Shown in pieces: positions 1 through 52,670 of a DNA stretch of 52,670 nucleotides. The translations under genes were made by a program, and so were the position numbers. Each line of letters opens with the position of its first letter. Within the stretch, counting starts at the first letter, position 1. Below the pieces are notes generated by a model. The model worked only from the letters and a program-made list of their open reading frames with translations, ran no database searches and was not told the DNA's origin. This DNA is from Bacillota bacterium (GTDB lineage Bacteria; Bacillota; Sulfobacillia; JACIYH01): the NCBI GenBank assembly GCA_014360055.1, contig JACIYH010000011.1, forward strand, positions 1 to 52,670, read 5' to 3'.

Positions 1-1252
1 CCCAGGGGGCACAGTGCAGCCCCGCCCTCACCATCACCCCGAATTCGGCATCCAGCCACTCCGCCACCAGGGCGGGGTCGACCACCCCGTCCGCGGTGAC
101 CGCCTCTGCGGTGGCCCCCCGTGCGGTGGCCCCACCTGCGTCGGCCCCAGCACCCCGGCCAGCCCGGGCGGGGGAAGCGGTCGTGGCGGCGCCACCGGGG
201 GCGCGCACGTTGAAGGAGACGACCGCCACTCGCGCCTCCGGGTCCCGGGGGCCGTACACCTCCACACCAGGGATGGCCTGCAGGCCACGGAGCAGGCGCC
301 TGGTGACGTCGACCTCGTGCCGGCGGATGCGCTCGACCCCGGTTTGCGCCACGTAGTCCACCGCCGCCCCCAGGCCGGCCAGCCCCACCCCGTTGAGGGT
401 GCCGCTCTCGTAGAGGTCAGGCAACACCGGCGGCTGTTCCTCCAGGTGGGAGAAACTGCCGGTCCCCCCGCGCACGAGTGGCCGCGGGGTCAGGCCTTCC
501 CGTATGTAGAGTCCCCCCGTGCCCTGGGGCCCGAGCAGGCCCTTGTGCCCCGTGAACGCCACCAGGTCGAGGTCCATGGCCGTCACGTCCAGCGGCAGGC
601 AACCCGCCGTCTGGGCCGCGTCCACCAGGATGAGGGCACCGTGCTCGTGGGCCAGGCGGGCGGCCTCCGCTACCGGAAGGATGGTTCCCGTCACGTTGGA
701 GGCGTGGGTGAGTACCACCAGGCAGGTGCGGCCTCCCGTACCGCTCCCCGCGCGGGGCCCTGTACCGCACGTTACACCGTGTGCTCCACCGCGCCGGGTG
801 GCCTTCCGGAGCGCCCGCCGCAGGTCATCCAGATCGAGGTGACCCTCCGGCGTGCAATGCACCCGGGTTACCTCGACCCCCCTCCTGCTGAGATCATAAA
901 GGGGACGGGCCACCGCATTGTGCTCCATGCCCGAGGTCAGCGCGCGGTCACCCGGTTCGAGCAGCCCGTACAGGGCGAGGTTGATTCCCCAGGTAGCGTT
1001 GGGTCCAAAGACTATGCGGCTCTCGTCGCGGACTCCTAGCAGGCGCGCCACCGCCTGGCGGGCGGCAAACACCGTCCGGGCGGCAGCCACCGCCTGCCGG
1101 TGGCCGGATCGGCCGGGGTTGGCCCCCGACTCCGCCAGGAACTCCACCATGGCGCGGGCCACGGCAGGAGGCTTGGGCCAGGAAGTGGCGGCGTGATCGG
1201 CATATACCAGCCGCTGTCCCGCGGGCACCCGGCCCGCCCGGGGGGTACTCAT
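1..1252 (-). CDS. Cysteine desulfurase family protein, class V aminotransferase (partial, C-terminus off window)
   Basis: A PLP-dependent class V aminotransferase, probably releasing sulfur (or selenium) from cysteine. The frame starts at the ATG at 1252 and stays open to the window edge. The N-terminus shows YADHAATSWPKPP, typical of this group, and FTGHKGLLGPQGTGG holds the PLP lysine. The visible frame ends with RAGLHCAPW, so only the last few dozen residues are missing. The fold resembles the 'cysteine desulfurase family' branch (TIGR01977 type) more than IscS or SufS, but the exact substrate cannot be read from sequence. The start overlaps the stop of the upstream DUF3343 gene by ATGA, so the two are translationally coupled. 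An Ala/Gly-rich stretch lies before the C-terminal domain. Confidence 0.88.
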   Translation of the reverse strand, partial: MSTPRAGRVPAGQRLVYADHAATSWPKPPAVARAMVEFLAESGANPGRSGHRQAVAAARTVFAARQAVARLLGVRDESRIVFGPNATWGINLALYGLLEPGDRALTSGMEHNAVARPLYDLSRRGVEVTRVHCTPEGHLDLDDLRRALRKATRRGGAHGVTCGTGPRAGSGTGGRTCLVVLTHASNVTGTILPVAEAARLAHEHGALILVDAAQTAGCLPLDVTAMDLDLVAFTGHKGLLGPQGTGGLYIREGLTPRPLVRGGTGSFSHLEEQPPVLPDLYESGTLNGVGLAGLGAAVDYVAQTGVERIRRHEVDVTRRLLRGLQAIPGVEVYGPRDPEARVAVVSFNVRAPGGAATTASPARAGRGAGADAGGATARGATAEAVTADGVVDPALVAEWLDAEFGVMVRAGLHCAPW

Positions 1253-1518
1253 CCCGCCCCACCCCCCGGGGCGTCAACGGCAAATACCCCCGTGAGGGCG
1301 AGACCGGCCCGCCTCGCCAGCTCAAGCACCCTTTCACGGTAGGCCGGTGCGAAAGCCACGGCCAGGCCGCAGGCGTCCGATATCCACCTCGGCGTGGGAA
1401 TGAGGCTGTGGGGAATCGCCGTTGCGCTCAAGATTCCATCCAGTTTGAGCGCTTGGTGGGTGTTGGAAAACACGGCGCACAGGCGCTTCCCGCCGTTTTC
1501 CGCGCGTGCTCGCTCCAT
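1249..1518 (-). CDS. DUF3343 family protein (putative Se/S carrier)
   Basis: Small protein of 89 residues beginning MERARAENGGKRL. The pattern CAVFSNTHQALKLDGIL followed by IPTPRWISDACGLAVAF matches the DUF3343 family, proposed from genome context to carry sulfur or selenium. Its stop overlaps the start of the cysteine-desulfurase-like gene by 4 bases (ATGA), which supports a joint role in handling labile S or Se. Conserved cysteines are visible at about positions 14 and 50. The family role is inferred from genomic association, not proven biochemistry. Confidence 0.78.
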   Translation of the reverse strand: MERARAENGGKRLCAVFSNTHQALKLDGILSATAIPHSLIPTPRWISDACGLAVAFAPAYRERVLELARRAGLALTGVFAVDAPGGGAG

Positions 1519-1568
1519 GACACTTCATTATATCACGGTGACCCGCCGGTGGTGGAAGGCCGGCGCGC

Positions 1569-3140
<1,572 letters not shown>

Positions 3141-3280
3141 CGCGCACTTCGCTTGACGGCCCCGCCCCCGGGGCCGCCGTCACCCGGGGCACCGGAGCCG
3201 GGCTGCCGGGAAGGCAAGGGGGGCCGGGCCGGGCCGGTCTGGCCCGGGGCCGCCGCCCCCCTGCTCTGGACCGGCTGCGG

Positions 3281-4204
3281 TCAGATTTCGCCGCAGCGCC
3301 TCAGCAGTTCCTCCCACTTGCGGTCGACGTGTGCCTGGATCTCGTCGATGAGGTGGCGGTTCTCGGGGCGGAAGAGGTGGCGGAAGCGGCCCTGCATCTT
3401 GAGCCACTCCTCCACCGGCTTCTTCTGGCGGGGCTTGTAGGTCAGCCGCCACTTACCGTGGTCCACCTCGTACAGGGGCCAGTAGCAGGTCTCGACCGCC
3501 ACCCGCGTCACCTCGATGGTGAGGGAACCATCGTGGCGCCAACCCCGCGGGCAGGGGGCGATGGCATTGATGAAGGCGGGTCCCTCAGCATCGAACGCCT
3601 TCTTCATCTTGGTGACCAGGTCGTTCCAGTGGCTGGGGGAGACCTGGGCGACATACGGGATGTCGTGGGCCGCCATGATGGCGGTGAGGTCCTTGCGGTG
3701 CCCGCGCTTGCCCGGGATCACCTCACCGGCGGGGGTGGTGGTGGTCTCCGCCCCCAGCGGCGTGGCGCTGGAGCGCTGAATGCCCGTGTTCATGTAAGCC
3801 TCGTTGTCGTAGCAGACGTACACGAAGCGGTGGCCCCTCTCAGCCGCACCGGACAGGGACTGGAACCCGATGTCGAACGTACCGCCGTCCCCGCCGAAGG
3901 CAACGAAGCGGAACTCACCGGGGACCTTCCCCTGCCGCTTGAGGGAGCGGTAGGCCGCCTCCACCCCCGAGATGGTGGCGGCCGCATTCTCGAAGGCACT
4001 GTGGATCCAGGAGCACCGCCAGGCGGTGTACGGGTAGATGGCGGTGGCCACCTCCAGGCAGCCGGTGGCATTGGCGGCCACCAGGGGGACGTCCAGGGCC
4101 TTCAGCGCCTGGCGCACGACGATGGGCGCCCCGCACCCGGCGCAGAGGCGGTGCCCTCCCGTGAGGAGTTCGGGCTGGCGGGACAGTTCTTTCAGGCTGG
4201 GCAT
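3281..4204 (-). CDS. porB: 2-oxoacid:ferredoxin oxidoreductase, beta subunit (pyruvate type)
   Basis: Thiamine-diphosphate-binding subunit of pyruvate:ferredoxin oxidoreductase, which oxidises pyruvate to acetyl-CoA and reduces ferredoxin. HRLCAGCGAP (C21, C24) with later cysteines in ATGCLEV and APCPRGW supplies the [4Fe-4S] ligands. FGGDGGTFDIG and YDNEAYMNTG form the TPP/Mg motif. At 307 residues it has the length of PorB. It is the last gene of porC-porD-porA-porB, 7 bases after porA. The pyruvate assignment rests on subunit architecture and family resemblance; another 2-oxoacid is possible. Confidence 0.94.
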   Translation of the reverse strand: MPSLKELSRQPELLTGGHRLCAGCGAPIVVRQALKALDVPLVAANATGCLEVATAIYPYTAWRCSWIHSAFENAAATISGVEAAYRSLKRQGKVPGEFRFVAFGGDGGTFDIGFQSLSGAAERGHRFVYVCYDNEAYMNTGIQRSSATPLGAETTTTPAGEVIPGKRGHRKDLTAIMAAHDIPYVAQVSPSHWNDLVTKMKKAFDAEGPAFINAIAPCPRGWRHDGSLTIEVTRVAVETCYWPLYEVDHGKWRLTYKPRQKKPVEEWLKMQGRFRHLFRPENRHLIDEIQAHVDRKWEELLRRCGEI

Positions 4205-4211
4205 GACGTAT

Positions 4212-5411
4212 TCACTCCCTCACGCCGAGGTATGTCACCGGCTCGGTGACCCGGCCCTCGTCCTTGATGCGCAGAAGGTCGCGGAACACCCCTTCGATGT
4301 CCTCCAGGGACACGTCCCGGCCGCCCAGCCCGTAGATGTAGTCCACCACCAGCGGACGCCGGGTCCGGTCATAAAGGGCGGAGCGGATGTCCCCGAAGAG
4401 CGGTCCCCCCAGGTTGGAGAGACCGTCGGCCCGGTCCATTACACCCACGACCCGGGCCGACCCCAGGGCGTCGCCGATCTCCCGCCAGGGCCAGGGCCGG
4501 AACACCCGCACCTTGAGGACACCGGCCTTGATACCCTGCCCGCGCAGCGAATCGGCCACTGCCTTGGCGCTGCCCGCCGCGGAGCCGATGGCCACCACGG
4601 CCACCTCGGCATCCTCCAGGCGGTGCGCCTCGAAGAAACCGTATTCGCGCCCGCTGAGGCGGCCGTACTCCTTCCCCACCTCCAGGATCACGGCGGGGGC
4701 ACGGCTCATGGCGTCGGCTATCTGCCGCCGGGCCTCGAAGTAGGAATCCTGCAGGGCGAGGGCACCGTAGGTCACGGGGTGTTCGGCGTCCAGGAGCGGG
4801 TAGCGCGGGGCGAACTCCCCCACGAACGAGGCCACCGCTTCGTCGGGCAGGACCTCCAGGTTCATGAGGGAGTGGCTGATCACGAATCCGTCCTGGCAGA
4901 CCATCACGGGCAGGCGGACGTCCGCGTGCTCGGCGATGCGTACGGCCTGGATGGTGTTGTCGTACGCCTCCTGGGCATTCTCGCTGTAAAGCTGGATCCA
5001 CCCGGAATCACGGGCCCCCATGGAGTCGGAGTGATCGCAGTGGATGTTGATGGGGGCGGAGAGGGCCCGGTTCACCACCGGCATCACGATGGGCAACCGG
5101 AACCCGGCCGCGATGTAGAGCATCTCCCACATGAGGGCCAGACCCTGGGAGGAGGTGGCGGTCATGGTGCGGGCCCCCGCGGCGCAGGAGCCCACGCAGG
5201 CAGACATGGCCGAATGCTCGCTCTCCACGGTGACGAACTCCGTCTTCACCTTGCCGTCGGCCACGAAGGTGGAAAAGTACTGGACGATGTCGGTCTGCGG
5301 AGTGATGGGATAGGCGGCCACCACGTCCGGGTTGATCTGCTTCATGGCCATAGCCACGGCCTCGTTGCCGGTCAGGGCCAACTTCTGCTGGGTCACTGCT
5401 TGCACGGCCAT
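4212..5411 (-). CDS. porA: 2-oxoacid:ferredoxin oxidoreductase, alpha subunit (pyruvate type)
   Basis: Alpha subunit (399 residues) with the pyrimidine-binding domain at the N-terminus (LTGNEAVAMAMKQINPDVVAAYPITPQT, quoted in two parts: LTGNEAVAMAMKQ and AAYPITPQT) and EFVTVESEHSAMSACVG, a PorA hallmark containing the TPP-activating glutamate. The C-terminal half contains domain II (AVVAIGSAAGSAKAV and VLKVRVFRPWPW). ATG at 5411; porD stops 2 bases upstream at 5413. It pairs with PorB to form the catalytic core of the oxygen-sensitive enzyme, which points to anaerobic metabolism. Confidence 0.94.
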   Translation of the reverse strand: MAVQAVTQQKLALTGNEAVAMAMKQINPDVVAAYPITPQTDIVQYFSTFVADGKVKTEFVTVESEHSAMSACVGSCAAGARTMTATSSQGLALMWEMLYIAAGFRLPIVMPVVNRALSAPINIHCDHSDSMGARDSGWIQLYSENAQEAYDNTIQAVRIAEHADVRLPVMVCQDGFVISHSLMNLEVLPDEAVASFVGEFAPRYPLLDAEHPVTYGALALQDSYFEARRQIADAMSRAPAVILEVGKEYGRLSGREYGFFEAHRLEDAEVAVVAIGSAAGSAKAVADSLRGQGIKAGVLKVRVFRPWPWREIGDALGSARVVGVMDRADGLSNLGGPLFGDIRSALYDRTRRPLVVDYIYGLGGRDVSLEDIEGVFRDLLRIKDEGRVTEPVTYLGVRE

Positions 5412-5412
5412 C

Positions 5413-5736
5413 TCACTTCACCTCGGTGACTTCCTCTTCGGGGACCATCTTGATGGCCTTCACCTTGGGCGGGCATTCCTGGGCGCAGATGCCGCAGCCC
5501 TTGCAGTGTTCGAAGTCGAACTCGGCGATCTTGCCGTCCTTCACGATGATGGCCCCGTCCGGGCAAAACACCCAGCACAACAGGCACTGGATACACTTCT
5601 CCTGGGACCACTCCGGACGCAGGGAACGCCAGTCCCCGGTCTGGTAGCGGGTGGCATTACCCGCCTGCGTGATGACCGCCCCCGTGGGCATCTCCTTCCA
5701 CCCCAGGATGCGGTCCGGCCCGGGCTCCTTGTTCAT
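5413..5736 (-). CDS. porD: 2-oxoacid:ferredoxin oxidoreductase, delta subunit (2x[4Fe-4S])
   Basis: Ferredoxin-like subunit of 107 residues that passes electrons from the TPP site to free ferredoxin. Two cluster motifs are visible: CIQCLLCWVFCPDG and CKGCGICAQECPPK, each CxxCxxCxxxC with the following proline. The N-terminus (EPGPDRILGWKEMPTGAVI) is typical of PorD. ATG at 5736 overlaps the porC stop by ATGA; porA follows 2 bases later. Confidence 0.94.
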   Translation of the reverse strand: MNKEPGPDRILGWKEMPTGAVITQAGNATRYQTGDWRSLRPEWSQEKCIQCLLCWVFCPDGAIIVKDGKIAEFDFEHCKGCGICAQECPPKVKAIKMVPEEEVTEVK

Positions 5737-6314
5737 TCCCCCCTGACCTCCTCGTATCCCCGACGGATGGCTTTGACGTTGGCGTCCACCAGTTCCGGTC
5801 GGTTGCGGAATTTGTGGTGCAACTGCTCTTCGGTGACCTGGAGGAACTGCTCATAGGCGATGAGTCCCGCCGCACGCATTAAGGCACCCATCATGGGGGT
5901 ATTGGGGATGTCCCTCCCCAGCGTGTCCAGCGAAATGCGGCTGGCATCCACGGTGAACACCTTCCCCTTGCCGGGGGGCAGCTTCAGCCGTGCCCGCATC
6001 TCGGCCGGCTCCCGCGCCGTATTGATGAGGATGACACCGTCATCGGGCAGGCCGGCCGTCACGTCGCTCTTACCCACCAGGGTGGGGTCGAGCACGATCA
6101 CCACACGCGGGCTCTTCACACCGGAGTACACGTAGATGGGCTCATCCCCGATGCGGTTGAAGGCCAGCATGGGGGCCCCCATCCGCTCGGGACCGTACTC
6201 GGGAAAACCTTGCACATACTTGCCCGCCGCTGCCGCCGCCTCTGCCAGCAATACTGCCGCCGTCTTGGCACCCTGTCCACCCCGCGCGTGCCACCGGATC
6301 TCTGTCGTGGGCAC
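5733..6314 (-). CDS. porC: 2-oxoacid:ferredoxin oxidoreductase, gamma subunit
   Basis: Gamma subunit. The motif EIRWHARGGQGAKTAAVLLA near the start and GFPEYGPERMGAPMLAFNRI are diagnostic of PorC. I place the start at the GTG at 6314 (MPTTEIRWHARGG, 193 residues) because GGAAGGTGAGG precedes it at good spacing. The frame runs open to 6407, but the extra residues (GPGGAGPHVPGLSV...) do not resemble the family. First gene of porC-porD-porA-porB. The four separate subunits resemble archaeal and thermophile PORs rather than the single-chain clostridial enzyme. Confidence 0.92.
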   Translation of the reverse strand: MPTTEIRWHARGGQGAKTAAVLLAEAAAAAGKYVQGFPEYGPERMGAPMLAFNRIGDEPIYVYSGVKSPRVVIVLDPTLVGKSDVTAGLPDDGVILINTAREPAEMRARLKLPPGKGKVFTVDASRISLDTLGRDIPNTPMMGALMRAAGLIAYEQFLQVTEEQLHHKFRNRPELVDANVKAIRRGYEEVRGE

Positions 6315-6500
6315 CGGCCTCACCTTCCTCTTGACGGAATTATCTCCAATTTCCGCAACAACGCTGAGACCGGGCACATGCGGCCCGGCCCCCCCAGGAC
6401 CCACCAATCTCTATGGTACCTGCTTGTCCCCCGTCCCGTCAAGGAAAACACCAGCCCGCCACGGCCGGGCGGCGACTCGCGGCGGACGCTTTCCCCGGCG

Positions 6501-6764
6501 TTAGGGGATGCAGAAGCCGAGGGCGGCGACCATGAGCAGCCCGGGGATACCCAGGTAGCCCACCGCGAGTGCGGTGGCCGGGTTGAGCGGAAGGTGGAGT
6601 CCGAAGAGGGCACCCGCCAGGTTGACGGCCCAAAGCGCCAGCCCCCCGAGCACCGCCCGGCCCACTGCCACCCCCACCCAGCGCAGGGGCCGGTAAAACA
6701 ACCTAACCACGACGTACAGCAGGAGCAGGCCGAAACCGTAGGCGGCAAGAATCTGGGGGTCCAT
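6501..6764 (-). CDS. bofA: Pro-sigma-K processing inhibitor BofA family protein
   Basis: Small membrane protein of 87 residues with three hydrophobic stretches (about 5-22, 33-55 and 62-85). The C-terminal NPATALAVGYLGIPGLLMVA is the conserved BofA signature. In B. subtilis BofA sits in the outer forespore membrane with SpoIVFA and holds back the SpoIVFB protease that activates sigma-K. It is the last gene of dnaX-ybaB-recR-yaaL-bofA, the same order as in B. subtilis. This is strong evidence for sporulation capacity. Confidence 0.9.
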   Translation of the reverse strand: MDPQILAAYGFGLLLLYVVVRLFYRPLRWVGVAVGRAVLGGLALWAVNLAGALFGLHLPLNPATALAVGYLGIPGLLMVAALGFCIP

Positions 6765-6811
6765 GTCCCACCCTCCCGCCCTACGCTATGCCGGCCCCTC
6801 CGGTAACAGAA

Positions 6812-7072
6812 CTACCCGGCGATCCTCCCCTGCCTGGCCAGCCTCAGCAGGTACGAGTACCGCTTTTGCGCCGCCTCGAGGAGGTAACAGGCGTGATCCA
6901 CCAGGTCGGGGTCAGAAACACTTTCGAAATAAGCCTGCGCCGCCTCAAGCTCGCGTTGGGCCTGCCACACCAGTTCGTCCACGGGGGGATTGCCCGCGGG
7001 CTCGTTTACGGGCGAACCATCCCTGCTGCCGGTCCGGAACAAACTGCGCAGCCTGTCCCAGGGCTGTCCCAC
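6812..7072 (-). CDS. yaaL: YaaL-like DUF2508 family protein
   Basis: Short soluble protein (86 residues) beginning MGQPWDRLRSLFR. The core DELVWQAQRELEAAQAYFE followed by DLVDHACYLLEAAQKRYSYLL matches DUF2508, which is predicted to be mostly helical and has no known function. It lies between recR and bofA as in Bacillus. Upstream, 7073-7268 is about 200 bases in which I saw no further gene. Confidence 0.82.
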   Translation of the reverse strand: MGQPWDRLRSLFRTGSRDGSPVNEPAGNPPVDELVWQAQRELEAAQAYFESVSDPDLVDHACYLLEAAQKRYSYLLRLARQGRIAG

Positions 7073-7268
7073 GTCACCATCTTCCTCCCGAAGACCGCAC
7101 CGCCCCCTACTCTATATGCGGGGCGTCTTCCGGAGGATATTATCCTTCTGGTAAACAATTTCCATGTATTCCGCACTGTGCAGGGCTGCCCCGGATAATC
7201 CAGGGGACCGCCCCGCACCGTGGCGCGCCCCGTCCCGCCGCAGGGCCGATCAACTATCGGGCCGCCTC

Positions 7269-7862
7269 TCAGACCTCGCGCCGCCCTTCAAGGGCACGGG
7301 CAAGGGTCAACTCGTCCGCGTATTCCAGGTCGGTCCCCACGGGCAGGCCATGGGCCAGGCGGGAAACTTTCACCCCCAGGGGCTTCAGCAGCTTGACCAG
7401 GTACAGGGCGGTGGCCTCCCCCTCCACGTCCGGGTTGGTGGCCAGGATGACCTCCCGTACCCCGCCGTCCAGGCGACGCAGGAGCTCGCCGATGTGCAGG
7501 TCGTCCGGCCCGACCCCGTCCAGGGGCGAAATGGCGCCCTGGAGGACGTGGTACAGGCCCCGGTACTGGTGCGTACGCTCCATGGCGGCCACGTCCCGGG
7601 GATCCTCCACCACGCAGATCACGCCCCGGTCGCGGTCGGCGGCGGCACAGATGGGACAGGGATCCACGTCCGTCAGGTTACAGCACACCGAACACAGGGC
7701 CACCCGATCGCGGGCCTCCCGGATGGCATCCGCTAGCTGGTACACCTCTTCTCGCGGCTGCCTGAGCAGGAAAAAGGCCAGGCGCTGAGCGGTTTTGGGC
7801 CCTACCCCGGGAAGGCGGTTCAATTCCTCGATGAGGCGGGCGATAGGAGGGACAAAGCTCAT
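7269..7862 (-). CDS. recR: Recombination mediator protein RecR
   Basis: Works with RecO (and RecF) to load RecA on gapped DNA. Domains in order: helix-hairpin-helix ([20 protein letters not shown], about 14-33), C4 zinc finger ([19 protein letters not shown], about 55-73), Toprim domain ([15 protein letters not shown], about 81-95) and C-terminal Walker-like part. At 197 residues the length is normal. ATG at 7862; ybaB ends 2 bases upstream. Confidence 0.97.
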
Positions 7863-7863
7863 C

Positions 7864-8187
7864 TCAGAAGATCCCCGGGAGGGAAAGGCCTCCCGTCACC
7901 TTCGCCATTTCCCGTTGCACCATCTCCTGGGCGCGCCTCAGGCCCTCGTTCACGGCCGCCATCACCAGGTCGGCCAGCAACTCGGGGTCGTCGGGGTCGA
8001 TGGCCTCCGGGCTGATCTCCAGACCCTTCAGTTCCAGCCCACCGCTCACCACCGCCCGCACCACGCCCCCGCCCGCGGTGGCCTCCACCGTCTTTTCGGC
8101 CAGTTCCTCCTGCACGCGCGCCAGTTCCGCCTGCATCTTCTGGACCTGCTTCATCATCCTGGCCATGTTGCCCGATCCGAAACTCAC
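7864..8187 (-). CDS. ybaB: YbaB/EbfC family nucleoid-associated protein
   Basis: DNA-binding dimer of 107 residues. I chose the GTG at 8187, which overlaps the dnaX stop (GTGA) and gives [19 protein letters not shown], the expected N-terminus; a longer frame to 8238 lies inside dnaX. The helical N-terminal region ([17 protein letters not shown]) precedes [20 protein letters not shown] and [20 protein letters not shown], both typical of the family. It sits in the conserved dnaX-ybaB-recR order (yaaK in Bacillus). Confidence 0.94.
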
Positions 8188-10049
8188 GGGGCATCCTCCC
8201 TTTCCAGATCCAGGATGTAGCCTCCCCATTCCCGCCACGCTCTCTGCACTACCTCGTCGAGCCCCGATCCCCGGGCGCTCGCGGCGACGTCCCGCGCGGC
8301 AGCGATCTCGGTCCCGCGCCCATCCTTACCCCGGGCGACCTCCGCGGCGCCGGGCCCGCCCTCCGCCACCCCCGCATGGCCCCCGCCCGTCCCGGGCCCT
8401 GCCTCGCCGGGCTCGCGGGCCCCCGTCGGCCGGGCCTGCTCTTCGCTCAGTTCCCGGCACACCAGACGGCATTCGTATCCCAGCACGTCGGCCAGTGCCC
8501 GGTCCACCAGTTGCCTGTGCTGGTGCTCGAGTTGCTCGCGGTGGTACGTGAACTGGGGCCCGAACCCCACAAGGAACTGCCTGCCCTGCAGCCCCAGCAC
8601 CCTGCCCTCACGCAGGCAGGCACCTGCCAGCCTGCTGCGCCCACCCGCCCGGTTCAGGGCAGCCAGTACCTTTTGCCAGACCGCTTCCGCCGGTAGAGCC
8701 GCACCGGGGCCCGGGCCCGGCCCTATCCTGGTTGAATCCAGCGCCCCGGCGCCCGCACGACGCTCATCCGCGTCGGTTGAACTCAACGCCCCGGCACCTG
8801 GACGGCGCTCCGCCTCGGGCGACGCGGCCGGAGCGGATGGCGCAGCCACGGGCGCTCCCGTCACGGCGGCCACGGTGGGCGTCGCAGTGGGCGTACCGCT
8901 TACGGTCGTGGGGGTGGCCGGGCCGGTCGTCTGCGCTGCCGGGGCCGTTGCCGAGGGGCAGACCCGGTCGGCCACGAGACGCAGCAGGGCCAGTTCCAGC
9001 GCCAGGCGCGGCTGGGAGGTCCAGCGCACCTCTCCTTCCGCCCGGGCCAGGCCGGTGGCTAATTCCCACCAGCGCTCCACCGGGAACTGGCCGGCCTCCC
9101 CACGGGCCCGGGCCACCTCCCCCGGTGGCAGGTAGAGCAGGCTGGCGCCATCACCGCAGGTGGCCAGCACGGAGAGGTCGCGCAGGTAGGCGGCCAGGTC
9201 GCGCAGCACCTGCCGCATGTCCAGCCCCCGCGCGGACGCCTCGTCTATGAGGCTGAGCACCTGCACCGCATCCCCCCCCGCCAGGGCCCTTCCCAGTTCG
9301 CTCAGCATCTCCAGCGGGGCCCGGCCCAGTACTGCCCATACCGTCTCCTGGGTGATCCCTTCGGCGGAGTAAGCCGTCAACTGGTCGAGGAGGCTGATGG
9401 CATCCCGGAGGGAGCCCTCGGCATAGCGGGCCACCGCCCCCAGGGCGTCATCGGAGGCGGGTATCCCCTCCCGGGCCGCCACCTCCTTGAGGCGGGCGAC
9501 CATTTCTCGCGTGTCCAGCCGGCGAAATTCGAAGCGCTGGCAGCGGGAGGTGATGGTGAGCGGGAGCCGGTGCGGCTCGGTGGTGGCCAGCACAAACAGC
9601 ACGTGCGGCGGCGGCTCCTCCAGGGTTTTGAGGAGCGCGTTAAAGGCTTCGGTGGTGAGCATGTGAACCTCGTCGATTATGTAAACGCGGGTGCGACCCT
9701 GGGCCGGTGCCAGTCCCACGTTTTCCCGCAGGTGGCGGACCTCGTCCACACCCCGGTTGGAGGCGGCATCCATCTCGATCACGTCCAGGCATGACCCCGC
9801 CGCAATGGCCTGGCAGACATCGCACCGGAGGCACGGTTCGGGGGCGGGACCCTGCCGGCAGTTCAGCGCCTTGGCCAGGATGCGGGCTACCGTGGTCTTC
9901 CCCGTCCCCCGGGGACCCGCAAACAGGTAAGCGTGCCCCACCCGCCCCTGGGCGATGGCCCGCTGCAGGGTGAGCACCACATGACGCTGGCCGACTACCT
10001 CCGCGAACTTCTGCGGCCTCCACCGGCGATACAGCGATACGTACTCCAC
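8184..10049 (-). CDS. dnaX: DNA polymerase III subunit gamma/tau
   Basis: Clamp-loader ATPase of the replicative polymerase, 621 residues. Walker A is GPRGTGKTTVARIL (about 44-57), a zinc module is CRQGPAPEPCLRCDVC, Walker B is VYIIDEVHML and the SRC motif is TITSRCQRFEF. After the clamp-loader core (to about 370) comes an Ala/Thr/Pro-rich linker containing a 16-residue repeat (ERRPGAGALSSTDAD, then ERRAGAGALDSTRIG), and then a tau-like C-terminal domain (VLAALNRAGGRSRLAGACL). The GTG at 10049 gives MEYVSLYRRWRPQKFAEVVG, the standard N-terminus. The linker repeat is also visible in DNA at about 8727-8816. I did not identify a slippery frameshift site. Confidence 0.96.
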   Translation of the reverse strand: MEYVSLYRRWRPQKFAEVVGQRHVVLTLQRAIAQGRVGHAYLFAGPRGTGKTTVARILAKALNCRQGPAPEPCLRCDVCQAIAAGSCLDVIEMDAASNRGVDEVRHLRENVGLAPAQGRTRVYIIDEVHMLTTEAFNALLKTLEEPPPHVLFVLATTEPHRLPLTITSRCQRFEFRRLDTREMVARLKEVAAREGIPASDDALGAVARYAEGSLRDAISLLDQLTAYSAEGITQETVWAVLGRAPLEMLSELGRALAGGDAVQVLSLIDEASARGLDMRQVLRDLAAYLRDLSVLATCGDGASLLYLPPGEVARARGEAGQFPVERWWELATGLARAEGEVRWTSQPRLALELALLRLVADRVCPSATAPAAQTTGPATPTTVSGTPTATPTVAAVTGAPVAAPSAPAASPEAERRPGAGALSSTDADERRAGAGALDSTRIGPGPGPGAALPAEAVWQKVLAALNRAGGRSRLAGACLREGRVLGLQGRQFLVGFGPQFTYHREQLEHQHRQLVDRALADVLGYECRLVCRELSEEQARPTGAREPGEAGPGTGGGHAGVAEGGPGAAEVARGKDGRGTEIAAARDVAASARGSGLDEVVQRAWREWGGYILDLEREDAP

Positions 10050-10130
10050 CTTCGCCCCCCGCTCAGAGTTTCTTCACCGGACCCGGGGGAACCTGCGCCG
10101 CCCGACCCCCCGCGGTTGCGCGAGCCCATA

Positions 10131-10160
10131 GCAAAAAGGAGCCGGTAGCTACCGGCTCCC
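10131..10160 (-). terminator. Rho-independent terminator of SRP RNA
   Basis: On the minus strand GGAGCCGGTAGC/GCTACCGGCTCC forms a perfect stem followed by TTTTTGC. It lies about 10 bases after the predicted 3' end of the SRP RNA and 80 bases before the dnaX start, so dnaX is expressed either by read-through or from its own promoter. Confidence 0.88.
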
Positions 10161-10170
10161 CCGTTTGCGG

Positions 10171-10438
10171 GCCGTGCACCCGTCCCCGACCGCTTCCTCC
10201 GGGCGGTATCGGTGCAGCCGGCTCCGACCAGGTAGCCCCGCGGCACACGGAAGTGCCCGCTTACCGCTGCTCCCTCCCGGGCCTGACGGGGTTCACGGGT
10301 TCCCGTTGCGCGGGACCCGGCCCTCGTCACCACTTACACCGGCCGGACCCCACAGGAAGACGGCCTCAGACGGGAATTCAACCCCGCTATAGCGGATTGC
10401 GGGTTACAGGGCACCGCTACCTCCCCGTCTAGCACGGC
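10171..10438 (-). ncRNA. ffs: Signal recognition particle RNA, large Bacillus type
   Basis: About 268 nt. The conserved helix-8 core GTGAACCCCGTCAGG...CCCGGGAGGGAGCAGCGGTAA is present (minus strand, near 10262-10300). The 5' Alu-like domain GTGCTAGACGGGGAGG / TAGCGGTGCCCTGTAACCC lies near 10390-10436. The 5' end GCCGTGC pairs with GCACGGC at 10171-10177, which fixes both ends. The Alu domain makes this the long form found in sporulating Bacillota, not the short 4.5S type. Location between the serine tRNA genes and dnaX matches B. subtilis scr. A terminator follows. Confidence 0.94.
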
Positions 10439-10445
10439 CAAAATC

Positions 10446-10539
10446 TGGCGGAGAGAGTGGGATTCGAACCCACGAGGCAGGTTTGGGCCCGCCTACACGC
10501 TCTCCAGGCGTGCTCCTTAAGCCACTCGGACATCTCTCC
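10446..10539 (-). tRNA. tRNA-Ser (GGA)
   Basis: 94 nt including an encoded CCA. The acceptor GGAGAGA pairs with TCTCTCC, the discriminator is G, the anticodon loop is CTGGAGA, and there is a long variable arm typical of serine tRNAs. Its anticodon pairs with UCC, the specifier I read in the T-box leader at 14.0-14.4 kb. It starts 7 bases before the SRP RNA. Confidence 0.96.
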
Positions 10540-10557
10540 GCTCGATGTCGAGGCTGC

Positions 10558-10650
10558 TGGCGGAGAGAGTGGGATTCGAACCCACGAGGCACCTTTTGGG
10601 CGCCTACCCGTTTTCGAGACGGGCCCGTTCAACCGCTCCGGCATCTCTCC
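10558..10650 (-). tRNA. tRNA-Ser (CGA)
   Basis: 93 nt with encoded CCA and discriminator G. Anticodon stem-loop CCCGT-CTCGAAA-ACGGG gives anticodon CGA, reading UCG. Long variable arm. Its 5' half overlaps the 3' end of tadA: the tadA stop codon (TAG) lies inside the tRNA just after the anticodon stem. Confidence 0.96.
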
Positions 10651-11092
10651 GCAACCGGCCGAAAAACTCGCGTAGAAGCTCCCGGCATTCCTCCGCGCGC
10701 ACTCCTGCGCTTACCTCCACCTGGTGATTGAAGCGCTTATCCCGCAGCAGATCAACCAGGGTACCCGCTGCTCCTGCCTTGGGATCCGCCACCCCGTAAA
10801 CCAGGCGGTCGATGCGCGCCTGGACCATGGCACCGGCACACATGGGGCACGGTTCCATAGTCACGTACAGCGTGCACCCGGTGAGGCGCCACCCGCCCAG
10901 AGCGCCCGCTGCTTCCCTGATGGCCAGCATCTCGGCATGGGCGGTGGGATCGCGTTCGCTCTCGCGCAGGTTGCGCCCGCGGCCCACCGCGCGGCCTTCT
11001 CTCACCACCACCGCACCCACGGGGACTTCGCCGAGGGCCATGGCGGCGCGCGCTTCCGCCAGGGCTTCTCCCATCCAGAAGTGATCGTCCAT
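10604..11092 (-). CDS. tadA: tRNA adenosine(34) deaminase TadA
   Basis: Converts A34 to inosine in tRNA-Arg(ACG), letting it read CGN codons. Zinc deaminase motifs are TAHAEMLAIREA (H52, E54) and PCPMCAGAM (C82, C85). ATG at 11092 is preceded by AAGGAG. At 162 residues the length is normal, but the last 15 or so codons run into the tRNA-Ser(CGA) gene, so the tail (AGAVERARLENG) is simply tRNA sequence read in frame. Its substrate tRNA-Arg(ACG) is encoded in the same cluster at 11229-11305. Confidence 0.96.
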   Translation of the reverse strand: MDDHFWMGEALAEARAAMALGEVPVGAVVVREGRAVGRGRNLRESERDPTAHAEMLAIREAAGALGGWRLTGCTLYVTMEPCPMCAGAMVQARIDRLVYGVADPKAGAAGTLVDLLRDKRFNHQVEVSAGVRAEECRELLREFFGRLRRDAGAVERARLENG

Positions 11093-11122
11093 GGCGCTCC
11101 TTGCAGGTTGTCAAGGTAGGAG

Positions 11123-11199
11123 TGGTGCGCCCGAGACGACTCGAACGTCCGACACGCGGTTTAGGAAACCGCTGCTCTATCCACCTGAGCTACGGGCGC
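11123..11199 (-). tRNA. tRNA-Arg (CCT)
   Basis: 77 nt with encoded CCA. Acceptor GCGCCCG/CGGGCGC, discriminator A, anticodon stem-loop GCGGT-TTCCTAA-ACCGC, so anticodon CCT reading AGG. Lies between tadA and tRNA-Arg(ACG). Confidence 0.95.
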
Positions 11200-11228
11200 A
11201 CCTCAAAACGATTTGCGATTTAGGCGAG

Positions 11229-11305
11229 TGGCGCGCCCGGCAGGATTCGAACCTGCGACCCCCGGATTCGTAGTCCGTTACTCTGTCCAGCTGAGCTACG
11301 GGCGC
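11229..11305 (-). tRNA. tRNA-Arg (ACG)
   Basis: 77 nt with encoded CCA. Acceptor GCGCCCG/CGGGCGC, discriminator G, anticodon loop CTACGAA, so anticodon ACG. This is the TadA substrate (A34 to I34). First gene of the tRNA/tadA/SRP RNA unit; a promoter lies 17 bases upstream. Confidence 0.96.
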
Positions 11306-11321
11306 GCTTTTCGCAACCTGT

Positions 11322-11350
11322 ATGATAGCACATGCCGACCCTCTCCGCAA
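11322..11350 (-). promoter_or_regulatory. Promoter for tRNA-Arg/tadA/tRNA-Ser/SRP RNA unit
   Basis: Sigma-A-type promoter on the minus strand: -35 TTGCGG (11345-11350), 17-base spacer, -10 TATCAT (11322-11327). Transcription would start a few bases before tRNA-Arg(ACG). Confidence 0.7.
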
Positions 11351-11417
11351 CCCGACCGCACACCCGCACACCCGCCCGGCGTTGACCGCTGACGGCTGGG
11401 ACGGCCGCTGCGGTCAT

Positions 11418-12710
11418 TCAGGGGGCGATGGGAGCGGCAGGTTCCATCACGGCCAGGCCGTCCATGTAGGGACGCAGCACTTCGGGGACGACCACGCTGC
11501 CGTCTTCCTGCTGGTAGTTCTCCAGGATGGCGGCCACCGTGCGCCCGACCGCCACACCCGAGCCGTTGAGGGTGTGGGCATACTCCACCCTGCCGCGCGG
11601 TCCGCGCCGGAACCTGATGTTCGCCCGCCGGGCCTGGAAGTCCTCGAAATTGGAACACGACGATATCTCTTTGTAGTCATTGTAGCCGGGCAGCCAGACC
11701 TCCAGGTCGTAGGTCTTGGCCGAAGCGAAGCTCATGTCGCCCGTGCACAGCAGGACCACCCGGTAGGGCAACCCCAGGAGTTGCAGGACCTCCTCGGCAT
11801 CGGCCACCAGCTTTTCCAGTTCGTCGTATGACTGCTCGGGCAGGGTGAACTTCACCAGTTCGACTTTGTTGAACTGGTGGACGCGGATCATGCCCCGGGT
11901 GTCGCGACCCGCCGCCCCCGCCTCGGCGCGGAAACAGGCGGTGTACGCGGTGTAGTACAGGGGAAGTTGATCGGCATCCAGGATCTCGTCGCGGTGGATA
12001 TTGGTGAGGGGCACCTCCGCAGTAGGGATGAGCCAGAGGTCCTCGCCCTCCACGTGGTACATGTCTTCCACGAACTTGGGCAGCTGGCCCGTACCCACCA
12101 TGCAGTCCCGCGTCACCAGGAAAGGCGGGAACCACTCCAGGTAGCCGTGGCGGGTGGTGTGCAGGTCCAGCATGAAGTTGATGAGGGCGCGCTCCAGCCG
12201 GGCCCCCACCCCGCGGTTGAGCACGAACCGCGACCCCGACAGCTTGGAGGCCCGCTCGAAGTCCAGCGCCCCGAGGGCGGCGCCGATGTCCCAGTGAGCA
12301 CGGGGGTCAAAGGAGAAACGCGGAGGGTCGCCCCAGCGCCGCACTTCCACGTTGGCGGAAGCGTCCGGCCCCACGGGCACGCTCTCGTGGGGGAGGTTGG
12401 GCACCAGCAGCAGCAACTCGTTCAGCCTGGCATCGATTTCCCCCAAGCGGGTGTCCAGCTCGGCGATGCGGTCCGCTACCGCCCGCATCTCTTCCACCAG
12501 AGAGGCCGCGTCCTCACCCCTCTTCTTGAGCCGCCCGATCTCCTCGGACACCCGGTTGCGCTGGGCCCGCAGGGCTTCCGCCTCGCCCAGGATGCGCCTG
12601 CGCTCTTCGTCAGCGCCCAGGATGGCGTCGATGTCAGCTTGCATGCGTTTCTTCTCCAACCCCTGCCGCACCAGTTCGGGATTGGCCCGGATGAACTTGA
12701 GGTCAAGCAT
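11418..12710 (-). CDS. serS: Seryl-tRNA synthetase
   Basis: Class II synthetase, 430 residues. The N-terminal coiled-coil arm (about 28-100, [21 protein letters not shown]) grips the long variable arm of tRNA-Ser. Motif 2 ([24 protein letters not shown]) is seen as [15 protein letters not shown], and motif 3 is [20 protein letters not shown]. The ATG at 12710 follows AGGGGGAG. It is 66 bases downstream of mtnA with no terminator between them, so the serine-type T-box at 14.0-14.36 kb probably governs both genes. Confidence 0.97.
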
Positions 12711-12776
12711 GTAGGCTCCCCCTTCTTGCCTTTCTCGGCCTTCTTGCCTTTTTCTGCAGGTCCCGCCCCGTTCGCC

Positions 12777-13934
12777 CTACACCCGTCCGCCGCCTCCCGT
12801 GCCGTTCCGTTCACCCCGCCCGGCTCCCCCGCCCATGCCGTCACCCGGGCTGGCCGGCCCCGCGCCCGCCAGGCGGGCGAGGGCCCGGTCGAGGGGCGGA
12901 TACAGCACGCCGCCATCGGTGACGATGGCGCTCACCAGACGGGCGGGCGTGACGTCAAAGGCCGGATTGCGGGCACGGGCGCCCGCGGGTGTCACCCGGC
13001 GCCCCAGCACCGCCAGCACCTCTTCCTCGTCCCGCTCCTCGATGACTATGTGCTCCCCCGATGGGAGGGTCAGGTCCAGGGTAGATCGAGGAGCAGCCAC
13101 GTAGAAGGGAACCCCGTGGTGGCGGGCGAGTACGGCCAGGCTGTACGTGCCGATCTTGTTGGCCACGTCCCCGTTGGCGGCGATGCGGTCGGCACCCACC
13201 ACCACCAGGTCGACCTCGCCGCGGGACATCAGGTACCCGGCCATGTTGTCGGTTATAACGCGATAGGGTACACCCGCCTTCTCCAGTTCCCAGGCCGTCA
13301 GCCGCGCCCCCTGCAGGAGCGGCCTGGTCTCATCGACCCACACGCTCACCCCCCGCCCCTGGCGGTGGGCGTGGATAATGGCGCCCAGGGCCGTCCCGTA
13401 TCCTGCCGTGGCCAGCGGCCCCGCATTGCAGTGGGTCATTATGCGGGCGCCGTCCGGGATCAGTTCCAGGGCGTGGCTCAAGATGCGCATGTCCATCTCC
13501 AGGTTCTCCCGGTAGATGGCCAGTGCTTCCTCCCGGGCCAGGTCGGCCATCTCCCGCGGGCCGGGGTCCGAACCCGCAGCCAGGCCGATGCGCCCCATCA
13601 CCCGGTCAACCGCCCAGGCCAGGTTCACCGCCGTGGGCCGGGCCGAGCGAAGGGCAGAAGCGGCTGCCTGCAGCCTGGTCAGGAACTCGTCCCGCCCCAG
13701 GCCCGAGAGCCGTCGAGCCTCGTGGGCCAGGGCGAACGCGGCCGCCACCCCGATGGCGGGTGCTCCCCTCACCGCCAGACTCCGAATGGCGTCCACCACC
13801 TCCGCCGCCGAGGTCAGGCGCAGGTACTTCTCCTCCCCCGGGAGGAGGCGTTGGTCCAGGATCACCACGCCCTCCTCGGTCAGGCGGACACTCTCCGTCC
13901 TCCCCAAGCCCCCGCCTTCGGTTCCCGCCTGCAT
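12777..13934 (-). CDS. mtnA: S-methyl-5-thioribose-1-phosphate isomerase
   Basis: Methionine salvage enzyme turning methylthioribose-1-P into methylthioribulose-1-P. AVRGAPAIGVAAAFALA near residue 50, MTHCNAGPLATAGYGTALG near 165 (catalytic Cys) and DLVVVGADRIAANGDVANKIG near 245 (catalytic Asp) match MtnA/eIF2B-like enzymes. The ATG at 13934 follows GGGGAAGGAGGGACAGG, giving 385 residues; the frame extends further upstream only through the T-box leader. The C-terminus has a Gly-rich tail (about 25 residues) beyond the normal end. It lies between the T-box and serS. Confidence 0.95.
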   Translation of the reverse strand: MQAGTEGGGLGRTESVRLTEEGVVILDQRLLPGEEKYLRLTSAAEVVDAIRSLAVRGAPAIGVAAAFALAHEARRLSGLGRDEFLTRLQAAASALRSARPTAVNLAWAVDRVMGRIGLAAGSDPGPREMADLAREEALAIYRENLEMDMRILSHALELIPDGARIMTHCNAGPLATAGYGTALGAIIHAHRQGRGVSVWVDETRPLLQGARLTAWELEKAGVPYRVITDNMAGYLMSRGEVDLVVVGADRIAANGDVANKIGTYSLAVLARHHGVPFYVAAPRSTLDLTLPSGEHIVIEERDEEEVLAVLGRRVTPAGARARNPAFDVTPARLVSAIVTDGGVLYPPLDRALARLAGAGPASPGDGMGGGAGRGERNGTGGGGRV

Positions 13935-14017
13935 CCTGTCCCTCCTTCCCCGCTTTGCCCGACGGGACAGCGGGCCCTTCCCACACCGGGGGCAGATCGC
14001 GGGACGCCTGCCGCCCC

Positions 14018-14057
14018 GAGAAAAGAGAGTGCCTCCCGTCACAGGGACGAGAGGCAC
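14018..14057 (-). terminator. T-box terminator hairpin
   Basis: GTGCCTC-T-CGTC pairs with GACG-G-GAGGCAC around a CCTGT loop (14029-14057), followed by TCTCTTTTCTC. It directly follows the T-box sequence, with which it should be mutually exclusive. Confidence 0.85.
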
Positions 14058-14357
14058 GGACTCCCGCGTTGCCACCCTGGTTGACCTGTCCCATCCCACG
14101 CGCGGCCGCCACGGGAACTCCCGGGCTGGCCCACGCCGGCTCGCTCCGTCGGCGGGGACGCCGGGGACGTCCCCGGGCGCAGGCCGGCGCGGTGCGGGCA
14201 GGTCCACCTCTTAGCTGTAACGGGCTGACCCGGGCCGACTCATCGCCGCCGGCTCCGGGGCGGATTCGCCGCCTGCCCCACCGGTTCGCAGCACCCACCG
14301 GCTCTCTGCGGGGGCTCGGACGCGGCTACTGCTCCCCATCCTCGCCTGCTGGCGCCG
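14018..14357 (-). promoter_or_regulatory. T-box leader (probably tRNA-Ser) controlling mtnA-serS
   Basis: Minus-strand leader of about 330 nt. The T-box sequence CCAGGGTGGCAACGCGG (14064-14080) precedes an intrinsic terminator. Stem I elements are present: AGAGAGCCGGTGGGTGCTG near 14290-14310. A loop GGCGAATCCGCC holds a candidate specifier UCC (14262-14264), a serine codon. The bulge TGGC pairs with GCCA, that is, a tRNA with discriminator G, as in both tRNA-Ser genes here. Uncharged tRNA-Ser should favour the antiterminator. The T-box call is firm; the specifier reading is inference, since I could not fold stem I computationally. Confidence 0.88.
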
Positions 14358-14386
14358 ATTTTACCACACTTGGGTTGGTCCGACAA
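14358..14386 (-). promoter_or_regulatory. Promoter of the T-box/mtnA/serS unit
   Basis: Sigma-A-type: -35 TTGTCG (14381-14386), 17-base spacer, -10 TAAAAT (14358-14363) on the minus strand, placing the transcript start at the 5' edge of the T-box leader. Confidence 0.78.
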
Positions 14387-14428
14387 CAATGACGTCGCGC
14401 CTCGCGCCCGACGCCAAGTTGGCCGGGA

Positions 14429-14725
14429 TCACCCAGCTGCACTTTTTCGCCCGAGGTCGGCGATGAGGCCACTGAGCACCGCTCCTACGGCAAGCGGAAG
14501 CAGCACCAGCCATTTACTCCCCCATGCGTCGGGCGCGCCTGCCACCCCGAAGTGCATGGGTACGGCGGGAGGCAGTACGCTCCAGTAGTACGCAGGCAGA
14601 ATCGTCATGACGAGTAGCCCCAGGACCGCTAAGCCTTCCAGGATCCCGTCCAGTCGCGTCCTCGGCAGCGTCAATACCGGTCGGTTGGCCGCCACCGCTG
14701 ATCGCCTCCATCTCGTCGCATACAT
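14429..14725 (-). CDS. DUF1648 domain membrane protein
   Basis: 98 residues from the ATG at 14725 (MYATRWRRSAVAANRP). The segment PAYYWSVLPPAVPMHFGVAG then APDAWGSK is the DUF1648 signature, found in SdpI-like immunity proteins and other small membrane proteins. Two hydrophobic segments are visible: about 28-48 and 70-90. It ends 43 bases before the serS T-box promoter and stands alone. The base composition around it looks slightly less GC-rich than its neighbours. No partner toxin is visible, so an immunity role is not supported. Confidence 0.75.
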   Translation of the reverse strand: MYATRWRRSAVAANRPVLTLPRTRLDGILEGLAVLGLLVMTILPAYYWSVLPPAVPMHFGVAGAPDAWGSKWLVLLPLAVGAVLSGLIADLGRKSAAG

Positions 14726-14775
14726 CTTAGCGCACTTATAGCCCAGCTGGGGGCCTATTGCAGGGTTGGCGGCAC

Positions 14776-14880
14776 TTGCCACACGGTGCTACGCCGACCT
14801 GCCCTGAGGCGGTGCGGCCCAGACCCTGCCGCGAGGCGGTACTGCCCCGACCGCGCCTTGAAGCAGCGTTGCAGCCCCGA
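14776..14880. repeat. Degenerate tandem repeat, about 27-base period
   Basis: Three to four decayed copies lie between rtcB and the DUF1648 gene. The clearest two are CTGCCCTGAGGCGGTGCGGC... (from about 14799) and CTGCCGCGAGGCGGTACTGC... (from about 14826), each ending in GACC. A third, weaker copy follows and a weaker one precedes. Function unknown. Confidence 0.6.
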
Positions 14881-14885
14881 TTCAA

Positions 14886-17741
14886 TCAGCCCTTGATGAC
14901 GCCGATGGGGCGCATACGCACCACCTTGCCCGCCAGGCCCGCCCGGTGCATGACCTCGACCACCCGGGAGACGTCCTTGTAGGCCTCGGGGGCCTCTTCC
15001 GCCAGGCCGGCATCGGAAGCGCCCCGCACCACGATCCCCTGCTCCAGCAGTTGCCTCTTCAGTTCCGAGCCGCGGGTACCCTTCTTGGCCTGGGCGCGGG
15101 ACATCACCCGGCCGGCACCGTGGGAGGCGCTGCCGAAGGTCTCGGCCATGGCCCCCGGGAGCCCCACCAGAACGTAGGAGGCCCGGCCCATGTCGCCGGG
15201 GACCAGCACGGGCTGGCCCACGTCCCGGTAGGCGGGAGGCAGGGCGGGATGGCCAGCGGCGAAGGCGCGGGAGGCCCCCTTGCGGTGCACGCACACCCGT
15301 GTACGCCGCCCGCCCACCTCGTGCTCCTCGAACTTGGCAATGTTGTGGGCCTGGTCATAGAGGAGCGACAGGTCCAGGTCCTCGGGCCGTTTGCGGAAGA
15401 AGCGGGCCATGGACTCCCGTACCCAGTGGGACAGGATCTGCCGGTTGGCCCAGGCGAAGTTGGCGGCCGCCGCCATGGCGGCGAAATAGTCCCTGCCCTC
15501 GCGGGAATCCAGGGGGGCACAGGCGAGCTGGCGGTCGGGCACCTTGATGTCGTATTTGGAGAGGGCCTGGTCCATCACCGCCAGGTAGTCCGTGCACACC
15601 TGGTGGCCGAGGCCGCGGGAGCCCGTGTGCACCTGCACCACCACCTGACCCTGGTACAGGCCAAAAGCGCGGGCCACCTCCTCGTCGAAGACCTCGTCCA
15701 CCACGGAAAGCTCCAGGAAGTGGTTGCCCGAGCCCAGGGTGCCCAGCTGGGGGGCACCCCGCTGCTTGGCGCGTCCGCTCACCCGGCCGGGGTCGGCCCC
15801 CGCCAGGCTGCCCCGTTCCTCGATGAAGTCGAGGTCCTCAGGGCGACCATATCCCTTCTCCACCGCCCAGGCAGCGCCCCGCACCAGCACTCCGTCGAGA
15901 TCCGCACCTTTGACGGTCAGCCGCCCCTCCGAGCCGAGCCCGGCGGGGATGTCCCGGAAGAGCTGGTCCACCAGTTCTTTGAGGCGCGGCCGCACGTCCT
16001 CCTCGCGCAGGTTGGTGCGCAGGATGCGCACCCCGCAGTTGGAAACCACGAACCCGTTGGCGATGAAGTTGTGATGGGTATCGCTCACCGTGAAGTCATA
16101 GACAGTCCCGTACCAGGGGATGGGCTCCTTGCGGATGATCTGGTCCCAAACCTGCCCAGTCATCCCCAGGCCCTCCGTCCTCTCGCGCAAGAACGAGGGG
16201 AACGAGGCCCCGGAGCGCTTGAGTTCGAGGGCGCGGGCGATGCTGTCCCGGCGATGCTCCAGCACCAGGAGTTTGAGGCGGAGGTAGTGGGCAGCCACGT
16301 TGGCAAGGTACTGCATGCGGCGGTTGTACTCGAAGCCGACCCGGGTCCACAGGGCAATGAGGTTCTCGGGCCTGCCGGAGATCTGCAGCCGGAGTCTCAC
16401 CGACACCTGCCCGTCTTTACGCACGTACTCGTCTGCCTCTTTGCGGATGGAACTGGAAACCCCGAATTCCTCGAGCAATCTCCGCAGGTCCGCCAGGTAG
16501 CGACGACCCTCTGCCAGGTGGTCGCGCACCACGCTTACGCAGAGGACAGGAGCGTCAAGGTTATACGGGTGGCCCGTGACAGCCCGCGGAGCCGTCAGTT
16601 CGGCACCGAAGAGGGAGGCCAGGAAGAGACGCTTCATCCAGAGGGGAGCCCGGTGTAACCAGCCGGGTACCGATACCCCACGGATCACCTTATCCCCGTC
16701 GGTGGCGCCCAAGCACCTCAGTAAGACCGCCAGCGCCGAGGACCCGCACTGCACCCGCGACTCCGTGCGCTCGAAGGAGACCGTGCCGTACCTGGTCTCT
16801 ATACGGTGCGAGCGGTGGCGGCCGTAAATGCGGGACGGGGCGAAACCCAGACGCCTTACGTCCTCGCGGATGCGCTCCAGGTCCTCGGGCTCCCCGTAGA
16901 ATGCCATCAGGGCGCCTCCGGACCTCAGGAAGTGCAGGGTCCCGTCGCCCTGGATGAACCCCAGAAGCTTGACCAGATAGGGCAGGCGCGGGTTGTCCAT
17001 ACGCAGGGGCAGAAGGCCCCGCTCCCGCAGGACCCTCACCACCTGCCGCAGCCCGGTGGCTGGCCCGGGGTAGGCGTCCCGCAGGTCCTCCTCGGATACC
17101 AGCACCTCGTCGGTCGGTTCTTCGTACGGTACCCCCTCGAAGGGATACACCGAGACGGCATCGCCCGCCGCCAGTTCTGCCAGGGGGACCATGCCCCGCG
17201 GGGTGAGGAAGGGATGGTCGGCGGTCGCCACTATTTCTCGCCCCGACTCAGTCGTCACCCGGTACACCGTGGCCGCGGGCGGGTACTGCTTCAGGTAGGC
17301 GGCAATGGGGGTGTCCCTCACCTCGGTGTGGGGATTCACGCAGCGGATGCGCTCCCCCGTCCAGTGCCCGTCGAACTCGGCGATGGGGCGATGATAACCG
17401 AACTCGTGCAGCACGCGCGCTTCCCCGGCCAGGCAGTTGATGTCGAAGCCTATTCCGCCGGGGGAGATCACGCCCCCCTCCAGCGAGGTGGCGGCCACCC
17501 CGCCGATGGGGAAACCGTATCCCCAGTGGATGTCGGGCATGGCCAGGGAGGCGCCCACGATGCCGGGCAGCGCGGCCACATTTGCCACCTGTTCAGGTGC
17601 CTGGTCTTCCTTGATGTCGGCGAGCATGTCCTGAGAGGCATAGATGATGCCGGGGACGCGCATGAACCCGCGGTAGGAGGTGGGTATGCGCCACCGGTAA
17701 GGATCGATGCGCTCCAGGGGACCTTCCCATCGCTTGCTCAC
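14886..17741 (-). CDS. rtcB: RNA ligase RtcB, interrupted by an intein
   Basis: RtcB joins 2',3'-cyclic phosphate RNA ends to 5'-OH ends, using GTP and Mn2+. The precursor is 951 residues; removing residues 103-568 (intein) leaves a 485-residue RtcB, the normal size. N-extein: GIVGASLAMPDIHWGYGFPI and ISPGGIGFDIN. C-extein: CGVRIL with the metal-binding Cys, LGTLGSGNHFLEL, VHTGSRGLGHQ, and SHGAGR with the histidine that becomes guanylylated (about 874 of the precursor). GTG at 17741 follows GGGAGGGG. Archease, its activator, is encoded 129 bases upstream. Splicing must occur for activity because the intein separates Asn102 from the catalytic Cys. Bacterial roles include RNA repair. Confidence 0.96.
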   Translation of the reverse strand: MSKRWEGPLERIDPYRWRIPTSYRGFMRVPGIIYASQDMLADIKEDQAPEQVANVAALPGIVGASLAMPDIHWGYGFPIGGVAATSLEGGVISPGGIGFDINCLAGEARVLHEFGYHRPIAEFDGHWTGERIRCVNPHTEVRDTPIAAYLKQYPPAATVYRVTTESGREIVATADHPFLTPRGMVPLAELAAGDAVSVYPFEGVPYEEPTDEVLVSEEDLRDAYPGPATGLRQVVRVLRERGLLPLRMDNPRLPYLVKLLGFIQGDGTLHFLRSGGALMAFYGEPEDLERIREDVRRLGFAPSRIYGRHRSHRIETRYGTVSFERTESRVQCGSSALAVLLRCLGATDGDKVIRGVSVPGWLHRAPLWMKRLFLASLFGAELTAPRAVTGHPYNLDAPVLCVSVVRDHLAEGRRYLADLRRLLEEFGVSSSIRKEADEYVRKDGQVSVRLRLQISGRPENLIALWTRVGFEYNRRMQYLANVAAHYLRLKLLVLEHRRDSIARALELKRSGASFPSFLRERTEGLGMTGQVWDQIIRKEPIPWYGTVYDFTVSDTHHNFIANGFVVSNCGVRILRTNLREEDVRPRLKELVDQLFRDIPAGLGSEGRLTVKGADLDGVLVRGAAWAVEKGYGRPEDLDFIEERGSLAGADPGRVSGRAKQRGAPQLGTLGSGNHFLELSVVDEVFDEEVARAFGLYQGQVVVQVHTGSRGLGHQVCTDYLAVMDQALSKYDIKVPDRQLACAPLDSREGRDYFAAMAAAANFAWANRQILSHWVRESMARFFRKRPEDLDLSLLYDQAHNIAKFEEHEVGGRRTRVCVHRKGASRAFAAGHPALPPAYRDVGQPVLVPGDMGRASYVLVGLPGAMAETFGSASHGAGRVMSRAQAKKGTRGSELKRQLLEQGIVVRGASDAGLAEEAPEAYKDVSRVVEVMHRAGLAGKVVRMRPIGVIKG
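16038..17435 (-). mobile_element. Intein with LAGLIDADG homing endonuclease inside rtcB
   Basis: Precursor residues 103-568 (466 aa). Block A is CLAGEARVLHEF with the nucleophilic Cys103. Block B is IVATADHPFLTPRG with TxxH (T173, H176). Dodecapeptide motifs are KLLGFIQGDG (about 258-267) and LFLASLFGAEL (about 372-382), both keeping the acidic residue (D266, E381). Block F/G is TVYDFTVSDTHHNF then IANGFVVSN, with terminal Asn568 and Cys as +1 residue. The penultimate residue is Ser567, not the usual His. The size and motifs suggest a full, possibly active homing intein. Confidence 0.93.
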
Positions 17742-17870
17742 CGCGATCCACCCCTCCCTATCCGTTGAGCTTGGCGCCTGGCTCAGGGGGTGCCTGTCAT
17801 CGGACCGCAGTCCACAGGGGTTGCCTTCCGTGATCCTGCGGTTCGCGGAGGCCGCCCGTGAGCGCGGGCC

Positions 17871-18302
17871 TCAGAGGTCGAACACCACCTGCGCGGACAG
17901 CCGCCCGCCCCTGCGGGTCACGCGGAGGCCGTGCAGGGTCGCCGCCTTCACCTCACGGCGCAGCCGATGTCGCGGACCCAGCGGTTCACCCTTCACCGCC
18001 GCCCGTACCATGAGCCCGCCGCCGGGGGCTTCCTCTACAGTAAGGCGTTCCAGTTCCCTCCAGACCACCCTACCCGTTTCGTGCTGGAAGATCAACTCGT
18101 TCAGGAAGTTGACCAGCAGGGTCTCGACGTCCCGCCCCTCCGCGGTGATCTCCCAGGTCAGTTCAGCGCGCACCTGCCGCACGTCCCAGCACACCGACCA
18201 CAGACCCACGGCGGCGGCCCGCAGGACCTCTTCCAGGTTCTCCCCGGTGACCGCCAGGGCCAGGTCCGCCGTATGCGGTACCACCCGCCACCTGCCAGCC
18301 AT
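17871..18302 (-). CDS. Archease (RtcB cofactor protein)
   Basis: 143 residues. VVPHTADLALAVTGENLEE at the N-terminus and DVETLLVNFLNELIFQHETG in the middle are archease hallmarks; the early His-Thr-Ala-Asp is metal-binding. The C-terminus has VKAATLHGLRVTR. Archease speeds RtcB guanylylation and multiple turnover. It starts 3 bases after the gyrA stop and is followed by rtcB, an unusual but logical coupling of the two partners to gyrase genes. Confidence 0.93.
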   Translation of the reverse strand: MAGRWRVVPHTADLALAVTGENLEEVLRAAAVGLWSVCWDVRQVRAELTWEITAEGRDVETLLVNFLNELIFQHETGRVVWRELERLTVEEAPGGGLMVRAAVKGEPLGPRHRLRREVKAATLHGLRVTRRGGRLSAQVVFDL

Positions 18303-18305
18303 CGC

Positions 18306-20732
<2,427 letters not shown>

Positions 20733-20819
20733 AGGTCTCACTCCTATCACGCCAACGGTCCTGGCCGGTTATGATCCTGCCGGGGCGCCTTCGCCGTACG
20801 GTAGCGGGGCGCGTAAGGG

Positions 20820-23052
<2,233 letters not shown>

Positions 23053-23059
23053 CCTCCCG

Positions 23060-24052
23060 CTAATGTTTTCCCCGACCGAACGCCGGCCTCGCGCTGGCCT
23101 GCCACACCGGGAAGAGTTCGCCCAGCACCTCTTTCATGTCTCCCTCCCCGATGCTGGCCAGGGGCAGCCCCGTGCCCATGAGCACGAGTTCCTGCGCCCT
23201 CGCACGCCAGGCCGACCAATCGGCGCGCGGACCGGCATCCATGAGGGTCGCCGCCAGGGCTTTGAGTTCACCCCGCAGCCGCTCTGCCGCTGCATGGCGG
23301 GCCAGGCGCGCTTCCGCCGGGCGCAGGCCCGGCACCTTGTTGCAGAGTTCCTGCGTGGACAACCACGGGGCGCGCCCCAGGGCATCCGCGGCCTCGCGCA
23401 CGCGATCGCCGGCACCCCCGTGGTGGCAGGTGGCACAGAGGAAAGGCAGTCCGGCCATCTGCTCGACGGGGATGAGCGCGGGATCGCTCCAGGCACCGCA
23501 CAGGAAGCATCGTTTCCACCCTCGCCGTACCAGTTCCTCCCGACGGCCGGCGGCGGCGCGCCGCACGCGGTACCACCTGGCCGCGGCCCCGCTTCCCAGC
23601 GCCATCTCCAGGTCGCGCCCTTCTTCTTGCCACTCCGGCCGGGTTTGGAGCCGGGACTCCGGCCCCGGTCGCTCGCCCTTGTCCCCACCGCCGGCCGGCT
23701 CCGCCCTGGCCGGCGGAGCCCCGGGCTTAGGGTCTGCCCGCAGGGCGGGATCCACGGCGAACCGGATGTCGCGGATAACCTCATCGCCAAGCCGCGCGTT
23801 CAGCCTGGCGACCAGGTGATTGCGCATGAGCGACAGTTCCTGGGCCCAGGTGGAACTGGAGGCCTGCACGAGGAGTTGGCCCCTGCGCACCAGCACCGGC
23901 CTCGTGTTGCGGGCCGCCGCCGGGCCCACCACCTCCCCCCAGACCACCAGGGCCATACGTTCGCGCACCCCGCGGGCGATCCCCAATCGCTTGAGCGTGC
24001 GCTCGAGAGTGAAGCCCAGTTGTTCCATCCCTCGCCTGCGCACCGTCCTCAC
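23060..24052 (-). CDS. DUF721 (DciA-like) protein with extra zinc-finger domain
   Basis: 330 residues. The N-terminal 100 residues (LKRLGIARGVRERMALVVWGEVVG then LLVQASSSTWAQELSLMRNHLVARLNARLG) are a DUF721/DciA module. DciA is the common bacterial loader of DnaB outside the DnaC/DnaI lineages. A charged linker follows, then a second domain with CFLCGAW and CATCHHGG, a C4 zinc site (about 190-225). The GTG at 24052 overlaps the recF stop (GTGA); an ATG at 24028 (MEQLGFTLERTL) is an alternative. Position between recF and remB is common for DUF721 in Bacillota. The helicase-loading role is inferred. Confidence 0.8.
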   Translation of the reverse strand: MRTVRRRGMEQLGFTLERTLKRLGIARGVRERMALVVWGEVVGPAAARNTRPVLVRRGQLLVQASSSTWAQELSLMRNHLVARLNARLGDEVIRDIRFAVDPALRADPKPGAPPARAEPAGGGDKGERPGPESRLQTRPEWQEEGRDLEMALGSGAAARWYRVRRAAAGRREELVRRGWKRCFLCGAWSDPALIPVEQMAGLPFLCATCHHGGAGDRVREAADALGRAPWLSTQELCNKVPGLRPAEARLARHAAAERLRGELKALAATLMDAGPRADWSAWRARAQELVLMGTGLPLASIGEGDMKEVLGELFPVWQASARPAFGRGKH

Positions 24053-25251
24053 CCCCCGGCGCGTTCCGGCAGTGGCGTCTTCCCCTCGCCTCCCTGCGCG
24101 GGGCCGGGTGCTCCCGTCGCCCCGGGCGGGACGGAGTCCTCGCCCTCGGCCACCACCTCACCCCCCGCCACGCGGAGGTAGCGGGCCCGCTTCCCCGGCC
24201 AGGGCGGCAGCGCGGCCGGACGCACGCAAGTGAGGAAGGCCTGCGCCGACTCGGGAAGTCCCCCGGTGACCGCCCGCTGGCGTTCCTCGTCCAGCTCGGC
24301 AAACACGTCATCGAGCAGGAGGACCGGCTCGAACCCCAACTCCTCCTTCAGCAGGAGGAACTGGGCCAGCCGCGCAGCCAGGGCCACCGACCGCTGCTCG
24401 CCCCGGGAACCGTACTGGCGGACCTCCTTACCCGTGGCGGTGAACCACAGCGAATCGCGGTGGGGGCCCGCCAGGGTGACCCCGTAGCGAACCTCCTCGC
24501 GCCGCCGCGCAGCCAGTTCGGTACGCAGGGAACGCTCCCACGCCCCCGGATCGCCACGGACTGGCCCCTCGGGTACCTCTTCGAGGGCAGGGGCCCAGGC
24601 CAGGGTGGCCTCACCCCGCCCCAACTCCCGGTAACACTTCTCCAGCAGGGGGTTGAACCCGGCGAGTACCCGGTGCCGCGCACTCCACAACCTGCCCGCC
24701 AACTGCGCCATCTCCTCGTCCCACGCCTCCAGCAACTCGCCCCGCAGGTGGCGGGCCTGGGCCTCTCTCAGGAGTTCGTTACGCTGCATGACCACGCGCC
24801 CGTAACGACCCAGGGTTTTGTGGTAACCCGGCACGAGTTGGCCGGCCAACTCATCCAGGAAGCGACGCCGCAGGGCGGGCTGGCCCCCGGCCAGCTCCAG
24901 GTCTTCGGGGGCGAAGAGGACCACGGGCAGGATGACGGCGGCGTTGCGGGCGGAAGTGGCAGAGGCAGGGATGCTGAGGGTACACCCCCGCTGGGGCTGG
25001 TAGCAAGCCTTCAACCACGGGCTGCCCGTCCCCCGCAGGTCGGCCCGCACGGTAAACCCTTCCGCACCCCAACTCACCAACTCGGCCTCGCGGGCGGTGC
25101 GATACGAACGCCCGGCCGACAGGAAGTAGATGGCTTCGAGGATGTTGGTCTTGCCCGAGCCATTCGGACCGTAGAGGACATTGAGCCCGGGCCCCGGCTC
25201 CAGTTCCAGGCTCGCGAAGTTACGGAACGAGGAGAGATAGAGGCGGGTCAC
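24049..25251 (-). CDS. recF: DNA replication and repair protein RecF
   Basis: SMC-like ATPase that helps RecOR at gaps. Walker A is YGPNGSGKTNILEAIYFLSAGRS, seen in two parts (GPNGSGKTN, LSAGRSYRT). The signature region is SRGEQRSVALAARLAQFLLL and Walker B is PVLLLDDVFAELDEER. I choose the GTG at 25251 (MTRLYLSSFRNF, 400 residues), which overlaps the yaaA stop as GTGA; the longer open frame upstream does not resemble RecF. The C-terminus carries a Gly/Pro-rich tail. Confidence 0.95.
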   Translation of the reverse strand: MTRLYLSSFRNFASLELEPGPGLNVLYGPNGSGKTNILEAIYFLSAGRSYRTAREAELVSWGAEGFTVRADLRGTGSPWLKACYQPQRGCTLSIPASATSARNAAVILPVVLFAPEDLELAGGQPALRRRFLDELAGQLVPGYHKTLGRYGRVVMQRNELLREAQARHLRGELLEAWDEEMAQLAGRLWSARHRVLAGFNPLLEKCYRELGRGEATLAWAPALEEVPEGPVRGDPGAWERSLRTELAARRREEVRYGVTLAGPHRDSLWFTATGKEVRQYGSRGEQRSVALAARLAQFLLLKEELGFEPVLLLDDVFAELDEERQRAVTGGLPESAQAFLTCVRPAALPPWPGKRARYLRVAGGEVVAEGEDSVPPGATGAPGPAQGGEGKTPLPERAGG

Positions 25252-25490
25252 CTGCACTGGTCCGGGGGCGATGCCACCCGCCACCTCCCCCCACCCGCCA
25301 GCTCCACCCGGTCCCCGGGGTGGAGCAGGCGCGACCTCCTCGTCTCCACACAATCGTTCACCAGGACCCGGCCCGCCCGCACCATGAGCTTGGCCTGGCC
25401 GCCCGTGGGTGCGGCACCACACCACTTCAGGAAGCTGTCGAGGGGAATGCTGGGGGTGTGCACGATCACCTCACGCCAGGGCCGGTCCAT
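25248..25490 (-). CDS. yaaA: S4 domain protein YaaA
   Basis: 80 residues with an S4 RNA-binding fold: SIPLDSFLKWCGAAPTGGQAK followed by VRAGRVLVNDCVETRRSRLL and PGDRVEL. B. subtilis YaaA (RlbA) lies between dnaN and recF and is linked to 50S ribosome assembly. Same position here: 11 bases after dnaN, overlapping the recF start. Confidence 0.88.
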   Translation of the reverse strand: MDRPWREVIVHTPSIPLDSFLKWCGAAPTGGQAKLMVRAGRVLVNDCVETRRSRLLHPGDRVELAGGGRWRVASPPDQCR

Positions 25491-25501
25491 CCCGGGGCCC
25501 C

Positions 25502-26605
25502 CTACTGCCGCAACGGCAGCACGTAGTAGCAGTACCGGGCCGAGTCGGCGTCACGCAGCAGGCACACCGACTGCGGTCCCGAGGCGGCAAAGAGCAGGGT
25601 CTGGCCCTCCACCGCCTCCACCCCCTCCAGCAGGAGGTCGGCGTTGAAGGCGATTTCCAGAGCGGTACCCTCTACCTCCGCCTGCACCTCTTCCTCGCCC
25701 CGCCCCACCGCCGGCGAACTGGCCGCCACCACGATCCGCCCCTCCTCTATCTGGAGCCTTACCACCGGGAACCCGTCGCGGGAAACCAGGGCCGCGCGCT
25801 GACACGCCCCGCGAAAGGCCGCCCGATCCACGCGCGCCCTGCAGACATACTCCCTGGGAACCACCTGCCGGTAGTCGGGGTAGGGACTCGCCAGGAGCCG
25901 GCAGAGGAGCAGCGCTGCCTGCCATTCGAACCACACGTGGCTGGAACCCACCCTCACCGTTACCTCACGTTCGCCGGAGGGCATGCGCAGGACCTGCTGC
26001 ATCGCCCGCGCCGGTACCACCATGCTCGCGCGTCCCTCTCCCAGGGATATGGCCTCCGCCTCCCGGTAGGCGAGGCGGGTACCGTCGGTGGCCACCAGGC
26101 GCAACATGTCGCTTGCTGCCTCCCACAGTACGCCGGTTAGCGCGGGGCGCGACATGTCGCCGGCGGCCGCGAAGACCGTCTGCCTGGTCCACAGGCGTAA
26201 CTGGTCGTCGGACACCCGCACACCGGTGCCCGTCGGCGGAGCGGGCAACCCGGGATACGAGGACGGGTCGTACCCGTTCACCTCGTAGTGTCCCCGTCCG
26301 CACTCCAGAACAGCCGCGAAACTGGCCGGGTCCACGCTCACCCTCAACTCGGGTTCCGTCATGTGTCTTACCATGTCGAAGAAATAGCGATAAGGCAGAA
26401 CAGCGTCGCCCGGCTCTTCGACAACGGCAGCCAGGGATACCCGGATGGCCAGGTCCAGGTCGGTGGCCGTCACGGACAATGCTCCCTCGGCCGACGCCTG
26501 CAGGAGGACAGACGACAGGATGGGCACCGTGGTGCGGGCCGGGACGGCATGGCCCGCCACCGAAAGGGCGCCGGCGAGCTCCGCGGGGCGGATCACGAGC
26601 CGCAT
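25502..26605 (-). CDS. dnaN: DNA polymerase III beta subunit (sliding clamp)
   Basis: 367 residues forming a dimeric ring on DNA. The N-terminus MRLVIRPAELAGALSVAGHAVPARTT (seen as RPAELAGALSVAGHAV) and TVPILSSVLLQA are typical, as is the C-terminus ARYCYYVLPLRQ (family consensus YVIMPLRL-like). ATG at 26605 after AAGGAGG. Part of dnaA-dnaN-yaaA-recF. Confidence 0.97.
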   Translation of the reverse strand: MRLVIRPAELAGALSVAGHAVPARTTVPILSSVLLQASAEGALSVTATDLDLAIRVSLAAVVEEPGDAVLPYRYFFDMVRHMTEPELRVSVDPASFAAVLECGRGHYEVNGYDPSSYPGLPAPPTGTGVRVSDDQLRLWTRQTVFAAAGDMSRPALTGVLWEAASDMLRLVATDGTRLAYREAEAISLGEGRASMVVPARAMQQVLRMPSGEREVTVRVGSSHVWFEWQAALLLCRLLASPYPDYRQVVPREYVCRARVDRAAFRGACQRAALVSRDGFPVVRLQIEEGRIVVAASSPAVGRGEEEVQAEVEGTALEIAFNADLLLEGVEAVEGQTLLFAASGPQSVCLLRDADSARYCYYVLPLRQ

Positions 26606-26632
26606 GTTCCTGCCTCCTTGTGGGTAGCTGCT

Positions 26633-26765
26633 AGGGAATCAGACGTGATTGTGATAGATCGTAGTAGTCGTCGGGGCTGTGCAAACTGTGGATAAGTCGG
26701 TGAACAACTTGCGGGAAGCCGGTTTACGCCTGGGGAGAACCTGGGGGAATGTCGAGTGAGAGGGG
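26633..26765. other. Downstream half of oriC: DnaA boxes and candidate unwinding element
   Basis: In the dnaA-dnaN gap. On the minus strand a consensus DnaA box TTATCCACA (26687-26695) abuts a degenerate box GTTTGCACA (26678-26686). Next comes a GC cluster GCCCCGACGA (26668-26677), then CTACTACGATCT (26656-26667), a run resembling the DnaA-trio (complement 3'-GAT-5' repeats) of the B. subtilis basal unwinding system, and a comparatively AT-richer stretch. Box, GC cluster and trios occur in the expected order and orientation. Inferred to be the opening site. Confidence 0.72.
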
Positions 26766-28202
26766 TCATTTGTCGACAGGGGGGGAGGCGGGAGAGGATG
26801 TCTGCCCGTTGTCCCCAGCTTCTCCACCGGAATCCTGGGGATAACGGGCGGAGAGGGTCTGGCTGCGCAGGCGCTCGGTGAGGGCGGCCACGGTGTCGGC
26901 TAGGTCAGGGTCCTCCTTGAGCTGGCGGGACACCTTGTCGCAGGCGTGCAGGACGGTGGTGTGATCGCGGCCGCCGAACTCCTCGCCGATCCTGGGGAGG
27001 GAGAGGTCGGTGAGTTCGCGGCAAAGGTACATGGCGACCTGCCGGGGAAAGGCGACCGCGTGGGTGCGCTTCTTGGCGGTGAGGTCCGCCGGTCGCAGGC
27101 CATAGTACTCGGCCACCACCTCCTGGATGGTCTTGGGCGTGATCTTCTGGGGGCGTTCGGGGGGAGAGAGGTCGCGGAGGACCGTCTGGACGAGGGAGAT
27201 GGTGATGGGCAGGCTGTTGAGGGAGGCGAAGGCGACCGTCCGGATAAGGGCGCCCTCCAGTTGACGGATGTTGGTCTCGATCTGGGTGGCAATGTATAGC
27301 ATTACTTCATTGGGGACGGAGAACCCTTCGATGAGTGCCTTCTTGCGCAGGATGGCAACACGGGTCTCCAGGTCGGGGGGCTGGATGTCGGAGGTGAGGC
27401 CCCACTCAAAACGGGAGCGCAGGCGCTCCTCCAGGGTGGGGATGTCGCGCGGGGGGCGGTCGCTGGAGATGACGATCTGCTTGGAGGCCTCGTACAGCGT
27501 GTTGAAGGTGTGGAAGAACTCTTCCTGGGTGCGCTCTTTGCCGGCGAGGAACTGGATATCGTCGATGAGAAGCACGTCGACAGCGCGGTAGCGGCTGCGG
27601 AACTGGGCGGTGGTGGCGTCGCGGATGGCGTCGATGAGGTGGTTGCTGAAGGCCTCGGTGGAGATGTAAAGGACGCGCAGCCGGGGGAAGTTGGCGGTGA
27701 CCGCGTGGCCGATGGCGTGCATGAGATGGGTTTTGCCCAGGCCCACTCCCCCGTAGATGAACAGGGGGTTGTACACGCGTCCGGGGGACTGGGCCACGGC
27801 CTGGCAGGCGGCGTGGGCGAAACGGTTGCAGTTGCCCACCACGAAGGTGTCAAAGGTGTACTTGGGGTTGAGGTGGCCGGCCTCATCGGGTGAGGGTGCC
27901 GGGCGGGCGGGCTGCACGGGGGAAGGGGCCAGCGTGGCGGCCTGCTGGTCGTTCTCGGGCACCACCAGTTCCAGCCGCATGGGCCGGGAGGCCGCCTGGG
28001 AGAGCGCACGGCAGATGGGGTTCCGGTAGCGGGGGCGTATGTAGTCTCGCGTGAACTCGTTGGGGGCAGCCAGGACCACGGTGTCGTCGGCCATGGCCAC
28101 CGGTACCAGGGGTTTGATAAAGCGTTCGATGGTGGGCGAGCCGAACTCGCGCTCCAGGAGGGTAAGAGCGCGGTCCCACAGGTGGTGCAGTTCGGCGGTC
28201 AC
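26766..28202 (-). CDS. dnaA: Chromosomal replication initiator DnaA
   Basis: Domain I ([21 protein letters not shown]), a Pro/Ala linker (about 90-115), an AAA+ domain with [10 protein letters not shown] (Walker A) and [12 protein letters not shown] (Walker B), and domain IV with the signature [14 protein letters not shown] that reads DnaA boxes. I choose the GTG at 28202 (MTAELHHLW, 478 residues) because GGGGGG lies 7 bases upstream; an ATG at 28208 is too close to that site. The tail [18 protein letters not shown] is an extra extension. DnaA boxes on both sides of the gene mark a bipartite origin. Confidence 0.97.
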
Positions 28203-28217
28203 GGGCATTCCCCCCAA

Positions 28218-28480
28218 CGGATAGCCTGTCCCTTCGTTTGTTGCATGAGGTGTATGCGCCGGTGCATAGGGAGGTCGGTGCGGACGACGGGAGCGGGGCT
28301 CGCGAGGGCGGGGACGCGTATGAGCGTATAGCGTATCAACAGTTTGTCCCCAGGCTTATCCACAACCTGTGCATAAGACAGTTACGCGGGGACCCGTGGA
28401 TGGGGTTCCCGCATCTGCTATCATAGCAGAGGCGGGGACGGGCTGGCAAGGGGTACGGGGGGTACGGGCGCTTTCGTTGA
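28218..28480. other. Upstream half of oriC, between dnaA and rpmH
   Basis: No gene here. Two DnaA boxes in opposite orientation lie 3 bases apart: TTATCCACA (28356-28364, plus) and TTATGCACA (28368-28376, minus). A palindrome TCTGCTATCATAGCAGA sits at 28414-28430. Genes diverge from this point (dnaA left, rpmH right), as at a bidirectional origin. With the dnaA-dnaN gap it makes a bipartite oriC of Bacillus type. Confidence 0.82.
28420..28449 (-). promoter_or_regulatory. Candidate dnaA promoter overlapping a palindrome
   Basis: Minus strand: -35 TTGCCA (28444-28449), 18-base spacer, -10 TATGAT (28420-28425) inside the 17-base palindrome TCTGCTATCATAGCAGA. The transcript would run through both DnaA boxes before the dnaA start, which suggests autoregulation by DnaA. 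Confidence 0.55.
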
Positions 28481-28505
28481 CAGGTGGGGGGTGCTTCTTT
28501 ATAAT
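28477..28505 (+). promoter_or_regulatory. Promoter of the rpmH-rnpA operon
   Basis: Exact consensus: -35 TTGACA (28477-28482), 17-base spacer, -10 TATAAT (28500-28505). It sits 42 bases before rpmH and is one of the two strongest promoters in the window by consensus. Confidence 0.92.
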
Positions 28506-28547
28506 GGCGGTGATTTTGGCCTGGCGAGGTCAGGAAGGGATACGGCG

Positions 28548-28685
28548 ATGAAGCGGACGTACCAACCGAAGCGCCGGCACCGGCGGCGGGTACACGGATT
28601 TCTGCGGCGTATGCGTAGCCCCGGGGGGCGGCGGGTGCTGGCCAGGAGGAGATCGAAGGGCCGCAAGCGCCTGGCCGTGCGCTGA
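28548..28685 (+). CDS. rpmH: 50S ribosomal protein L34
   Basis: 45 residues, very basic: [18 protein letters not shown] then [17 protein letters not shown] and the C-terminal KGRKRLAV. The ATG at 28548 follows AGGAAGG. First gene of the rightward arm, with an exact consensus promoter upstream, as in most bacteria where rpmH-rnpA flank oriC. Confidence 0.97.
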
Positions 28686-28743
28686 GAGAGCATGGCGCGG
28701 TGCCCGGGCGCGAGATCGCCTCGTGCTGACGGAGGATAGCGGT

Positions 28744-29079
28744 GTGCTGCCCAGGCAGGAAAGGCTTACCCGTAGCGGCGAATTCAGGGAGGTGTGCCGG
28801 GAAGGACGACGTTACGCGGGCGGGGCTCTGGTGTTGTATTTCCTGCCCGGGCGTCCCGGTACCAGGCTGGGGCTGCGGGTGCCGCGCCGGGTGGGCACGG
28901 CGGTGGAGCGCAACCGGGTACGCCGGCTCCTCCGGGAAGCGTACCGACAACTCCGGGGCGAACTGCCGCCGGGCTGGTACGTCCTGGTGGCGCGGAGCGA
29001 GTGCGCCGGAATGGGTATCATGGAGCTTAGGGAGGCCTTGGGGAGCCTGGTGAAGAAGGCGGAAGCGGATGCCCGGTGA
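28744..29079 (+). CDS. rnpA: Ribonuclease P protein component
   Basis: 111 residues from the GTG at 28744, which has GGAGG at good spacing; a frame start at 28723 precedes that site. [41 protein letters not shown] (seen as [18 protein letters not shown]) is the RNR motif region that binds the P RNA. Overlaps yidD by 11 bases. Confidence 0.95.
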
Positions 29080-29338
29080 TCGGGTGCTAAGATGCCTGAG
29101 GTGGGCAGCGGGGGTGCTGTCGGTCGGCCTCCGTGGGGTGGCGATAGCCGTGCTGTGGGTATACCGGCTGCTGGTGTCGCCCCTGCTACCCGCGACTTGC
29201 CGGTTCCAGCCCAGTTGTTCCGTTTACGCTGAGCAGGCCATCAGGCGATACGGGGTGGTCAGGGGGAGCTTGCTGGCTGGGCGCAGGCTGCTGCGGTGTC
29301 ATCCCTGGCACCCGGGAGGGTACGACCCCGTGCCCTGA
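29069..29338 (+). CDS. yidD: Membrane protein insertion efficiency factor YidD
   Basis: 89 residues. An N-terminal hydrophobic helix (about 8-30) precedes the family core [20 protein letters not shown] and [29 protein letters not shown], here split; the cysteines in CRFQPSC and [13 protein letters not shown] are diagnostic. It sits between rnpA and yidC as usual. Confidence 0.95.
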
Positions 29339-29360
29339 AGTGGGGGAAGGGGGTAACGGG

Positions 29361-30086
29361 TTGAAGTGGCTCACCGACCTCATAACTAGTGCGATAGCCA
29401 TGTTTTATGGCTGGACGGGCAGCTACGGGCTGGCCATCATCCTGCTTACCGTATTCGTGCGCGTCATCTTGTTGCCTCTGACGTGGAGCGGGGCGGTGTC
29501 CATGGCCCGGCAGCAGGCGCTGGCGCCTCAACTGGAGGAGCTAAGGCGGCGGTACCGGAACGACCCGCGGAAGTTGAACGAGGCACAGCTGGAGTTGTGG
29601 CGCCAGCACGGGGTCAACCCCTTTGCGGGATGCCTCTCGGTACTGGTGGAGTTCCCCGTTGTCATCGCACTTTACCAGGCCCTCACCCACTTCCAGTACG
29701 TGGGCCCCGCCTCTTTTCTCTGGGTGCCCCACCTGGCCCGGCCCGATCCGTACTATGTTTTGCCGACCCTCGCGGCGGCTGCTACCTACTGGCAGGCGCG
29801 GGTGACCACCCCGGCGACCGGCGGCGGGGGGACGGGCATGATGCTGTTGAGCCTGGCGATGGGGCCGGCCGTCATGTTCTACTTCACCATGAAGGTGGGG
29901 GCGGGAGTAGGTCTCTACTGGGCGGTGAGCACTGTTCTGCGGGCTTTGCAGCAATACCTGATGCCGCAGGCCCGACCGGGTGGAGGGGGAGCGGCAGGTG
30001 AAGAGGGTCGAGAAGAAGGGGCGCACGGTGGAGGAAGCCGTGCGGGCGGCGCTGGAGGAGCTCGGGGTAGGCGCGGACGAGGCTGA
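29361..30086 (+). CDS. yidC: Membrane protein insertase YidC/SpoIIIJ
   Basis: Inserts proteins into the cytoplasmic membrane; the Bacillus homologue SpoIIIJ is needed in sporulation. I choose the TTG at 29361 (MKWLTDLITSAIAMFYGW), preceded by AAGGGGG. Hydrophobic helices lie at about 18-40, 85-110 and 150-200. The motif RRRYRNDPRKLNEAQLELWRQHGVNP marks the cytoplasmic loop (seen as PRKLNEAQLELWRQHGVNPF). The first helix carries the conserved Arg (FVRVILLPLT). No lipobox is visible. The Gly/Arg-rich tail of about 30 residues overlaps jag by 89 bases. Confidence 0.94.
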   Translation: MKWLTDLITSAIAMFYGWTGSYGLAIILLTVFVRVILLPLTWSGAVSMARQQALAPQLEELRRRYRNDPRKLNEAQLELWRQHGVNPFAGCLSVLVEFPVVIALYQALTHFQYVGPASFLWVPHLARPDPYYVLPTLAAAATYWQARVTTPATGGGGTGMMLLSLAMGPAVMFYFTMKVGAGVGLYWAVSTVLRALQQYLMPQARPGGGGAAGEEGREEGAHGGGSRAGGAGGARGRRGRG

Positions 30087-30612
30087 GGTGGAAGTGCTGC
30101 AGGAGCCCCGCCGAGGCTTCTTGGGGCTGGGTGGCAGGGAAGCCTGGGTCCGTGTCACCAGGCGGCGGCGGCCCGAGCGATTCGCGGTGGAATTTGTAGA
30201 TCAGCTTGTGGCCCGGATGGGGGTACACGGTCGGGTCAGGGCCGAGGAGCGGGACGGCCGGCTCTGGGTGGAGGTGGAGGGAGACGACCTGGGGGTGCTG
30301 ATCGGGCATCGGGGGCGTACCCTGGATGCTCTGGAGTACCTGATAAACGTAGCCGTGGGGCGGGAGTGCGGAGGCCGGCAGAGGGTGGTGCTGGACGTGG
30401 CCGGCTACCGCGACCGGCGGGCGGAGGCGGTGCGCCGCATGGCGCTGCGGGCTGCCGAAAGGGTGCGCCGTACGGGCCGGCCGGCCACGCTGGAGCCCAT
30501 GACGGCACGCGAGCGGAAGCTGGTCCACCTGGCGCTGCAGGGTGATCCGCAACTGGTCACGCGATCGGAGGGCGAGGAGCCCTTTCGCAAGATCGTGATC
30601 ACCAGAAAATAA
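29998..30612 (+). CDS. jag: RNA-binding protein Jag (KhpB)
   Basis: Domains in order: Jag-N (KRVEKKGRTVEEAVRAALEEL, about 2-50, ending RRGFLGLGGREAWV), KH (about 75-145, with LGVLIGHRGRTLDALEYLIN) and R3H (about 150-204, ERKLVHLALQGDPQLVTRSEGE). KhpB binds RNA with KhpA and affects cell elongation. I choose the GTG at 29998 after GGAGGGGGA; the 5' end overlaps the yidC tail by 89 bases in another frame. Confidence 0.94.
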   Translation: MKRVEKKGRTVEEAVRAALEELGVGADEAEVEVLQEPRRGFLGLGGREAWVRVTRRRRPERFAVEFVDQLVARMGVHGRVRAEERDGRLWVEVEGDDLGVLIGHRGRTLDALEYLINVAVGRECGGRQRVVLDVAGYRDRRAEAVRRMALRAAERVRRTGRPATLEPMTARERKLVHLALQGDPQLVTRSEGEEPFRKIVITRK

Positions 30613-30684
30613 CGCGCCGGCAGGGACGGCCGGGGAGGCGGGAGGCTGTCCGACGAGGCGCTGGCGGGGCGGCTAAGTGAACTG

Positions 30685-31344
30685 GTGGATGAGGGCGCGC
30701 GGGTCCTGGGCGTGAGCCTGCCGGAGGTGGCGATCCAGGGGCTCGCGCGTTACGGTGTTCTCCTGGTGGAAGCGGGGGCCCGGGCCGGGTTCCGGGCGCC
30801 GGATGACCTGCGCGCCCTGGCGGGGAAGCACGTGGTGGACAGCCTCAGCTGCCTGCTGGTCAGCGATTTTCGGGCTGGGAAGACGGTGCTTGACGTGGGC
30901 AGCGGGGTCGGGCTGCCCGGCGTAGTGGTGGCGATCTGCCGCCCGGCCAGCCGGGTGGTGCTGGCGGAACCGCGGGCTCGGCGGGCGGGTTTCCTCAGGT
31001 GGGCGTTGTGGAGATTGGGCTTGGGGAACGCGGAGGTGCGGCGGGAGAGGGCAGAGGAGTTACGGGCGGCCGGGCAGGCCTTTGACCGTGTGCTGGCCCG
31101 GGCCCTGGCTGCTTTCCCGCGAGCGGCGGAGTTGTGCCTGCCGCTGGTTGCCCCCGGCGGAGAGTTCGTGGCCATGCTGGGACCGCGCGGGGAGGAGGAG
31201 TTGCGGCTGGCGGCGTCAGAAGTGGCCGGGGCGGGGGGGCGGGTCAGGAGGGTGGTGAGGGTGGATTTGCCCTGGGGGACGGGAAAGAGGGTGCTGGCGG
31301 TGCTGGGGCGGGAAGAGGAAAGTGCAGGGTGTTTAGGGAATTAG
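30685..31344 (+). CDS. rsmG: 16S rRNA (guanine527-N7)-methyltransferase RsmG
   Basis: 219 residues, also called GidB. SAM-binding motif TVLDVGSGVGLPGVVVAI (about 70-87), with LAEPRARRAGFLRWA and RVLARALAAFP following. GTG at 30685; the reading frame upstream (ALAGRLSEL) looks family-like and might begin at a CTG near 30646 with a purine-rich ribosome site, which would extend the protein by 13 residues. mnmE and mnmG, normally between jag and rsmG, are missing here. Confidence 0.94.
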   Translation: MDEGARVLGVSLPEVAIQGLARYGVLLVEAGARAGFRAPDDLRALAGKHVVDSLSCLLVSDFRAGKTVLDVGSGVGLPGVVVAICRPASRVVLAEPRARRAGFLRWALWRLGLGNAEVRRERAEELRAAGQAFDRVLARALAAFPRAAELCLPLVAPGGEFVAMLGPRGEEELRLAASEVAGAGGRVRRVVRVDLPWGTGKRVLAVLGREEESAGCLGN

Positions 31345-31348
31345 TGGA

Positions 31349-32314
31349 ATGGGGGGTGGAGGTTTGCAGCGCAAGCAGGCGGGGCGGGTGCGGGGCCGCC
31401 TGGTGGATCTTCCCCTGGATCGCATCGCGCCGGGGCCGTACCAGCCGCGCTGGGAGGGCGGGGACGTAGAGGGGCTGTCGTCGTCAATTAGGGAGCACGG
31501 GCTCCTCCAGCCGGTGGTGGTGCGCAGGACTGCCGGTGGATACCAGGTGGTGGCGGGCCACAGACGGCTAGCGGCCGCACGGCAGGCGGGGTTGCGCCGG
31601 GTGCCCGCCATGGTGGCGGAGTGCTCCGATGCCGAGGCGGCCGTGCTCGCGCTGGTCGAGAACCTGCAGCGGGAAGGTCTGAGCCCCATTGAGGAGGCTG
31701 AGGCCTACCGCCGGCTGCTGGAGGAGTTCCACCTGACGCAGGAGGAGCTGGCTGCCAGGGTGGGCTTGAGCCAGGCCACGGTCGCCAACCGGTTGCGGTT
31801 GCTGCGCCTGCCGGGTGAGGTCAAGGCCGCCCTGCACGAGGGGGTGATCACGGAGAGGCACGGGAGGACCCTCTTGCGGCTGGGCAACGAGGAGGACATA
31901 TTGCGCGTTTTCCGGCTGGTGAAGGAAGGGGACCTCCGTGTGCAGGAAACGGAGCGGTTGGTGGAGGAATTGGTGGGCGGAGGAAGCGAGGGCCAGCATG
32001 AAGAAGGTAAGAGACGTGGGCCCCGGCTGAGGGCTCTGCGGGACCTCAGGATCTTTCTGAACACCTTCCGGGCGGCCGTGGAGGCGTTGCGCCAGGCAGG
32101 GGTGCCGGTGCGGATGGAGGAGCGCCGGGCCGGTGAGGAAATGGTGGTAACGGTGTACATAGGACGCCCCGGCAGGGGCGCGGAGGTGGCGGGCAATTTC
32201 GGTGGCCAGAGTCCTGGCGGTGGCGAACCAGAAGGGTGGTGTGGGAAAAACCACCACGGTGGTGAACGTGGCGGCCTGCCTGGCGGCGCTGGGACACCGC
32301 GTGCTGGCTGTTGA
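31349..32314 (+). CDS. noc: ParB-like nucleoid occlusion protein Noc
   Basis: ParB-family CTPase-type DNA-binding protein, 321 residues. LPLDRIAPGPYQPRWE and GGYQVVAGHRRLAAARQAGL form the ParB N-domain (GHRR for the GERR CTP motif), ALVENLQREGLSPIEEAEAYRRL is the signature, and the HTH is LTQEELAARVGLSQATVANRL. Position between rsmG and soj favours Noc, which protects DNA from septation in Bacillus. The C-terminal 37 residues overlap soj in another frame (113 bases). Confidence 0.88.
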   Translation: MGGGGLQRKQAGRVRGRLVDLPLDRIAPGPYQPRWEGGDVEGLSSSIREHGLLQPVVVRRTAGGYQVVAGHRRLAAARQAGLRRVPAMVAECSDAEAAVLALVENLQREGLSPIEEAEAYRRLLEEFHLTQEELAARVGLSQATVANRLRLLRLPGEVKAALHEGVITERHGRTLLRLGNEEDILRVFRLVKEGDLRVQETERLVEELVGGGSEGQHEEGKRRGPRLRALRDLRIFLNTFRAAVEALRQAGVPVRMEERRAGEEMVVTVYIGRPGRGAEVAGNFGGQSPGGGEPEGWCGKNHHGGERGGLPGGAGTPRAGC

Positions 32315-32969
32315 CTGCGATCCCCAGGGGCACTGTACGGCTGGGCTGGGCGTGGACAAGGGGAGGCTGCGGGGGACGCTGTACCAGGTGCTGGCCGGAG
32401 AGCAGACGGTGGAGCAGGTTAGGGTGTCGACCCCGTGGGGGGTCGATCTGGTCCCGGCCACCGTGGACCTGGCGGGCGCGGAAGTGGAACTGGTGGGGAT
32501 GCCGGGACGGGAGCAGCGGCTGCGGGAGGCTCTGGCGGGGGCGGTGGCGTCCTACCGGTACGTGTGGATCGACTGCCCGCCCTCGCTGGGGCTGTTAACG
32601 CTGAATGCGCTGGTGGCGGCCGAGGGGGTGGTGGTGCCGATCCAGTGCGAGTACTTTGCACTGGAGGGGCTGGGGCAGCTCGTGCGCACCGTGCAACTGG
32701 TGCGGCGGAACTACAACCCGCAATTACGCATAGAGGGCGTGGTGCTGACGATGTTCGACGTCAGGACCAACCTATCCGCGCAGGTGGCGGCGGAGGTCAG
32801 GCAGTATTTTGGCGCGAAGGTGTACGGGACGGTGATCCCGCGAAGCGTGCGTCTTTCGGAGGCGCCCAGCCACGGGCAGCCCATTAACTGGTACGATCCG
32901 CGGTCGCGGGCGGCAGAGAGCTACATGGAATTGGCCAAGGAGGTCCTGGCGCGTGAGTACGAGCGCTAG
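32202..32969 (+). CDS. soj: Chromosome partitioning ATPase Soj/ParA
   Basis: 255 residues. Deviant Walker A KGGVGKTTTVVN (about 11-22) and Walker A' VLAVDCDPQGH are present, with VWIDCPPSLGLLTLNAL as Walker B. Works with Spo0J to regulate DnaA and segregate origins. GTG at 32202 within the noc 3' end; overlaps spo0J by 17 bases. Confidence 0.96.
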   Translation: MARVLAVANQKGGVGKTTTVVNVAACLAALGHRVLAVDCDPQGHCTAGLGVDKGRLRGTLYQVLAGEQTVEQVRVSTPWGVDLVPATVDLAGAEVELVGMPGREQRLREALAGAVASYRYVWIDCPPSLGLLTLNALVAAEGVVVPIQCEYFALEGLGQLVRTVQLVRRNYNPQLRIEGVVLTMFDVRTNLSAQVAAEVRQYFGAKVYGTVIPRSVRLSEAPSHGQPINWYDPRSRAAESYMELAKEVLAREYER

Positions 32970-33801
32970 ACGGGGATTGGGTAAGGGGCTCGGTGCGCTG
33001 CTGCCCCAAGAGGGACTGGTACAGGATATCGCGGTGGAGCAGGTGCGCCCGGCGCCCGGGCAGCCCAGGCAGAGGGTGGACGAGGAAGGGCTGGCCGAAC
33101 TGGCCCAGTCGGTGCGCGCGCATGGCGTGCTGCAGCCGGTGCTGGTGCGGCCGGTGGCGGGCGGGTACGAGCTGGTGGCGGGGGAACGGCGGTGGCGGGC
33201 GGCGCAGCTGGCCGGCCTGAAGACGATCCCCGCGGTGGTGAAGGAGGTTGACGAGGCCGAGCGGCTGGAATTGGCCCTGGTGGAGAATCTGCAGCGGGAA
33301 GACCTGAACCCCATGGAAGAGGCGGCGGGGTTCCGTCAGTTGCTGGAGAAGTTCGGTTACACCCAGGAGCAACTCGCCGCGCGGGTGGGAAAGAGCCGCT
33401 CTTATGTCGCCAACACGTTGCGGCTGCTGGCGCTGGCGGAAGAGGTTCAGGAGATGGTGCGGGCGGGCAGGCTGAGCGCCGGTCACGCCCGGGCCCTGCT
33501 GGCCCTGCCGGACCGGAGTGCGCAGGTGGCAACGGCGGAGACCCTGGTGCAGCGGGGTGCCTCGGTACGCGAGGCGGAGGAGATGGTGAGGCGGCAGCTG
33601 GAGGGCGGGGCGCAGGAGCGCAGGCCGAAGGAGGACGAGAAGTGGGCTCCCTGGGAGGACCGGTTGCGTCGGGTCTTGGGGACGAAGGTGTCCATCCGGG
33701 GTGGTGAGGAGCGGGGGCGGATCGAGATCCAGTATTACAGCCGGGCGGACCTGGAGAGATTGCTGGAGTTGCTGGGAGCCGGGGGACCGGGCCGGCCTTA
33801 G
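32953..33801 (+). CDS. spo0J: Chromosome partitioning protein Spo0J/ParB
   Basis: 282 residues. N-terminus RRGLGKGLGALLP (ParA-interacting, the classic Spo0J tag), GGYELVAGERRWRAAQLAGL (GERR CTP motif), LALVENLQREDLNPMEEA, HTH YTQEQLAARVGKSRSYVANTLRL in two pieces (EQLAARVGKSRSYVANTL). A C-terminal dimerisation domain follows. Binds parS and loads SMC. A parS copy lies 5 bases after the stop codon. Confidence 0.96.
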   Translation: MSTSARRGLGKGLGALLPQEGLVQDIAVEQVRPAPGQPRQRVDEEGLAELAQSVRAHGVLQPVLVRPVAGGYELVAGERRWRAAQLAGLKTIPAVVKEVDEAERLELALVENLQREDLNPMEEAAGFRQLLEKFGYTQEQLAARVGKSRSYVANTLRLLALAEEVQEMVRAGRLSAGHARALLALPDRSAQVATAETLVQRGASVREAEEMVRRQLEGGAQERRPKEDEKWAPWEDRLRRVLGTKVSIRGGEERGRIEIQYYSRADLERLLELLGAGGPGRP

Positions 33802-33805
33802 CGGA

Positions 33806-33821
33806 TGTTTCACGTGAAACC
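33806..33821. promoter_or_regulatory. parS site
   Basis: TGTTTCACGTGAAACC differs from the palindromic consensus TGTTNCACGTGAAACA only at the last base. It is placed right after spo0J, near the origin, as expected for a centromere-like site. Confidence 0.93.
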
Positions 33822-33935
33822 TGTCGAACGCGGGTCTGCTCAGCTCACACAGAGTCCTTGGCAATTCCCTTTGGCTGAGGCAGGAAAAACGGGGGGTGCC
33901 GGCGAACTGGGAAGCTACCGGCCGGCGAGAGCGGG

Positions 33936-35084
33936 GTGAAAAAGGTGGCCAGGGCGCCCAAACCGCGGCACGTGACCATTATGCTGATACCCCATTTCGG
34001 TCAGCGTACATATCAGATCAAACTACCCCTGTGTTTCTTCCGCAGGCTGTTTGCGGGCGCGATTCTCTGCGTTGCGCTTCTGGTGGGGTTCGGTCAGGCC
34101 TACTCTCTCATGCGTGGCAACATGGACGAGCTCTCGCGGCTGCGCAGGGAGACGGTGGCACAACGTTCCCAGCTGGAGTCCCTGGCCGAGAGGGCGGCTG
34201 AATTGCGGGAACGGGAGGCCAGGGTAGCCGCCCTGGAGCAGGAGGTGCGTGCCCTCATAGAATCCGACCAGTTCCTGCCCGCGCACGTGAAGGCCAATCT
34301 CCTGCGGGGCCTGCAGCCGGGTGACAGGTCGAGGGCTGACGTACTTCCCATCCCTGAACAGGCCGGTGCATCCGAGCCATCGGCCGTGGTGGCGCTGGGC
34401 CCCCAGGGCGGGCCGGCCTCGCCAGGGCCTCCCGTGCCGGACCCTGCCTGGCGGCGGACCGGTCCGCTGGCCAGCCGGGCCGGGGCACGCGCCTGGTCGG
34501 CTGCGGCGGCGGGCTCCCCCGTGATCCCGGCCGAGGCGGAACCGGGCGAGGGGGAGGTGCCTTCCTGCTCAGGGGAACCGGAGTTGGGGCCCGCGCTGGA
34601 CAGTGCCCTCGGCAGTGGGGAGGTTGCTGCCGACCGCCTGGCCGCAGTGCGGGCGGCACTGGAAGAGAGACAGGACGCCCTGCTTTCGCTCCCCCAGTGC
34701 ATGCCCACCAGCGGCAGGTTGACCTCCCGTTTTGGTTATCGCAGATCGCCTTTTTCCCGGGCACGGGAGTTCCACGCCGGGGTCGACCTGGCAGCCCCCC
34801 GGGGCACCCCGGTGCGGGCGGTGGCCGATGGGGTGGTGGTGTTCTGCGGTCGGAAGCCGGGTTTGGGCAACACCGTGATCCTGGAACACGGCCATGGTAT
34901 CAGCACCCTGTACGGACATAACTCCCGCCTGATGGTACGGGCCGGGCAACGTGTTAAGATGGGCCAGGTTATCGCGCTGGTTGGGGATACGGGACGCTCG
35001 ACCGGAGACCATCTCCATTTCGAGTTGCACTTTGCCGGGCACGAGGTAGATCCCTGGCCCTATCTCGTGAGGTTGGGAGGCTGA
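33936..35084 (+). CDS. M23 family metallopeptidase (LytM domain), membrane anchored
   Basis: 382 residues. A single hydrophobic segment (about 35-55) follows a basic N-terminus, then a coiled coil (about 62-110, LRRETVAQRSQLESLAERAAELRERE in part) and a Pro/Gly-rich linker. The C-terminal M23 domain has SRFGYRRSPF, FHAGVDLA (His and Asp zinc ligands), and DHLHFELHFAGHEVDPWPYL with the HxH ligand. It probably cuts peptidoglycan cross-links. The bactofilin gene follows after 4 bases, a pairing commonly seen for cell-shape control. GTG start at 33936. Confidence 0.9.
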   Translation: MKKVARAPKPRHVTIMLIPHFGQRTYQIKLPLCFFRRLFAGAILCVALLVGFGQAYSLMRGNMDELSRLRRETVAQRSQLESLAERAAELREREARVAALEQEVRALIESDQFLPAHVKANLLRGLQPGDRSRADVLPIPEQAGASEPSAVVALGPQGGPASPGPPVPDPAWRRTGPLASRAGARAWSAAAAGSPVIPAEAEPGEGEVPSCSGEPELGPALDSALGSGEVAADRLAAVRAALEERQDALLSLPQCMPTSGRLTSRFGYRRSPFSRAREFHAGVDLAAPRGTPVRAVADGVVVFCGRKPGLGNTVILEHGHGISTLYGHNSRLMVRAGQRVKMGQVIALVGDTGRSTGDHLHFELHFAGHEVDPWPYLVRLGG

Positions 35085-35088
35085 ATGA

Positions 35089-35475
35089 ATGCTGGGCAAA
35101 AAGGTCGACCGTCCCAACCCGGATAGTGTGGACACGGTGATTGGTAAGGCCACCTTCCTGCAGGGTACCCTTACCTCGCAGGGCAGCGTGCGTATAGACG
35201 GTCGCCTGGAGGGTGAGATAATAGCCGACGGCGACGTTTTCATCGGCCAGGAGGCACGCGTGGTGGCCAAGGTCAGGGCCCGTCACGTGGTGGTGGCGGG
35301 AGAACTCAAGGGCGACGTGGAAGCGACCGGTAAGCTGGAGATAGCCAGCACGGGCGTGCTGACTGGCAACGTAAAGGTATCACAGCTGGTGGTGGAGGAA
35401 GGAGGCGTGCTGGAGGGTAGCAGCAGCTTCCGCCGCCAGCAGGAGGGTAAGGAGGGCCCGGACCGGGCGTCCTGA
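35089..35475 (+). CDS. Bactofilin family cytoskeletal protein
   Basis: 128 residues, beta-helical. GKATFLQGTLTSQGSVRIDG then RLEGEIIADGDVFIGQEARV are the classical repeats that build the bactofilin core. A short charged tail (RRQQEGKEGPDRAS) ends it. Located immediately after an M23 peptidase gene; in other bacteria bactofilins recruit such enzymes to shape the wall. ATG at 35089. Confidence 0.92.
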   Translation: MLGKKVDRPNPDSVDTVIGKATFLQGTLTSQGSVRIDGRLEGEIIADGDVFIGQEARVVAKVRARHVVVAGELKGDVEATGKLEIASTGVLTGNVKVSQLVVEEGGVLEGSSSFRRQQEGKEGPDRAS

Positions 35476-35477
35476 CC

Positions 35478-36128
35478 ATGTTTGCCGACCGGGAAGAGGC
35501 GGGTACGCTACTCGGCGAGAAGGTGGCGGCCCTCGGCCTGGGGAGGCCAGTGGTCCTGGGTATTCCCCGGGGAGGGGTGGTGGTGGCCGCCCGTGTGGCG
35601 CAGGCGCTGGGGGCCCCCCTCGATGTGATCGTGCCGCGGAAAATCGGCGCTCCCCGTAACCCCGAACTCGCTATCGGGGCGGTGGGGCCCGACGGTCAGG
35701 TTATCATTGACGAGGGGCTGGCTGCTCTGGTGGGGGCCAGCCCCACGTACATTGCCCGGGAGTCCCAGCGCCAGTCCGAAGAGGTGAAGCGCCGCCTGGA
35801 CCTTTACCGGCGCGGTCTCCCTCCCATGCGGCTGGCGGGCGAGGACGTGGTGGTGGTGGATGACGGAGTGGCCACCGGGCATACCGTGCTGGCTGCCCTG
35901 CGAGCGCTCCGCACCCAGAATCCCGGCAGCCTGACCCTGGCTGTCCCGGTTGCCCCTCCGGAGGTGATCCCCCGCCTCCGGGCGGAAGCAGACCGGCTCG
36001 TCTGTCTCCTCACCCCCAGCCCCTTTTATGCCGTGGGGCAGTTCTACCACTACTTTCCCCAGGTCAGCGACGAAGAAGTGGCCGCCCTCCTGGAGGCGCA
36101 TAGGTCACCTCGCCCGGGACCAGAATAG
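35478..36128 (+). CDS. Phosphoribosyltransferase domain protein
   Basis: 216 residues with a PRTase fold: VVLGIPRGGVVVAARVAQAL near the N-terminus, and the PRPP loop VVVVDDGVATGHTVLAAL (about 117-134). The pattern KIGAPRNPELAIGAV matches the stand-alone 'phosphoribosyltransferase family' often paired with stress or hydrolase proteins. The nucleobase substrate is unknown. It starts 3 bases after the bactofilin stop. Confidence 0.88.
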   Translation: MFADREEAGTLLGEKVAALGLGRPVVLGIPRGGVVVAARVAQALGAPLDVIVPRKIGAPRNPELAIGAVGPDGQVIIDEGLAALVGASPTYIARESQRQSEEVKRRLDLYRRGLPPMRLAGEDVVVVDDGVATGHTVLAALRALRTQNPGSLTLAVPVAPPEVIPRLRAEADRLVCLLTPSPFYAVGQFYHYFPQVSDEEVAALLEAHRSPRPGPE

Positions 36129-36143
36129 GGTCGAGGTGAGGCC

Positions 36144-36443
36144 ATGAAGCGGATGCCCGCCGTGGCGGTGGAAGCCGCACTGGGCCCCGTGGTGGATCTC
36201 TTACGACGGGAGGGCTTCCAGGTAGTTCCCCTGCGCGACCCCGTCCCCGACGAAGTGCAGGCGGTGGTGACCACTGCTGGGGACATCGACCTCATGGGCA
36301 TGCAGGATATCAAGACCGCCAGCCCGGTCATTGCGGCTGCAGGGAAGACGCCTGAAGAGGTGCTGGAAGAAGTGAGGCGAGCGGTGAGGATGCACGGGGC
36401 GGGAGGTCACGCGGGAAGACCAGGGCAAGAGCGGTGGCCATGA
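36144..36443 (+). CDS. ykuS: YkuS-like UPF0180 family protein
   Basis: 99 residues. Core: ALGPVVDLLRREGFQVVPL, AVVTTAGDIDLMGMQDIKTASPVI in two parts (VTTAGDIDLMGMQDI, ASPVIAAAGKTPEEVLEEV). B. subtilis YkuS is about 80 residues, so the tail (HAGRPGQERWP) is an extension. The 3' end overlaps the convergent yyaC gene by 116 bases. Function unknown. Confidence 0.82.
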   Translation: MKRMPAVAVEAALGPVVDLLRREGFQVVPLRDPVPDEVQAVVTTAGDIDLMGMQDIKTASPVIAAAGKTPEEVLEEVRRAVRMHGAGGHAGRPGQERWP

Positions 36444-36957
36444 CCAGGGCCATCTTGAAGACTAGCCAGAGGCGCGTGTTCTGCAACACCATGTACTCCA
36501 TGTGACCGGCCACGTTGACGGTGCCGGTCACATGTATGTCGCCCACTTCGGGGAGGACCTTGTTGACGCCCGCCCCGGGACGGATGCGGCCCTTCCCTAC
36601 CACGATGCTGCCGACCTGCTCCTGGGTTCCCAGGCAGGCATCCACGGCGATCACGGGGTGCAACCCAAGTGCACGCAGTTGCTCGATCACGCGGGGGAGG
36701 TTGGTGGCGTGGACGGGATGCTGCAGCGTGCCCCAGACTTCCACGCCCACCCTGTACTCCTGCAGGAGGGTTCCTACCAGCGGTCCCAGGGCGTCGCCCG
36801 TGGACCGGTCGGTGCCGATACAGAGCACGGCGGGCCGGGAGCATCCCAATCCCTGGCAGAGGGCGGCCAGGCGTGCCGCCACCTGCTGTTCGGCGCCGGG
36901 CTGGTGGACGCTAATGCGCAGAACGTCAGAATCGCTGGTGCCGAGGGGATAAGCCAC
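36328..36957 (-). CDS. yyaC: Spore protease YyaC
   Basis: 209 residues from the GTG at 36957 (VAYPLGTSD), preceded by GAGGAG at 5 bases. Core: RPAVLCIGTDRSTGDALGPLVG (catalytic Asp/Glu region), PVIAVDACLGTQEQVGSI and GVNKVLPEVGDIHVTGTVNVAG are the YyaC family marks (GPR-like fold). The B. subtilis gene lies close to soj/spo0J. It is the only native gene of the right arm on the minus strand here, and its final residues (about 38, from the 3' overlap) are antisense to ykuS. Confidence 0.88.
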   Translation of the reverse strand: MAYPLGTSDSDVLRISVHQPGAEQQVAARLAALCQGLGCSRPAVLCIGTDRSTGDALGPLVGTLLQEYRVGVEVWGTLQHPVHATNLPRVIEQLRALGLHPVIAVDACLGTQEQVGSIVVGKGRIRPGAGVNKVLPEVGDIHVTGTVNVAGHMEYMVLQNTRLWLVFKMALVMATALALVFPRDLPPRASSPLASLLPAPLQASSLQPQ

Positions 36958-37110
36958 TTCCACTCCTCGCAGTGAGAAGTATATATGCGGATGGTTTTTC
37001 CTATGCGCACCCGGCCAGTTACAACCGCGGGGCGACGCGGACACCGCGGGGGCGGTGCCGGGAAGGAACCGGGGCCATCTGGCGGCGAAGAGTCGCACGT
37101 GGTGGTGAGT

Positions 37111-37479
37111 ATGCACCGGCAGGGTGGGACGGGCAGGGTTCCTGGCTGGGTGGCGGCGGTGGTGGCGGCGACCTTCCTGGTGTGCTGGTACCTGGCCGGA
37201 CCCCTGTTACAGGACCTGGCTGCATTGCTCCAGGCGGTCGTTGCCTTCTTGATGCTGGGGCTCCTGGGCACGGCCGGCCGTTACCTGGGCCTCCACCACC
37301 CGGTAGTATTTGTCCAGGACATTCTCATCGAGCTTGCCATTTACGGAGCGGTGGGCGCCGTGTGCGGGGCCGGGTTGTCCTACGTGGCCTACAGGTGGGG
37401 AGTCGCGGTGAGCCCGGTGTGGCCGGCCCTGGCCGTCTACCTGGTGCTGACCCTGTGGTTCGACCGCCGCGGCCGCTGA
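37111..37479 (+). CDS. Small integral membrane protein, unknown
   Basis: 122 residues from an ATG at 37111 (MHRQGGTGRVPGW). Four hydrophobic stretches: about 13-30, 38-56, 62-90 and 95-115. I do not recognise a family. The frame can be extended upstream to 36985, but those residues are basic and low in hydrophobicity. It lies between yyaC (divergent) and the cotJ operon, so it might be a sporulation gene. Weak ribosome site GGTGGTGAG. Confidence 0.62.
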   Translation: MHRQGGTGRVPGWVAAVVAATFLVCWYLAGPLLQDLAALLQAVVAFLMLGLLGTAGRYLGLHHPVVFVQDILIELAIYGAVGAVCGAGLSYVAYRWGVAVSPVWPALAVYLVLTLWFDRRGR

Positions 37480-37614
37480 CAAAACGACTCGGGTGCACAT
37501 AATGCGTTAACCTCGAATACGCTGCAGTGAGGGCCGAGAGCCGGCCGGCTTCTGGCCCCTTGTTGCCCGCGTGAAGGAAAGGCTGAGGCCGGCGGTGTTA
37601 CGGGAGGTCGATGC

Positions 37615-37815
37615 ATGGTGGAGAACGACGCTGCGGGAGAGGCCCGCCTCGGGGGAGAGGCTTTTCAAGGGGGCGAGTTGGCCCGTGCCTACGTCCCCGT
37701 GCAGGTTTACACCGGCAGGCTCAGCCCGCTGGAAGGATGGCGGCAGGGATCCATATTCCCCGAACTGATCCGACCTTACAAACCGGCGCCACGCCGTCCA
37801 CGGCGGCTTCGCTAA
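37615..37815 (+). CDS. cotJA: Spore coat associated protein CotJA
   Basis: 66 residues. AYVPVQVYTGRLSPLEGW and SIFPELIRPYKP match the CotJA core, where the family has LARAYVPFQVY...FSP.EGL..GTIFPELYRPY. ATG at 37615 after GGGAGG. First gene of cotJA-cotJB-cotJC, a mother-cell operon under sigma-E in Bacillus. I could not identify the sigma-E promoter with certainty. Confidence 0.88.
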   Translation: MVENDAAGEARLGGEAFQGGELARAYVPVQVYTGRLSPLEGWRQGSIFPELIRPYKPAPRRPRRLR

Positions 37816-37829
37816 GTGGGGAGGTGGTC

Positions 37830-38084
37830 CCTGTGGATGAGGAGAGGCGTCAACTGCTCGACCGTCTGGTGGCCCTCGAGTTCACGGCCATTGAACTGCA
37901 ACTGTTCCTTGACACGCACCCGGATGACCAGAGGGCCCTGGCGGATTTCAACGCCACTGCCCAGGAACTGGCCGGCCTGCGGGAACTGTATGAGAGCCGG
38001 TATGGGCCCCTGTTGAGCTACGGCTTCTCGCCCAGCCCCCGGGCATGGCGCTGGGTCGAAGAACCGTGGCCCTGGCAGATGTAG
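37830..38084 (+). CDS. cotJB: Spore coat protein CotJB
   Basis: 84 residues from a GTG at 37830 (MDEERRQLLDRLVALEFTAI), with GGGAGG 8 bases upstream. EFTAIELQLFLDTHPDDQRAL, DFN, LRELYESRYGPLLSYGFSPS and the W-rich tail (WRWVEEPWPWQM) match CotJB. Follows cotJA by 14 bases and precedes cotJC by 22. Confidence 0.92.
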   Translation, partial: PVDEERRQLLDRLVALEFTAIELQLFLDTHPDDQRALADFNATAQELAGLRELYESRYGPLLSYGFSPSPRAWRWVEEPWPWQM

Positions 38085-38106
38085 CCCCGGATGGAGGTGC
38101 GCACGT

Positions 38107-38679
38107 ATGTGGGTTTACGAGAAGACCCTGTTGTACCCGGTAAGGGTGACGCGGCCGGACCCCCGCATGGCCAGGGAGATCATCACCCAGTACGGGGGGC
38201 CGGATGGCGAGTTGGCGGCGTCCCTGCGGTACCTCACGCAGCGCTACGCCATGCCGGTATCCCAGGCGGTCGCTACGCTGACGGATATAGGCACGGAAGA
38301 ACTGGCCCACATGGAAATCGTGGGTGCGCTGGTGTACCGCCTGATCCGGGATGCCCCGCTGGACGCCATCATCGCCGCGGGGATGGATCCCTACTACGCC
38401 GACCATGACCGGGGCATCTACTTCATCACCGGCACCGGTGAGCCCTGGACGGCTGCCTACATCGCTTCCAAGGGCGACCCGGTTGCTGACCTGCACGAGG
38501 ACATGGCCGCCGAGCAGAAGGCCCGTGCGACCTATGAGAAGCTGATCGACCTCTCCGATGATCCCGATGTGACCGATGTGGTACGGTGGCTGAGGCAGCG
38601 GGAGGTTAACCACTTCCAGCGCTTCGGCGAGACCCTCAACCTGGTCCATGAATACCTCAGCCGGAGACGCGTGTTCTGA
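38107..38679 (+). CDS. cotJC: Manganese catalase-like spore coat protein CotJC
   Basis: 190 residues. MWVYEKTLLYPVRVTRPDP is the standard CotJC N-terminus. Dimanganese ligands are in DIGTEELAHMEIVGALVYRL (E, E, H) and DLHEDMAAEQKARATYEKL, with REVNHFQRFGETL supplying the last pair. Probably protects the spore from peroxide. Confidence 0.95.
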   Translation: MWVYEKTLLYPVRVTRPDPRMAREIITQYGGPDGELAASLRYLTQRYAMPVSQAVATLTDIGTEELAHMEIVGALVYRLIRDAPLDAIIAAGMDPYYADHDRGIYFITGTGEPWTAAYIASKGDPVADLHEDMAAEQKARATYEKLIDLSDDPDVTDVVRWLRQREVNHFQRFGETLNLVHEYLSRRRVF

Positions 38680-38845
38680 GGCGTGAGGTGGTCGGGGCGC
38701 GGCAGGCCCGCCGGGCGGTGCCTGCCCGCCCCGCTTATGTTATATTGGTACCGGGCCCGCTCGTTTTGCCGGTGCCCCACCCGGTGCCGCGAGCGGTTCC
38801 ACACCTTGGGGCCGGATGTCGCCCGGCCGGGAAGGGGTGGGGGGT

Positions 38846-39541
38846 GTGCTGCTCGCCTGGCCTGACTACCTTTGCCTGCTGATCATCGCCTGGGGGGCCC
38901 TGACCGGGGCGCTGTACGGTCTCGTACGGGTGGTGGCCAGCCTGGTGGCGCTGGTAGCGGGATTGCTCGTGGCTGCCTGGGGTACCGGCCCGGTGGTAGC
39001 CTGGCTGGCCCGGTTGGGCTGGGTGGACACCGTGACGCGCTGGATATCCTCCCGCCTGCCGCTGCCCGCTGCCCTGGCCACCGCACCGGTGGGTGGCCGG
39101 GTACCCATCGCCTGGGGAGAGGGTTGGCCTCCGGCCCTGAAGCAGGCCCTGCAAGAGCGGGCGGAATCTCTGTTTGCGGGGACCAGCGGACCGGTGACCA
39201 CCGGGGAACTCATAGCGCGCGCGGGAGCAGAGCTTCTCTTCTCGGTGGTGGTCTTTCTCATCGTACTGGTGGTGGTGGAAGGCTGCCTGAAATGGGCGGG
39301 GAGGAAGCTGTCCGAATGGGTGGCGGGCCGGGGGCTGGGCTGGCCCGACCGGCTGGCCGGAGCCCTCGCCGGGGCGGGACGCAACGCCCTCCTCGTGGCC
39401 GCCCTGGCGGCGGTGGCCGTTCCCCTGCTGACGTTCCTGCCCCCGCACCGCGACCTGCTGCGACCGGGTGGGCTGACCTGGACCCTGGCGGAGTGGTTCA
39501 ACCGGATCATTTACCCGTGGTTGCTGGCGCGGTTGTCCTGA
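38846..39541 (+). CDS. CvpA family membrane protein
   Basis: About 231 residues from the GTG at 38846, with GGAAGGGG 8 bases upstream; an ATG at 38816 is the longest start. Hydrophobic segments: about 10-20, 25-45, 130-150 and 175-195. LIIAWGALTGALYGLVRVVASL at the N-terminus and the membrane layout match CvpA/colicin V production-type proteins. Role in Bacillota is unclear; YkuS/MscS-type neighbours are envelope-linked. Confidence 0.75.
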   Translation: MLLAWPDYLCLLIIAWGALTGALYGLVRVVASLVALVAGLLVAAWGTGPVVAWLARLGWVDTVTRWISSRLPLPAALATAPVGGRVPIAWGEGWPPALKQALQERAESLFAGTSGPVTTGELIARAGAELLFSVVVFLIVLVVVEGCLKWAGRKLSEWVAGRGLGWPDRLAGALAGAGRNALLVAALAAVAVPLLTFLPPHRDLLRPGGLTWTLAEWFNRIIYPWLLARLS

Positions 39542-39628
39542 CTTCAACCGGGTGCGGGGACCGGGACTCCACACGCCGGACGGAGGGAGGTGGGGCCTGG
39601 CTCCCGGTCGCGGGTGCCGGGCAGTTAA

Positions 39629-40486
39629 GTGCAACTTGACTGGAGCATGCTGAGCGCCGTGGGCCGCGTGGCCTCTCGCCTGGTGCTGGTGCTGGTACTG
39701 GCCCTGGTCGCGGTGAAGGTGGCCGACATAGTGGTGGCCAGGTTGTTTCGCCCGCGCCCGGGGACGAGGGTGTGGCAACTGGAGGAGAGTCGCTCCCGCA
39801 CCCTGGCTTCCCTCGTGCGCAGTGCGGTCCGCTATACGGTCACCATCTTCGCCGCCCTCATGGTCCTGGACCTGGTGGGAATCGATACCAAGTCCCTCCT
39901 TGGGGGCGTGGCCATCGCGGGGCTCGCCATCGGGTTTGGCGCCCAGAACCTGGTGCGCGATGTCATCAGCGGTTTCTTCATAATTTATGAGAGGCAGTAT
40001 GACGTGGGGGACTATATCAAGGCAGCCGGCGTGGCGGGTGTGGTGGAAGAGGTGGGCCTGCGTGTGACCAAACTGCGGGACTGGTCGGGTGAGGTACACG
40101 TCATCCCCAACGGGCAGATCGACATTACCACCAACCTGAGCCGGGCGGGGAGCAGGGCCCTGGTGGAGGTCAGTGTGGCTTACGAGGCCGACCTGCGCCG
40201 GGCCATCAGCGTCATGCAGGAAGCCTGCGACCGGGCCGCCCGTGAACTCCCCGCCATCACGGAGGGGCCCACGGTGCTGGGCGTCAAAGAACTGGGGGAC
40301 TCGGGGGTAAAGCTTCTGGTGTGGGCGCGTACCCAGCCGCTGGAACAGTGGGGGGTCGAGCGGGAACTCAGGCTGCGCCTGAAAGAGGCCCTGGACGCGG
40401 CCGGAATCGAGATCCCCTACCCCCGCGTGGTGGTCTACGACCGTTCCGACAGGGGGGCCGACGGTGATCAGATATCACGTGGGTGA
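39629..40486 (+). CDS. Mechanosensitive channel, MscS family (YkuT type)
   Basis: 285 residues. N-terminal helix (about 12-35), second helix (about 68-85), then the pore helix GGVAIAGLAIGFGAQNLVRD (TM3), and the cytoplasmic beta domain starting IIYERQYDVGDYIKAAGV with VHVIPNGQI, a family signature. Opens on hypo-osmotic shock. Overlaps the DUF951 start by 23 bases. Confidence 0.92.
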   Translation: MQLDWSMLSAVGRVASRLVLVLVLALVAVKVADIVVARLFRPRPGTRVWQLEESRSRTLASLVRSAVRYTVTIFAALMVLDLVGIDTKSLLGGVAIAGLAIGFGAQNLVRDVISGFFIIYERQYDVGDYIKAAGVAGVVEEVGLRVTKLRDWSGEVHVIPNGQIDITTNLSRAGSRALVEVSVAYEADLRRAISVMQEACDRAARELPAITEGPTVLGVKELGDSGVKLLVWARTQPLEQWGVERELRLRLKEALDAAGIEIPYPRVVVYDRSDRGADGDQISRG

Positions 40487-40673
40487 CGTGGTGCGGCTGC
40501 GCAAGGCCCACCCTTGCGGGAGTGATCGCTGGGAGATCACCCGCACGGGCATCGACTTCGGGCTGCGTTGCCTGGGGTGCGGTCGCTACGTGATGATCCC
40601 CAGGCGGCGGTTCGAGCGTTCGGTTAAAGAACTGCTGGGACCATCTCCCGGGGCCCAGGTCCCGGCGCCATAG
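40464..40673 (+). CDS. yyzM: DUF951 family protein (YyzM-like)
   Basis: 69 residues. YHVGDVVRLRKAHPCGSDRWE and DFGLRCLGCGRYVMIPRRRFERSVK are the DUF951 pattern with CLGC possibly binding metal. In B. subtilis yyzM precedes ychF (yyaF), as here. Function unknown. Confidence 0.9.
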   Translation: MIRYHVGDVVRLRKAHPCGSDRWEITRTGIDFGLRCLGCGRYVMIPRRRFERSVKELLGPSPGAQVPAP

Positions 40674-40685
40674 GGTGGGAAGGCC

Positions 40686-41762
40686 GTGGCTTACTCTTGC
40701 GGTCTGGTAGGACTGCCTAACGCGGGCAAGAGCACGCTCTTCCGTGCCCTCACGGGGGTCCCCGCCGAGGTGGGGAATTACCCCTTCACCACGGTCGCCC
40801 CTCAGCGCGGCCAGGTGCCCATAGAGGACGAGCGCCTGTCCGGTGTCGCCCGGGTGATGGGTTCGGCCCGCATCACCCCCGCCGTGGTGGAAGTGGTGGA
40901 CGTGGCCGGTCTGGTGGAAGGCGCCAGCCAGGGGCAGGGTTTGGGCAACCGCTTCCTGGCCCAGATCAGGGAGGTCGACGCCCTCTTCCACGTGGTGCGC
41001 TGTTTCGGGGATCCGGGCGTCGTGCATGTCACGGGAGAGGTCTCCCCGGCACGGGATGCCGAACTGGTCGATACCGAACTGATGCTCGGCGATCTGGAGA
41101 CCCTCGGTCGATACGAGACCAGGCTGTCCGCACTGGTCAAGACGGGCGAGCCCCGGTGGAAGGAGGAGGCCGGCCGGGCTCGCCTCCTGCGGGAATCCCT
41201 GGGGAAAGGGGTTCCCGCGCGCCTGGTGGCGGACGAGGGGGCGCGCACTCTGGCAGCCAGCCTGAACCTGCTCACCGTCAAGCCGGTGCTCTACGTGGCC
41301 AACGTGGGCGAGGGAGACGATATCCCGGCGGACCTGGCCCGATATGCCTCCCGCCAGCAGGCACCGGTGTATGCCTTCGCCGCCCGCCTGGAGGCGGAAC
41401 TGGGGGAGATGGACGCGGTCGAGCGGGCCGCCTTGCTGGAGGACCTGGGCTGGCCCGGTGACGCGCGCCAGGGGCTGGTGCGGGCGGGAGCCGAACTGTT
41501 GGGGCTGATCACCTTCTTCACGGCCAACGAAAACGAGTGCCGGGCCCGGGCCGTGCCGCGAGGGACTACGGCCGTGGAGGCTGCGGCGCGCGTCCACACC
41601 GACATGGCCAGGGGGTTCATCCGGGCGGAGGTGGTTCCCGCCGCGGATTTGCTGGCGGCGGGCTCCTGCCAGGCTGCACGGGAGCGCGGGCTGGTGCGTA
41701 CGGAGGGACGGGACTACCGGGTTCAGGACGGAGACGTCCTCCTGTTCCGCTTCCAGCGCTGA
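40686..41762 (+). CDS. ychF: Ribosome-binding ATPase YchF
   Basis: 358 residues. OBG-family P-loop [16 protein letters not shown] (about 9-24), [21 protein letters not shown] as G3/switch, and a C-terminal TGS domain ([29 protein letters not shown]). YchF uses ATP rather than GTP. GTG at 40686. Confidence 0.96.
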
Positions 41763-41865
41763 AGGGAAGGGCCACAGGCGCGGCACCGTGATCCCCGCGC
41801 GCGGCCGGGCGCGCGCCGAACCGACTGGCCCTCAGCTCATCTGGGATCAAGCGGAGGTGAACCGG

Positions 41866-42069
41866 ATGGCGCAACTGGAGTGCAACCTGCGGCAGAACCG
41901 GGACGCATGCACGTGCACATATGAACCCTGCTCGCGCAAGGGGCGTTGCTGCGAGTGTATCTCCTACCACCGGGCTCACGGAGAACTCCCGGGCTGCCTG
42001 TTTCCTCCCCAGGCCGAGCGCACATACGATCGGTCGCTGCGCCGTTTCCTCCAGGCTCACGCGCGATGA
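41866..42069 (+). CDS. Small cysteine-rich DUF6485-like protein
   Basis: 67 residues from the ATG at 41866 ([15 protein letters not shown]), preceded by GGAGGTGA. The array CNL...[17 protein letters not shown] then [24 protein letters not shown] fits the DUF6485 family of likely metal-binding proteins. Seven cysteines in the first 40 residues suggest zinc or iron binding. Function unknown. Confidence 0.8.
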
Positions 42070-42234
42070 CCGGCCACGCAGCTGGCCTGCGGACTTCAGG
42101 GGGTTCCTCTTAACCCCGTGGCCGGTGGAATAGTTGCCCCCAGTTCGTGCCCCCCGGGCGGTGCGTCGGTTAGGCCCCAGGCTACCTGGCCGCCGCTGCA
42201 AGCCGGCGTGCGGCGTGTGGGGCGTGGCCTGAGG

Positions 42235-42264
42235 TTGCCAGGGGGTACAGGGCGGTGATATAAT
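42235..42264 (+). promoter_or_regulatory. Promoter of the rpsF operon
   Basis: -35 TTGCCA (42235-42240), 18-base spacer, -10 TATAAT (42259-42264). Transcription would begin near 42271, giving a 5' leader of about 215 nt before rpsF. Confidence 0.82.
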
Positions 42265-42270
42265 CAGGCG

Positions 42271-42485
42271 GACAGCGGGGCATTTGTCCGTCGTTGCCAG
42301 TGTCCCTGCGGCGGCTCCCGGGGGCAGGGCGGCTCCCGGGCAACTGGGCGCGGCCCCGCTGGCGGCCGCCGGGGTACCAGGCACAACCAGGCCCACGGTG
42401 GCCCGCGGGCCTTTTTCGTTGGGCCCGCGCTCCCTGCTCTACCCGCGCGGTGGGGCCGTAGGCCGAGGGGAGGAGGTGAGGGCCA
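42271..42485 (+). promoter_or_regulatory. Structured 5' leader of rpsF with candidate attenuator
   Basis: GTTGCC (42293-42298) can pair with GGCAAC (42339-42344); nested inside, CCCTGC (42304-42309) pairs with GCAGGG (42324-42329). The 13-mer GGCGGCTCCCGGG occurs at 42310-42322 and again at 42328-42340, so alternative pairings are possible. An intrinsic-terminator-like hairpin follows. I did not recognise the published S6:S18 leader motif; regulation by S6/S18 or attenuation is inference. Confidence 0.6.
42389..42416 (+). terminator. Intrinsic terminator-like hairpin in the rpsF leader
   Basis: AGGCCC...GGGCCT stem (42389-42412) followed by a T tract (CTTTTTC). It lies 70 bases before rpsF and downstream of a strong promoter, so it would stop the transcript unless overridden. 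Confidence 0.7.
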
Positions 42486-42779
42486 TTGACGCACCCCTAC
42501 GAAGTCATGTTCATCCTCCGGCCCGACCTGGACGAGGAAGCCACGACGGCGGCCATCGACAAGATCGCCGGCGTGATCACCGGTCAGGGCGGCAAGGTGG
42601 AGAAGGTGGACAGGTGGGGGAAGCGGAAGCTGGCGTACGAGATCAGGGGCTACCAGGATGGCTTCTACTCGGTGGTGGAGTTTGAGGGCACCCCCAGCGT
42701 AGCCGAAGAACTGGACCGCGTCCTCAAGATCTCCGATGAGGTCATCCGGAGTCTGATCGTGCGGCGGGACGAGCCATGA
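42486..42779 (+). CDS. rpsF: 30S ribosomal protein S6
   Basis: 97 residues. [20 protein letters not shown] then [20 protein letters not shown] are standard S6. Start is TTG at 42486 with GGGGAGGAGGTGAGG upstream. First gene of rpsF-ssb-rpsR-(DUF2232)-rplI-dnaB. Confidence 0.96.
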
Positions 42780-42798
42780 CCAGAAGGGGGCTGGTGGC

Positions 42799-43221
42799 AT
42801 GCTCAACCGCGTCATCCTCATCGGACGGCTGACGCGAGACCCGGAACTGCGTATCCTCCCCAGCGGGATACCGGTTGCTACCTTCACGCTGGCGGTGGAT
42901 CGCCCGTTCACCAACCAGCAGGGTGAGCGGGAGACGGACTTCATCGATATCGTGGTGTGGCGCAAGCAGGCAGAGCTCGTCTCCAACCACCTGAGCAAGG
43001 GACGCCTGGCGGCGGTGGAGGGGCGCCTGCAGGTGCGCACGTACGAGACCCAGGAAGGGCAAAAGCGCAAGGTGGCGGAAGTGGTCGCCGATGCGGTAAG
43101 GTTCCTGGACCGGCCACGGGAACCCCTGCCCGAACCGCCACCACTGGGGCCGGAGGTCACAGTTGAAGCGGAGGGATCACCGTTTGGCCAGGAGGGACAA
43201 GGGTCGCAAGCGGAAGCGTAA
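42799..43221 (+). CDS. ssb: Single-stranded DNA-binding protein
   Basis: 140 residues. OB fold: [74 protein letters not shown]. The C-terminus ([16 protein letters not shown]) lacks the conserved acidic DDDIPF-type tip that most SSBs use to dock repair proteins. The last 59 bases overlap rpsR in another frame, so the tail is dictated partly by S18 coding. Located between rpsF and rpsR as usual. Confidence 0.95.
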
Positions 43222-43417
43222 GGTCTGCGCCTTTTGCGTGGACAAGATCGAGCGGGTCGATTATAAGGACGTGTCCCGTCTGCGCCGTTACCTGACGGAG
43301 CGGGGAAAGATCGTTCCCAAGCGCATATCGGGGAACTGTGCCCGCCACCAGCGCCAGTTGACCGTGGCCATCAAGCGGGCACGGAATGTCGCCCTGCTAC
43401 CGTTTACGGCCGAGTGA
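43163..43417 (+). CDS. rpsR: 30S ribosomal protein S18
   Basis: 84 residues from a TTG at 43163 after [21 protein letters not shown] with CxxC and [25 protein letters not shown] are conserved S18; the cysteines make it the zinc-type (C+) form. Overlaps the 3' end of ssb. Confidence 0.95.
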
Positions 43418-43502
43418 CCGCGGTGGTGCCCGGGCCCGCGGGAAGCCTGGCCACTCTGGCTCCCCGCGGTGCCCGGGTTTCGCGGTGACGCCTGGGGAAG
43501 GG

Positions 43503-44468
43503 ATGGCATTGCGAGAGGCAGGGTTGCGCGGACTGGCCGGCGGGGCCTTGATGGCCGCTCTGTGCGTGGTACTGGGCCTCTCTGCGTACTACATACCGGT
43601 GCTGGGCGTAGCGGCCCTGTTCGTAGGTCCGGTGCCCATCGTGGTGGCGTGCCTGCGCCACGGCCCTCGGGTTGCGGTGCTGGCGGCCGTGGTGGCAGGC
43701 GTCCTGCTAGGGGTGTTTCTGGGTGCCCTGCAGGGGCTGGTGATGGGCTTCGCCTTCGGGACCATGGGCCTGGCCCTGGGCCTTGCCTTCTCCCGGGGGG
43801 CGTCAGCCTCGGCCACGGTGCTGTGGGCGGCGCTGGCCTCTGCGGGGGCTACGGCGCTGTCCGTGGGGCTCAGCGTTCTGTTTCTGGGGCTTTCCCTCGC
43901 CCAGATGGTCGAGCAGATGTTCGAGGCCTATGAGGCTGCCGGTGAACTGTGGGGCCGCCTGGGTGCTCCGGGGTTGGCCGAGCAGACCCGTGCCATGCTG
44001 GCCATGATCAAGCAGGCCTTCGCCCTGGTGTGGCCGGCGGCGTTCGCGGGGGCGTTTTGCGTACTCGCTGCGGTCAACTGGGCGGCGGCGCGGGCCGTCG
44101 TCCGTCGCCTCGGGTACCGGGTGCCCGATCCCGCCCCCTTCGTGGAGTGGAGGTTCCCGCGCTGGGTGGCCATCCCCTTCCTGCTGGGGTGGGCGGCTAT
44201 GGTTCTGCAACCTTACCACCGAATGCACTGGTTGTCCGTCCTGGGCACCAACCTGACCATGCTGCTGTCCATGGCCATGCTGGTGCAGGGGGCGGCGGTG
44301 GCCTTCGCCTTTCTGCGCCGCTGGTTGGGGGGCAGCGCCGGCTTCATCCTGGTGCTTATCATGCTGGTGCAACCGGTCGTCACCTGGACGTTGGTCATGT
44401 GGCTGGGGGTGTTCGATCTCCTTTTTGATTACCGGCGCTTCGCCAATCCAGCCCCCCGGAGGGAGTGA
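43503..44468 (+). CDS. yybS: YybS-like DUF2232 membrane protein
   Basis: About 321 residues from the ATG at 43503 after GGGGAAGGG; an in-frame TTG at 43509 is also possible. Eight or so hydrophobic helices are visible (about 8-30, 35-50, 60-95, 95-125, 170-195, 220-240, 250-290, 290-315). The ribosomal rpsR-yybS-...-rplI-dnaB order matches B. subtilis DUF2232. It resembles ECF-transporter S components in fold, but the role is unknown. Confidence 0.86.
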   Translation: MALREAGLRGLAGGALMAALCVVLGLSAYYIPVLGVAALFVGPVPIVVACLRHGPRVAVLAAVVAGVLLGVFLGALQGLVMGFAFGTMGLALGLAFSRGASASATVLWAALASAGATALSVGLSVLFLGLSLAQMVEQMFEAYEAAGELWGRLGAPGLAEQTRAMLAMIKQAFALVWPAAFAGAFCVLAAVNWAAARAVVRRLGYRVPDPAPFVEWRFPRWVAIPFLLGWAAMVLQPYHRMHWLSVLGTNLTMLLSMAMLVQGAAVAFAFLRRWLGGSAGFILVLIMLVQPVVTWTLVMWLGVFDLLFDYRRFANPAPRRE

Positions 44469-44473
44469 GCTGG

Positions 44474-44920
44474 GTGAAGGTCATCCTGGATGCCGATGTC
44501 CCCGGGCTGGGAAAGCGCGGCGACGTGGTCGAGGTCTCGGAGGGGTATGCCCGCAATTACCTCCTCCCCCGGCGGCTGGCGAGGGAGGCCTCGGCGGGGG
44601 CGCTGCGCGCGGTGCGCCACCTCGCCGAGGAAAAGCAGAGGAAGGCCGACCGGGAACGGGAACAGGCGCGCCGGCAGGCCGAGCGTCTCGAGGGCAGGCT
44701 GGTGACGGTCAGGGCGAAGGCGGGAGAGGCTGGCAGGCTGTTCGGCTCGGTTACCGGCCGGGACGTGGCGGAGTCCATAGAGGCCCAGTTCGGCTTTGCC
44801 ATTGACCGGCGGCGCGTGCTGCTGGAGGAGCCCATCAAGGCGGTGGGTACCTATCCCGTGCGCATTCGCCTGCATCCGGGCATCGATGCCACCATCCAGG
44901 TGCGGGTGATTCCTGAATAG
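44474..44920 (+). CDS. rplI: 50S ribosomal protein L9
   Basis: 148 residues from a GTG at 44474 (MKVILDADVPGLGKRGDVV), with GGAGGGAG upstream; an earlier GTG at 44465 overlaps the DUF2232 stop. N-terminal motif VVEVSEGYARNYLLPRRLA, then a coiled helix, then the C-terminal domain (RLFGSVTGRDVAESIEAQ). Normal length. Confidence 0.95.
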   Translation: MKVILDADVPGLGKRGDVVEVSEGYARNYLLPRRLAREASAGALRAVRHLAEEKQRKADREREQARRQAERLEGRLVTVRAKAGEAGRLFGSVTGRDVAESIEAQFGFAIDRRRVLLEEPIKAVGTYPVRIRLHPGIDATIQVRVIPE

Positions 44921-44930
44921 GAGGGGCACC

Positions 44931-46250
44931 ATGGCGAGCATCGAAAAGCTGCCTCCCCAGAGCGTGGAGGCGGAGCAATCCGTCTTGGGTGCCATGTTGC
45001 TGGAGAAGGAGGCCATCGTCAAGGCGGCGGAGGTCGTCCGCCCGGAGGACTTCTACCGGGAGGCCCACCGCATCATATACGGTGCCATCCTGGCCCTCTA
45101 CGAGAGGGGTGAGGCGGTCGATCTGGTGACGCTGTGCGAAGAGCTGCGCCGCCAGGGTTCACTCGAAGAGGTCGGGGGAGCGTCCTACCTCACCACTCTG
45201 GCCAACCTGGTGCCCACCACCGCCAACGTGGAATACTACGCGCGCATAGTCGAGGAGAAATCCCTGCTACGGCAGCTGATCCGCACCTGCACCGAGGTGG
45301 TGTCCCGCTGCTACGAGGCTCAGGAGGAGGTAAACCGCCTCCTGGACGACGCCGAGCGGCGCATCACCGAACTCTCCCTGCGCCGCAGCTCCCAGGGATT
45401 CGTCCGCCTGAAGGACGTCCTCATGACCACGCTGGACCGGCTCATGCAAATGGTGGAAAGCGGCCAGGGGACCGGCATCCCGTCGGGGTACCCGGACATT
45501 GACCGATTCACGGCGGGGCTGCAGCCCTCGGACCTCCTCATCATTGCGGCCCGGCCTTCGGTGGGGAAGACCACCTTCGCCCTCAACCTGGCCCGCCAGG
45601 TGGCGGTGCGGCAGAAGCTACCCGTCGCCATCTTCAGCCTGGAGATGTCCCGGGAGCAGGTGGCCATGCGACTCCTCTCCTCCGAGGCAGGGGTGGAACA
45701 ACAGAAGATCAGGCGGGGGGAACTGGAAGAACAGGAGTGGCAGGCCCTCTCCCGCGGGCTGGCGCGCCTGGGCCCCGCCCCCATCTTCATCGATGACACC
45801 TCCTCGATCTCGATCCTGGAGTTGCGCACCAAGACCAGGCGCCTGTGCACTGAGGTAGGGGCGGGTGTGGTGATCGTGGATTACCTGCAACTCCTCCGCA
45901 CTACGGGCAGGATGGAGAACCGGCAGCAGGAGATCTCCGAGATCTCGCGCAGCCTGAAGGCTCTGGCCCGGGAGTTGCGCATCCCGGTGGTGGCGCTCTC
46001 GCAGTTAAGCCGGGCGGTGGAGCAGCGCCAGGATCGCCGTCCCGTGCTATCGGACCTGCGTGAATCCGGTGCCCTGGAGCAGGACGCCGATGTGGTGATG
46101 TTCCTCTACACCAACGCCGAGATGGAGAGGGAAAACCAGATCGAGGTGATCATCGCCAAACAGCGCCACGGGCCCACCGGTTCGGTGAGGATGTACTTTG
46201 ACCGGCACACGGGGCTGTTCATGGGCCTGGACACCAAACACGTTCTTTAG
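44931..46250 (+). CDS. dnaB: Replicative DNA helicase DnaB
   Basis: 439 residues, hexameric 5'-3' helicase (called DnaC in B. subtilis). N-terminal domain: LPPQSVEAEQSVLGAMLLE; RecA-like domain: IIAARPSVGKTTFALNLAR (Walker A, about 205-223), FSLEMSREQVAMRLL and VVIVDYLQLL (Walker B). No intein is present in this copy, although DnaB often carries one. ATG at 44931 after AGGAGGGGCACC. Follows rplI directly, as in Bacillus. No DnaI/DnaD-type loader is seen in the window; a DUF721/DciA-like gene lies near recF. Confidence 0.97.
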   Translation: MASIEKLPPQSVEAEQSVLGAMLLEKEAIVKAAEVVRPEDFYREAHRIIYGAILALYERGEAVDLVTLCEELRRQGSLEEVGGASYLTTLANLVPTTANVEYYARIVEEKSLLRQLIRTCTEVVSRCYEAQEEVNRLLDDAERRITELSLRRSSQGFVRLKDVLMTTLDRLMQMVESGQGTGIPSGYPDIDRFTAGLQPSDLLIIAARPSVGKTTFALNLARQVAVRQKLPVAIFSLEMSREQVAMRLLSSEAGVEQQKIRRGELEEQEWQALSRGLARLGPAPIFIDDTSSISILELRTKTRRLCTEVGAGVVIVDYLQLLRTTGRMENRQQEISEISRSLKALARELRIPVVALSQLSRAVEQRQDRRPVLSDLRESGALEQDADVVMFLYTNAEMERENQIEVIIAKQRHGPTGSVRMYFDRHTGLFMGLDTKHVL

Positions 46251-46292
46251 GCCGGTCGAGCGCGGCTCGGCCGCGTGGGGGAGGGGTGAGGG

Positions 46293-47714
46293 TTGTACGA
46301 CGTGGTCATCGTGGGAGCAGGGCCGGCCGGGATCTTCGCGGCTCTCGAACTGGCGGAGAGGGCACCGGGCCTGCGGGTGCTCATGCTGGAAAAGGGGCCG
46401 GAACTCGAGCGCCGTGTGTGCCCCATGCAGGAGCGCCGGGTGACGTGCAACCGCTGTGACCCCTGCTCCGTGGTCTCGGGCTGGGGCGGCGCGGGCGCCT
46501 TCAGCGACGGCAAGCTCACCCTCACCGCCGATTTCGGTGGCCACCTGGACCGCTACATCGGGCGCCCGCAGACGGAAGAACTCATCGAATACGTGGATGA
46601 GATCTACCTGCGGTTCGGCGCTACGCCGGTGTCTTACGGCACCGATCCGGAGACGGTGCGGCGCATCACCCGGCAGGCCGCCACCGCCGGGTTGAGTTTC
46701 ATCCCCGCCAAGATCAGACACCTGGGGACCGACAACTGCCCCCGCATCCTGGCGCGCATGCGCGAGCATCTGGAGGGGCGCGTGGAGGTCCGCACCCGGA
46801 CCCTGGCTGCCGGGGTGGCGGTCCGGGACGGTCGCGTCGGGGGCGTGAGGCTGTCGGGCGGAGAAGAAGTACGGGCCCGCGCAGTCATCCTGGCACCCGG
46901 TCGGGAGGGAGCGGCCTGGATGGCGGCGCAGGCGGCCGAACTGGGCCTGAAGCTGGCCGCCAACCCGGTAGACATCGGGGTGCGCGTAGAGGTTCCCGCG
47001 GTGGTCATGGAGCCCCTCACCGAGGGCGTGTACGAATCGAAGCTGGTGTATTACACGGGGTCCTTCGACGACCAGGTGCGCACCTTCTGCGTGTGCCCCT
47101 ATGGCGAAGTGGTAATGGAGAACAACGGCGGCCTGATCACGGTCAACGGCCACAGCTACCACGCCCGCCGCACCGAGTACACCAACTTCGCCCTCCTCGT
47201 CTCCAAGAGCTTCACCGAGCCCTTCCACGAGCCCATCACGTACGGGCGGTACATCGCTTCGCTGGCCAACCTGCTGGGGGGGACGGTGCTGGTGCAGCGG
47301 CTGGGCGACCTCCTCTCGGGGCGGCGGTCCACGGACAGCCGCCTGGCCAAGGGCATGGTGCGGCCAACCCTACCTGAGGCCACGCCCGGCGACCTCAGCC
47401 TGGTCTTGCCATACCGGCACCTGATCGATATCCTTGAAATGCTCGAGGCGCTTGACAAGGTCGCGCCAGGCGTTCACTCGCGGCACACGCTGCTGTACGG
47501 CGTAGAGGTGAAGTTCTACTCCTCGCGGGTGGAGGTAGACGGCAACCTGCAGACGCGGGTGCAGGGGCTGTTCGTGGCGGGGGACGGAGCCGGGATCACG
47601 CGCGGGCTTGCGCAGGCCTCGGCGTCGGGCGTGTACGTGGCGCGGGCCGTGGCCCGCCAGCTGCAAGGGGAAGGGGGCGAGGGGGAAATCCCCGCAGGGG
47701 AAACCCCCGCATGA
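46293..47714 (+). CDS. FAD-dependent dehydrogenase (COG2509-like)
   Basis: 473 residues. Rossmann FAD motif VVIVGAGPAGIFAALELAE at the N-terminus; CDPCSVVSGWGGAGAFSDGK and the later GLFVAGDGAGITRGLAQASASG give the C-terminal FAD site. It belongs to the uncharacterised FAD-dependent dehydrogenase group often found near purA in Bacillota. TTG start at 46293. The substrate is unknown. The stop is directly followed by purA. Confidence 0.88.
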   Translation: MYDVVIVGAGPAGIFAALELAERAPGLRVLMLEKGPELERRVCPMQERRVTCNRCDPCSVVSGWGGAGAFSDGKLTLTADFGGHLDRYIGRPQTEELIEYVDEIYLRFGATPVSYGTDPETVRRITRQAATAGLSFIPAKIRHLGTDNCPRILARMREHLEGRVEVRTRTLAAGVAVRDGRVGGVRLSGGEEVRARAVILAPGREGAAWMAAQAAELGLKLAANPVDIGVRVEVPAVVMEPLTEGVYESKLVYYTGSFDDQVRTFCVCPYGEVVMENNGGLITVNGHSYHARRTEYTNFALLVSKSFTEPFHEPITYGRYIASLANLLGGTVLVQRLGDLLSGRRSTDSRLAKGMVRPTLPEATPGDLSLVLPYRHLIDILEMLEALDKVAPGVHSRHTLLYGVEVKFYSSRVEVDGNLQTRVQGLFVAGDGAGITRGLAQASASGVYVARAVARQLQGEGGEGEIPAGETPA

Positions 47715-49019
47715 ATGCCGGCGGTCGTCGTGGTGGGTACGCAGTGGGGAGACGAGGGGAAGGGTAAGGTCACCGACTACCTGGCCCGGGAGGCCGACGT
47801 CGTGGTCAGGTACCAGGGGGGTCCCAATGCCGGGCACACCGTGGTGGTGGACGGCGAAGAGTTCCGCCTGCACCTGGTGCCCTCGGGAATCCTGTATCCC
47901 GGGAAGCTGTGCGTGGTGGGCAACGGGGTGGTGGTGGACCCCGAGGTATTGGTGGGGGAGATCGAGTACCTACAGAGCCGCGGGCGGGATGTGAGCGGGC
48001 TGCGGGTGAGCGCGCGCGCCCACCTGGTGATGCCTTACCACCGCATCCTGGATGCCCTCCAGGAACAGGCACTGGGCGAGCGCAGGATCGGCACCACCCT
48101 GCGAGGGGTGGGACCGGCCTACATGGACAAGGCGGCCCGCGTCGGCCTGCGGGTCGGTGACCTTCTCGAACCGGCTTCCTTCCGTACCCGGCTCGAGCAC
48201 AACCTGGCCGACAAGAACCGCTTCCTTCAGCACGTTTACGGAGCCGAACCCCTCCGGCTGGAGGACGTGCTGGAATCTTACCTCGCCTGGGGGGAGAAGC
48301 TGAGGGTGTTCGTGGCGGAGACCTCCCCCCTCATCAACCGGGCCATCGCGGCCGGCCAGAAGGTGCTGTTCGAGGGCGCCCAGGGCACTCTGCTGGACCT
48401 GGACCACGGCACTTACCCCTACGTCACCTCCAGCCATCCTGTGGCGGGGGGAGCCTGCATCGGGGCAGGAGTAGGTCCCACGCGCATCGACCGTGTCATC
48501 GGGGTGGTGAAGGCCTACACGTCCCGGGTGGGTGACGGTCCCTTCCCCACCGAATTGCATGGGGAGGAGGGCGACCTGGTCCGCGAACGCGGCCACGAGT
48601 ACGGTACCACCACCGGGCGACCGCGGCGGGTGGGGTGGCTGGACGCGGTTATGGTGCGCTACGCTGCCCTGCTGAGCGGGCTGGATGGTATCGCCATCAC
48701 CCGGCTGGACGTGCTGGCCGGCCTGCCGCGGGTGAAGGTGGCGGTGGCCTACCGTTACCGGGGCGGGGAAATCGAAGACTTCCCCTCCAGCCTCTCCGTG
48801 CTCCAGGAGTGCGAGCCCGTCTACGAGGAGTTGCCCGGCTGGCCGGAGCCGCCGGAGACACCCGGGTCGCTGGCCGACCTGCACCCGCATGCCCGCCGCT
48901 ACGTGGAGTTCGTGCAAGAGGCGACGGGCCTTCCCGTGGTGCTCATCTCCATCGGGAGGGAGCGCGGCCAGACCATCAGCCTGGCCCCGGTTTTCGAGCC
49001 CCGCCCGCCCGCACGGTGA
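47715..49019 (+). CDS. purA: Adenylosuccinate synthetase
   Basis: 434 residues. Catalyses IMP + Asp + GTP to adenylosuccinate. GTQWGDEGKGKVTDYLAREAD holds the P-loop-like motif; GGPNAGHTVVVDG holds the catalytic His; FEGAQGTLLDLDHGTYPYVTSS and GIAITRLDVLAGLPRVKVAV are conserved. The ATG at 47715 directly follows the upstream stop. Confidence 0.97.
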   Translation: MPAVVVVGTQWGDEGKGKVTDYLAREADVVVRYQGGPNAGHTVVVDGEEFRLHLVPSGILYPGKLCVVGNGVVVDPEVLVGEIEYLQSRGRDVSGLRVSARAHLVMPYHRILDALQEQALGERRIGTTLRGVGPAYMDKAARVGLRVGDLLEPASFRTRLEHNLADKNRFLQHVYGAEPLRLEDVLESYLAWGEKLRVFVAETSPLINRAIAAGQKVLFEGAQGTLLDLDHGTYPYVTSSHPVAGGACIGAGVGPTRIDRVIGVVKAYTSRVGDGPFPTELHGEEGDLVRERGHEYGTTTGRPRRVGWLDAVMVRYAALLSGLDGIAITRLDVLAGLPRVKVAVAYRYRGGEIEDFPSSLSVLQECEPVYEELPGWPEPPETPGSLADLHPHARRYVEFVQEATGLPVVLISIGRERGQTISLAPVFEPRPPAR

Positions 49020-49136
49020 ATGGGCCGGCCTGATCGACACAATAGGGGCTGGTGGGGGAGCGACAAAGCAGTGGGCAGTCCCCGACTCCAGCCGCCCGCG
49101 GTGCGGGGATTGCCAGGGAAGGAGCAGGCTGCGGCA

Positions 49137-50018
49137 GTGGAGTTCTGGTTTACCGAAAAACCTACGCCCAACTGGGGCATGACCTATCGGGTGCAGCAGG
49201 TGCTGCGCCGCCGCCAGACGGCCTACCAGGACCTGGCCGTGGTGGAAACCGTCGAGTTCGGGCGCGCCCTCATCCTGGACGGCATCGTGCAACTGACTGA
49301 GAAAGACGAGTTCGTTTACCACGAGATGATCGTGCACGTGCCCATGTGTGCCCACCCGGACCCCAGGCGGGTGCTGGTGGTGGGGGGAGGCGACGGGGGT
49401 GCAGTGCGCGAGATCCTGCGGCATCCCGCCGTGGAGGAGATCTGCCTGGTGGACATCGATGGGGAGGTGATCGAGGCAGCACGGGAGTTCTTCCCCCGTG
49501 TCTCCTCAGGCCTGGACGATCCCCGGGTGCACATCGTGATCGAGGACGCCTCCCGCTATCTCTGGCGGGACGAGGTGCAGGGACGGTACGACGTCATCCT
49601 GGTGGATTCCCCCGACCCGGTCGGCCCGGCCATCGCGCTCTTCCAGGAGGATTTTTACCGGGCGGTCTACCGGGCGCTGGCACCCGACGGCCTTTTCTCG
49701 GCCCAGAGCGAGTGCCCGTTCCTGATGCCCGATTTCATCCGTTCCGTGCAGGAGTCCGCCGCCCGCGTGTTCCCCATCGTCAAGCTGTATATCTACTCCA
49801 ACGTCACCTACCCCGGGGGCATGTGGGCCTTCACCACGGGTTCCAAGCGGTACGACCCCGCCTGTCCGCAGGAGGGGCGCCGCCCGGCCGGACCCACCCG
49901 CTACTGGACGCCGGAGGTACATCGCGCCGCCTTCGTGCTGCCGCCCTTCGTGCAGGAACTGGCACCCCGGCAGCACGCGTTGCCCGGTACTTGCGCGGGC
50001 ACCGTTGACCGGGTATAA
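49137..50018 (+). CDS. speE: Spermidine synthase (polyamine aminopropyltransferase)
   Basis: 293 residues from a GTG at 49137 (VEFWFTEKPTPNWGMTY). The core VLVVGGGDGGAVREILRH (SAM-type motif), EFVYHEMIVHVPMCAHP, DVILVDSPDPVGPAIALF and SAQSECPFL match SpeE. Transfers an aminopropyl group from decarboxylated SAM. The 3' end overlaps a promoter serving the following tRNA genes. An unusually long in-frame leader upstream (to 49020) does not look family-like. About 117 bases lie between purA and this start. Confidence 0.95.
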   Translation: MEFWFTEKPTPNWGMTYRVQQVLRRRQTAYQDLAVVETVEFGRALILDGIVQLTEKDEFVYHEMIVHVPMCAHPDPRRVLVVGGGDGGAVREILRHPAVEEICLVDIDGEVIEAAREFFPRVSSGLDDPRVHIVIEDASRYLWRDEVQGRYDVILVDSPDPVGPAIALFQEDFYRAVYRALAPDGLFSAQSECPFLMPDFIRSVQESAARVFPIVKLYIYSNVTYPGGMWAFTTGSKRYDPACPQEGRRPAGPTRYWTPEVHRAAFVLPPFVQELAPRQHALPGTCAGTVDRV

Positions 50019-50019
50019 T
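49991..50019 (+). promoter_or_regulatory. Promoter of the tRNA-Gly/tRNA-Thr pair
   Basis: -35 TTGCGC (49991-49996), 17-base spacer, -10 TATAAT (50014-50019), lying inside the last codons of speE and 27 bases before tRNA-Gly. Confidence 0.78.
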
Positions 50020-50046
50020 ATCGTCGGGCCAATCGCATAGGGGCGA

Positions 50047-50122
50047 GCGGGAGTAGTTCAGCTGGTAGAACATCGGCTTCCCAAGCCGAGGGTCGCGGGT
50101 TCGAATCCCGTCTCTCGCTCCA
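50047..50122 (+). tRNA. tRNA-Gly (CCC)
   Basis: 76 nt with encoded CCA. Acceptor GCGGGAG/CTCTCGC, discriminator T, anticodon stem-loop TCGGC-TTCCCAA-GCCGA, anticodon CCC. Confidence 0.96.
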
Positions 50123-50133
50123 GTTTTTTATGA

Positions 50134-50208
50134 GCCGGTGTAGCTCAAGGGCAGAGCGGCGCATTCGTAATGCGTAGGTTGTGGGTTCGATTCCCTCCAC
50201 CGGCTCCA
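50134..50208 (+). tRNA. tRNA-Thr (CGT), likely integration site
   Basis: 75 nt with encoded CCA. Acceptor GCCGGTG/CACCGGC, discriminator T, anticodon stem-loop GCGCA-TTCGTAA-TGCGT, anticodon CGT. A tyrosine recombinase gene lies 88 bases beyond its 3' end and points toward it, the usual layout of an element integrated into a tRNA 3' end. Confidence 0.96.
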
Positions 50209-50221
50209 CGAAAAGCCAAGT

Positions 50222-50246
50222 CCCGGAACGATTCCGGGGCTTTCTA
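50222..50246 (+). terminator. Terminator after tRNA-Thr
   Basis: TCCCGGAA-CGA-TTCCGGG hairpin followed by GCTTTCTATTTC, a weak T tract. Confidence 0.68.
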
Positions 50247-50274
50247 TTTCCTGCTACCGGCGGCGTTCGAGCAT

Positions 50275-50296
50275 TTTGGGAGCAATTTGGGAGCAA
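50275..50296. repeat. Tandem 11-base repeat at the element edge
   Basis: TTTGGGAGCAA occurs twice without a gap (50275-50285 and 50286-50296), immediately before the integrase stop. Possible arm-type integrase or excisionase binding sites near attL. Confidence 0.8.
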
Positions 50297-51481
50297 TCAA
50301 CGCGGACGGGGCAGGGGCTGTCTCCCCTGGCGGGACAGGATGCGGTCGAGGCGGGCGGCGGCCTCCTCGTCGGCGCTCCTCAACGCGGTGGCGTAGATGT
50401 TGGCCGTGGTGCGGATGTCCGCGTGGCCGAGCCGGGCGGAGACGGACTTGAGGGGCACGCCCTGGGCGATGAGGAGCGTGGCCGAGGTGTGGCGCAGGGC
50501 GTGGAACTTTATGTGGGGGAGCTCGTGGCGGCGCAGGAAGTCCGGCCACCAGCTGCTGATGGTGTCCGGGTGCATGGGTGCGCCGTCCCAAGTGCAGAAC
50601 ACGCGGTCGCTGCCCTTCCACAGATCGCCCACCCGCAGGCGATTCTGGAGTTGCGCGCCGCGGTGCTGCTTCAGGAGGGCCATCACGGAGGGAGGGACGG
50701 AGAGGGTGCGGCGGGAGCTCGCCGTCTTAGGCTCCTTCGTGAAGACTCCCCTACCCGGCACGTAGCAGGCCGCCCGTTGAACCGTGATGGTGCCCGCAGC
50801 GAAGTCCACGTCCCCCCACTCGAGGCCCAGCAATTCGCCGCGCCGCAGCCCCGTGGCCAGGGCGAGCATCACCATGGTCCGGTACTGAAGGGGCTCCCCG
50901 TCCAGGGCGGCCAGGAGCGCGGCCACCTGGGCTTCGTCGTAGGAGGGGGTCTGCTGCGGCCGGGCGCGGGGCGGCTCGACCTTTGCGAGAGGGTTCGCGG
51001 CCAGCACGCCCCACCGGACGGCGTCCGCGAACATCTTGGAAAGCACGCGGTGGTGGTAGAGAATGCTGGCCTCCGAGAGCCGACCCGCCTTGCCGTCCTT
51101 GCGGCTCCCCTCCTGCCGGAGCGCGTTGTAGAACTCCACGAAGTGCAGCGGCTTGAGCTGCTCGAGGCGATAGTGACCCATGACCTCGAAGGCACGCGCC
51201 AGCACCTGGCGGTAGCGGTGGGCGGTGCGGGGCGCCAGCCGGAGATCCACGTGGTCCCGCAGCCACCGGTCGGCGAACTGGCGCAGGGTGAGCCGGGCCG
51301 GCTGCACGTACTCGCCGCGCAAAACCTCGGCCGCGAAGAGATTGAGCAGGCGCCGCGCCTCGCGCTCGGAAGAGGCCTGGACCCGCTTGCGGTAGACTAT
51401 TCGCCTGCCCTCGCTGTCGGTCCCACCCGGGACGTTGAGGCGCCAGGTGTTCTCCCCCCGCCTTTCGACCCAACCTGCCAC
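50297..51481 (-). CDS. int: Tyrosine recombinase / phage-type integrase
   Basis: 394 residues from a GTG at 51481 (VAGWVERRGENTWRLN) after AGGAGGAGG. N-terminal AP2-like DNA-binding region (about 1-60), SAM-like core-binding domain (about 65-150) and catalytic domain with TGLRRGELLGLEW (Arg), KFHALRHTSATLL (HxxR), LGHADIRTTANIYA (His and Tyr). The C-terminus points toward tRNA-Thr. Such proteins integrate phages, ICEs and related elements. Confidence 0.95.
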   Translation of the reverse strand: MAGWVERRGENTWRLNVPGGTDSEGRRIVYRKRVQASSEREARRLLNLFAAEVLRGEYVQPARLTLRQFADRWLRDHVDLRLAPRTAHRYRQVLARAFEVMGHYRLEQLKPLHFVEFYNALRQEGSRKDGKAGRLSEASILYHHRVLSKMFADAVRWGVLAANPLAKVEPPRARPQQTPSYDEAQVAALLAALDGEPLQYRTMVMLALATGLRRGELLGLEWGDVDFAAGTITVQRAACYVPGRGVFTKEPKTASSRRTLSVPPSVMALLKQHRGAQLQNRLRVGDLWKGSDRVFCTWDGAPMHPDTISSWWPDFLRRHELPHIKFHALRHTSATLLIAQGVPLKSVSARLGHADIRTTANIYATALRSADEEAAARLDRILSRQGRQPLPRPR

Positions 51482-51482
51482 C

Positions 51483-52430
51483 CTACGCCTCCTCCTTGAT
51501 CCAGCCTGCCACCGTAGCCTCATCCGAGCCCAGAGCTTCGGCGATTTCCGTGACGGTCTTTCCGGCCGCGTACATCTCCTGGGCCTGTACCTTACGCCTT
51601 CTGTAGGCCTTGGTGCGGCAGGCGTTGCTGCAATAGATGCGGTTGGTCCTGGCGGCCTCGGGCGACACTTCGAACCAGGTTCCGCACTCTTCGCAGCGAC
51701 GGTAAGCCTTCCGGCCGGTTATGGCGCGCGCGAACTGGAGCCAAAGCGCCCCGATCAGGCTTTGCGGAAAGACATGGAGACCCAAGTTGCTGCCGTGTTC
51801 GTCCCATCCGAGCACAGGGGAAAGCTGCCCCCTAAGGTGCTCATTCACCACTCTCTGAAGCCGATAGAGCGCCGGCATTACCAGATCACCACGAGCAAAA
51901 CGCTTAAGGCGCTCGGGGTGGATGTTGGGGGCTGCGATCCACTCCGTGTAGCGGGGTTCACCGGAGTCTCCTGTGAGGTGGGTGTCGTACAGGATGCCCG
52001 TCCCCCCAGGGCCCTCGGTCCAGGTTAGCCTGCGGCCGAGTGCCGCAACATCTCGTGCCTGAACGGCGTCCCAGAGTTCGACCGCCAGCCGCATGTCCCA
52101 TATCTGCTGCTGCCAAAAGGACAGGGGTTCCGCGGCAGCACGCGCCTGCCGGCCCTTATAGTCAACAGGGACAACATACTGCATTTCACACAGATGGCCG
52201 TATTTGTTCGCGAAGTGAAGTATGCCCTCCTTGGTTGGTGGCGTATCGGCAAATGTGCGGAAGAGACCGGTAAACATGTGCAGTGGTAAATAGGCTCTGT
52301 AGGTCGCTATGTCTTCCGGCTCGCTTGTGGCCAGATAGTCTTCTTCTACGCCGGTGTGCTCGTCCTTTGCACGGACCCACCGGAAGCCATGCGTAGGAAC
52401 GATCCAAAAGAAGGAGAAGAATTCGGCCAC
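51483..52430 (-). CDS. Hypothetical protein with C-terminal zinc ribbon and HTH-like tail
   Basis: 315 residues, GTG at 52430. The N-terminal half (SFFWIVPTHGFRWVRAKDEH; FRTFADTPPTKEGILHFANKYG) is unfamiliar; ILHFANKYG recurs in some uncharacterised mobile-element proteins I recall only loosely. The C-terminal 90 residues contain CEECGTWFE...YCSNACRTKAYRRRK (C-x2-C...C-x3-C, CGNR-like zinc ribbon) and then a helix-turn-helix-like segment AAGKTVTEIAEALGSDEATV. The stop is one base before the integrase start, so it is the upstream partner in a two-gene operon. Likely DNA- or RNA-binding, perhaps a regulator of the element. No named family is assigned. Confidence 0.6.
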   Translation of the reverse strand: MAEFFSFFWIVPTHGFRWVRAKDEHTGVEEDYLATSEPEDIATYRAYLPLHMFTGLFRTFADTPPTKEGILHFANKYGHLCEMQYVVPVDYKGRQARAAAEPLSFWQQQIWDMRLAVELWDAVQARDVAALGRRLTWTEGPGGTGILYDTHLTGDSGEPRYTEWIAAPNIHPERLKRFARGDLVMPALYRLQRVVNEHLRGQLSPVLGWDEHGSNLGLHVFPQSLIGALWLQFARAITGRKAYRRCEECGTWFEVSPEAARTNRIYCSNACRTKAYRRRKVQAQEMYAAGKTVTEIAEALGSDEATVAGWIKEEA

Positions 52431-52464
52431 CTACTCACCCCTCGCCCGGGTTCTTGTTACGCTT

Positions 52465-52511
52465 ATTATACGTGGTGACGTGTTGACAGGCAAGAACTCA
52501 GCGCCTATAAT
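52465..52511. promoter_or_regulatory. Overlapping divergent promoters of the integrative element
   Basis: Plus: -35 TTGACA (52483-52488), 17 bases, -10 TATAAT (52506-52511), toward the excisionase-like gene. Minus: -35 TTGCCT (52488-52493), 17 bases, -10 TATAAT (52465-52470), toward the unknown protein and integrase. The -35 boxes touch at 52488, so one polymerase would exclude the other. Confidence 0.85.
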
Positions 52512-52545
52512 ACTCGGTGACGGAAAGCGGAAAATGTCACGTCAC
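52475..52545. repeat. Inverted repeats flanking the divergent promoters (operator candidates)
   Basis: GTGACGTG (52475-52482) is the reverse complement of CACGTCAC (52538-52545); GTGACG recurs near 52517. They bracket the plus promoter and look like binding sites for a repressor. Confidence 0.65.
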
Positions 52546-52559
52546 GGAGGATAGCAAAC

Positions 52560-52670
52560 GTGAAAGAATGCCTTCGTGCACAGGAGGCCGCCGAGATTCT
52601 GAACCTCTCGCCCTGGACGGTGTATCGCCTTGCCAGGGAGGGGCGAGTTCCGCACGTCCGAATTGGCGGC
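52560..52670 (+). CDS. Excisionase-type helix-turn-helix protein (partial)
   Basis: Only the first 37 residues are in the window. GTG at 52560 follows CACGGAGG. CLRAQEAAEILNLSPWTVYR and LAREGRVPHVRIGG match the MerR-like excisionase/Xis DNA-binding domain (consensus: eAAelLgvs..TvyrlareGklPa.riG). Its strong consensus promoter opposes the integrase operon. Confidence 0.85.
   Translation, partial: MKECLRAQEAAEILNLSPWTVYRLAREGRVPHVRIGG

Follow-up and report, generated by a model that had tools for sequence, protein, structure and literature searches.

A remote ABATE-CGNR zinc-finger protein encoded directly upstream of the integrase of a tRNA-Thr-integrated element is a candidate maintenance repressor

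The lysogeny module of temperate phages has a characteristic gene order, with int followed by the gene for a DNA-binding protein, the repressor, and with cro or xis and then a primase gene in divergent orientation. The locus described here has the same order as these modules in temperate phages and PICI-like islands but, as known here from gene layout, an ABATE-CGNR-like protein occupies the place of the repressor rather than an XRE-type CI or Stl. To our knowledge, PDB 3H0N is the only solved structure of an ABATE protein. It represents Jann_2411, which contains a CQNR and not a CGNR tetrad, and the accompanying paper proposes that the protein is a stress-linked, dimeric DNA-binding transcription regulator with ligand sensing (PMC2954205). 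Longer proteins with a C-terminal CGNR finger, Tn6164 Orf6 and Phi1207.3 orf15 (∼384–398 aa), are found in mobile elements (PMC3485107, PMC4260502); their neighbours there are LlaJI restriction genes rather than an integrase, and their likeness to the family described here consists of length and finger. Our search for literature on CGNR proteins with integrases, which covered few subscription papers and is no proof of novelty, returned only the Tn6164 and Phi1207.3 papers and no report of the pairing. No paper on the function of a further related domain, DUF6076 (PF19553), was found in the literature search.

The window analysed is a 52,670-nucleotide stretch from a Bacillota bacterium (Sulfobacillia; JACIYH01) which constitutes a whole contig and ends inside a divergent HTH_17 gene. 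The 3' end of its tRNA-Thr gene (47 bp) has one further exact copy in the same genome, on contig C69, where no tRNA gene is present. In the congener G002 (C11, L039), the right flank of the C69 copy recurs behind an intact tRNA-Thr (97%, 76 bp), constituting an empty site. The 47-bp repeat and the empty site thus identify the window as the left end of an integrated tyrosine-integrase element at a tRNA 3' end, with int beside att and exact direct repeats. The element is seen from its two ends on separate contigs; joining the contig end to C69 by overlap was rejected, as the end sequence has no second copy in the genome. A 20-bp stretch containing GGGAGCAATTTGGGAGCAA, a candidate Int arm site, is located near both element ends (far-end match G000:C69:1349-1368) and again next to att in a related element of congener G001. 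A PDC-S11 phage-defence candidate (PADLOC E 1.6e-101; L022, G000:C69 219-1043, minus strand) resides inside the element, ∼440 bp from attR. In G001, locus L040 (G001:C23:12500-32000) contains near-identical tRNA-Thr 3' cores at 4885-4931 and 17052-17097, separated by ∼12 kb. One core adjoins a related integrase gene that lacks a neighbouring zinc-protein gene; this is a different element occupying the same target. The contigs of both congeners end at the tRNA-Thr locus.

Table 1. Positions of the features in the window, followed by the complete elements detected in relatives.
Feature	Position	Strand	Size	Basis or remark
tRNA-Thr (CGT), intact; chromosomal target, attL side	50134..50208	+		ARAGORN; Rfam RF00005 66.6 bits
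att core, 3' 47 bp of tRNA-Thr gene	50163..50209	.	47 bp	Exact copy at G000:C69:1483-1529
Direct-repeat stretch TGGGAGCAATTTGGGAGCAA, putative Int arm site	50277..50296	.		20-bp exact matches elsewhere
Tyrosine integrase, from GTG 51481	50297..51481	-	394 aa	Phage_integrase E 9.7e-28, SAM_3 E 4.5e-7, PHROG integrase E 1e-80
ABATE-CGNR-like zinc-finger/HTH protein	51483..52430	-	315 aa
C-terminal helix-turn-helix, res 277-312	51495..51602	-		HTH_23 E 2e-5; model; IstA HTH match
CGNR-like treble-clef finger, C246/C249/C267/C271	51618..51695	-		hhalign vs ABATE-CGNR; zf-CGNR in relative L004
Predicted second alpha-beta-hairpin-alpha unit, ABATE-like, res 184-238	51717..51881	-		AF2 and profile alignments
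Predicted first alpha/beta-hairpin unit, res 103-149	51984..52124	-		AF2; putative ABATE assignment
Two 21-nt direct repeats (52460-52480, 52502-52522; 81%), candidate operators	52460..52522	.		Cover both -10 boxes
Sigma-70-type promoter TTGCCT-17-TATAAT, zinc-protein/int operon	52465..52493	-		Sequence, shuffles
Divergent perfect-consensus promoter TTGACA-17-TATAAT, xis side	52483..52511	+		Sequence, shuffles
HTH_17 excisionase/AlpA-type gene, start only	52560..52670	+		HTH_17 E 1.3e-9, 38.6 bits vs cut-off 27
Complete element L085, tRNA-Trp	11475-18989 of G466:C2		7.5 kb
Complete element L096, tRNA-Arg			9.9 kb
Complete element L090, tRNA-Trp			10 kb
Complete element L089, tRNA-Arg			13 kb
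Complete element L087, tRNA-Val			16 kb

The integrase gene reads toward tRNA-Thr (CGT) and, as the first-pass annotation had claimed, the gene for the zinc-finger/HTH protein (hereafter the zinc protein) is located directly upstream. The integrase open reading frame opens at ATG 51523, equivalent to a 41 bp overlap with the zinc-protein gene. GTG 51481, positioned a single base past the zinc-protein TAG stop (TAG-G-GTG) with GGAGGAGG 8 nt upstream, appears from the sequence to be the more likely start, a correction to the earlier reading of the pair. Adjacency of this start codon to the zinc-protein stop suggests that the two genes are probably translationally coupled. The zinc-protein frame comprises 315 codons beginning at GTG 52430, directly behind an in-frame stop and accompanied by a GGGGTG ribosome-binding-like stretch, and its N-terminal motif [V/I]P.HGF.W aligns with relatives, making this start credible. 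The gene is single copy in its own genome, and GC content falls from 67–70% to 60% across the gene and its promoter region.

The zinc ribbon and helix-turn-helix tail described previously are present in the 315-residue product, the finger being of Cys4 type with the spacing C246-x2-C249...C267-x3-C271. The same annotation stated that the N-terminal 220 residues match nothing, which is correct for direct Pfam hits: matches are confined to HTH types at the C-terminal tail (HTH_23, just above cut-off, and Terminase_5), with none at the Pfam cut-off for residues 1-220. The zf-CGNR model (PF11706) is below its curated cut-off on the window protein and unlisted even at E<=10, ABATE (PF07336) at the Pfam curated score matches neither the window protein nor its relatives, with 0 matches across the genome, and DUF6076, which covers the same region as the window protein (pre-finger helix plus finger), matches the finger at a sub-threshold 17.5 vs 23.5 bits. 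In relative L004, zf-CGNR scores 29.1 bits, above the cut-off of 24, with matches under cut-off in L005 and L013.

Comparison at the profile and fold level overturned the notion of an orphan N-terminus. A 19-member family profile aligned with nine classical ABATE-CGNR proteins over the finger and preceding helix (hhalign 96.4%, E 1.3e-9), and with a narrower family profile (A3) the alignment to the ABATE profile extended across the second ABATE unit, with a reduced probability of 54.7%. A nine-member family profile matched PDB 3h0n (E 0.0012, 98 residues including the finger) and, in reverse, the ABATE profile matched L012 (1.1e-11), L053 (2.9e-10) and L019 (3.1e-8). The AlphaFold2 model, built from a four-sequence input (pLDDT 64.7, pTM 0.60), predicts two alpha-beta-hairpin units, a treble clef and an HTH. 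The treble clef consists of two knuckle cysteines (C246/C249) and two helix-start cysteines (C267/C271) with a modelled beta-hairpin and helix 269-288. Confidence is highest in the HTH (pLDDT at least 90 for residues 281-310), which superimposes on the IstA HTH with an rmsd of 0.5 A over 34 residues, and varies in the first unit, with pLDDT of ∼83–86 in the helix and ∼42–67 in the hairpin. The best Foldseek match in the PDB is 3h0n for both the window and L019 models, at modest E values of 0.016 and 0.046 and with low whole-chain TM-scores; confidence in both models is moderate (pLDDT 65 and 60). Two tandem alpha-beta-hairpin-alpha units are predicted in the secondary structure of the AlphaFold2 model, a tentative likeness to the ABATE fold, and the second is also aligned by sequence profile. 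Combined, these results identify the window protein as a remote ABATE-CGNR (DUF1470) homologue, firmly for the finger, probably for the second unit and plausibly for the first, the N-terminal match depending on the modelled fold topology and the second unit.

As in classical ABATE-CGNR proteins (PF07336 plus PF11706), the window protein has a C-terminal treble clef of the same ligand layout following a predicted alpha-beta-hairpin-alpha unit. It differs from them in that CRTK replaces the CGNR tetrad, an HTH tail is added and PF07336 is not reached; members of its family are 244–433 aa in length vs ∼180–220 aa, and several are Cys2HisCys. A finger sub-branch (L002, L018, L043, L045 and L046) carries His in place of the third Cys (CxxC...HxxC). 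The C-terminal HTH is missing from many relatives. Homologues of the window protein or its near relatives were not found among phage, plasmid or IMG/VR sequences, and DUF6076-type relatives gave only two weak phage matches and one weak plasmid match. A DUF6076-like hypothetical protein is encoded in a tailed phage (L106, Ruminococcus phage NatCom_38182, 3335-4384), near genes for a nucleoside 2-deoxyribosyltransferase and a DNA helicase.

Only G78, L225, C246 and C249 are invariant across 19 family members, with no conserved catalytic pattern. This bears on the idea that the zinc protein is itself a nuclease or recombinase, which weak PHROG (E 1.5e-6) and Pfam similarity of its finger to those of HNH endonucleases and NinG and the att-proximal position of some loci without a neighbouring int might suggest. 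The HNH and NinG similarity is, however, confined to the Cys finger, a catalytic His or other invariant polar residues are absent, and the complete elements described below each encode their own tyrosine integrase, making this role very improbable; a nuclease identity via the finger was rejected.

Relatives were present in 34 of the 398 genomes of the phylum survey, and 33 non-redundant family loci were counted; the survey was seeded from this zinc-protein family and hence is not a random sample. A tyrosine integrase is encoded downstream on the same strand at 12 of the 33 loci, at 1.5 kb in L019 and adjacent or within ∼300 nt in the others, and is adjacent on the opposite strand at two more. 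In 7/10 coupled pairs (L003 and L019 left out), the int start closest to the zinc-gene stop is found at -4 to +4 nt from it, and 14/33 loci terminate at a tRNA gene or a fragment of one, with int intervening in some (the fragment in L017 was judged by eye). The family is thus associated with mobile elements beside int or tRNA, in contrast to classical ABATE control loci (L067, L070-L078), in which neither a downstream int (0/10) nor an adjacent tRNA (0/10) was observed. DUF6076 loci L098 and L101 have an integrase directly downstream, L101 also being beside tRNA-Val, which suggests that PF19553 probably belongs to the same integrase-coupled superfamily. Coupling to an integrase, proposed originally for the single gene, is consequently a conserved family property. 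A class search around G201 detected no additional int-coupled members. In L018 (5752-7235) and L017 (4160-5695), the zinc gene stops ∼100–140 nt from a tRNA gene or fragment with no integrase between, and Prim-Pol or D5-type replication genes are divergent to it.

The association is not universal, as the zinc gene is apart from int in L087 and L089, indicating that coupling to Int is not obligatory. This observation is relevant to a role restricted to int, in which the zinc protein would activate or autoregulate, raising or limiting int expression once the element has entered a new host while leaving the divergent operon unrepressed. The shared operon and divergent promoter region are compatible with such a role; against it, the zinc gene is kept at loci that place int in a separate operon (L087, L089) or on the other strand (L049, L096), and we regard this role as improbable.

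Five complete elements (7.5–16 kb), recognised by direct repeats, are bounded by exact 45–53 bp tRNA 3' repeats, and each contains a tyrosine integrase (L085, L087, L089, L090, L096). The zinc gene adjoins attL or attR in four, only int intervening between it and the tRNA in L090, and it is transcribed toward its att end in all five. Among the cargo are restriction-modification genes, a relaxase gene and replication genes, and one element also encodes a tape-measure-like protein. The order in L085 is tRNA-Trp, integrase, Cro-like genes, DnaG-like primase/AAA_25, zinc protein and 53-bp attR; this element is a good minimal experimental model.

The att-proximal location, maintained even with int elsewhere (L085, L087, L089, L096), might reflect a recombination accessory factor, an architectural or directionality protein that binds attP or arm sites and aids Int, hence its coupling to int near att. 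Tight start-stop coupling and a finger of DNA-binding type are in keeping with this, and the excised circle of L085 would read znf - attP - int. On the other hand, a separate divergent HTH_17 excisionase-type gene is present in the window and in several relatives, and this tRNA-Thr core is also the target of a related integrase in G001 (L040) that has no zinc gene beside it, so that integrases of this type can apparently function in the absence of the zinc protein. The 315-aa window protein also has no excisionase-type (short HTH_17/AlpA/Xis) Pfam match. An accessory function is thus unlikely, although it ranks second after the repressor reading given below and ahead of an int-only activator and of defence; also unlikely is the recombination-directionality factor suggested by the first-pass annotation, given the short excisionase-type gene divergent beside the zinc gene here and in relatives.

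Two divergent sigma-70-like promoters with overlapping -35 boxes are present in the 52431-52559 intergenic region, compared with 0.1 ± 0.3 in shuffled sequences. GTGACG repeats in this region are not significant by count alone, as some 6-mer was as frequent in 157/2000 shuffles (p ∼0.08). Across the family, divergent neighbours are HTH_17/AlpA (8 ORFs) or Cro-type HTH_3/HTH_31 (7–9 ORFs) genes, then primases. This arrangement, int and zinc protein with divergent cro/xis and primase, is the order of a lysogeny module and leads us to read the zinc protein as a maintenance repressor. Most likely, the zinc protein governs when the element remains integrated and when it exits the chromosome. More specifically, we assign a probability of about 0.5 to its being the maintenance repressor and autoregulator of the element, a DNA-binding protein of the ABATE-CGNR type within the integration and regulation module of small tRNA-targeting elements, a role suggested by its position and domain type. 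We infer that the zinc protein and Int would be made in step from one transcript, with the finger, plus the HTH where present, most likely binding the divergent promoters that lie between the operon of the zinc protein and int and that of xis (or of cro-like genes followed by primase). Binding would keep xis and replication off and set the level of both the zinc protein and Int, and the ABATE part may serve in dimerisation or ligand sensing and so relieve repression. A new regulator, one of three roles guessed at initially, is accordingly the best supported, from the CGNR treble clef and HTH, the divergent promoters and the Xis/Cro-type neighbours, with repression itself still presumptive.

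A defence factor, the remaining guess, gains no direct support, as PADLOC-DB 2.0 defence models gave no match to the window protein. As defence or superinfection-exclusion cargo, the zinc protein would have company in the PDC-S11 gene near attR of the same element, the restriction-modification genes of complete elements and the LlaJI genes adjoining long CGNR proteins in Tn6164 and Phi1207.3 (PMC3485107, PMC4260502). Against this, seven relatives yielded a single marginal PADLOC match (E 0.008), conserved catalytic residues are absent, and the gene occupies a fixed site in the int/xis/primase module, in an operon with int, rather than a cargo position. A defence function is therefore quite improbable.

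The maintenance repressor reading extends, somewhat more tentatively, to a possible unrecognised class of mobile-element master regulator, in which ABATE-CGNR-fold zinc-finger proteins would replace XRE-type CI/Stl in small tRNA-integrated elements of this phylum (Bacillota-type), translationally coupled to the integrase and with the ABATE domain sensing a signal that leads to excision. The zinc gene is a terminal marker beside tRNA-borne att sites and hence a handle for finding such elements, and since these carry restriction and defence genes, their control bears on the movement of defence islands. A structure for ABATE-CGNR proteins has been available since 2009, with no demonstrated function in the literature searched; a divergent branch fixed in an integration module offers a testable job for the fold, the control of integration, excision and replication.
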